The translations under genes and the position numbers were made by a program. Below, piece after piece: positions 1 through 37,973 of a stretch of 37,973 nucleotides of DNA (positions are counted from its first letter, which is position 1; each line of letters starts with the position of its first letter). Source of the DNA: an uncultured Dehalococcoidia bacterium (GTDB lineage: Bacteria; Chloroflexota; Dehalococcoidia; GIF9; UBA5629); NCBI GenBank assembly GCA_903844685.1, contig CAIMUM010000005.1:1-37973 (forward strand). Reading direction: 5' to 3'. Below the pieces are notes generated by a model, which did no database searches, had not been told where the DNA came from, and saw nothing but the letters and a program-made list of their open reading frames with translations.

Positions 1-43
1 CGGGCAGAAGATAAGTTGCCGCATTAAAACAAGGAGTTTACGA

Positions 44-1600
44 ATGATCACGATCCCGGAGATGTTGGCGCGCAATGCCAGGATGTATCCCGGGGATTGT
101 GCCCTGGTTGAGCTTAAAGCCGGGGGAAAGCGGCGCGAAATTACCTGGAGGGAATTTGACCGGGAATCCAACCGCGTTGCCAACGCCCTGCTCGGCATGG
201 GCATAGGTAAAGGCGACAGGGTCATCCACTGGATGATGAATTCCATCGATTGGCTCATAGCCTATTTCGGGATATTGCGGACCGGGGCCTGGATAGTGCC
301 GCTGAATTTCAGGTTCACCGGACAGGATTTTAAGTATTGCGCGGATATCTCCGAAGCAAAGATGATGATCATCGGCCAGGAATTTATCGAGAGGGTGGAC
401 CTCGTGCGCAACCAGTTGCCACGGGTCGAAAGATATGTCTGCGCCGCTGATCAAGCCCCTGATTACATGGTTTCGTTTCATGATATGGTCAGCGGGTATG
501 ACGGCGACAGCCCGGGTATCAAGACCGGTGATGAAGATGACTGCAGCCTGTATTTCACTTCGGGGACAACCGGCGCGCCCAAACCCATACTGCTCACGCA
601 TAATAACCTGAAAAGCGCGGCGATTACCGAATATGCGCACCACCACCAGACAAAGGACGATAATTTCGTTTTGATCCCCCCGCTCTATCACGCCGGCTCT
701 AAGATGCACTGGTTCGGCAGCCTGATCGTGGGCAGCCGCGCTACACTGATCAGCGATATCAGCCCGGCGGGTATCCTCAACACGGTTCACCAGGAGAGGG
801 GATCAATAGTCTGGTTGCTGGTACCATGGGCGCATGACATACTGGTGGCACTGGAGAAAGGGCAGGTCAGGAAGGAAGACTACGACCTCAGTTGCTGGCG
901 CCTCATGCATATCGGCGCCCAACCGGTACCTTCCTCACTGATAAAACAATGGAAAAAGATATTCCCGGACATGCAATATGACACAAATTACGGATTGACC
1001 GAATCGACGGGGCCCGGCTGCGTGCATTTAGGCATTGAAAATGAACATAAGGTCGGCGCTATCGGCAGGCCTGGATTCAACTGGGAGACCAGGATAGTTG
1101 ATGATAAGGGTAATAACGTGGAGCAGGGCGTAATCGGTGAATTAATAGTCAAGGGCGACGGGGTGATGAAAGAGTATTACAAGAACCCGGAGAAGACGGC
1201 GGAAACTCTTAAGGACGGCTGGCTTTATACGGGAGATATGGCGATGTCGGACGAGGACGGCTTCATTTTTTTAGTTGACCGGAAAAAGGATGTGATAATC
1301 ACCGGCGGCGAGAACATCTTCCCCGTCGAGGTCGAGGATATATTACATAATATCGAAAAAGTGAATGATGCCGCCGTAATCGGCATACCTGATGAGAGGT
1401 TAGGGGAAATAGCCCTGGCGATAGTCGATCCAATGCCGGGTGAAACATTGACCGAGGACGAGGTGCTCGATTACTGCAGGAAGAACCTTGCCCGGCACAA
1501 TGTACCCCGCAGGGTGGTATTCGATAAGGTGCCCAGGAACCCAACAGGGAAGATCGAGAAACCCAAGCTCAGGGAGAAATACGCTAAGCCCACCGCCTGA
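44..1600 (+). CDS. AMP-dependent acyl-CoA synthetase (class I adenylate-forming enzyme)
   Basis: The 518-aa product would activate a carboxylic acid with ATP to an acyl-adenylate and transfer it to CoA in the cytoplasm. All core motifs of the family are visible: the phosphate loop YFTSGTTGAPK at residues 170-180, YGLTE at 316-320, YTGD at 395-398, the hinge DRKKD at 412-416, and the C-terminal catalytic lysine in PTGKIEKPK (Lys503). The length is normal for the family. The ATG at 44 has AAGGAG at 31-36, seven bases upstream, which fixes the start. The acid substrate (fatty, aromatic or branched) cannot be told from sequence. The next gene, aspS, has its own promoter, so this gene looks like the end of a separate transcription unit that starts left of the window. 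Confidence 0.9.
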   Translation: MITIPEMLARNARMYPGDCALVELKAGGKRREITWREFDRESNRVANALLGMGIGKGDRVIHWMMNSIDWLIAYFGILRTGAWIVPLNFRFTGQDFKYCADISEAKMMIIGQEFIERVDLVRNQLPRVERYVCAADQAPDYMVSFHDMVSGYDGDSPGIKTGDEDDCSLYFTSGTTGAPKPILLTHNNLKSAAITEYAHHHQTKDDNFVLIPPLYHAGSKMHWFGSLIVGSRATLISDISPAGILNTVHQERGSIVWLLVPWAHDILVALEKGQVRKEDYDLSCWRLMHIGAQPVPSSLIKQWKKIFPDMQYDTNYGLTESTGPGCVHLGIENEHKVGAIGRPGFNWETRIVDDKGNNVEQGVIGELIVKGDGVMKEYYKNPEKTAETLKDGWLYTGDMAMSDEDGFIFLVDRKKDVIITGGENIFPVEVEDILHNIEKVNDAAVIGIPDERLGEIALAIVDPMPGETLTEDEVLDYCRKNLARHNVPRRVVFDKVPRNPTGKIEKPKLREKYAKPTA

Positions 1601-1662
1601 GAGCGGCAACCGTTTTTTCATTGCAATATCTCCCGGCAAATGCGCATAGTCCGCCATATACT

Positions 1663-1692
1663 TTGTGTAATACGAACGTATTGCGCTATAAT
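1663..1692 (+). promoter_or_regulatory. Promoter of aspS
   Basis: TTGTGT at 1663-1668 and a perfect TATAAT at 1687-1692 are separated by 18 bases, a sigma70-type layout. The expected transcript start near 1699 leaves a leader of only about 14 bases, containing the AGGAGG ribosome site at 1702-1707. Confidence 0.6.
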
Positions 1693-1712
1693 TTCACCTT
1701 CAGGAGGGCATC

Positions 1713-3512
1713 TTGCTAAAGACTCACAATTGCGGGGAGCTTCGATCTGCTCATTCAGGACAATCTGTAACCCTCGCCGGGTGGGTACACCGGCGGCGTG
1801 ACCATGGCGGGCTTATTTTTATCGACCTTCGCGACAGGGAAGGCATCACCCAGGTTGTTTTCAACCCGGAGGTATCCGGCAGCACGCATGTCATCGCCAC
1901 TGAGCTGAGAAACGAATTTGTTATTCAAGTCGTTGGCAAGGTTGAGAAGCGGCCGGCCGGTACCGGGAATTCGAAATTGCCAACCGGTGAAATCGAAGTG
2001 ATTGCCGGTGAAATCAAGATTTACAATGCCTCCAAGACACCTCCGTTTTACATAAATGAAGAGGTCGATGTGGATGAATCTCTGCTTCTGCGTTACCGCT
2101 ACCTCCAGTTGAGGCGGGCTACACTGAGGGACAATATTCTGCTCAGGCACAAAGTAATCAAATTCATGCGTGATTTCCTTGACCAGCGCGGTTTTATTGA
2201 AATAGAAACACCGATAATGATCAAGAGTACCCCAGAAGGGGCGAGGGACTACTTGGTTCCCAGCCGCATCCATGCGGGCAAATTCTATGCCTTGCCGCAG
2301 TCTCCTCAGCAGTTGAAACAGCTTCTCATGGTGGCCGGCTTCGAAAAGTATTACCAGATTGCCCGCTGCTTCCGTGACGAGGACCTGCGAGCCGACCGTC
2401 AACCTGAATTTACCCAGCTTGATCTCGAAATGAGCTTTGTTGACGAAGAGGATATCCTGGGATTATTGGAAGAATTATTTACTTCCCTGATTGAAACCGT
2501 GACGCCGGGTATCCGCCTTATCAAACCCTTCCCCCGTATGACGTACGCTGAGGTGATGGACAGGTATGGTACGGATAAACCGGACATCCGGTATGGGCTC
2601 GAAGTAAAAGATATCTCTACAGTCCTGGCGGACAGCGAGTTTACCGTTTTCAAGTCAGCGATTCAAAATAAGGGGACCGTCAGGGGGATATGCCTGCCGG
2701 GTTGCGCCAACTACTCTCACAAACAAATTGAAGAGCTCACTGAGATAGCCAGGAGCTGCGGGGCCAAGGGGCTAATCTCCGTAGCCTGGATGGCGGGTGA
2801 TGGCCAGCAGGATGTCAATAGCCTGCAAATAGAGAAAATCAAATCGGTCGCAGTTAAATACCTTAAAGCGGAGAAGCTAAAGGAACTCCTTGCTTCATTC
2901 AAGGCTTTGCCGGGGGACCTGGTGCTGATAGCCGCAGGCGATAAGGGACTGGTTAATAAAATCCTTGATGAACTGCGGCGCGAGATGGCCAGGCGCCTGG
3001 ACCTCTGCGACCCGAATTTAATGTCATTCGTATTTATCACTGATTTCCCCCTGTTTGACTGGAATGAAGAGAGAAAGATCTGGGATTCCACACATCACCC
3101 GTTTACAGCGCCTTTTGAGTCCGATATTCCTTTGTTAGAATCGGACCCGGGTAAAATACGCGCCCGGCATTACGACATAGTCTGCAACGGCTACGAATTA
3201 TCCAGCGGGAGCATCAGGATACATAACCGCGCCCTGCAGGAGAAGATATTCAGTATATTGGGCTATGAGAAAGAAGAAATAGAAGCCAAATTCGGCAACT
3301 TCCTGGAAGCGCTTGAATATGGCGCGCCTCCACACGGCGGCATTGCCCCGGGTATCGACCGGTTGATCATGGTGTTGACCAACAGCAAGACGATCAGAGA
3401 CGTTATCGCCTTCCCCAAAAACCAGGCCGCTGCGGACCTGATGACCGATGCCCCGTCAACGATATCCGGCCAGCAATTGAAGGAGCTTCATCTCAAGATA
3501 CTGGACGAATAA
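1713..3512 (+). CDS. aspS: Aspartate--tRNA ligase
   Basis: This 599-aa class II aminoacyl-tRNA synthetase charges tRNA-Asp with aspartate. An N-terminal OB-fold anticodon-binding domain (about residues 1-105) is followed by the class II catalytic core. Motif 2 (ARCFRDEDLRADRQPEFTQ) begins near residue 216 and motif 3 (GIAPGIDRL) lies near 545. The long insert between motifs 2 and 3 is the GAD domain typical of the bacterial-type enzyme, so this is not the shorter archaeal type. The start is TTG at 1713 with AGGAGG at 1702-1707. The flexible loop STPEGARDYLVPSR that binds ATP and aspartate is present. Whether it also charges tRNA-Asn (non-discriminating) depends on the presence of gatCAB elsewhere, which the window does not show. 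Confidence 0.97.
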   Translation: MLKTHNCGELRSAHSGQSVTLAGWVHRRRDHGGLIFIDLRDREGITQVVFNPEVSGSTHVIATELRNEFVIQVVGKVEKRPAGTGNSKLPTGEIEVIAGEIKIYNASKTPPFYINEEVDVDESLLLRYRYLQLRRATLRDNILLRHKVIKFMRDFLDQRGFIEIETPIMIKSTPEGARDYLVPSRIHAGKFYALPQSPQQLKQLLMVAGFEKYYQIARCFRDEDLRADRQPEFTQLDLEMSFVDEEDILGLLEELFTSLIETVTPGIRLIKPFPRMTYAEVMDRYGTDKPDIRYGLEVKDISTVLADSEFTVFKSAIQNKGTVRGICLPGCANYSHKQIEELTEIARSCGAKGLISVAWMAGDGQQDVNSLQIEKIKSVAVKYLKAEKLKELLASFKALPGDLVLIAAGDKGLVNKILDELRREMARRLDLCDPNLMSFVFITDFPLFDWNEERKIWDSTHHPFTAPFESDIPLLESDPGKIRARHYDIVCNGYELSSGSIRIHNRALQEKIFSILGYEKEEIEAKFGNFLEALEYGAPPHGGIAPGIDRLIMVLTNSKTIRDVIAFPKNQAAADLMTDAPSTISGQQLKELHLKILDE

Positions 3513-3529
3513 GCATCAACATATCTTTT

Positions 3530-3557
3530 TTGAAGACAAAATTTTGAATGATATAAT
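3530..3557 (+). promoter_or_regulatory. Promoter of tig-clpP
   Basis: TTGAAG at 3530-3535 and a perfect TATAAT at 3552-3557 are 16 bases apart. Transcription would start near 3564, about 15 bases before the tig ATG, just ahead of the ribosome site AAGGTGA at 3563-3569. No terminator separates aspS from this promoter. Confidence 0.6.
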
Positions 3558-3578
3558 AATTCAAGGTGACATGTTTAT

Positions 3579-4856
3579 ATGAAAACTACTTCTGAAAAAA
3601 TCGAAAATTGCCAGGTTGCCTTAAATGTTGAGATGGAAGGGGAGGAAACCCAAAAGTACCTGGGGATTGCACTTGAACATCTCGCGAGGAAAGTTACCCT
3701 GCCGGGCTTCCGCAAGGGAAAGGCCCCGAGTACATTAGTTGAACAGCATGTGGGAAAGGAGGCAATTTTACAGGAGGCGCTCGAACACCTGGTGCCGGCG
3801 GCCTACGAGGAAGCCCTGGTAAAGGAGGCGATCGCTGCCATAGCGGAACCCAAGATCGAGCTTATCAAGATAGAGCCGGTAATCTTCAAAGCCACGGTCC
3901 CAACCAGGCCGGAGGTTACTCCGGGCAACTATAAAGACATCAAGCTTGAACTCGCTAAAAAAGAGATTGCCGACAGTGACGTCGACCAGGTTATTGAGCA
4001 GCTGCGTATGCAATTCGGGACACTGGTACCGGTCGAGCGCGATGTCCAGTATGGGGACGTCATATCTGCTGATATTGAGGGCAAGCGGGGCGAAGAAAGC
4101 ATTTTGAACCGCAAAGACGCCCTCTATGAAGTTAACCAGGATTCCAAGTTCCCTGTGCCCGGTTTCGCCGAGAAAATGATCGGTTTGAAAAAAGATGCCG
4201 AGATCTCCTTCGGTATCCCTTTTCACGATGATTACGAGATAAAGGAAATAGCCGGCAAACAGTATTCCTTTGCGGTGAAAATCAAGGAAGTCAAAGAGAA
4301 AAGTCTTCCTGAAATCAATGATGACTTTGCCAAGAATGCCGGAAGCGAAAACGTCGGTGAGCTGAGAGAAAAGATCAAGGCCGGATTGCAGTCACGGGCC
4401 GATGAGAGCCTGAAGAAAGAGTTTGAGCATAAATTGATCACCACGCTCATTGAGCAAAGCAGCATCGATTTTCCGCCTGTCCTGGTGGAAAAAGAAATCG
4501 ACCATTTAATTAATGAAGAGTCAAGGAATTTTGGCGACGGCGAGAAAGGCCTGGAAAATTACCTGGGCAACGCCAAAAAGACCATGGAACAGCACCGCGA
4601 CGATTTAAAGCCGGCTGCCAGTGACCGCGTTAAAGCATACTTAATAACGAGCAAGATAGCCGAGCTTGAAAATATTACGGTAAGCGATGAAGAAGTGGAG
4701 CAATCAATCGAAGACATGGTTAAAGAGGACCCCGATCGAGCCGAGAACATCAGGAAACTTTTCGCTCTGCAGCAACCACGGGAGTCATTAAGGGACATGA
4801 AGGTTATCAACAAAGCCATGGACTATTTGACCAGGCTGGTTACCGGACAGGAATAA
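3579..4856 (+). CDS. tig: Trigger factor (ribosome-associated chaperone and prolyl isomerase)
   Basis: Trigger factor binds at the ribosomal tunnel exit and holds nascent chains. The 425-aa length is typical. The N-terminal ribosome-binding domain carries the signature GFRKGKAP at residues 43-50. An FKBP-type peptidyl-prolyl isomerase domain covers roughly residues 150-240, and the remainder forms the helical C-terminal chaperone arms, rich in Lys and Glu. The ATG at 3579 follows AAGGTGA at 3563-3569. An ATG at 3571 opens only a three-codon frame ending in a TGA that overlaps the true start. clpP follows 27 bases downstream with no promoter or terminator between them, so the two are probably co-transcribed, the usual tig-clpP pairing. 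The common third member, clpX, is not in the window. Confidence 0.95.
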   Translation: MKTTSEKIENCQVALNVEMEGEETQKYLGIALEHLARKVTLPGFRKGKAPSTLVEQHVGKEAILQEALEHLVPAAYEEALVKEAIAAIAEPKIELIKIEPVIFKATVPTRPEVTPGNYKDIKLELAKKEIADSDVDQVIEQLRMQFGTLVPVERDVQYGDVISADIEGKRGEESILNRKDALYEVNQDSKFPVPGFAEKMIGLKKDAEISFGIPFHDDYEIKEIAGKQYSFAVKIKEVKEKSLPEINDDFAKNAGSENVGELREKIKAGLQSRADESLKKEFEHKLITTLIEQSSIDFPPVLVEKEIDHLINEESRNFGDGEKGLENYLGNAKKTMEQHRDDLKPAASDRVKAYLITSKIAELENITVSDEEVEQSIEDMVKEDPDRAENIRKLFALQQPRESLRDMKVINKAMDYLTRLVTGQE

Positions 4857-4883
4857 TACTGAATAAATAAGGGAGGTACTGAT

Positions 4884-5498
4884 TTGGATAGTTCACTATT
4901 TAACATAATACCTACGGTTATCGAGAGCAGCGCCCGCGGCGAAAGATACATGGATATCTATTCGCTGCTGCTAAAAGAGCGGATAATCTTTCTTGGCACC
5001 CAGGTAGATGACCAGGTGGCAAATGTTATAGTCGCCCAGTTACTGTATCTTGCCAGGGAGGACCCGGAAAAAGATATCAGCATCTACATACATTCACCGG
5101 GTGGCGTGGTAACGGCAGGGTTGGCAATCTATGATACCATGCAGTTGATTCAGCCTGACGTATCCACGATCTGCGTCGGTTCCGCCTACAGCATGGGCAC
5201 GGTGCTGCTGTGCGCCGGGGCCAAGGGCAAGAGGTATGGCCTGCCCAGCTCTACCATACATATGCATCAGGGCAGGGCAGGTACCCAGGGGCAGATCACC
5301 GATATCAAGATCGCAGCCAAAGAATTTGAGAGACTGGATGCGCTGATAGCGGAGATTTTAGCCAAACACACCGGCCAGACGCTGGAAAAGATCAGGCTGG
5401 ATACGGACAGGGACATCTATTTCACCTCTAAGCAGGCCGTTGAGTACGGCTTAATAGACGATATCCTCGCGCCGGCAGTCAAGAAAGACAAAAAATAG
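4884..5498 (+). CDS. clpP: ATP-dependent Clp protease proteolytic subunit
   Basis: ClpP forms the barrel-shaped serine protease that degrades proteins fed by Clp ATPases. The catalytic triad is identifiable: Ser103 in AYSMGT, His128 in HMHQG and Asp177 in DRDIYF. The Ser-His-Asp spacing (25 and 49 residues) matches the family. The segment around the serine reads GSAYSMGT rather than the usual GQAASMGA, a modest divergence. At 204 aa the protein is of usual length, with only a short N-terminal propeptide-like stretch. The start is TTG at 4884 behind GGGAGG at 4871-4876. It is the last gene of a rightward unit and ends just before a strong bidirectional terminator. No Clp ATPase gene is adjacent. 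Confidence 0.95.
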
Positions 5499-5521
5499 AC
5501 CGGCTGTGCTTTCGGCAAGTA

Positions 5522-5558
5522 AAAAGATGATGGGACTCCACCGGTCCCATCATCTTTT
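5522..5558. terminator. Bidirectional intrinsic terminator between convergent genes
   Basis: A perfect 15-bp inverted repeat (arms 5522-5536 and 5544-5558) encloses a 7-base loop. Each arm ends in four A or T bases, so the hairpin is followed by a U-tract on both strands. It serves clpP from the left and the formyltransferase from the right. The stop codon of the leftward gene (5557-5559) lies in the last bases of the right arm. Confidence 0.85.
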
Positions 5559-6387
5559 AATTTCCAGGGTTTATTTTCTTTATTTCGAGGTTTATCTCGG
5601 CGGTCAGATCATAGCCCGCTATGGGAGTTTTCCTTTCATCAAGCGGGATGTTGCCGCTGATCACAATCTTACTTGAGCTGAAAGCTGTTAAAGTATGCAG
5701 TATCAGCGGCGTCTCGCGTTCAAACCCTTGTTGCCTGATTAATTTGAATAGTTCATTCTCCTGACCGGCCTTTGCTTTAACGTCGTCAAGCGGGCTATTG
5801 CTTATAGCAGCCCAGTGCGGGTCGAATGCGGGGCCTTTGATCGGGTAGCGGCAAAACGAAATGACCGGCCCCCTGTCCAATGTCGGGGTCACCAGGTGCA
5901 TCATAACCCCGGATTCATTTGCGTTATCCTTTATGAGCTGCCAGATGACCTCCTGCCAGGTGCCCTTGGGGCCGCTGGGCAGCGCGGGATGCAGGTTGAT
6001 CATGTTATACAGCGCACACATCTCAGGGCCAACTATCAGCATGTATCCCGCTAGTAAACACAGTTTGCAATCGAAAGCTTTAAGCTTGTCCATTACCCGG
6101 CGGTCATACTCGACCCGCCAGCCGGGCAGATTTTCGTCTTTTACGCCTACCGGCTGTTGATAGCCCTGCGCAAATTTTTTCACAGAAAAGCATATAAGCG
6201 GAATTTTATAATCGTTGACCTGTTTGATGAAAAGGTCGGTATTTTCTGATTCTCCCGGTTCCCTGCTGCAGAAAACGAAGTCAATTTGGACGTCGAGCGC
6301 GCCGTTTTGAATTTTATCGAATACAGAATTGAGTAGTATCCTTGAACTGTTGCCGCGCGCGGTGGAAAACCATCCGATGTGAAGCAT
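5557..6387 (-). CDS. PurN-like formyltransferase family protein
   Basis: The 276-aa protein has the formyl-transferase fold shared by glycinamide ribonucleotide formyltransferase (PurN) and methionyl-tRNA formyltransferase. The catalytic Asn-His-Asp set is visible as Asn131 and His133 in NLHPALPSG and Asp171 in TLDRGPVI, with spacing close to that of PurN. A Gly-rich N-terminal segment STARGNSS replaces the GNGSN loop of PurN. A long insert (residues about 70-100) and a C-terminal extension of about 80 residues make it longer than PurN (about 200 aa). It may therefore act on another substrate. The ATG at 6387 is two bases past the stop of the PHP gene, so the two are translationally close and probably share a transcript and perhaps a pathway. 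Confidence 0.75.
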   Translation of the reverse strand: MLHIGWFSTARGNSSRILLNSVFDKIQNGALDVQIDFVFCSREPGESENTDLFIKQVNDYKIPLICFSVKKFAQGYQQPVGVKDENLPGWRVEYDRRVMDKLKAFDCKLCLLAGYMLIVGPEMCALYNMINLHPALPSGPKGTWQEVIWQLIKDNANESGVMMHLVTPTLDRGPVISFCRYPIKGPAFDPHWAAISNSPLDDVKAKAGQENELFKLIRQQGFERETPLILHTLTAFSSSKIVISGNIPLDERKTPIAGYDLTAEINLEIKKINPGN

Positions 6388-6389
6388 GT

Positions 6390-7049
6390 TTATTCAGCTT
6401 GCCCGTGTTGCCTGCGAAGCCTGGCCGCCGAGCTGATAATATGGATCAGTGGGCTTGATTTTTTCCCGTAGAGCTTTGCAACTGACAGTGAGGACAGGAA
6501 CTCTTCTTTTGTGTTGAAATCGGCCATTTCAACGTATGCGCAGCCGATTTCGGAAGGGCTGTGGCCGTCGGAGCCGTAGCTGATGATTTTATTGTGTCTC
6601 GCTGCGAAAGCGCGTGCCCGGCTTTCCGCGCCCGGGAACAGGCTGCGCGAATTAAAAACCTCGATGATATCCACCTGACTGGCTATGGATTCGAGCACCT
6701 TCAGGTTGCGGAAGGCCGAAGGCCTGACCCTGTCAAAAGGGTGCGGGATATTTACCAGTCCGCCCTGACCGCGTATCAATTTGATCGTCTCCGCCACAGT
6801 GATTTTATCCGGTATGTCCTCCTGTAAAAACATCCCCATTATCTCGCCATAGGGGGTCCGCACTTCCTCACACACTATGATTTTAAAGGGGGCGATCTTC
6901 TGCAGGTCCCTTGCGCCTTTAGTGGTACCATGATCGGCAATGGCCACGCAGTTGATACCTTTCTCAAGGCAGGTTTTTATGAGTTGATCATAGGACATGC
7001 TTGAGTCGATAGAGTGCCAGGTATGGACGTGAAGATCGGCTTTAAGCAC
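6390..7049 (-). CDS. PHP-domain phosphoesterase
   Basis: The 219-aa protein is a compact PHP (polymerase and histidinol phosphatase) domain, a metal-dependent phosphoesterase fold. Metal ligands are recognisable: His7 and His9 in LHVHTWHS, Asp39-His40 in IADHGT, and the C-terminal GSDGHSP. It resembles stand-alone YciV/TrpH-type members that hydrolyse nucleotide 3',5'-bisphosphates or short RNA, but the substrate is not provable here. The start is GTG at 7049, seven bases after the efp stop. An ATG start is not available in a matching position. It is the fifth gene in a leftward run with dprA, topA, the M24 peptidase and efp, and precedes the formyltransferase by two bases. Confidence 0.8.
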   Translation of the reverse strand: MLKADLHVHTWHSIDSSMSYDQLIKTCLEKGINCVAIADHGTTKGARDLQKIAPFKIIVCEEVRTPYGEIMGMFLQEDIPDKITVAETIKLIRGQGGLVNIPHPFDRVRPSAFRNLKVLESIASQVDIIEVFNSRSLFPGAESRARAFAARHNKIISYGSDGHSPSEIGCAYVEMADFNTKEEFLSSLSVAKLYGKKSSPLIHIISSAARLRRQHGQAE

Positions 7050-7056
7050 TTGCCAG

Positions 7057-7614
7057 CTATACCCTCTCGAGATAAGTTCCGGTCCTGGTGTCCACCTTTA
7101 TCTTGTCACCTGTATTGAGGAAAAACGGGACCTGGATGGTGATGCCCGTTTCCATTTTGGCGGGCTTACCGCCGGCGCTGGCAGTATTGCCTTTAAACCC
7201 CGGGCCGGTTTCAGCTATGGTCAGTTCCACGGATAGCGGGAGCTCCACTCCAATAGGTACGCCCTTGTGAATAAGCAACTCGAGATTCATATTCTCAACG
7301 AGGTAATTTACCGTATCGCCCATCAGCACCTTGTCCACCGCGACCTGTTCATAGTTCTGGTTATCCATAAAATGGTATAAACCACCGTCACTGTAGAGAA
7401 ATTGTACCTGCCGCCTTTCAAGGAAGGCCTTGGTAAATTTCTCACTTGCCTGGAAAGACTTTTCAATAAGATGCCCTGCTTTCACGTCACGTAGCTTTAT
7501 CCTGATCTGCGCCGAACCCCTGCCCATCTTAATATGCGAGTAGTCCAATACCTGGTAAAGCTGACCGTCCAGCATTATGGTTATACCCTTCTTAAGTTCA
7601 CCGGCGTCGATCAT
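7057..7614 (-). CDS. efp: Translation elongation factor P
   Basis: EF-P enters the ribosomal E site and relieves stalling at polyproline stretches. The 185-aa length and three beta-barrel domains match the family, including the conserved C-terminal DTRTGTYLERV. The tip loop of domain I reads IKMGRGSA, which places Arg32 where Escherichia coli EF-P has the lysine (Lys34) that is beta-lysylated. Met30 replaces the usual proline. An arginine tip is the state known from the EarP (rhamnosylated) subfamily, but no earP or epmA-like gene is in the window. The gene follows the M24 peptidase closely (six bases between them), a common pairing. A TAGCCTCCTTTTA stretch just upstream supplies an AGGAGG on the coding strand ahead of the ATG. 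Confidence 0.95.
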   Translation of the reverse strand: MIDAGELKKGITIMLDGQLYQVLDYSHIKMGRGSAQIRIKLRDVKAGHLIEKSFQASEKFTKAFLERRQVQFLYSDGGLYHFMDNQNYEQVAVDKVLMGDTVNYLVENMNLELLIHKGVPIGVELPLSVELTIAETGPGFKGNTASAGGKPAKMETGITIQVPFFLNTGDKIKVDTRTGTYLERV

Positions 7615-7620
7615 TGTGCG

Positions 7621-8712
7621 TTAGCCTCCTTTTATATGGGACTTTTTAGCTGCGTGCGTCAGCGTCCTTAATTTGCCCCCGGTTATGGTTACCGTGTCTT
7701 CAATCCTTACACCGCCCCAACCCGGCAGGTATATCCCGGGTTCGACGGTAAAGACCATATCGTCCTGCAGTATATCATCGCTAAGGGTCCCGATACGGGG
7801 CGATTCATGTGTCTCAAGGCCAATCCCGTGGCCCAGTCCATGACCGAAAAATTTGCCGTAATCCGCACTGTCTATCATATCACGGGCCAGCGCATCGGCC
7901 GAACGTGCACTCATGCCTTTTTCTATCAAAGACAGGGCGGTCATCTGGGCGCCCAGCACAATATTATAAACCGTAACAAATTTCTCTGTTTCGTCCCCGA
8001 TTATAAATGTACGCGTCATATCGCTGCAATATCCTCCGCAGCGAGCGCCAAAATCGATAATAACCGTTTCCCCTTCGCCAATCGTCCTGTCGGACGGTTG
8101 AGCATGGGGCAGGGCTGCGTTGGGGCCTGAAGCCACGATTATCTCAAAGGGTAGCGTATCGCTGCCGTGACGGCGTAACATGGATTCCAGGTCCCACGCC
8201 ACCTGTTTTTCAGAGGCGCCTGCCTCCAGGTGCACAGCGATAGCCTGTATGGCTTCATCCGCGATTTTGCAGGCTTTTTGGATAGCTATAAGTTCACCAT
8301 CCTCTTTCACCATGCGCAGGGATTCAACCATGTTTTGCACGGGCAATAGTTTGAAGGGAGGATTAGCGGTTTTAGAGAGCCGGCTGATGGACTGATAGGT
8401 AGAATATGCCACGTGGTCAGATTCAAAGCCAAGTTGGCTTATATGTAATTTCGTTAGGAGGCCGGGCAGCCAGGACTGGAGGTCGCCGATGATATGCAGT
8501 ATCTCGAAGCCGGCAGCCTCCTGTTTGGCCTGTTCTACATAGCGGAAATCTACCGCTAAATATGCCGCTGAGGAAGTTATCAGCAGCCAGCCGGCGGAGC
8601 CGCGGAAGCCGGACAGGTACCGGCGGTTATGCGCTGAACCGATCAACAGGCCGTCGGGCCCACCAGCCAGCAATTTGTTGCGCAGATTTTGCAGTCTCTG
8701 CATATCAGTCAA
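7621..8712 (-). CDS. M24B metallopeptidase (Xaa-Pro peptidase)
   Basis: The 363-aa protein has an N-terminal creatinase-like domain and a C-terminal pita-bread metallopeptidase domain that removes residues N-terminal to proline. The five dinuclear-metal ligands are present: two Asp in VIIDFGARCGGYCSDMTR, His in GHGLGHGIG, Glu in FTVEPGIY and Glu in GVRIEDTV. It is cytoplasmic, with no signal peptide. The frame opens with TTG at 8712. An ATG three codons in (8703) is an equally likely start, since neither has a clear ribosome site. It sits between topA and efp in the leftward run. The efp neighbourhood matches its presumed role in proline-peptide turnover. Confidence 0.88.
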   Translation of the reverse strand: MTDMQRLQNLRNKLLAGGPDGLLIGSAHNRRYLSGFRGSAGWLLITSSAAYLAVDFRYVEQAKQEAAGFEILHIIGDLQSWLPGLLTKLHISQLGFESDHVAYSTYQSISRLSKTANPPFKLLPVQNMVESLRMVKEDGELIAIQKACKIADEAIQAIAVHLEAGASEKQVAWDLESMLRRHGSDTLPFEIIVASGPNAALPHAQPSDRTIGEGETVIIDFGARCGGYCSDMTRTFIIGDETEKFVTVYNIVLGAQMTALSLIEKGMSARSADALARDMIDSADYGKFFGHGLGHGIGLETHESPRIGTLSDDILQDDMVFTVEPGIYLPGWGGVRIEDTVTITGGKLRTLTHAAKKSHIKGG

Positions 8713-8743
8713 AAGTTTATGGCCTGATTCCGCCGGTTATGCT

Positions 8744-10981
8744 TTATTGTTTCCCTGTGTCAGTATCCGCTGGCTTATCCTCTTTATGGGCACTCGCAAT
8801 TTTCTTGGTGGTTTTACATTTGGGGTACTTGCTGCAGGCCAGGAACTTGCCGAAGCGCCCCGCCCTCACCACCATGTCGGCGCCGCAGGTTGGGCATTTC
8901 TCATCGGTTGTTTCCACCGCCGCGGTCGGTCCGTCTCCCGGCTTTTTTGCCCAGACGCCTTTGCCTGCGAGGGCTTTTTTCCCAGTACACTTGGGGTAAT
9001 CGGGACAGGCCATGAATTTACCGTAGCGCCCCTTCTTCATCAGCATATGCTTGCCGCATACCGGGCAGGGCTCATTGGTAACCTCGGGCGTGGCGTCGGC
9101 GCCGTTCGACTTCTTGCCTTTACACTCGGGGTAATTGCTGCAGGCCAGGAATTTGCCGAACCTGCTCGATTTAAGCACCATGGGCTTGCCGCACTCAGGG
9201 CATTTCTCTTCAGAGGTAATCACGATCTTCTGCAAATTCTCCAGCGCATTGGCCAGGTCGATTTCAAAAGGAGTGTAGAACGATTTGATCACGGTCAGCC
9301 TGTCGAGCGTGCCCCTGGCGATCTCATCCAGTTCCTCCTCCATCTTAGCCGTGAAATTAAAATCCACGATATTGGGGAAATTGGCCACCAGCAGGTCGTT
9401 GACCACCATACCGATCTCCTCGGGGCGGAGCTTACCGGCATCTTTATATACGTATTCCCTGTCCTGTATGGTTGAGAGGATGGGGGCGTAGGTGCTTGGC
9501 CGGCCTATCCCTTTTTGCTCAAGAGCCTTAATTAAAGTGGCCTCCGTATAGCGTGGCGGGGGCTGGGTGAAAAATTGATTGGCGAATAGTTCCATAAGCT
9601 TAAGCAGTTCACCTTCTTCCAGGGGAGGCAGGGCATTAAGCGCGCCGTCATCATATTCATCCTTCTCCTCGTCATGCCCCTCGATATACAGCGCCATAAA
9701 ACCGGGAAACCTCAATGTAGACGCCTTTGTCTGCAGCAGGTAGACCAGGGCTTTCTTTTCACGCAGGGCGGCCTCGATATCGACGGTGACCGTATCGTAG
9801 ACGGCGGAGGACATCTGGCTGGCAACCGCCCTTTTCCAGATCAATTCATACAGGTTAAACTGATCCTTATTCAGGTAACCCCTGATCTGCTCGGGTTCCC
9901 TGTGCGCCCTGGTGGGACGGACGGCCTCGTGCGCTTCCTGAGCCATCTTTACCTTTTTGGTGAAGTGCCGTGGCGACGAGGGTAAATATTTAGCCGAAAA
10001 TTTTGAGGAGATAAAGGCGCGCATCTCATCAACCGCGGATGCCGCGATATGGGTGGAATCGGTTCTCATGTAGGTGATCAGGCCGGTATCGCCCTCCTCC
10101 CCGATGGACAGTCCTTCATAAAGCTGCTGAGCGATGAGCATGGTTTTCTTGGCAGAAAAATGCAGTTTACGATATGCTTCCTGTTGCATGGTGCTGGTGA
10201 TAAATGGCGGCGCCGGCTGCCGGGAGACCTCTTTTTTCTGGATGCCCTTTACCGAGTATTCCGAGTTTCGCAGGTCCGCCAGCAGGGCATCGCAATGCTC
10301 TTTATCAGGGATATCCAGCTTACCTTTTCCGGATAACCCGACAAATGACGCCATAAAGCTCTTGCTTCCCGTTTTTTTCTTGGCCAGCTCGGCCTCGATG
10401 GTCCAGTATTCAACCGGTTTAAATGCCAGTATCTCCCTCTCGCGGTCCACGATCAACCGCACGGCTACCGATTGTACCCTGCCCGCCGACAGCCCTTTGA
10501 GTACCTTTCTCCAGAGGAGGGGGCTGAGCTTGTAGCCGACCAGGCGGTCGAGTATCCTTCTGGCCTGCTGGGCATCAACCAGCTTCATATCCACCGGGTG
10601 CGGGTTCTTAAAAGCCTGCTCCACCGCTTCTTTGGTTATCTCATGAAAGGAGACGCGCCTTAGCGGTATGCCGTCCTTTTGCAGGTTGGCGGCTTTGATC
10701 AGGTGCCAGGAGATCGCCTCGCCCTCCCGGTCCGGGTCGGTTGCAAGGTACACCGCCGATGCGCTGTTGGCCAGCTCCTTTATCTCCTTGATCAGGGACC
10801 TCCTGGCCGGGAGTGTCCTGTACTCCGGTTCAAAGTCTTTATCCACAGAGATGCCCAGTTTATCCTCGGGCAGGTCGCGGACGTGTCCCATAGACGCCTT
10901 GATCACATATCCGCTGCCCAGTATCTTACTCAGCGTTTTAGCTTTAGCGGGCGATTCAACGATAACAAGTTTAACAGCCAT
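8744..10981 (-). CDS. topA: DNA topoisomerase I (type IA)
   Basis: TopA relaxes negative supercoils by passing one strand through a transient break. The 745-aa protein begins with the Toprim domain (KLVIVESPAKAKTL at residues 4-17). The strand-cleaving tyrosine is Tyr304 in GLITYMRTDST. Three tandem C4 zinc ribbons follow the core at the C-terminus (each CP-x-CG...FGKF-x-AC-x-YP-x-C), roughly residues 595-625, 635-665 and 690-720, the usual bacterial arrangement. The ATG at 10981 starts 31 bases after the dprA stop, so the order dprA-topA, common in bacteria, is kept and probably co-transcribed. Confidence 0.97.
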   Translation of the reverse strand: MAVKLVIVESPAKAKTLSKILGSGYVIKASMGHVRDLPEDKLGISVDKDFEPEYRTLPARRSLIKEIKELANSASAVYLATDPDREGEAISWHLIKAANLQKDGIPLRRVSFHEITKEAVEQAFKNPHPVDMKLVDAQQARRILDRLVGYKLSPLLWRKVLKGLSAGRVQSVAVRLIVDREREILAFKPVEYWTIEAELAKKKTGSKSFMASFVGLSGKGKLDIPDKEHCDALLADLRNSEYSVKGIQKKEVSRQPAPPFITSTMQQEAYRKLHFSAKKTMLIAQQLYEGLSIGEEGDTGLITYMRTDSTHIAASAVDEMRAFISSKFSAKYLPSSPRHFTKKVKMAQEAHEAVRPTRAHREPEQIRGYLNKDQFNLYELIWKRAVASQMSSAVYDTVTVDIEAALREKKALVYLLQTKASTLRFPGFMALYIEGHDEEKDEYDDGALNALPPLEEGELLKLMELFANQFFTQPPPRYTEATLIKALEQKGIGRPSTYAPILSTIQDREYVYKDAGKLRPEEIGMVVNDLLVANFPNIVDFNFTAKMEEELDEIARGTLDRLTVIKSFYTPFEIDLANALENLQKIVITSEEKCPECGKPMVLKSSRFGKFLACSNYPECKGKKSNGADATPEVTNEPCPVCGKHMLMKKGRYGKFMACPDYPKCTGKKALAGKGVWAKKPGDGPTAAVETTDEKCPTCGADMVVRAGRFGKFLACSKYPKCKTTKKIASAHKEDKPADTDTGKQ

Positions 10982-11012
10982 AATTCATCCAGATTTCAAT
11001 CCTTTTTATTCT

Positions 11013-12116
11013 CTAATGTCCCTGTTTTATACTATATGTCATGTTTCCCCGGTGCTTGACCAGCCCGTTCAGCTCCAGCACGGCCAGCGTGCTGATAACG
11101 GTCGAGGCATCCAAACCAGTGTTGCGGCATATCTCGTCGATGTGGATGGGTTCCTCCGCAATGTGTTTCATTATAATCGATTCGATGCCATCAGTTGCAA
11201 CCACGCTCTGCATGACGAGTTGCTGGGAGACAACCGAAAGGTTCAACTCCTCGATTATATCCGTGTAATTGCTGACCAATTTGGCCCCCTCACCGATTAA
11301 TTTGTTCGGACCCTTGCTCATAGCGGAGTAGATGCTGCCTGGCACGGCAAAAACTTCCCTGTTTTGCTCGAGCGCGAAATTCACCGTGATGAGAGCGCCG
11401 CTGGACTCACCCGCTTCCACCACCAGTACGCCCCTGCTCAACCCGCTCAAGATACGGTTGCGGCGCGGGAAATTCTCGGCCTTGGGTTTCGTCCCCAGGG
11501 GAAACTCGCTGACCAGGGCGCCATGCTCCATTATCTCACGCGCCAGTTTTAAATTATCCGGCGGGTAAACGATGTCCAGTCCGCTGGTAAAAACCGCGAT
11601 AGTCCTGCCGCCGGCATCAATGGCCGCCCGGTGCGCGATAGTATCAATGCCCTTGGCCAACCCGCTGACGATGGTGATTTTATTCAAAGCCAGGTTGTAA
11701 ACAAGGTCCTCGGCAGCCTGCCTGCCGTAAGCCGTTGCCCGCCTGGTCCCCACCACCGCGACGCTGTTCTCATCATCCTTCCTGTATTCGCCCCGGATAT
11801 AGAGCAGGGGAGGGCAATCATGGATTTCAGCAAGCAGGGGCGGGAAATCAGGGGATTCAAAGGGGATGGCCGTGATATGGTACTTTTCCAGCAGTTTGAG
11901 CTGGTCATCCAGGTTTATGCCGTCCCTATATTGTGTTACATTCCCGGTCACCTTTTGGTCAAGCCCGGCCCTGACCAGCTCCGACGCGGGCGCCTTCCAG
12001 GCGTCATGCAGGGAGCCGAAATGCTCCTTCAAAGCCATGATCCTGGCCTTGCCGACACCCGGGACGCCGGCCAACCCGATCCAGTATTTTAGCTCGCCGT
12101 TATCCTGCATTCGCAT
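11013..12116 (-). CDS. dprA: DNA-processing protein DprA
   Basis: DprA binds incoming single-stranded DNA and loads RecA during natural transformation. The 367-aa protein has an N-terminal helix-hairpin-helix-like segment (GLAGVPGVGKARI near residue 14) and a Rossmann-like core with VAVVGTRRAT, VSGLAKGIDTIAH and FPRRNRILSGLS. A C-terminal winged-helix domain of about 60 residues completes it. All core motifs are intact, so the gene looks functional. Two ATG codons (12116 and 12110) could start it. Neither has a clear ribosome site. It heads the leftward run that continues into topA. Confidence 0.93.
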   Translation of the reverse strand: MRMQDNGELKYWIGLAGVPGVGKARIMALKEHFGSLHDAWKAPASELVRAGLDQKVTGNVTQYRDGINLDDQLKLLEKYHITAIPFESPDFPPLLAEIHDCPPLLYIRGEYRKDDENSVAVVGTRRATAYGRQAAEDLVYNLALNKITIVSGLAKGIDTIAHRAAIDAGGRTIAVFTSGLDIVYPPDNLKLAREIMEHGALVSEFPLGTKPKAENFPRRNRILSGLSRGVLVVEAGESSGALITVNFALEQNREVFAVPGSIYSAMSKGPNKLIGEGAKLVSNYTDIIEELNLSVVSQQLVMQSVVATDGIESIIMKHIAEEPIHIDEICRNTGLDASTVISTLAVLELNGLVKHRGNMTYSIKQGH

Positions 12117-12218
12117 CGAACTATTTTATCACAGCCTTTAAAAAGCAAAAAAGATTCCTGTACATAATATTGCTGAAGCGGCTAAGGGTGAGGGTAAAGA
12201 AGGGAGGGCGCAAGGATA

Positions 12219-13055
12219 CTAAGGCGCTTCAGATTTATTCAGCAGCTTCTTGATCTCCGGGATGACCGCCACAGCCGCCCGGTAGCCAGCATCAATCGCC
12301 TCAGGCCCGCGGTGAAACGCGTAGGGCTCGATATTGCTGACATCCGGTTCGATGATGATATCCGCCTTCAGGATGGAGGCCCGGGTGATCGCATATTCCA
12401 TGATATAGATCGACTGAACAAGCGTGTTTATAATGCCGGGTGGCTTGCCCGGTTTCTGGTTACCGATTAAGCCCGACTGCCGCCGTTTCCTGGGATCGTT
12501 AAGCACGTTGACAGCGATAGTGAAAGTAGCCCCCATCGACCTGGCCACGTCGGCCGGCACCGGGTTAACTATGCCGCCGTCAACCAGGAACCTCCCCTCA
12601 TGTTTTAAGGGTACGAAAACCACCGGGATAGATATACTGGCGCGGACGGCCTTGAGCAGTGATCCCTGCCGGATAACGACCTCCGTGGCCGTGAAGATAT
12701 CAGTGGCCACGGCTGAAAAGGGGATTTTGCACTTGTCGATAGTCACGTCCCCGATAATGGGCTTGAGGAAATTCTCCACCCGGTTGCCGCTCAGAAAACC
12801 CATCCTGATCGGGGCGAACTTGGGATCGAGCAACTGCGCTATTTTTCTCAAGTTGGATGCCCGGGCTAACTCTTCCACATGGGCTATTTCGCCATCGATG
12901 GCATAGCAGGCGCCCACCAGCGCGCCAATGCTCGTCCCGGCGATCAAGTCAATCGGGATACCGGCTTCCTTAATCGCCTTGATGACGCCGACGTGTGCTA
13001 TGCCCAGCGCCGCCCCGCTGCCCAGGGCCAGGCCGACCTTAAAATTTGAATTCAT
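12219..13055 (-). CDS. Patatin-like phospholipase (RssA/NTE family)
   Basis: The 278-aa protein has a patatin fold with a Ser-Asp dyad. The oxyanion loop is GSGAALGIAH (residues 12-21), the nucleophile is Ser42 in GTSIG and the aspartate is Asp159 in VDGGIVNP. This arrangement matches the UPF0028/RssA and NTE-type esterases, which hydrolyse acyl chains of lysophospholipids or lipids. The first loop has Ala-Ala in place of the usual Arg, a variant seen in the family. No signal peptide is present, so it is cytoplasmic or membrane-associated. It lies 102 bases upstream of dprA with its own space and reads away from the tRNA-Ser pair. The substrate is unknown. Confidence 0.88.
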   Translation of the reverse strand: MNSNFKVGLALGSGAALGIAHVGVIKAIKEAGIPIDLIAGTSIGALVGACYAIDGEIAHVEELARASNLRKIAQLLDPKFAPIRMGFLSGNRVENFLKPIIGDVTIDKCKIPFSAVATDIFTATEVVIRQGSLLKAVRASISIPVVFVPLKHEGRFLVDGGIVNPVPADVARSMGATFTIAVNVLNDPRKRRQSGLIGNQKPGKPPGIINTLVQSIYIMEYAITRASILKADIIIEPDVSNIEPYAFHRGPEAIDAGYRAAVAVIPEIKKLLNKSEAP

Positions 13056-13089
13056 CTATTTCACTTCGCCGTATCGGCACTTTAAAAAA

Positions 13090-13179
13090 TGGCGGAGAGG
13101 ATGGGATTCGAACCCATGGTAGCGGTGAAGCTACACGCGCTTTCCAGACGCGCCTGTTAGGCCACTCCAGCACCTCTCC
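13090..13179 (-). tRNA. tRNA-Ser (anticodon GGA)
   Basis: On the minus strand the acceptor arm GGAGAGG pairs with CCTCTCC. The T-loop GGTTCGAATCCC and a long variable arm are present, as expected for tRNA-Ser. The anticodon loop CTGGAAA gives GGA. The discriminator is G and the CCA end is encoded (13092-13090). Confidence 0.95.
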
Positions 13180-13192
13180 ATGATCATAAATA

Positions 13193-13278
13193 TGGCGGAG
13201 AGGGTGGGATTCGAACCCACGAGGCTCACGCCCACCGCTTTTCGAGAGCGGCACCATCAGCCACTCGGTCACCTCTCC
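13193..13278 (-). tRNA. tRNA-Ser (anticodon CGA)
   Basis: This is the second of two tandem leftward serine tRNAs, 13 bases upstream of the other. It has the same acceptor arm (GGAGAGG/CCTCTCC), a long variable arm and an encoded CCA. The anticodon loop CTCGAAA gives CGA. The pair likely shares one transcript. Confidence 0.95.
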
Positions 13279-13319
13279 GTATGCCAGGTTTGCAGTTAAA
13301 TCAACTGCCCTATAAATTC

Positions 13320-13349
13320 ACTCTAATTGATACAAACGATTCTTGTCAA
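13320..13349 (-). promoter_or_regulatory. Probable promoter of the tRNA-Ser pair
   Basis: Reading leftward, a perfect TTGACA (13344-13349) and TAGAGT (13320-13325, four of six matches to the -10 consensus) are 18 bases apart. Transcription would start near 13313, about 35 bases before the first tRNA. Confidence 0.45.
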
Positions 13350-13432
13350 TAAACTGCCGGTGTTTCTTCCGGCAAACTCAGTGAAATTAACCGTGTAATT
13401 ATAACTACGGGATATTAACTTATCAAACCGGG

Positions 13433-13550
13433 TGACTGGGGCGGTCTTCTTATGTCCCGAGTCAGCCTGTCATCCCTAATTTGTTTACGTATAGAGGCAT
13501 CGGTTCGGGAGACTGAGGGCGGAGCAGGCGTTGCCGTGCGGCGCTTTTTT
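13433..13550 (+). promoter_or_regulatory. Structured leader with intrinsic terminator (possible riboswitch or attenuator)
   Basis: Ahead of the Cache lipoprotein gene, the rightward transcript can fold into a hairpin (TGACT 13433-13437 with AGTCA 13460-13464, plus GGG/CCC inside). It can also form a long-range helix of GCCTG (13465-13469) with CAGGC (13525-13529) that encloses CCCT (13474-13477)/AGGG (13516-13519). The right arm of that helix overlaps the 5' arm of a terminator hairpin, GCGTTGC (13528-13534) with GCGGCGC (13538-13544), followed by six T (13545-13550). Two mutually exclusive folds before a terminator is the layout of a riboswitch or attenuator. I do not recognise any known aptamer consensus. 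A weak TATAAC at 13400-13405 could be the -10 site. The pairing is by eye only. Confidence 0.4.
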
Positions 13551-13613
13551 AAGATAACATAGGGGAATTAAGCCCGTATGTCAGGGATATTTACAAGGGG
13601 GTATTTGCCGGAT

Positions 13614-14453
13614 ATGAAAAATACATGGTCCGCATCGGTTGCTGCCATATTAACTGCTGTATTAATTGTGATGACGACCGGGTGCGCCGGACCGGTGAAA
13701 AATGAGAGGCAGATTAAAACAGCCACGGATAATTTGCAAGGAATTATCCAGTCCAAACTGTTGAACCTGGACAATGCCGTATCATCTGCGGCTGCAAAAA
13801 TAGCAAAAAGCGGACTGCAGGGCGAAGAGACGCGGGGGATATTGAACGGACTGTGCAAGAAATACCCCTACCTGTTGGACTGCTCGACTGCAGACCCTCA
13901 GGGAAAGATGATCATAGTAGCGCCAGAGGGATACCGCCGTTATGAAGGTACGGATACTGCCACCACGGAGGCCTCGAAAAAGTTCTTGGCGGGTTTGAGT
14001 GAAAATAAGCAACCGGTGCTAAGCGATATCTTCAGGGCGGTGGAGGGTATCGATGCAGTAGTGCTGGTCTGGCCGGTGGTCACGGAAAAGGGTGAGTTGC
14101 TGGGTGTGGTCAGCGCCCTGTTCAAGCCGGGGGCACTTATGGATGAGACCATCGCGCCTCAGGCGAAAGTGGTAGCATTGAAGGTAAATGTCATGCAGCT
14201 TGACGGCATGGTCATATACTGCTCAACGGGGACCGAGACAGGCAAGAACGTCCTCACCGATCCATCTTATAAAAATTACCCCGAACTGATCGCACAGGCT
14301 GAGAAAATTGCAGCGCAGAAGACCGGCACGGGCGGCTATATATATCCCGACGTAGCAACAGGCAAGCCGGTGAAAAAAACAATATACTGGACCAGCGTCG
14401 GGTTGCACAGCACCGAGTGGCGGCTGGTATCGATCGCCGAACTGGGAGACTGA
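13614..14453 (+). CDS. Cache-domain sensor-like lipoprotein
   Basis: From ATG 13614 the protein has 279 aa, beginning with a lysine-containing n-region, a hydrophobic stretch and a lipobox ending in Cys24 (VMTTGC). It should be exported and lipid-anchored. The rest resembles a double Cache extracellular ligand-binding module: a long N-terminal helix, then alternating strands with GKLLGVVSALF-like and GTGGYIYP segments. Cache modules normally precede a membrane-spanning receptor such as a chemoreceptor or histidine kinase, but none follows here. The frame is open back to an ATG at 13578, which would add 12 residues ahead of the signal peptide. The later start is preferred because it gives a clean signal sequence and has GGGGG at 13597-13601. 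The ligand is unknown. Confidence 0.7.
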   Translation: MKNTWSASVAAILTAVLIVMTTGCAGPVKNERQIKTATDNLQGIIQSKLLNLDNAVSSAAAKIAKSGLQGEETRGILNGLCKKYPYLLDCSTADPQGKMIIVAPEGYRRYEGTDTATTEASKKFLAGLSENKQPVLSDIFRAVEGIDAVVLVWPVVTEKGELLGVVSALFKPGALMDETIAPQAKVVALKVNVMQLDGMVIYCSTGTETGKNVLTDPSYKNYPELIAQAEKIAAQKTGTGGYIYPDVATGKPVKKTIYWTSVGLHSTEWRLVSIAELGD

Positions 14454-14543
14454 GATCGGTATTACTACCGTTTGTAAGCTGTCGCCACATCGGCACACTT
14501 GTGCGCCCGGTTATCTTGACTGTCAACCCTGCCCTATCTGTTT

Positions 14544-15242
14544 CTACTTTTTAAGTGAGTCCAGTGCCTGTTGCCACTGCTGGACGATAGCAGGTGGCGT
14601 ATTCTTGTTGAAAGCGATATAAAAGTCATACCGGTGCACGAGGAAAACAGGCTCGATATCATCCACGTTGATGCCTGCCTTTTTGGCCGTAATGGAGAGG
14701 TCTGCTTTGGGGGCCAGGCACAGGTCGGCGCTCCCGTCCACCAGTTTTTTCAGTGCTTCGTAACCCGTAGCGGTGTAGATGAATTTGCCACCCTGGTCGA
14801 TAATTAGTTGTGAGCCGCCTTCGTTCTTGACCCCGGCAATTGCCTTCACGTTCCTGACATCGGCCAGGCTGTTGATCTTGATGCCGGAGCCTTTCCTGGC
14901 ATACAGGTACTTTTCATAACTCATCATCGGCCCCACCCAAAGGAACATGTTTTCCCGGTCCGGGGTCCTGGCTGTCGAGTACAGAGCAATGCCCGGTTCT
15001 TTTTGTGCCAGTTGATAAGCCTGATCCCAGGGCATCACCTCAATGCTTATATTCTCACCCAGCTTACTCATGATTGCCTGCACAATCTCGGTCGATTGCC
15101 CTACAACCACCCCATTCTCATCCACATAGTTATATGGTGGAAAATCTTCTGCTATGACGCGCAGTTTTGTGGCTGGCGCAGGTGTGGAACATGCTGCAAC
15201 GGTAAGTATCCCGACCAGCAACAGGACGATTGATATCCTCAT
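14544..15242 (-). CDS. Orphan solute-binding lipoprotein (SBP family 3, PBPb type)
   Basis: The 232-aa protein starts with a signal peptide and lipobox VAAC (Cys18). The mature part has the family 3 opening LRVIAEDFPPYNYVDENG and the later LAQKEPGIALYSTARTPDR. This fits periplasmic-type binding of amino acids or small organic acids on the outer face of the membrane. No permease or ATPase gene lies beside it, so it may feed a distant ABC transporter or act as a sensor. The ATG at 15242 follows a strong GGGGGGAGG ribosome site on the minus strand. It is convergent with the Cache lipoprotein gene, and the 90 bases between them show no clear terminator. The ligand is unknown. Confidence 0.85.
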   Translation of the reverse strand: MRISIVLLLVGILTVAACSTPAPATKLRVIAEDFPPYNYVDENGVVVGQSTEIVQAIMSKLGENISIEVMPWDQAYQLAQKEPGIALYSTARTPDRENMFLWVGPMMSYEKYLYARKGSGIKINSLADVRNVKAIAGVKNEGGSQLIIDQGGKFIYTATGYEALKKLVDGSADLCLAPKADLSITAKKAGINVDDIEPVFLVHRYDFYIAFNKNTPPAIVQQWQQALDSLKK

Positions 15243-15572
15243 ATGCCTCCCCCCTTTTAAATATAGCTATTTCAAGATTATACTGCCTTATACTCAGGAA
15301 TGGAATAACTGACCGGCTCCACCAATCAGCAAGGTTAACATCAGATAGGCAATATATATTGTAAAATGGCTACCGTTATTTCCGTTTTACCAGTACTGTG
15401 AATACAATTGCCGCTAATATTACGCAAATAACTGACTCAATAATGATTAATAATCACCCGTACTTGACCTTGATCCCCAGTTGCAATATCGTCTTTGTAT
15501 GGACAGCAAAAGGAGTAGTAGAATAGTGGCCGCACGGCATTTGGAATTAACCTTCATCAAGATAGCAAGAAC
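15243..15572. other. Divergent intergenic region without a gene
   Basis: These 330 AT-rich bases separate the leftward binding protein from the rightward 5TM protein. I see a leftward TATAAT (plus-strand 15277-15282) about 35 bases upstream of the binding-protein ATG, with no good -35 partner. No credible ORF or known RNA motif was recognised. Confidence 0.4.
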
Positions 15573-16232
15573 GTGATACACAATATTTTAGCCCTGTTTG
15601 CAACAACAGAAGTTTTTATATATGTCTTTATAGAACTCATTATCCACATTGACTCGATCCGCAGGGTACTGTCCAGGATAGTCACCCGCTATGACAGCTT
15701 CTTTTTCATGGCAATTTTTGGGGCATTTTCCATATTTGGAACCTACACCGGCATTGAATTGCCCGGGGGAGCAATAAGCAGTATCAGGGACCTCGGCCCG
15801 CTGATTGCCGGACTGGTGGCCGGCCCGGTTATTGGCCTGGGGGCCGGGTTAATCGGTGGTGTACAACGCTATTTTATTGGTGGATTTACCGCCGTTCCCT
15901 GCGGGATGGCCACCATTTTGGCCGGTTTGATAGGCGGTCTGGTGTACCTTATCAATAAGAAGAAGCTTGTCGGAATCTTTTATGCCATATTAGCAGCCGT
16001 CTTCGTCGAAGTTATCCATGGCGCATTAACGCTATTAATTGCCCGGCCGTTTGACGATGCTCTCAATGTCGTCATGACGGCTGTTCCAGCGATGATGATA
16101 GCTAATGGTATGGGAGCCGCTATATGTGTTATCGTCCTGGAACGCGCATTAACGGAGCTTAAAGAGGGCAAGCAACTGAAAGAGCAAGATAAAATCATCA
16201 AGGATATTGAAAGCGAAGAGAGGCATTCATAA
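15573..16232 (+). CDS. Stand-alone LytS-type 5TM membrane protein
   Basis: The 219-aa protein is mostly hydrophobic, with about six membrane segments. It matches the 5TM-5TMR_LYT sensor domain of LytS/YhcK-type receptors: ISSIRDLGPLIAGLVAGPVI, then GLGAGLIGGVQRYFIGGFTA and the following PCGMATILAGLIGG. In known proteins this module is the input part of histidine kinases or diguanylate cyclases. Here the chain ends after a charged helix (residues about 190-219) with no catalytic domain. It may signal by protein contact or act as a small transporter-like protein. The start is GTG at 15573 with only a weak upstream CAAGA. No alternative start fits the hydrophobic N-terminus better. Confidence 0.72.
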   Translation: MIHNILALFATTEVFIYVFIELIIHIDSIRRVLSRIVTRYDSFFFMAIFGAFSIFGTYTGIELPGGAISSIRDLGPLIAGLVAGPVIGLGAGLIGGVQRYFIGGFTAVPCGMATILAGLIGGLVYLINKKKLVGIFYAILAAVFVEVIHGALTLLIARPFDDALNVVMTAVPAMMIANGMGAAICVIVLERALTELKEGKQLKEQDKIIKDIESEERHS

Positions 16233-16307
16233 TCCCCTGGTAACCGGTTCAATCCTGGCAGCTGCCGCCAATTTTCACACTGTAATTACGAGGCACGAAG
16301 TGGCGCT

Positions 16308-16517
16308 TTAATCGATGCCTATCATGACATTGCTGGCCTTGATGATGGCGTAGACTTTCTTGTTCTTGCTCAGCTTCAAGTTCTTGCTCGATTCACTGGT
16401 GATGATGGCGACCACCTCATCGCCGCCGGTCAGCTTTACGACGATCTCGTCGTTTACCGCTCCAGGCTTTATAGATTTGATCTTGCCAGCGAGGACGTTG
16501 CGGGCGCTGATTTTCAT
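16308..16517 (-). CDS. Mop/TOBE-domain molybdate-binding protein (molbindin-like)
   Basis: The 69-aa protein is a single Mop domain: MKISARNVLAGKIKSIKPGA, then VNDEIVVKL and the closing VYAIIKASNVMIGID. Molbindins oligomerise and bind molybdate or tungstate in the cytoplasm. The same domain occurs in ModE and ModC. The ATG at 16517 has AAGGAG seven bases upstream on the minus strand, so the short frame is well supported. No modABC genes are next to it in this window. A leftward TATAAT (plus-strand 16586-16591) about 70 bases upstream may be its promoter. Confidence 0.88.
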   Translation of the reverse strand: MKISARNVLAGKIKSIKPGAVNDEIVVKLTGGDEVVAIITSESSKNLKLSKNKKVYAIIKASNVMIGID

Positions 16518-16717
16518 GTTGCATCTCCTTTTCCCCCGTGATACTGCCGGGAGTGTAATAATTACCGGACTGGCTTTACCTACGCATTATACACCCAAAG
16601 GATACTTTTACTGTGATAGTTATCGTGGAAATTACGCCGGGGCACAACGTAAAGATAATGATATAATGTCATTTCGAAGCGGCCAAAATACACGGCAAAG
16701 ATGGGTAAACGCGCAGC

Positions 16718-19426
16718 ATGAAAGGCCAAATTGCAAAACCCTGGCACAACCTGACAATTCGGGAAACCTTCGTTTACCTTGCCTCGAGCAGCGACGGCCT
16801 CACCTCGGGCGAGGCACAGCACCGGCTTGAGGAATACGGCTTTAACGAGCTGGAGGACGAAGACAGGATATCCCCCTGGCTGCTGCTGCTTGAGCAGTTT
16901 AAGAACATCCTCATTATTATCCTGCTCATTGCTGTAGTTCTTTCGGCGTTCTTGGGAGAACTAACTGACGCAATTGTCATTTTTATCATAATACTGTTCG
17001 CGGCAGGGCTCGGCTTCATCCAGGAATACCGGGCGGAACGTGCCATCCAGGCGCTTAAAAGGATGGCTGCGCCGCTGGCCTCCGTGCTGAGGGACGAAGT
17101 TGAAACAGAAGTGCCCTCCCGTGAAGTAGTGCCCGGAGACGTGATCATTCTCAGGACGGGCGACAGGGTGCCCGCGGATGCACGGATCGTGGAAAGCTTC
17201 AATTTGAGGACGGACGAGGCTGCGCTGACCGGCGAATCCATGCCTGCTGAAAAGATCAATGGGATGGTTGAGGGTGACGTGGGAGCGGGCGACAGGCTGA
17301 ACATCCTTTTCGCCGGCACCGCCGCTGTTTATGGGCGTGGTAGAGCAGTGGTAGTGAGCACCGGCCAGCACACGGAGTTCGGTAAAATCGCGACGATGCT
17401 CAATGAGGTCAAAGAGGAAAAGACCCCCCTGCAGGTCAACCTGGACCGCATGGGCAAATGGATAGCCATCGCGGCGCTCGTGCTCTGCTTCATATTAGCC
17501 GCTATAGGCGTATTGCGCGGCCACGCGCCGCTGGAGATGTTGATCTGGGGCGTGAGCCTGGCGGTAGCCGCTGTGCCGGAAGCGCTCCCCGCCGTGGTTA
17601 CGATCTCTCTGGCGCTGGGCGTGAACCGCATGGTGAAAAGGCACGCGCTGATACGCAAACTGCCGGCGGTGGAGACACTGGGCTGTACCACCATCATATG
17701 CTCGGATAAAACGGGCACCATGACACAGGACCAGATGACGCTGAAGAAAATCTATGTCAGCGGGAAAATGATTGACATAACGGGTTCGGGCTACGAACCG
17801 AGGGGCGATTTCTACCGCGATGAAAAAGTGCTGGATCACGTTAACGACGCCGATCTGCAGAAAATGATCAAAGCAGCCAACCTCTGCTCGGATACCAGGC
17901 TGGTAAACGTGGAAGGGCAATGGAAGATCAAGGGTGATCCCACCGAAGGCGCCTTCGTGGTAGCCGCCATCAAGGCCGGCATTGATATCGACCAGATCTG
18001 CAGCCTGTACCCGCGGGTAGGGGAGATACCATTCTCATCCGAAACCAAAAGGATGACAGCGGTATACAAAGAACCTGACGGGACAATAGCCTACTCGAAC
18101 GGCGCTGCGGAGGTGATTCTGAACTCCTGCGAGTACGTCTACATGTCCGGCCGCGAGGTAAAACTGGATAAGCATGAACGTGAAAAACTGCATAAGACCA
18201 TTCACGGTATGGCCGGAGACGCGCTGCGGGTGCTGGCCACAGCCTATAAACGGCTCCCTGATGATTTTACCGTTGATGAATCCGTGAATACGAATATGGT
18301 CCTGCTGGGACTCAGCGGCATGATCGACCCGCCGCGGCCAGAGGTCAGGGACTCTATTCAAACCTGCCTCGACGCGGGCATTAAGACTGTCATGATAACG
18401 GGGGACCATAAAGTAACCGCGGTGGCGATTGCCCGCGAACTCGGCATACTGAAAGAAGGCCTGGCCTTAACGGGCAGCGACCTCAACGGTATGTCACAGG
18501 CCGAGTTTGATGCCAAAGTTGGGGATATCGAGGTCTACGCCCGTGTGTCGCCCGAACATAAACTGCGTGTTGTGGAAGCGCTGGCTAAGAAAGGGCACGT
18601 GGTAGCTATGACCGGGGACGGTATAAATGACGCGCCTGCTTTAAAGAAAGCTGACATCGGCGTGGCCATGGGTATAAAGGGCACTGACGTTACCAAGGAA
18701 TCGGCTGACATGATTCTTACCGACGATAACTTCGCATCCATCGTGGCGGCGGTGGAGGAAGGCCGCGCTATATTCAGCAACATTAAGAAATACCTGGTTT
18801 ACCTGCTGTCATGCAACATAGGTGAGATACTCTTAATGGCGGTGGCTATCTTATTCGGGCCTTTCATAGGCATACCGGCAGGGGTTATACCGCTTATAGC
18901 TATACAAATTCTATTTGTCAATCTTGCAACGGACGGCCTGCCGGCGCTGGCGCTTGCAGTCGATCCGCATTCACAGGATATCATGAAAGATAAACCCCGG
19001 CCACGCAGTCAAAATATATTCACCGGACCGGTTATAAATTACATGATAGTTGCAGGTATTTGGACCTGCATAGCCCCGCTGGGTATGTTCATCTGGGCTT
19101 TAACATCAGGTAAAACGTTAGTGGAGGCCCAGTGCGTATGCTTCGTCACCCTGATTATAATCCAGTTTTTTAATGCCTATTGCTGCCGTTCTCTTGAGCG
19201 GTCAGTGTTTAACCTCGGCGTAAAATCCAACAGGTGGTTGCATGCGGCCGTTGCTTCGCAAGTCGTTTTACTGGGTCTTGTAGTGTATCTACCTGCCTTG
19301 CAAGGGCCCTTCAACACCTTTCCATTAAATTGGCAGGATTGTTTGTTTTCTGTCATCTCAGCTGCTTCGATAATCATAGTTGCCGAGATATACAAGGCGG
19401 CCTACCGCAATTCACCTGTAAAATAA
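16718..19426 (+). CDS. P2A-type Ca2+-transporting ATPase (SERCA/PMR1-like)
   Basis: The 902-aa membrane pump has the full P-type ATPase set: TGES at 171-174 (actuator), the phosphorylated Asp330 in DKTGT, and GDGINDAPALKKADIG starting at 633. The ion-site helices point to calcium: VAAVPEALPAVVT in M4, SCNIGE in M5 and FVNLATDGLPA in M6 match the SERCA residues Glu309, Asn768/Glu771 and Asn796/Thr799/Asp800 by position. It would export Ca2+ from the cytoplasm, though related pumps move Mn2+ or Na+. The ATG at 16718 has no strong ribosome site. A TATAAT at 16662-16667 upstream lacks a clear -35. A universal stress protein gene follows 24 bases downstream, likely in the same transcript. Confidence 0.92.
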   Translation: MKGQIAKPWHNLTIRETFVYLASSSDGLTSGEAQHRLEEYGFNELEDEDRISPWLLLLEQFKNILIIILLIAVVLSAFLGELTDAIVIFIIILFAAGLGFIQEYRAERAIQALKRMAAPLASVLRDEVETEVPSREVVPGDVIILRTGDRVPADARIVESFNLRTDEAALTGESMPAEKINGMVEGDVGAGDRLNILFAGTAAVYGRGRAVVVSTGQHTEFGKIATMLNEVKEEKTPLQVNLDRMGKWIAIAALVLCFILAAIGVLRGHAPLEMLIWGVSLAVAAVPEALPAVVTISLALGVNRMVKRHALIRKLPAVETLGCTTIICSDKTGTMTQDQMTLKKIYVSGKMIDITGSGYEPRGDFYRDEKVLDHVNDADLQKMIKAANLCSDTRLVNVEGQWKIKGDPTEGAFVVAAIKAGIDIDQICSLYPRVGEIPFSSETKRMTAVYKEPDGTIAYSNGAAEVILNSCEYVYMSGREVKLDKHEREKLHKTIHGMAGDALRVLATAYKRLPDDFTVDESVNTNMVLLGLSGMIDPPRPEVRDSIQTCLDAGIKTVMITGDHKVTAVAIARELGILKEGLALTGSDLNGMSQAEFDAKVGDIEVYARVSPEHKLRVVEALAKKGHVVAMTGDGINDAPALKKADIGVAMGIKGTDVTKESADMILTDDNFASIVAAVEEGRAIFSNIKKYLVYLLSCNIGEILLMAVAILFGPFIGIPAGVIPLIAIQILFVNLATDGLPALALAVDPHSQDIMKDKPRPRSQNIFTGPVINYMIVAGIWTCIAPLGMFIWALTSGKTLVEAQCVCFVTLIIIQFFNAYCCRSLERSVFNLGVKSNRWLHAAVASQVVLLGLVVYLPALQGPFNTFPLNWQDCLFSVISAASIIIVAEIYKAAYRNSPVK

Positions 19427-19450
19427 TCAAGGAAATACACGGGGTGGAAA

Positions 19451-19903
19451 ATGTATAATAAAATACTTGTTCCTTTGGATGGGTCTCCCGAGGCGGAGTG
19501 CGTCATCCCGCACCTGGAAACCATAGCTAAAACGGGGGTCCGTGAGATCGAGCTGATAACCGTTGTAGAACCGATTGAAATACCTACTCGAGGGAAGATC
19601 GCGCTCAATGAAGAGGATTTGAAGCAGATCACTTTGGAGGCTAAAAGTGAAGCGCATAAATACCTGAGCCAGGTGGTAGAAAGGCTGACCCGGTCCGGGT
19701 TAAATGTTCATCCCGTCATATTGACAGGGAAACCGGCTGAAAGCCTGATCGACTACATCGATGGCAATAATATAGACCTGCTGATCATGGCAACGCATGG
19801 ACGCTCAGGTATAACCAGGCTGTTCTGGGGCAGCGTGGCCGAAAAGGTCTTGCGCTCTGTAAATGTCCCGGTATTGCTGGTCAAGAACCCGGCTTGCGAG
19901 TAG
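19451..19903 (+). CDS. Universal stress protein (UspA family)
   Basis: The 150-aa protein opens with YNKILVPLDGSPEAE and ends with the nucleotide-binding stretch ATHGRSGITRLFWGSVAEKV. The GxxG...GS pattern suggests it belongs to the ATP-binding branch of the family. The spacing is the shorter form common in bacterial members. Such proteins respond to stress or starvation, often as dimers in the cytoplasm. It starts 24 bases after the Ca2+-ATPase stop with GGGGTGG just before the ATG. Pairing of USP genes with ion pumps is frequent and suggests co-regulation. Confidence 0.9.
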   Translation: MYNKILVPLDGSPEAECVIPHLETIAKTGVREIELITVVEPIEIPTRGKIALNEEDLKQITLEAKSEAHKYLSQVVERLTRSGLNVHPVILTGKPAESLIDYIDGNNIDLLIMATHGRSGITRLFWGSVAEKVLRSVNVPVLLVKNPACE

Positions 19904-19939
19904 AGGCCGGTTCAACCTTTTGCTGCTGCCGCGTTAAAT

Positions 19940-19969
19940 TTGCTTATTAAATTTTAAAATTGATATACT
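19940..19969 (+). promoter_or_regulatory. Probable promoter of tRNA-Arg (and perhaps the por operon)
   Basis: TTGCTT (19940-19945) and TATACT (19964-19969) are 18 bases apart in an AT-rich stretch. Transcription would begin near 19976, about 44 bases before the tRNA. No other good promoter is seen before porGD, so the oxidoreductase operon might be read from here. Confidence 0.4.
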
Positions 19970-20019
19970 TAAAAACTCGGGGCGATTGCACAAACGGGTA
20001 TTTTTGGTATTAATTATGT

Positions 20020-20091
20020 GCCCCTGTAGCTCAGGGGATAGAGCATCGGCCTCCGAAGCCGTGTGCGAGGGTTCAAGTCCCTCCAGGGGCG
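20020..20091 (+). tRNA. tRNA-Arg (anticodon CCG)
   Basis: The acceptor arm is GCCCCTG/CAGGGGC with discriminator G. The anticodon loop CTCCGAA gives CCG, and the T-loop is GGTTCAAGTCC. The CCA end is not encoded (CAC follows), unlike the two tRNA-Ser genes and tRNA-Pro in this window. Confidence 0.95.
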
Positions 20092-20127
20092 CACCGAACC
20101 CTAATTTACGTATACAGTAGCAGATAG

Positions 20128-21012
20128 ATGAAACGGGAAGATACTATCGAAATCCGCTGGCACGGCCGTGGCGGCCAGGGTGCAGTTACGTCTGCGGAAC
20201 TGACTGCGCTGTCTGCTATACATGAGAACAAATTTGCCCAGGCCTTCCCCAGCTTCGGGCCGGAAAGGCGCGGCGCTCCCGTGCTGGCGTTTAACAGGAT
20301 CTCCGCTGAGCATGCTATCCGCGTGCGTTCCAGTGTGATAAAACCTGATATAGTTGTCGTGCTGGATCCCGGCCTGGTTACGCTCATAAATGTGGTGGAT
20401 GGGCTCAAACCAGGCGGCTGGCTGATAGTTAACAGTACACGGTCCATCGATGACCTGCAGAGCGAATTCAGCGGCGATTGGAAGCTGGCGGTGGTTGACG
20501 CCTCCTCGATAGCCAGGGAATTGCTGCGGGTGAATATTGTGAATACTACGATGCTGGGCGCCCTGATAAAAACAACCGGCGTCATTAAAATCGATTCTCT
20601 CAAAGAACAGCTCGAAGTGAAGTTCGGCGCCCGCGCTAAGGCGAACCTTGAAGCCTGCCGGAAAGCCTTCGATACCACGGTGATCAGCAGTATCACAACC
20701 GGAGGCCAGAAGAAGGTCAGGACTTTTGCCGTGGAGAATCTGGCGAAGTGGAGCGAATTGCCGGTGGGATGCGTGGTTACCGATGTGGGAAATACCAAGC
20801 AGTTTTGCACCGGCGATTGGAAAGCACAGCACCCGGTATGGAATGACAGCAAGTGCATTAAATGCGGTATCTGCTCCCTGTTTTGCCCGGAATTCTGCAT
20901 CAGCCAGCAGAAGGACGGGTATTTCCGGGCCAACGAGTTTTATTGCAAGGGTTGCGGGATATGCGCCCAGGAATGCTGGACGCAATCCATTACCATGGTC
21001 GAGGAAGCATAA
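20128..21012 (+). CDS. porG: 2-oxoacid:acceptor oxidoreductase, fused gamma and delta (ferredoxin) subunits
   Basis: This 294-aa protein fuses two parts of a pyruvate/2-oxoacid:ferredoxin oxidoreductase. Residues about 1-185 are the gamma domain, recognisable from WHGRGGQGAVTSAEL and FPSFGPERRGAPV. The C-terminal 50 residues form a two-cluster ferredoxin with CIKCGICSLFC and CKGCGICAQEC. The second motif is followed by Trp rather than the usual Pro. The enzyme decarboxylates a 2-oxoacid with CoA to an acyl-CoA and CO2 and passes low-potential electrons to the clusters. It is the first gene of a six-gene rightward operon. porA starts two bases after its stop. The ribosome site before ATG 20128 is weak. 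The substrate (pyruvate or a branched-chain oxoacid) cannot be fixed from sequence. Confidence 0.9.
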   Translation: MKREDTIEIRWHGRGGQGAVTSAELTALSAIHENKFAQAFPSFGPERRGAPVLAFNRISAEHAIRVRSSVIKPDIVVVLDPGLVTLINVVDGLKPGGWLIVNSTRSIDDLQSEFSGDWKLAVVDASSIARELLRVNIVNTTMLGALIKTTGVIKIDSLKEQLEVKFGARAKANLEACRKAFDTTVISSITTGGQKKVRTFAVENLAKWSELPVGCVVTDVGNTKQFCTGDWKAQHPVWNDSKCIKCGICSLFCPEFCISQQKDGYFRANEFYCKGCGICAQECWTQSITMVEEA

Positions 21013-21014
21013 GC

Positions 21015-22190
21015 ATGATAGCGAAGCGTATCGGCATTGAATCTTCACTGGCTGTCGCCGAAGCTGTCAGGCTGGCCAATGTGGATGTTATCGCTGCCTA
21101 TCCTATTACCCCACAGACACACATTGTCGAGGGACTTGCGGAGATGGTGGCCAACGGTCACTTAGACGCCGAATATATCCCCGTCGAGTCTGAACATTCC
21201 GCAATGAGCTCATGCCTGGGGGCGAGCGCCGTCGGGGCCAGGGCCTTTACGGCCACTGCCAGCCAGGGACTGATACTGATGCACGAGGTATTGCTGGTGG
21301 CGGCTTCGTTGCGTTTGCCCGTCGTTATGGCTGTGACCAACCGTGCACTATCGGGACCCCTGAATATTTGGGGTGACCATTCGGATGTTATGATTGCCAG
21401 GGATGTGGGGTGGATACAGATATTTGCCGAGAACGGCCAGCAGGCTTTCGACCAGACGCTATGCGCTTTCCGCATCGCGGAACACCAGGACGTGCTGCTG
21501 CCTACCATCATCAATATCGACGGGTTCCATGTTTCGCATGTAATCGAGCCGATGTATTTTCTTGATCAAAAGACCGTCGATGAGTTCCTGCCGCCGTACA
21601 GGCATCCATACGCGCTCGACCCTGATAAACCTGTCACAATGGGGGGCTTCGCCATGCCCAACCTTTACACGGAAGGCAGGAAATCCCTGGATACAGCCCT
21701 GCGCCAATCAAAGAAGGTAATCCTCGATACATGGAAGCAATACGGCGATATAACGGGACGCTACTACAAACCGATAGAAAAGTACCAGGCCGAAAATGTT
21801 GATACGCTGCTGGTTACGGTAGGCAGTTACAGTGAGAATGCCATGGACGCCATCGACAAGATGCAGGCTGAAGGCAAAAAAGTCGGCCTGGTAAGCGTGC
21901 GTTTGTGGAGGCCATTCCCGTATAAAGAACTAATCGAGGCAATCTCCGGCGCCGCAAATATCATAGTACTTGACCGCGCCATATCCCTGGGTGGGCCAGC
22001 GCCGGTATGCTCGGAAATCCGGGCCGCCCTCTATTCTTTAAAAGACAGGCCGCAGGTGGTAAGCATCGTGGGCGGATTGGGCGGACGCGATATATCGCCG
22101 GCTGATTTTGAGAAACTTATAGCAACAGGTTTGGATAAGATAAAGTCCGGCGATACCGCCGAAACTATCATGTTTGGAGTGAGGGAATAG
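21015..22190 (+). CDS. porA: 2-oxoacid:acceptor oxidoreductase, alpha subunit
   Basis: The 391-aa product is the pyrimidine-binding alpha subunit, with AAYPITPQTHIVEGLAE, the conserved VESEHSAMS and a C-terminal transketolase-like domain. The frame stays open upstream into porG, but the real start is ATG 21015: it is two bases after the porG stop, has GAGGAAGC as ribosome site, and the protein then begins at the conserved N-terminus (AKRIGIESSLAVAEAV). porB overlaps its last base. It pairs with the beta subunit to form the thiamine-diphosphate site. Confidence 0.93.
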   Translation: MIAKRIGIESSLAVAEAVRLANVDVIAAYPITPQTHIVEGLAEMVANGHLDAEYIPVESEHSAMSSCLGASAVGARAFTATASQGLILMHEVLLVAASLRLPVVMAVTNRALSGPLNIWGDHSDVMIARDVGWIQIFAENGQQAFDQTLCAFRIAEHQDVLLPTIINIDGFHVSHVIEPMYFLDQKTVDEFLPPYRHPYALDPDKPVTMGGFAMPNLYTEGRKSLDTALRQSKKVILDTWKQYGDITGRYYKPIEKYQAENVDTLLVTVGSYSENAMDAIDKMQAEGKKVGLVSVRLWRPFPYKELIEAISGAANIIVLDRAISLGGPAPVCSEIRAALYSLKDRPQVVSIVGGLGGRDISPADFEKLIATGLDKIKSGDTAETIMFGVRE

Positions 22191-23122
22191 TGGAAACACT
22201 CAGCATATACGCTCCTAAATTAATCACCAACAGGGAATATATTGCCTCGGGTCACCGAGCATGCTCCGGCTGCGGTGAAGTGCTGGCGATGCGTTATGTC
22301 TGCAAAGCCCTAGGAAGGAACACGATCATCTCCAATGCCACCGGGTGCATGGAGATCATCTCCACGCCGCTGCCGCAAACGGCCTGGGAAGTGCCGTGGA
22401 TACACACGCTTTTCGAGAACGCGTCGGCGGTCGCCTCCGGCATTGAATGCGGGCTTAAAGCCCTGAAGCGCAAGCACGGTTATACCAAGGAGGTCAAGGT
22501 GGTTGCCATGGGTGGGGACGGCGCCACCGCTGATATCGGCCTGCAGTCCCTCTCCGGTGCCATGGAAAGGGGGCATGATTTCATCTATGTCTGCTATGAC
22601 AATGAAGCTTACATGAACACGGGCATACAGCGGTCGAGCGAAACTCCCTTCGGCGCATCTACCACTACCGCCCCCGCGGGTAAGGCGAGCATGGGCCAGC
22701 ATACCTGGAAGAAGAATATGGCTGCAATCGCCGCCGCGCATGAAATCCAATATGTCGCCACTTCCTGTTCCAGCTACCCGTTTGACATAATGACTAAGGT
22801 TGAGAAGGCTATCAAGATAAAGGGGCCTTCATATATCCATATCCTGTCGGTCTGCCCGACAGGCTGGCGCTGCCCCTCGAATTCAACCATAAAAATGGGG
22901 AGGCTGGCGGTCGAAACCGGCATATTCCCAATGTACGAGATTGAAAACGGCAAATACACGTTGAATATCGACCTGCCGAAATTGAGGCCGGTGGAGGACT
23001 ATTTGAAGCTGCAGGGCAGATTCCGCCACCTGGACAAGGACAATACCGCCGAGATACAGGAAAAGGTCCTCGAAGAATACAACAAGGTCAAACGCCTGGC
23101 CGCGGGGAATAAAGCGAAATGA
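22190..23122 (+). CDS. porB: 2-oxoacid:acceptor oxidoreductase, beta (thiamine diphosphate) subunit
   Basis: The 310-aa beta subunit binds thiamine diphosphate through Gly109-Asp110-Gly111 and Asp137-Asn138 (GDGATAD and YDNEAYMNTG). Cysteines in ACSGCGE near the N-terminus and CPTGWRC in the middle probably hold the proximal [4Fe-4S] cluster, as in known 2-oxoacid:ferredoxin oxidoreductases. GTG at 22190 starts it, sharing one base with the porA stop. The next gene overlaps its stop by four bases (ATGA). These couplings mean the subunits and the following diaphorase genes are translated together. Confidence 0.93.
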   Translation: METLSIYAPKLITNREYIASGHRACSGCGEVLAMRYVCKALGRNTIISNATGCMEIISTPLPQTAWEVPWIHTLFENASAVASGIECGLKALKRKHGYTKEVKVVAMGGDGATADIGLQSLSGAMERGHDFIYVCYDNEAYMNTGIQRSSETPFGASTTTAPAGKASMGQHTWKKNMAAIAAAHEIQYVATSCSSYPFDIMTKVEKAIKIKGPSYIHILSVCPTGWRCPSNSTIKMGRLAVETGIFPMYEIENGKYTLNIDLPKLRPVEDYLKLQGRFRHLDKDNTAEIQEKVLEEYNKVKRLAAGNKAK

Positions 23123-23571
23123 AAGACGGGCTCTCCGTGATACTGAAGAAATACGGCAAGGACAAGAGCCAGCTGGTATCCATATTGCAGGATATACAGG
23201 CAGAGTATAACTATCTGCCACGTGAAGCGCTGGAAAAGCTCAGCAAAAAGATGGATATACCCCAGAGCCAGGTCTACAGCATGGCTACTTTCTTCCGCGC
23301 TTTCAGCCTGAATAAACGGGGCAAGCATATCGTGAATGTGTGCCTGGGCACCGCCTGCCATGTGAGGGGTGGGGAACTGATACTGGAGTCCTTAGAGAGG
23401 CAACTGGGAGTCGGGCGCGGCCAGACGACACCGGACTTGAAATTCACCCTGGAAAGTGTGAATTGCATGGGCTGCTGCGCCACCGGCCCGGTGGTAAAAA
23501 TCGGGGAAGAGTATTTCGGGCACATGACCAATGATAAGGTCGAGCCCATGTTAAAGAAATACCGGGAATAG
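23119..23571 (+). CDS. NuoE-like [2Fe-2S] subunit
   Basis: The 150-aa protein has the thioredoxin-like [2Fe-2S] fold of NuoE/HndA/HoxE. The ligands are Cys75, Cys80, Cys116 and Cys120, in the family spacing (C-x4-C and C-x3-C). It starts at ATG 23119, overlapping the porB stop by four bases, so it is tied to the oxidoreductase and not to a separate complex I operon. In the sister enzymes (NAD-reducing hydrogenases, formate dehydrogenases) this subunit sits beside the FMN subunit as an electron relay. Confidence 0.92.
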   Translation: MKDGLSVILKKYGKDKSQLVSILQDIQAEYNYLPREALEKLSKKMDIPQSQVYSMATFFRAFSLNKRGKHIVNVCLGTACHVRGGELILESLERQLGVGRGQTTPDLKFTLESVNCMGCCATGPVVKIGEEYFGHMTNDKVEPMLKKYRE

Positions 23572-23583
23572 AACTGGATTACG

Positions 23584-25443
23584 ATGTCGAGCAAACTTAA
23601 AACAGCCAGGGCGCTGGCACTGCTTCAGCAGAAGCTTGAAAAGGACGGGCGGGCCGACAGGCCGCGCGTTTCCGTGTGTAATGGCACTGCCTGCCGCCCC
23701 TACGGAAGCAACCCCGTGGCAGAGGCCTTTGTAACTGAGCTTGAAAAGAAAGGACTATCAGGCCAGGTGGAATTCAAGGTCACCGGATGTCACGGGTTCT
23801 GCGAAAGAGGCCCCATAGCCATCCTTGAACCCGGCAACCTGTTTTACCAGAGGGTCAGGGTTGGAGATGTGGCGGAAATCATCGAAAAAACCGTCCTCAA
23901 GAAAGAAGTCATCGAGAGACTGCTCTTCAAAGATGCGGGGACTGCCAAGCCGGTCAGTGCGCAGGAAGATCTACCCTTTTACAGGAACCAGCGGCGCATC
24001 GTCCTGGGCAACAATACCAGGATCGATCCCACCAGCATCGAAGATTATATCGCCATCGGCGGATATTCAGCCCTGGCCAAATCGCTTACTGAATTAAACC
24101 CGGAGCAGATAATTGAGATCGTGAAACAGTCCGGCCTGCGTGGGCGAGGGGGCGGCGGCTTTCCCACGGGCGCCAAATGGGATACCTGCCGCAAGGCTCC
24201 CGGCGACATTAAATATGTGATCGTTAACGCTGACGAGGGCGATCCTGGAGCTTATGCCAACGAGGGCCTGCTGACAGGTAACCCGCACAGCGTACTTGAA
24301 GGATTGATAATCGGAGCGTTCGCTATCGGCTCGCACCAGGGTTATATCTACGTGCGAAATGAGTATCCCCTGGCTTTGAAAAATATGACCATAGCCATGG
24401 AACAGGCTGAGGCCCTTGGATTGCTCGGGAAGAATATACTGGGTTCCGGGTTTGATCTTACTGTTAGGATCAACAGAGGTGGAGGCGCATTTGTCTGCGG
24501 CGAATCTACCGCGCTGATGGCCTCGCTGGAGGGAAAGCCCGGTGAACCGCGGGCCAAGTACACGCATACTGTGGAAAGAGGCCTTTGGGACAGGCCCAGT
24601 GATTTGAACAACGTGGAAACCTGGGCAAATATCCCGCTCATCATTAATAACGGAGCGGAGTGGTTCAGCAAAATCGGCGTTGCGGGCAACAGCGGGACCA
24701 AGATATTTTCTCTTACCGGCAAGGTCAATAACACCGGACTCGTTGAAGTGCCGATGGGCATCAAGCTCAGGGAGATAATCTTCGATATCGGCGGCGGGAT
24801 CCGCGGCGGCAAGAAATTTAAGGCCGTGCAAACGGGAGGACCCTCAGGCGGTTGCCTCCCTGAATCATTGTTGGATTCACCGGTGGATTTCGACTCGCTT
24901 ACCAAGGCCGGATCGATGATGGGGTCCGGCGGCATGATTGTGCTGGACGAAGATAATTGCATGGTCGATACCGCACGCTACTTTCTCAACTTCCTCGAGG
25001 AGGAATCCTGCGGCAAGTGTGTACCCTGCCGTGAGGGCGTCAAGAGGATGAGGCAGATATTAGACGGCATTACCGAGGGCAAAGGACAAGAAAGCGATAT
25101 CCAGTTGCTCAAGGACCTGTCGGAACACCTCCAGGATAGCGCACTATGCGCCCTGGGCGGCTCCGCGCCGAACCCGGTGCTGACCACGCTGCGCTATTTC
25201 CACGACGAGTACGAGGCGCATATCAAGAATAAAAAGTGCCCGGCGGGCATATGCAAGGCGCTGATCAAATTCAGCATCATCGATGAGAAGTGCCCGGGTT
25301 GTGGCATGTGCGTTAAAACATGCCCCAGCGATGCCATAACCTTCATGGGAAAAAAGAAGCCGGTTATACTCGACCAGGCGAAGTGCATCAAGTGCCGCAC
25401 CTGTTACGATATTTGTAAGATGGGAGCTGTACGCGTTGAGTGA
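23584..25443 (+). CDS. NuoF-like flavoprotein subunit with extra N- and C-terminal Fe-S domains
   Basis: The 619-aa protein is built like HndC/HydB of bifurcating hydrogenases. It has an N-terminal [2Fe-2S] domain (Cys32, Cys37, Cys69, Cys73) and the FMN and NAD(H)-binding core with GRGGGGFPTGAKWD at 187-200 and ESCGKCVPCREG. The core [4Fe-4S] cluster is held by Cys476, Cys479, Cys482 and Cys522. A C-terminal two-cluster ferredoxin domain follows (CPGCGMCVKTC and CIKCRTC). It oxidises or reduces NAD(P)H at the flavin. It lies 12 bases after the NuoE-like gene. The next gene overlaps its stop by eight bases. Confidence 0.93.
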   Translation: MSSKLKTARALALLQQKLEKDGRADRPRVSVCNGTACRPYGSNPVAEAFVTELEKKGLSGQVEFKVTGCHGFCERGPIAILEPGNLFYQRVRVGDVAEIIEKTVLKKEVIERLLFKDAGTAKPVSAQEDLPFYRNQRRIVLGNNTRIDPTSIEDYIAIGGYSALAKSLTELNPEQIIEIVKQSGLRGRGGGGFPTGAKWDTCRKAPGDIKYVIVNADEGDPGAYANEGLLTGNPHSVLEGLIIGAFAIGSHQGYIYVRNEYPLALKNMTIAMEQAEALGLLGKNILGSGFDLTVRINRGGGAFVCGESTALMASLEGKPGEPRAKYTHTVERGLWDRPSDLNNVETWANIPLIINNGAEWFSKIGVAGNSGTKIFSLTGKVNNTGLVEVPMGIKLREIIFDIGGGIRGGKKFKAVQTGGPSGGCLPESLLDSPVDFDSLTKAGSMMGSGGMIVLDEDNCMVDTARYFLNFLEEESCGKCVPCREGVKRMRQILDGITEGKGQESDIQLLKDLSEHLQDSALCALGGSAPNPVLTTLRYFHDEYEAHIKNKKCPAGICKALIKFSIIDEKCPGCGMCVKTCPSDAITFMGKKKPVILDQAKCIKCRTCYDICKMGAVRVE

Positions 25444-26164
25444 ATCAGTTAGCCTGACGATCAATGGAAATAAGTATTCCGCCACAAAGGGTACCTATGT
25501 ATTGCAGGTAGCCCGGGATCATGGCATACACATCCCGACTTTATGTGATCATGAAGCGATTGAGCCATACGGCGCCTGCCGGCTGTGCATCGTTGAGGTA
25601 ACGCGCGGAGCGCGGACCAGGATCGTGACAAGCTGCCTTTACCCGGTTGAGGAAGGCCTGGTTGTCCAGACCGATTCGCCGCGGGTAGTGGAAAACCGCA
25701 AAATGCTGCTGAACCTGCTGCTGGCGCGGTGTTCTGAGAACCAGGTTATCAAAGCTCTTGCCAGGGAATACGGGATAGAACAGCCGGCTTTCAGACAGGA
25801 ATACTGGGAGAAGCACAATTGTATTGTTTGCGGACTATGTGTACGCGCCTGTGAGCAGGTGGTAGGCGTCAGCGCCATCAGCCTGGTGAACAGGGGCATA
25901 TCCAAGGAACCGAAGCCGCCCTTCCTGGAAAAGGCGCAGGCATGCATAGGCTGTGGCTCCTGCTATTATGTCTGCCCGACGGGCGCGGTAAAGCTGGAAG
26001 ATAAAAACGGTGTGCGCCATATCTATAACTGGAAGGTAGCCTTCAGATTGAAGAAGTGCAGCAAGTGCGGCATTCAATGGGCCCCTGAGGCGCAACTCAC
26101 TTATATCCGCAAGAAGTGGAACCTGCCATCCGATTTCTTTGAGATCTGCCCCAATTGCAGGTAG
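25436..26164 (+). CDS. HoxU/NuoG-like iron-sulfur subunit with a terminal zinc ribbon
   Basis: The 242-aa protein starts with a plant-type [2Fe-2S] domain (Cys37, Cys48, Cys51, Cys67). Two [4Fe-4S] sites follow (Cys129/132/135/139 and Cys170/173/176/180). The C-terminus adds a Cys-x2-Cys ... Cys-x2-Cys pair (208/211 and 238/241) that resembles a zinc ribbon or extra cluster. The His-Cys cluster motif that NuoG has between the two regions is absent: the equivalent stretch reads LLLARCSENQVI with a single Cys. The start is TTG at 25436, overlapping the NuoF-like stop by eight bases. It is the last gene of the operon, and no hydrogenase or formate dehydrogenase catalytic gene follows it. Confidence 0.87.
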   Translation: MSESVSLTINGNKYSATKGTYVLQVARDHGIHIPTLCDHEAIEPYGACRLCIVEVTRGARTRIVTSCLYPVEEGLVVQTDSPRVVENRKMLLNLLLARCSENQVIKALAREYGIEQPAFRQEYWEKHNCIVCGLCVRACEQVVGVSAISLVNRGISKEPKPPFLEKAQACIGCGSCYYVCPTGAVKLEDKNGVRHIYNWKVAFRLKKCSKCGIQWAPEAQLTYIRKKWNLPSDFFEICPNCR

Positions 26165-26194
26165 CAGTTACTCTCTAATTCAACCTGCTGAACC

Positions 26195-26223
26195 TTGACT
26201 GCATAGTACCCTTAACATATACT
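26195..26223 (+). promoter_or_regulatory. Promoter of tRNA-Pro
   Basis: TTGACT (26195-26200) and TATACT (26218-26223) are 17 bases apart, a near-consensus sigma70 promoter. The start site would be near 26230, only a few bases before the tRNA. Confidence 0.65.
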
Positions 26224-26232
26224 TTTTCTTTG

Positions 26233-26307
26233 CGGGGTGTAGCGCAGTGGTAGCGCGCATGGTTTGGGACCATGAAGCCGGTGGTTCGAATCCACTCACC
26301 CCGACCA
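26233..26307 (+). tRNA. tRNA-Pro (anticodon TGG)
   Basis: The acceptor arm is CGGGGTG/CACCCCG with discriminator A and an encoded CCA (26305-26307). The anticodon loop TTTGGGA gives TGG and the T-loop is GGTTCGAATCC. An integrase gene begins 76 bases downstream, so the 3' part of this tRNA is the probable attachment site of an inserted element. The tRNA itself is complete. Confidence 0.95.
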
Positions 26308-26382
26308 TAGATATGGATTTCAGCCATTTGACAACATGGTTCGTTAAGAAGCAAAATACTAACTGGATATAACAAAGACGTC

Positions 26383-27408
26383 ATGGTCTTTGAGGCGGGG
26401 CCGCTAAATGAACAAATGGTTATTTCTATTAAAGAGGATGCGGTTTCGGGGACATCATTAAAGTCTTTAGTGCAAGGGTATCTTCTTACCAAGCAGACCG
26501 AGGGGTTAAGTCCCCATCACATCAAGTACTGCCAGGGCATTATGGGTCGGTTTTTGTGGTACTGTGACAAGGCAGAATGGCCCGATGCTGCAGGAATGCT
26601 GACTGAATGGCATATCAGAGAGTTTATCGGTTACGTAAGTTCTGCAGTAGGTAGATGGGATAAAACAGGCAATGGCTCTGCGTCTTCGTCGCACAAAGCT
26701 TCGCCGCGGACAGTGCATCATTACTATAGTGTACTTCGAGCGTTTTTCAATTGGGGGGTGAGTGAGGGTTATCTAAAGTGCAGCCCTGTTGCCAAAGTGA
26801 AAGTAGCCAAGGCGAAACCCAAAGTCATTCAGCCCTACACTACGGAACAGATAAACAAATTGCTGGCCGTGTGTGACCACGATCTGCAGCACAATTGTAA
26901 GTTGCTGGGAGCTAGAAACAGGGCGATTATTCTAACATTCATAGGTGGCGGTGTGCGTCTATCTGAACTTGTGGGAATGAAAATTCAGGACATTGATACG
27001 AAAAATGGCTGGATAAAGATTTTGGGTAAAGGGAATAAAGAGCGCATGGTCAGGATTGGTTCTTTGGCTCAGAAGGCGCTATGGCGATATTTTACGTATC
27101 GAAATTCCGCACGTTCAGAGGTGTGGCTGACGGAAGAAGGCAAACCTATTAATAATCACGGCGTACAGTCCATGATTGTTAGGTTGAAGAAAAGGGCGGG
27201 AATTCAAGATAGTGGAGGTGCACACAGAGGTCGACATACGTATGCCATAAATTTCCTGCGAGTGGATAGAAATCCATTTAATTTGCAGTATCTATTGGGT
27301 CACAATTCCTTGGAAATGGTGCGCAGGTATGTTTCAACCTTGGGTATGGAAGACGCACTCAAAGCGCACGAAAAGGCAAGCCCAGCGGACAGCATGGGCT
27401 TGAAGTGA
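26383..27408 (+). CDS. Tyrosine recombinase/integrase
   Basis: The 341-aa protein has an N-terminal SAM-like DNA-binding domain (residues about 25-130) and a catalytic domain with all six active-site residues: Arg192 (GGGVRLSE), Lys216 (GKGNKE), His281 and Arg284 (HRGRH), His307 (LLGHN) and the nucleophile Tyr316 (RRYVS). It is therefore probably active. It resembles XerC/D-type and element-encoded integrases. The place right after tRNA-Pro suits an element that inserts into the tRNA gene. The start is uncertain: ATG 26383 lacks a ribosome site, and ATG 26416 would shorten the protein by 11 residues. An 8-bp inverted repeat without a T-run (27377-27384/27395-27402) lies at the end of the frame. 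Confidence 0.93.
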   Translation: MVFEAGPLNEQMVISIKEDAVSGTSLKSLVQGYLLTKQTEGLSPHHIKYCQGIMGRFLWYCDKAEWPDAAGMLTEWHIREFIGYVSSAVGRWDKTGNGSASSSHKASPRTVHHYYSVLRAFFNWGVSEGYLKCSPVAKVKVAKAKPKVIQPYTTEQINKLLAVCDHDLQHNCKLLGARNRAIILTFIGGGVRLSELVGMKIQDIDTKNGWIKILGKGNKERMVRIGSLAQKALWRYFTYRNSARSEVWLTEEGKPINNHGVQSMIVRLKKRAGIQDSGGAHRGRHTYAINFLRVDRNPFNLQYLLGHNSLEMVRRYVSTLGMEDALKAHEKASPADSMGLK

Positions 27409-27505
27409 GGTAAATACATATCCCAATATGGGCAAATTCCAACGAAATAATGTTAATCGGGCCCGTTAGCTGGTCCACTCATTGTGATGGTATAAGAGGC
27501 AACCT

Positions 27506-28318
27506 TTGCCGAAGTTAAGCTATCCTCCACTGACCAGATTTGACGCCATAGTAGCTCTGGTCGACCTGTATTTACAGGATACAGCTTTCCGATCCGCTTT
27601 GGAGCAAGTGCGTAGCGAATATAGATCGACGTTACATGGGCTGGCAACCGACATAGCGAAATGGGTGTCCGTGGCTCCGCGTATAAGTCGGCCCAGCACT
27701 CTAGACTGCTATCATTTTGTTTTAGACCGCCAAGTCTTGACTGCGGTATCATATTTGAACGCACTTAAGACCTTGTTTGCCAAATGGAAACTTCCAATTC
27801 CCGAGCCGTCATACTGGGTGCTTTACAAGGAGATCGAGTCTATGCCCTTGACCGGCATACTGCCAGAGTATGATCTGTATCAGTTATTGCCTAAAAAGGG
27901 AGTTATCACCGAAGGCGGCATGCTACCAGACAATGTTTCCGGCGATAAAATCCCACATCCTGTACCGCCTCTCAGGGTAACGGTGACTTTTTGGGCATTG
28001 GTTTTAGCCGGGAGAGAAGAGTCCCTTAAACACATTGGGAGAAGGATGGATGAGTATGAGCAGAGAGTCAAAGAGAAAGGTTACAAAGAATATCCTAGTA
28101 AGCTGAAGAAGCATGCCTGGTGGTGGTTTGAGCATTTTATCCATGGCAGCAAATTTGAAGATATTTCCGGACTTGAAGCCCAAGCTATTGCAAAATTGCC
28201 CTTAAAATCCGGTGGTAAAGGACCTTGCGCTCCCTACGGCAAGAATATCGGGGCTGCAGTCGGCAAATTCTCCAAACTCATAGGCGTTAACCCACCAGAT
28301 ACAGTTCCCCCACGGTAA
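27506..28318 (+). CDS. Hypothetical protein of the tRNA-Pro island
   Basis: I do not recognise this 270-aa protein. It begins with TTG at 27506 behind AGAGG about seven bases away. No early ATG exists. The predicted chain is soluble, with Trp- and Lys-rich middle parts (LKKHAWWWFEHF near residue 205) and a C-terminal segment (residues about 220-265) that looks like a small helical, possibly DNA-binding domain. It has no signal peptide or membrane segment. It lies between the integrase and the KGG-motif gene, all rightward, and is followed by an intrinsic terminator. Function is open; a role in the life cycle of the element is only inferred from its position. Confidence 0.6.
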   Translation: MPKLSYPPLTRFDAIVALVDLYLQDTAFRSALEQVRSEYRSTLHGLATDIAKWVSVAPRISRPSTLDCYHFVLDRQVLTAVSYLNALKTLFAKWKLPIPEPSYWVLYKEIESMPLTGILPEYDLYQLLPKKGVITEGGMLPDNVSGDKIPHPVPPLRVTVTFWALVLAGREESLKHIGRRMDEYEQRVKEKGYKEYPSKLKKHAWWWFEHFIHGSKFEDISGLEAQAIAKLPLKSGGKGPCAPYGKNIGAAVGKFSKLIGVNPPDTVPPR

Positions 28319-28363
28319 TATTTTTGCGGCGGCCGTATAAACGGCAGTTTCACCAATCCCCAC

Positions 28364-28396
28364 AAGTTACACTCTAAATAGAGGGTAACTTTTTTT
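28364..28396 (+). terminator. Intrinsic terminator abutting the KGG-motif ORF
   Basis: The hairpin is AAGTTAC (28364-28370) with GTAACTT (28385-28391), one mismatch, then CTCT (28372-28375) with AGAG (28380-28383), loop AAAT. A run of seven T (28390-28396) follows. The next base begins the ATG of the downstream gene. It ends transcription of the 270-aa gene, or acts as an attenuator, since the only ribosome-site candidate for the next gene (GAGGG, 28381-28385) lies in its 3' arm. Confidence 0.7.
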
Positions 28397-28615
28397 ATGG
28401 CCAAAGAAACAACCACCACTGTCAGCGAAGCAGGCCGCAAAGGCGGCCTGACTGTCCTGCAAAAGCACGGTCGTGCCCATTTTAAAAAGATCGGCGCCAA
28501 CGGACAGGCTGCCATGCGCAAGAAGCACCCCGGGAAGGCTTCGGAGTGGGGCAAACTGGGTGGTAGGCCGAAGAAGCTGCCTCTAAATAAAATCATGGGC
28601 GAGGAAGGCAAATAA
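28397..28615 (+). CDS. Small basic KGG-motif protein
   Basis: The 72-aa lysine- and glycine-rich protein has two repeats related to the KGG motif of YciG/GsiB-type stress proteins: AGRKGGLTVLQKHGRAHF (residues 12-29) and, in weaker form, IGANGQAAM followed by GKLGGRPKK. Such proteins are small, hydrophilic and disordered, sometimes linked to desiccation or stress tolerance. Their molecular role is unsettled, and DNA or RNA binding by the basic tail is only a guess. ATG 28397 follows directly after a terminator T-run, so expression needs read-through or another transcript. Its end overlaps one arm of a 12-bp inverted repeat. Confidence 0.7.
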   Translation: MAKETTTTVSEAGRKGGLTVLQKHGRAHFKKIGANGQAAMRKKHPGKASEWGKLGGRPKKLPLNKIMGEEGK

Positions 28616-28662
28616 AGAAAAAGGAGGATTGCGGCCCTGCCTTATTCGAACCTTCCTCGCCC
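28597..28662. repeat. Perfect 12-bp inverted repeat
   Basis: The arms GGGCGAGGAAGG (28597-28608) and CCTTCCTCGCCC (28651-28662) are perfect complements, with 42 bases between them. The left arm is in the end of the KGG-motif ORF, the right arm ends just ahead of the ribosome site (28668-28673) of the primase-like gene. There is no T-run after it. Confidence 0.75.
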
Positions 28663-28682
28663 GCCATAAGGAGTGAGTTGAT

Positions 28683-29372
28683 ATGCCAAATAATAACACT
28701 TCCAAGGTCCGTATTCCAGAGAAGCTGGCCGATATTTTCTCGAGCCTGTTTGCGGGAAGGAATGACATGCGGGTGGCGGCTTCAGGCAACATGGTTTTAG
28801 GACCGGTAACCGCAGCTAATTACCTGGATCACCTTGAAGGCATGGCCCCGCTGGGTATTATCCCAATAGTCAATAATGGGTGCCGGTTCTGTGCGATCGG
28901 CCTTGATCAGAAGGACAAGCAAGAGTCACTGGCAATATGCCAGGGATTTCAAGATGTCGCCATAAATAGCTACCGGGCAAAGTCAAAGGCTGACGGGCAT
29001 CAAGTATTCGTGTTTTTTAACGAGCTTGTAGATGCTGGCAGCGTATATAAATTGTGTGAACTGATCCTGGAAAAGATGGGAGTGCAAGGCGCTGTGGTAC
29101 GTCCGTTGCGTAGCATCCCCGGCGACATGGGTCACGGTGGTCATGTAGATCTGCCCCTCTTCGGACGTGAGCGGCAGTTCGTCGACCCGGATGAAACACC
29201 CATCCCACCGCTTAAGGCCCTCAAGCTTATCTCTCGATATGACGGCAAGGATATAGACAATGCGCTGGCACAGCTCGAGGAATATCACGATGTACTACCG
29301 GTAGAGGTCAATACAGGGATGCCGGGCGGCATTGCCGCAGCCGTTTCTTCTGCGGATAAAAGAATTATTTAG
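28683..29372 (+). CDS. Divergent archaeo-eukaryotic primase (AEP, TOTE-type) domain protein
   Basis: The 229-aa protein follows the motif order of the primase domain of TOTE conflict systems: FAGRNDM (23-29), HLEG (50-53), AIGLD (71-75) at the place of the A(V/I)DFD metal motif, GHQVFVFF (105-112) at the SRSGxGxHxWxFF motif, GHVDLPLFGR (153-162) at GNLIALPLQ, and FVDPDE (166-171). The catalytic histidine is kept but the first metal aspartate is Gly73, so the polymerase site may be dead or altered. No zinc finger or helicase domain is attached, unlike full TOTE primases. AAGGAG at 28668-28673 supports ATG 28683. It belongs to the rightward island genes. The assignment rests on motif order seen by eye, not on a database search. 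Confidence 0.6.
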   Translation: MPNNNTSKVRIPEKLADIFSSLFAGRNDMRVAASGNMVLGPVTAANYLDHLEGMAPLGIIPIVNNGCRFCAIGLDQKDKQESLAICQGFQDVAINSYRAKSKADGHQVFVFFNELVDAGSVYKLCELILEKMGVQGAVVRPLRSIPGDMGHGGHVDLPLFGRERQFVDPDETPIPPLKALKLISRYDGKDIDNALAQLEEYHDVLPVEVNTGMPGGIAAAVSSADKRII

Positions 29373-29388
29373 CAGGTTGATTTCTATT

Positions 29389-29517
29389 ATGAAATGTATG
29401 AAGTCTATGATGAAAATTATGTGTATGAATCCTAAAAATGAAAATCCTGGGAAATCAGCTACGATGGATAAAGGGAGGAAATCAGTGCGGGGAACTGTGG
29501 CAGGAGGTTTAACATGA
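29389..29517 (+). CDS. Met-rich 42-aa microprotein
   Basis: A 43-codon frame between the primase-like gene and the coiled-coil gene encodes a short protein. It begins MKCMKSMMKIMCMN, with seven methionines and two cysteines in the first 13 residues, followed by a basic, Gly-rich tail. Its stop overlaps the next ATG as ATGA (29514-29517), a typical sign of translational coupling, and this supports the frame being real. The ribosome site is weak (AGCAGG, about 13 bases before the ATG). The Met/Cys head could bind metal such as Cu(I), but that is speculation. No known family is recognised. Confidence 0.45.
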   Translation: MKCMKSMMKIMCMNPKNENPGKSATMDKGRKSVRGTVAGGLT

Positions 29518-30986
29518 CCACTAAAATTTCTCCCCAAAAGCTTAGTCGGTTGCTCAGTCTGTACTTTGCCGGGTACAACCAGGTACAGATCGGGCAGAAG
29601 CTTGGTATCGACCAGTCAACGGTATCGATCTACATATCTAAATTCGGTATGCAGGCACAGGAAAAGGGCCTGCTGGCTGCATCGAAGGAGGTTGGAATCA
29701 TGGACACTATTTCGGCGCTGCACAGCCTGGCCGCCGAACTCCAGTCCGGCAAGCTATCGGTGGAGGAGGCCAAGATTGGCCTTAAGACACGGCTCAAGCT
29801 GGAAACCTGCGGCATAGTCGAAGATCACTACGCGGAGTTAATCGAGGCGGCAGGGCAGATGAAAGAGCAGGGTTTCCTGGATGCTGCCCTTAAGCTGACT
29901 TCCCTGGAAAAGACGACGGGTACGGGCTATGCCGAGATCACGGCCAAATATGAGGCAGTCATCAACGAGATAGAGCAAAAATCCGTGCAGCTCGATGATT
30001 TGAAGGCAGCCATGACGCAGCAGCAGTCGGCGCTTAAAAGTATCGAGAGCAAGAGGGAAACCTGCGAAAAGGAATACAACGGCTACCTGAAAGAGACCGG
30101 CATGACCATGGACAGGCTCAAAGCTGCCGAGCAGATCTCAGCCGTGCTCAAGAAAGCAAAAGTAAAAGATAGCCAACTGGAAACTTACATTCTGAGGCAA
30201 CAAGAACTTGATAGCAGTGGCATAGACATCAAGCTGTTCGGCAAAATTGCCGGTAAAGCGGCGGTGGTGACATCTGCAGATGGCGGCAAGCAGCTGCTGG
30301 ATATGTTGACGGAATATGGCGGCCTGCAGGCTGCTGTTGATGAGCTAAGTGCTAACAAAACTGATTTTGAGAAACAGCTACTGGGATTTTCCAATAAAGT
30401 AAAAGAGAAAAACCAGTTGGTCAAAGAGATAGCGAAACTGTCGGAGCAAAAAAGTACCCTGGTCGCCACAGTAAAAGACCTTGAAGGAAAGGCCAAGGTC
30501 AAGGAGCAGTTGGAGTATAAGATCAAATCGCTGAATGACATCTGGCGGGGCACCAAGGTGGATATCGAGTCCCTAAAGAGCGAGAAGCTGGTGTTGCAGG
30601 AAGAGGTTGCGGCGACCGAATCAAAATTGACAGAGTTACAGTTCCTCAAAACCGAGCTCGAAGAATTAACCACGAAGACCGCCGAGATGGACAAATTATT
30701 CGCCGATAAGAGCCAGGAATATAGGTATTTCCAGGCTTTCCTTGGTTTTCTTGGGAACACCACGGCTGAAGCTTTGGATAGATTCGTTACACTGGGGCCG
30801 GAATTGGTGCAGCGAGCGAAGCAAGGGAATATCCGCCCAATTGAAGCAAAGGTGGCGTTACTGCGCAATCTTCTTAAGGGCCAGATCAAACCCGATATAT
30901 CCGCTATGACTAGTCAAACGGTGGCAATAGCACCTCAGGGAGTGGTGATCTCAACCTCGGCAATGAAACCTATAGTGAAAAAATAA
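29514..30986 (+). CDS. HTH plus long coiled-coil protein
   Basis: The 490-aa protein opens with a helix-turn-helix of sigma-region-4/resolvase type (residues about 8-45, GYNQVQIGQKLGIDQSTVSI). A helical region follows, then a long Glu/Lys/Gln-rich coiled coil (about 150-400) broken near 230-270. The C-terminal 90 residues are again helical (AFLGFLGNTTAEALDRFVTLG). No ATPase or nuclease motif is visible. The ATG at 29514 has AGGAGG (29502-29507) and overlaps the microORF stop. Its build suggests a DNA-binding protein with a structural or partner-binding stalk. It is the last gene of the island on this strand. Confidence 0.7.
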   Translation: MTTKISPQKLSRLLSLYFAGYNQVQIGQKLGIDQSTVSIYISKFGMQAQEKGLLAASKEVGIMDTISALHSLAAELQSGKLSVEEAKIGLKTRLKLETCGIVEDHYAELIEAAGQMKEQGFLDAALKLTSLEKTTGTGYAEITAKYEAVINEIEQKSVQLDDLKAAMTQQQSALKSIESKRETCEKEYNGYLKETGMTMDRLKAAEQISAVLKKAKVKDSQLETYILRQQELDSSGIDIKLFGKIAGKAAVVTSADGGKQLLDMLTEYGGLQAAVDELSANKTDFEKQLLGFSNKVKEKNQLVKEIAKLSEQKSTLVATVKDLEGKAKVKEQLEYKIKSLNDIWRGTKVDIESLKSEKLVLQEEVAATESKLTELQFLKTELEELTTKTAEMDKLFADKSQEYRYFQAFLGFLGNTTAEALDRFVTLGPELVQRAKQGNIRPIEAKVALLRNLLKGQIKPDISAMTSQTVAIAPQGVVISTSAMKPIVKK

Positions 30987-31230
30987 TACTTCATGTCATA
31001 TATTTACCACGCCATTCTTCCGGCTCTCCATATGCAACACAGAGATAAGCCGGCAACATGTTGGATCGATACTTCTGATAAAAGTACCGGTTTGACATAG
31101 CCGAGGTGTTACTTGGTCTATCCAGGAGGTTACGATCTTCAATATTTCGACAGATCACACAATACAGGCTTTTGTTATGCATATGCTAATTCGACGCAAA
31201 CAGTGCCTTCGTACCATTGATAACAAGCAG

Positions 31231-31800
31231 CTATTTTACGAGCACTAGCGTGTAAAAGTCTCTTTCATCTGCCCTGGTTTTCACTACGTTAATAGGAAGG
31301 CCATTGCCTCTTGCCGTAGCGTAGACATCAATGCCACATGCTTCCATAGATGGCCTAGCCTTGTCAGGATGCTTGCACGTTTGGGAAGTATTGCACTCGG
31401 GACAGAGGGTGCAGGGCCCACTCTTAGTGGCCCACGCCTTGTAATATCCTGCCAGAAAGAGTGACCTTTCCAGGGTTATAGCTGCCTTATTCAATTTTCC
31501 AACCAACTGCCACCCTCTCTTTATATGGCGGTGTAGAAGGATTGCGTATTTGTATGAGTCAAGCACCTCCCGCATGTCTTCAGGTGCTGGTGAAAATGGC
31601 GGACAGCAGAGGCAACCGGAATAGCCGCCGCAGCCGAACCGACATTTCAATTTTACCCATGGAGCAGTGACTACTGTGGCAGTCTCAATAATGACCGCAT
31701 CATCTACTCCGCTTTTAAGCGTTATATCTAGGTATGGCCTCAATTTGGTGGCGATATTATCTGTGCCGCCTTGCTTTCCTTTCTCTCCTTCTCTGCTCAT
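31231..31800 (-). CDS. DUF2284 cysteine-rich metal-binding protein
   Basis: The protein matches DUF2284: KCRFGCGGYSGCLCCPPFSP, then CTLCPECNTSQTCKHPDKARP and SMEACGIDV. The many cysteines (about ten in two groups) probably bind iron-sulfur clusters or another metal. The biochemical role of the family is unknown. From ATG 31800 it has 189 aa, which fits the family. The frame is open further to TTG 31848, adding 16 polar residues, but only the ATG has even a weak ribosome site (AGGGA). It reads leftward, opposite to the island genes, and no clear partner is beside it. Confidence 0.82.
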   Translation of the reverse strand: MSREGEKGKQGGTDNIATKLRPYLDITLKSGVDDAVIIETATVVTAPWVKLKCRFGCGGYSGCLCCPPFSPAPEDMREVLDSYKYAILLHRHIKRGWQLVGKLNKAAITLERSLFLAGYYKAWATKSGPCTLCPECNTSQTCKHPDKARPSMEACGIDVYATARGNGLPINVVKTRADERDFYTLVLVK

Positions 31801-31848
31801 ATCCCTGAGTCTACTTTCTGTTGCTGTTTGTCCGCTTGCGTGCTGCAA

Positions 31849-32229
31849 TCAAAAGTATGACGAAACCCAAAAAGAACTACAAGAACAACCTCTTGGGTCC
31901 GCTTTTTTGATTCATGGTGCCTATTGAGGGTTTAATTGGTTGCGTCATCCATGATATCCCTCCAACCAAATCATGACCGGATTCTACCGGTTCCCTTAGA
32001 GACTAGCAAAACTGGCAAAAACTATGCAGGGCTGGGATTTTTAAATATTGGGTGGGTTCCACTATCTAAGCGAATTGAACTTTTCGCTATTTTGTTACCA
32101 CCGCTCAAACATCGGTATGTATGTTCATCCATAATAAAAATAATAGGTCAAAAGCTGCAAATGACCTATCAATTAAAAAAACCATGATATACTGATACTA
32201 CATATTCTTTACATGGGTGGAGGTTTAAG
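31849..32229. other. Gene-poor region left of the acylase cassette
   Basis: I see no convincing gene here. It contains the first copy of the 25-bp repeat (32108-32132) and a hairpin with perfect 8-bp arms, ATAGGTCA (32143-32150) and TGACCTAT (32162-32169), whose left side is T-rich when read leftward. TATACT at 32188-32193 might be a -10 site for the genes to the right. Confidence 0.4.
32108..32132. repeat. 25-bp direct repeat, left copy
   Basis: It is identical over 25 bases to 34848-34872 (core starting CATCGGTATGTATG and ending CATCCAT). The two copies bracket the DUF1508 remnant and the acylase gene. Upstream, GCTAT...TACCAC also aligns with the flank of the degenerate copy at 35043. Confidence 0.85.
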
Positions 32230-32322
32230 ATAGCTATCAGGGTTGAGCTTTATAAGGACAAAAAAGGTGAATTCAGGTGGAGACTCATAGCAATCAATGG
32301 GCAGGTTATTGCTTCGGGATAA
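32230..32322 (+). pseudogene. DUF1508 (YegP-like) domain remnant
   Basis: A 30-codon frame encodes VELYKDKKGEFRWRLIAING and a short tail, which matches the start of a DUF1508 domain. A GGAGG (32219-32223) stands six bases before codon ATA at 32230, where an ATG would be expected, so the start codon seems to have been lost. The domain also ends early (IASG, then stop) before the usual S-G-E-G-Y part. The acylase ribosome site follows immediately. It is probably a decayed or truncated gene. Translation from ATA is possible but unlikely. Confidence 0.55.
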
Positions 32323-32338
32323 GTATGGAGGTGTTACC

Positions 32339-34822
32339 ATGAAAGTATTTATGCGTATTTGTATAGCGGTTATTCTCATACTTCTTTTATTGATCGCCGG
32401 CGGGTACTTTTTCGTCAAATCAACTTTGCCTAATTACACAGGAAGCTATACGGTTACGGGTATCGAAGGAAAGATCGAGATTATCAGGGATACCTATGGG
32501 ATACCGCATATATTTGCCGGCACCAAAAAAGACCTTGTCTTTGGGCTCGGTTACTCAATGGCACAGGATAGACTCTGGCAAATGGATATCCTGCGTAGGG
32601 TTTCGCTCGGTCGTTTGTCTGAACTTTTCGGTGACATCGCCCTGGATGCAGACAGATTTGCAAGAGTTCTGGGCTTTGGACGTGGAGCGGAGAAAGTGCA
32701 GGATAACCTTACACCAGCGGAAAAAGAGTATTTCGAAGCATTCCTTAGCGGCATCAATCTATATATAAAAACGAAGGAAAGCGAGTTACCCGTGGAATTC
32801 CGTGTGCTCGGGTACAAACCCGAGCCATTTACGATACGGGACATGCTCGCCGTTACAATGTATCAATCATTCCTCAACAGCCATAACTGGAAATTTGAGC
32901 TCTCACGCTCCTCGGCCAAAGCTCTACTTGGCGATACAAGGGGAAAGGAATTGTTTCCTTCTCTAACTTATAGTGGCCCTTACATGACTCTCCCCGGTGA
33001 ACATGCTGACATGGAAGGAATCCCCCAGGTGAAGGAAGATTCAAGCGGCGCTGTAAGCGTAGATTTAAAAGTGAATACTCTCATGGTTGCGGAAGTGCTG
33101 AAGGCCGATTCGCTTTTGGCGGAATTTAGCGGGCTTACAAGCACAACGGTTCACAGCAACTGCTGGGCCGTTTCGGGCAAGTATACGAAATCGGGAAAGC
33201 CGATACTGGCGAATGATTATCATATGCCTTTACTCCTCCCGTCCTTGTGGTATGAGGCGCACCTGAGCGGAGGCGGTATCGATGTGACGGGCATAACACT
33301 TCCCGGTCTTCCTGCGATTGTTGCCGGGCACAATCGCTACATCGCCTGGGGTGCCACCACAACGGGAGCGGATACCCAGGATATCTATGTCGAGAAAATC
33401 AATCCCAATGACAGTAGTGAATACCTGTATAAAGAAAAATATGAACCCTTCGACGTTGTTCCAGAAAGGATTTATTATAAAGCGGGGAATGAAAAGAAAT
33501 ACGTCGAGGAGAAAGTCCTCGTCAGCAGGCACGGTCCCATAATCAACTCCATAATAAAAGGTTCCGGGAAAGACGGTCCGCCGCTGGCCCTTAGGACCGT
33601 AGATGGGGCAATGAACGGGTTGATCACTTTCTCAATGGATATTATGGAGGCGAAAGACTGGCCGGATTTCAAAGGGGCGCTCTCTCACTATAATGCGTTT
33701 ACATGGAATTGGGTATATGCCGACAAGGATGGCAATATCGGATTCAGGGTAAGCGGAATGATCCCGGTAAGGACAAAGGGCACCGGCCTTGAACCCGTTC
33801 CGGGCTGGGATGGTGAGCATGAGTGGAAAGGAGTTATACCGTTTGACGATCTTCCCGAGGTGTACAACCCTGAGGCAGGGTATATTGTCACCGCTAATAA
33901 CGAAATATCGGACGGGCGATATCCGTACCAGATCCAGTCAAGCGCATTTGTCCTTCCCTACCGGGCTATGAGGATAGAAGAGCTGATAAAATCCGGCGGA
34001 CCTGCAACTTACGAGAAAATGAGGGACATCCGGGCTGATACCAATTCAAGGCTCGGCCTTGCAATCGATAAGCTTGTTATCGATGCTGTTACGAGGCTCC
34101 AGGTCAAAGATGATCGGACAACAGAGCTGGTGCGCTATCTCAAACAATGGGATGGGTCCGCCGACGATAAGAGCGTGGGCATGACAATAGCTTACGAGGT
34201 ATTCGCCCGGTCGATGGACAACCTATTCGGAAACAAACTGGATAAACAGCTATATCAGGATTTTACAGACCAGATGTACTACTCCTCGGGGGTTTGCCTG
34301 CTTATGTTGAGTGATGGTTCTTATACCTCCTGGTATGATGACCCGTCAACCCAAATAGTCGAGAATAGGGATGATATACTCTTGAAAAGCCTTGAGGATG
34401 CTGACAGGGAGCTCACTGCTTATTTTGGCAGCGACATCTCGAAATGGCAATGGGGAAAAGTACATACATATACGTTCAAACATGCACTTGGCTCTGTCGC
34501 TCCCTTCAAGTGGCTCTGGAATATCGGGCCATTTCCATTTCCCGGCGACATCTCTACGGTGAGGCCAGGCTTCTTTTATGATATATCTAAGAAACCCTAC
34601 GAGGTAACTGAAGGCTCATCTATGAGCCACATTGTTGACTTCGGTGATTTCGACAATGCCAAGTTCGTTATCAGCACCGGGGAATCAGAGAGGTGGCTTT
34701 CTCCGCATTACGACGACCAGACACAAATTTGGATGGACGAGCAATGTATTCCTATGTGGATGGACCGTCAAGTCATCGAAAAGAATATGAAGGCAAAATT
34801 GGTTTTTGAGCCTCAGAATTAA
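32339..34822 (+). CDS. Penicillin acylase family Ntn hydrolase
   Basis: The 827-aa precursor has an N-terminal membrane segment (about residues 5-28) and should be exported or anchored outside. It then follows the alpha-spacer-beta plan of the family. The autocatalytic cleavage site is before Ser273 in HSNCWAVSG, which becomes the N-terminal nucleophile of the beta chain. SGKPILANDYHM and AIVAGHNRYIAWGATTTGADTQD carry the conserved oxyanion and support residues. Family members hydrolyse penicillin G, acyl-homoserine lactones, or aculeacin-type amides, so the natural substrate here is open. The ATG at 32339 has GGAGGTG just upstream. A longer frame from TTG 32297 is rejected because it would precede the ribosome site. 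The gene lies inside a pair of 25-bp direct repeats. Confidence 0.9.
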   Translation: MKVFMRICIAVILILLLLIAGGYFFVKSTLPNYTGSYTVTGIEGKIEIIRDTYGIPHIFAGTKKDLVFGLGYSMAQDRLWQMDILRRVSLGRLSELFGDIALDADRFARVLGFGRGAEKVQDNLTPAEKEYFEAFLSGINLYIKTKESELPVEFRVLGYKPEPFTIRDMLAVTMYQSFLNSHNWKFELSRSSAKALLGDTRGKELFPSLTYSGPYMTLPGEHADMEGIPQVKEDSSGAVSVDLKVNTLMVAEVLKADSLLAEFSGLTSTTVHSNCWAVSGKYTKSGKPILANDYHMPLLLPSLWYEAHLSGGGIDVTGITLPGLPAIVAGHNRYIAWGATTTGADTQDIYVEKINPNDSSEYLYKEKYEPFDVVPERIYYKAGNEKKYVEEKVLVSRHGPIINSIIKGSGKDGPPLALRTVDGAMNGLITFSMDIMEAKDWPDFKGALSHYNAFTWNWVYADKDGNIGFRVSGMIPVRTKGTGLEPVPGWDGEHEWKGVIPFDDLPEVYNPEAGYIVTANNEISDGRYPYQIQSSAFVLPYRAMRIEELIKSGGPATYEKMRDIRADTNSRLGLAIDKLVIDAVTRLQVKDDRTTELVRYLKQWDGSADDKSVGMTIAYEVFARSMDNLFGNKLDKQLYQDFTDQMYYSSGVCLLMLSDGSYTSWYDDPSTQIVENRDDILLKSLEDADRELTAYFGSDISKWQWGKVHTYTFKHALGSVAPFKWLWNIGPFPFPGDISTVRPGFFYDISKKPYEVTEGSSMSHIVDFGDFDNAKFVISTGESERWLSPHYDDQTQIWMDEQCIPMWMDRQVIEKNMKAKLVFEPQN

Positions 34823-34847
34823 TTTCAGTCAAAGGTATCTGTGAATT

Positions 34848-34872
34848 AACATCGGTATGTATGTTCATCCAT
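34848..34872. repeat. 25-bp direct repeat, right copy
   Basis: It is identical to 32108-32132 and begins 26 bases after the acylase stop. The following bases (ATAAAA) are also similar in both copies, with one inserted base. Confidence 0.85.
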
Positions 34873-35042
34873 GAATAAAATCAAGGCCGGGCAACGCGTT
34901 CTATACCTTTGGATATTACAACTAAGTTATGGCGCGTTCAACGCTCAAACCACAGTTATTTATCCTTAATTTGCCTTCGTCGAACAGGGCCGAGACAGCA
35001 TTGCCTACCAGTTTCAGATTTGCTATAGATATACCACGTATT

Positions 35043-35065
35043 CATCGGGATGTTTATCCGGACAT
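35043..35065. repeat. Degenerate copy of the 23-bp repeat core
   Basis: It matches 16 of 23 positions of the exact repeat and about 18 of 23 of the copy at 37803. Its upstream flank (CAGATTTGCTAT, then ACCACG) is similar to those of the other copies. ATGT...ACAT at its two ends gives it an internal dyad. Confidence 0.6.
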
Positions 35066-35150
35066 GCGTACGATTACTGTGTACCGTTTGTAATTACAAT
35101 CTAACTTTGTGGTTTGCAGAGCAAAGCTAATATTGGGTGTGAATAAGAAA

Positions 35151-35174
35151 GGCCAGGGCGGAATAGCCCTGGCC
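35151..35174 (-). terminator. Intrinsic terminator of the surface-protein gene
   Basis: GGCCAGGGC (35151-35159) and GCCCTGGCC (35166-35174) form a perfect 9-bp hairpin with a 6-base loop. Read leftward, it follows the gene's stop and is succeeded by TTTCTTATT. Confidence 0.75.
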
Positions 35175-35199
35175 TCATGGTTTAAAATCTACTATAGAC

Positions 35200-37425
35200 T
35201 CAATATCCCGGTTGTCTTCTCCTCAGTATGAGTAAGAGTCCTATTACGAAGGCAATTCCAAGCAGCGCACCGCTTATATAGAGAATTGTGTTAGGGTCTG
35301 CCAACTCATCAACCGTAAAACTGCCGGCGCTGACACTGCCTACGTAAACTGAATATGTGCCGGGCTGGTCCCGGCTAACATTGAAGCTGATGGGCAGGGT
35401 GCTTCCACTGTTAACAGTTACTCCCTGGCTGGCTTCCTCCCGACCATTGACATATAGCTTCACATTCAATGCGCCATTGACTGTACTCTTGTTAACAAGA
35501 GTCACGCCGACAATCACGGGCGTGCCTGGTGTAACCTTTGAAATTGACAACGAGGCACTTTGCACTACCACGTTGGGAAGTGCTACAGCTGCTGCCAGCG
35601 GTGGTGGAATATAAGGCGAGGATGAAGGAGGCCTTGTATGTATGACTTCCGGAGTTGTTGGAGTTGCCGGCGCACCCGGGTCGGTTATTGTGCCATCAGC
35701 GTGGCCATCGGCATCTTCCGGACCACCATCTCTTAAGGTGAGTGTGAGCGTATTATCGCCATCATTATCGCCAAGCATAGATGTGATATCCATCCATTGT
35801 CCGTTGATGCATTTCCAATACTTGGTGTCTGCGGGCATGTTGGAAGGGAGCGTGATGGTCAGGATCACTGTTGAACCTGGAGTAAGATTGGAGATAGTGA
35901 ACGAAAAGAAGCCGTGTGGGAAGCTATAGCCTGCCAGCGTGCCGCATGCCGTTGTGGTCAATGCGCGCAGGTTATTAATGGAGCCGCCGCTGGTGGTAAA
36001 GGTAGCAACGCCGGTGCCCGTGGCAGTATTGACAGTCTGAGTTTGCTGGCCTGCCCTGTTAACGGTAAATCCTCCGTTCAGGGTGTTGGTACCCCAGGGC
36101 GTGGTTACCGTTACATTCCTGGTACCGGGTGAAGCGTAGGATAGGATGGTAATATTTGCAGTTATCTGAGTATCGTTATCCACCAGGAAGCTATTAACTG
36201 AGACATAACTACCCAGGGCGCCAAACCTCACAGAAGTTGTGCCAGTGAAATAGGTGCCCGCGATGATGACATTGCTTATCGTTTGTCCCTGCATGCCTGA
36301 GTTGGGATTTACTCCAGTTACAATTGGAGCTGCCTGATTGACCGTAAATCCGCCATTGAGCGTGCCCGTTCCACCGGCGGTTGTTACAGAAACGTCTCTG
36401 GCTCCCGGTGCGGCATCGGCTGCCGTGGTTATAGTGGCCGTTAGCTGTGTGGCACTAGTCACGTTTACATTGCTGGCAGTGACGCCGCTGCCGCTGAAAT
36501 TAACCGCTGTCTGGCCTGTAATGAAATTGGTGCCGCTGATAATGACATTATTCAAAATCTGCCCCTGAATGCCGGAGCTGGGATTGACCGAGATGCTATC
36601 GGGACGGCAGCCGCTGCCGTAGTGCAGAATTACACCGCCGGCACCCACGACGAAGACGCTGTTGCTGCAGTTGCCCCAGACGCCTTTAAGGGTATTGGTG
36701 GTGCTGCTGGTCATGGCGCTCCAGGAGTTGCCGTAGTGCATGATTGTACCGTTGCCGCCTACAGCGTAGACATTATCACTGCTGATACCATAGATCCCGA
36801 ATAACCCGCCAAAAGTAAATATGCCCATGTCATTCCATAAGTTGCCGTCATAATTTTCGATATAGCCTGCCGGGAACATGCCGCCTTTCCCCACCATAAA
36901 TACCTGGCTGGCCGAAGCTCCCCAGATGCTCTTGTTATTATTCGACATTGCGGACGTTGTTGAGCTCCAAGTGCTGCCGTTGTAATGCATGATGGAGTAG
37001 GCGGTCCCGACGGCCCAAATATCATCGGGCGAACTGCCCCAGATGCCGTAAAGCTCAGCGGTAGTATTACTGGTCATGACGCTCCATGATGTGCCGTTAT
37101 AATGCAGTATGGTGCCCCCGGCCCCTACCGCAAAGATATTCCTGATTGAACTGCCCCAGATATCATTGAGATTGTTGGAAGTGCCGCTGTTCATGGTGCT
37201 CCATGCCCTGCCGTCATAATTCAGTATGGTTCCGCTGGCCCCTACAACAAAGATATTGCCGGCGGAGCTGCCCCAGACTCCATTGAGATCGTTGGAAGTG
37301 CCGCTGGCCATCGCGACCCATGTATCCGCGGCTGCCGCCGGGACGGGCGTTGATATCAGGGGAAAAGCGATCGACAACAGGATTACTATTAAGGTCAACG
37401 TCAGTACATGTTTATATGTGGACAT
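35200..37425 (-). CDS. Exported propeller-repeat protein with IPT/TIG domains and C-terminal anchor
   Basis: From ATG 37425 the protein has 741 aa. A signal peptide (cleavage after about residue 33, near PAAAADTW) is followed by six or so repeats of about 40 residues with the pattern GVWGSS..IFVVG..GTILHY, likely a beta-propeller. Two IPT/TIG immunoglobulin-like domains follow (each starting near V-N-P-N/S-S-G and ending in LNGGFTVN). A domain of choice-of-anchor type comes next (TKYWKCINGQWMDI, then DGGPEDADGHADG), then a Pro-rich linker, a CARDB-like segment (KVTPGTPVIVGVTLVNKS) and a final membrane helix with RRR. It should be a cell-surface protein. The frame extends upstream to 37551, but ATG 37425 with AGAGGAT before it gives a proper signal peptide. 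Confidence 0.8.
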   Translation of the reverse strand: MSTYKHVLTLTLIVILLSIAFPLISTPVPAAAADTWVAMASGTSNDLNGVWGSSAGNIFVVGASGTILNYDGRAWSTMNSGTSNNLNDIWGSSIRNIFAVGAGGTILHYNGTSWSVMTSNTTAELYGIWGSSPDDIWAVGTAYSIMHYNGSTWSSTTSAMSNNNKSIWGASASQVFMVGKGGMFPAGYIENYDGNLWNDMGIFTFGGLFGIYGISSDNVYAVGGNGTIMHYGNSWSAMTSSTTNTLKGVWGNCSNSVFVVGAGGVILHYGSGCRPDSISVNPSSGIQGQILNNVIISGTNFITGQTAVNFSGSGVTASNVNVTSATQLTATITTAADAAPGARDVSVTTAGGTGTLNGGFTVNQAAPIVTGVNPNSGMQGQTISNVIIAGTYFTGTTSVRFGALGSYVSVNSFLVDNDTQITANITILSYASPGTRNVTVTTPWGTNTLNGGFTVNRAGQQTQTVNTATGTGVATFTTSGGSINNLRALTTTACGTLAGYSFPHGFFSFTISNLTPGSTVILTITLPSNMPADTKYWKCINGQWMDITSMLGDNDGDNTLTLTLRDGGPEDADGHADGTITDPGAPATPTTPEVIHTRPPSSSPYIPPPLAAAVALPNVVVQSASLSISKVTPGTPVIVGVTLVNKSTVNGALNVKLYVNGREEASQGVTVNSGSTLPISFNVSRDQPGTYSVYVGSVSAGSFTVDELADPNTILYISGALLGIAFVIGLLLILRRRQPGY

Positions 37426-37802
37426 GGCATCCTCTGACATCGATTTTATATAGCTACGCTGTGATACTAATACCTTCGATATTCGACTAATGTGCCTGCG
37501 TATCCTTGTAATGTATATCACCCCCATAATGTGAATGAAGACGACAGCCAAATGAGAGCCACGAGCGCGATGCAGACCAGTTTACCCATCTTGAAGCCTA
37601 CTACCCTGAACGCAGTATTCGTTTGGAGAAGAATCCGCGTAGTTTAACACTTGAGATGCAGAGGTGTCAATTGCGATACTTAAACAAGATGGCACGATCT
37701 GTCAAAGCGGATAACCGCAGAAGTAGCTTCTTTTACGTTCAGAACGTGCTTCTAAGCCAAAAACAGCTGTTTAGCTTCGTTGCAGATTCACTATTGCACG
37801 AA

Positions 37803-37825
37803 CATAGGGATGTTTACGTGGACAT
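37803..37825. repeat. Degenerate copy of the 23-bp repeat core (right)
   Basis: The core reads CATAGGGATGTTTACG and ends GTGGACAT. It is closest to the copy at 35043-35065 (about 18 of 23 positions). CAGATT, CTAT and CACGAA in its left flank line up with that copy as well. Confidence 0.6.
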
Positions 37826-37855
37826 ATAACTTGAATTAAACAATCCGTCAGATTG

Positions 37856-37886
37856 TTGACTTTCTGTCGCTGGCCAATGCTATAAT
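37856..37886 (+). promoter_or_regulatory. Promoter of the final partial gene
   Basis: TTGACT (37856-37861) and a perfect TATAAT (37881-37886) are 19 bases apart. The start site near 37893 would leave only about five bases before the ATG, so the transcript may be almost leaderless. Confidence 0.6.
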
Positions 37887-37897
37887 CCAAGGTAAAC

Positions 37898-37973
37898 ATG
37901 GAAAATGACCTGGAAAATCTGCGTAACCGGGTTGTTAGCTTCTGCAACGAACGGGGCTATTCTCTGGCACCAG
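37898..37973 (+). CDS. Start of an unidentified gene, cut by the window end
   Basis: An open frame of 25 codons begins at ATG 37898 (MENDLENLRNRVVSFCNERG and on) and runs off the window. AAGG at 37889-37892 precedes it and a strong promoter lies just upstream. The visible part is a charged helix with no diagnostic motif, so no function is proposed. Confidence 0.55.
   Translation, partial: MENDLENLRNRVVSFCNERGYSLAP

Follow-up and report, generated by a model that had tools for sequence, protein, structure and literature searches.

The definition of archaeo-eukaryotic primases (AEPs) rests on three catalytic motifs, namely hhhDhD/E (motif I), sxH (motif II), and hD/E (motif III) (PMC10345425), and the acidic residues of motifs I and III are near-universal in the superfamily (PMC5862659). 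In the CRISPR-associated PrimPol (CAPP), D177 and D179 of motif I bind metal, and the enzyme is inactive when both are changed to Ala (D177A/D179A; PMC8211822); PolpTN2 is killed by the replacement of its DID by LIL (PMC5862659). Some departures from the motif definition occur in nature. The His of motif II is replaced by Gln in certain AEP families, such as the PolpTN2-like family, and Gln stands in place of the motif III acid in RepE/RepS AEPs (PMC5862659). Certain B-family polymerases, too, tolerate the absence of a single motif Asp (PMC7544198). DNA binding by AEPs is thought to be metal-independent (PMC10345425). In the literature searched, no pseudo-primase comparable to the protein considered here has been described.

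This protein is encoded in a DNA stretch of 37,973 nt (hereafter the window) from an uncultured Dehalococcoidia bacterium (Chloroflexota; GIF9; UBA5629; assembly GCA_903844685.1, contig CAIMUM010000005.1). A sequence-only reading had interpreted the product of positions 28683-29372 as a divergent, free-standing primase-polymerase with a broken metal motif. The product is a true, degenerate AEP-domain protein that belongs to the AEP superfamily by homology, and its gene sits in a mobile element integrated at a tRNA-Pro gene. The features of the locus are as follows.

26233-26307, + strand: tRNA-Pro (TGG), the integration site; homology to genomes of the same genus extends no further than its 3′ end
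26308-31147, + strand: cryptic integrated element of about 4.8 kb, delimited by synteny, left end exact and right end approximate
26383-27408, + strand: tyrosine integrase, 341 aa (PF00589, 1.6e-28), with R, HxxR, and Y motifs that look intact and relatives at tRNA genes
27506-28318, + strand: OrfB, 270 aa, matching no known family; its position beside the integrase is conserved in two related elements
28397-28615, + strand: small basic KGG protein of 72 aa that is conserved among related elements
28668-28673, + strand: AAGGAG, ribosome-binding site of the AEP gene
28683-29372, + strand: AEP-fold protein of 229 aa whose motifs I-III are degenerate (intact ORF, Pfam and PHROG profiles, alignment, model, and tree)
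28890-28907, + strand: motif I, C-A-I-G-L-D; the first metal ligand, D73, is changed to G (28899-28901) and D75 is kept (alignments)
28983-29003, + strand: motif II, S-K-A-D-G-H-Q; the catalytic His column is occupied by Q107 (29001-29003) (alignments)
29094-29111, + strand: motif III, V-V-R-P-L-R against E-[IV]-F-P-K-Q; E138 is changed to V (29094-29096) (alignments)
29514-30986, + strand: HTH plus coiled-coil protein, 490 aa, the last gene of the element, recurring in other elements that have no AEP

The AEP identity of the ORF is borne out by sequence profiles as well as by the predicted core and its matches among solved PrimPols. It is matched by the Pfam AEP-TOTE family (PF22548; E 1.5e-10, 41.5 bits, above the Pfam cut-off of 27) and by the primases of PHROG 21866 (6.6e-13), while the NCBIfam model of CAPP, PrimPol_Msp, gives 13.4 bits, far below its cut-off of 200, and the PADLOC PrimPol model matches weakly (9e-8). 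Its codon usage, scored with a model trained on the other genes of the window, is host-like and positive in both halves of the ORF; the other five frames score at about zero or below, except for one weakly positive frame on the opposite strand. A PriCT remnant in the tail of the protein seemed possible by eye, and the PriCT profile score was reached by 158 of 500 shuffles, so that this candidate was rejected.

With 36 sequences as input (the window protein and IMG/VR loci), AlphaFold2 yielded a confident model with an AEP core (pLDDT 85, pTM 0.80), in which only the last 21 residues have very low confidence. Its top structural match is the CAPP PrimPol (Foldseek 4e-13; VIA-align Z 23.8, 2.3 Å over 191 residues, 21% identity), followed by HP0184, the LigD polymerase domain, and Prim-PolC at Z 10-12; NrS-1 PrimPol reaches a Z of only 5.5 and may still be kin. 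A search of the PDB with the single protein sequence returned no match. The A2 profile, on the other hand, found CAPP at 6e-24, with the YDID, GYH, and VEIFPKQ of CAPP aligned with motifs I-III. As a separate observation, PDB entry 2atz (HP0184, from Helicobacter pylori structural genomics) matches the model at Z 12.4 and may have an AEP-like fold.

The catalytic residues were compared in a profile-based alignment of 109 AEPs, comprising the window protein, 10 phage primases, 18 cellular AEPs, and 80 AEPs from IMG/VR. Residue 73 is D in 108 of the 109 and G in the window protein alone, which agrees with the earlier view that the DxD is reduced to G-L-D; D75 is present in all 109, including the window protein. 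The histidine motif had been thought to remain, and this proved to be a misreading. Residue 107 is H in 108/109 sequences and Q only here, and the His that is visible, H106, lies one residue upstream of the His column in a gap-free alignment (SKADGHQVFVF against SKSKGFHIYCF). Because the pattern used to retrieve the IMG/VR AEPs itself included the motif II His, the count was repeated on a second set of 34 rows, which a profile search of about 480 genomes had returned without any motif requirement, and D73 and H107 were each conserved in 34/34 relatives. A third loss, in motif III, had gone unnoticed in the sequence-only reading. Residue 138 is E in 95, D in 3, and R in 8 of the 109 AEPs (the R being the TOTE form, with a D immediately before it) and V in the window protein, where residues 136-140 contain no acid and K142 and Q143 are also replaced. 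In all, three independent catalytic columns are changed and seven of ten motif columns deviate, compared with 0-3 of ten in relatives, which goes beyond chance. The "LPLFGR" strand is kept, as had been noticed; its P158 and R164 are conserved, and so are S101 and G105. Intact DxD motifs in homologues had been proposed as the sign of a lone mutation; the homologues do have them, but a lone point mutation is ruled out, since motifs II and III have been lost as well. Judged by its residues, the window protein falls outside the definition of a catalytic AEP at each of motifs I, II, and III.

With regard to the genomic setting, DNA homology to three same-genus genomes (G004, G001, and G006) ends at 26307/26308. 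An acyl-CoA carboxylase gene follows tRNA-Pro in G004 and G006, which represents the empty site; this gene was not found in the genome of the window, whose assembly is 78% complete. Homology to G004 picks up again at 31147-31158, at a DUF2284 gene that is located elsewhere in G004. The right junction does not pair with the empty site, so a rearrangement or an assembly effect is possible there. No attR copy of the tRNA end was found. In another genome (G003; end of contig C264, L140), 34 bases past tRNA-Pro are 100% identical before the contig ends, and the same element may be present.

Integrase-OrfB-KGG elements were also found at tRNA-Pro(GGG) and tRNA-Val in G039 and G054, where a second small tyrosine recombinase occupies the place of the AEP. 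They are members of a family of small elements that share the order integrase-OrfB-KGG and lie at the 3′ ends of tRNA-Pro or tRNA-Val genes (L146 7232-12400 in G039, L147 22-6600 in G054, L154, and L155); OrfB and the KGG protein of these elements match no known family. L146 and L147 also carry a 168-aa protein, and their second recombinase has a zinc-ribbon insert. The G054 element contains a beta-clamp-like ORF of 428 aa (L147 5069-6355; DNA_pol3_beta_2, 2.9e-5, just under the cut-off), which is unusual in an element of such small size. HTH plus coiled-coil proteins of 490-565 aa, encoded in the window (29514-30986) and at L205 5202-6899, L207 7396-9051, and L208 7178-8803, are in several cases located in integrated elements of this class, and they show weak coiled-coil matches to LmuB and JetC; profile searches found no degenerate AEP beside them in other elements. 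Elsewhere in the window, a 783-aa ORF (35200-37551, − strand) has no Pfam match at 1e-5. Annotators of mobile elements in this class may benefit from knowing the element family, in which integrase-OrfB-KGG is accompanied by a variable gene at the 3′ end of a tRNA.

No close homologue of the window AEP was found in IMG/VR, GTDB contigs, phages, plasmids, or genome searches. In the collections searched, the best identity is 30% and none exceeds about 34% (in the N-terminal region), and a single copy of the degenerate AEP is known, although the pattern-based search for related loci can miss diverged copies. G73 and the other degenerate motifs are shared by none of the homologues found. In a tree of 46 rows, the protein pairs with an intact AEP from G319 (support 97/88) and falls among replication primases from phages and mobile elements, in a part of the tree separate from the helicase-fused TOTE proteins of 800-850 aa (basal split 97/84). 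Its end branch is about four times the median (2.67 versus 0.66), so its exact place in the tree is unsure.

These data bear on whether the protein belongs to a conflict system, a possibility that the sequence-only reading had raised along with the match to TOTE-type primases. Profile searches detected no helicase or nuclease among the ORFs of the element, consistent with the earlier description of the protein as free-standing; a scan of the larger ORFs of the window likewise revealed no helicase or nuclease of the TOTE type, and searches of the window for cas genes and repeat arrays were negative. The tree, read with caution owing to the long branch, places the protein with replication primases, and the TOTE/conflict-system link is left without support: the window AEP is not a TOTE or CRISPR component. 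An inactive AEP could nevertheless serve such a system otherwise, as a sensor of nucleic acids or nucleotides or as a decoy that blocks the primases of rival phages or elements. AEP domains are known in TOTE and CRISPR loci, the PADLOC PrimPol model does match weakly, and an inactive homologue of a phage primase, carried by an integrated element, could plausibly act in interference. However, the neighbouring genes are those of the element (integrase, OrfB, KGG, and HTH-coiled-coil), the last of which resembles defence models weakly and via its coiled coil, and in view of the missing partners and the tree this explanation appears improbable.

Two of the three expected acidic ligands (D73 and E138) and the motif II His are absent from the window AEP, which would be expected to perform no two-metal nucleotidyl transfer. 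The contrary possibility is an active, non-canonical primase or polymerase that relies on D75 plus other acids. The Gln found in motif II of PolpTN2-like AEPs counts against deadness, and the RepE/RepS AEPs and the polymerases in which one metal Asp is dispensable speak in the same direction. Nevertheless, motifs I, II, and III are all altered together, K142 and Q143 are lost, metal binding is impossible for G73 and V138 with no substitute acid near 138, and the motif I acids are near-universal in AEPs, all of which makes residual activity very improbable. The main rival to a retained dead AEP is a decaying relic, i.e., the former primase of the element, shortened and drifting, whose ORF stays open by chance after recent inactivation. 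It would account for the lack of the PriCT and ATPase domains of relatives, the single known copy, the related elements that manage without an AEP, and the 141-nt AT-rich gap after the AEP stop; the long branch also fits relaxed constraint, no homologue has the degenerate motifs, and the absence of the usual C-terminal PriCT/helicase part is compatible with degradation and repurposing alike. Against decay, the ribosome-binding site is intact, codon usage is good in both halves of the ORF, and no PriCT remnant follows the domain. In simulations of neutral drift, run from inactivation until 3/4 catalytic or 7/10 motif codons had changed, the probability that 229 codons remained without a stop was 0.03 or 0.01, respectively (indels not counted), and the actual ORF has neither stop nor frameshift. 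Structural columns are also mostly kept. Among columns conserved in 80% of 36 non-redundant relatives, the window AEP keeps 3/10 motif columns and deviates at 5/18 non-motif columns (relatives: mean 1.5, maximum 8), and at 90% conservation it keeps 11/12 non-catalytic columns, within the range of relatives; the contrast between catalytic and other columns reaches a Fisher p of only about 0.05-0.08, which counts against retention. Taken together, the column test, the drift simulation, and the codon signal favour, short of proof, retention after catalysis was lost, and decay seems a realistic but rather unlikely alternative.

The preferred explanation, to which we assign a probability of roughly 55%, is that a mobile-element replication primase gave rise to a catalytically dead AEP that was kept for the binding of nucleic acid or nucleotides. 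The domain would still fold and would have been kept after the loss of catalysis. Nucleic-acid binding is predicted because DNA binding by AEPs is thought not to depend on metal and S101, G105, and R164 are kept; the dead AEP would then most likely act as an accessory factor of the element, perhaps, to speculate, by recognising the origin, by supporting maintenance, or by interfering with other primases. A more definite version, in which the compact element passes on a non-catalytic AEP stably and has turned it into a nucleic-acid-binding factor for origin recognition or inhibition of rival primases, is tentative and on present evidence unlikely. The three motifs that define AEPs are kept almost universally, and a folded AEP that lacks all three while the small element around it is otherwise intact would be a natural separation-of-function case. 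If the preferred explanation is true, it would reveal which functions of the AEP fold are independent of catalysis, and it would mean that elements keep "pseudo-primases" as others keep pseudokinases or inactivated B-family polymerases. If the protein is decaying instead, it illustrates how replication autonomy is lost in elements of this kind.

Among known systems, the nearest solved structure is that of the Marinitoga CAPP (PDB 7nqf/7nqe/7p9j), which differs in being active, in requiring D177/D179 (residues 73/75 here), and in adjoining cas genes. The likeness to TOTE AEPs lies in the PF22548 match above cut-off, whereas the canonical high-scoring TOTE AEPs found are mostly ORFs of 800-850 aa with intact motifs in another clade. 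The sister protein in the tree, the G319 AEP (contig C24, JAUVYB010000018.1; L022/L047/L196), is 30% identical over 197 aa and adjoins a UvrD-type helicase in an integrase-bearing region; it has 505 aa, a long C-terminal part, and intact VDLD, SKGFH, and VEVFPKQ. The AEP-PriCT-AAA primase-helicases (PHROG 21866, primases of Nanhaivirus and other phages, and a 634-aa AEP-PriCT-AAA protein of G132) belong to the same AEP subgroup, with 25-30% identity and a mobile-element context. Such mobile-element primases have intact catalytic motifs together with a C-terminal PriCT/ATPase part or a neighbouring helicase gene, unlike the window AEP, which has none of these. The likeness to the PrimPol-PV1 AEPs, found in cryptic tRNA-integrated elements with a tyrosine integrase (Kazlauskas 2018, PMC5862659), lies in the element context; these AEPs keep the motif I acids, of which the window AEP lacks D73.
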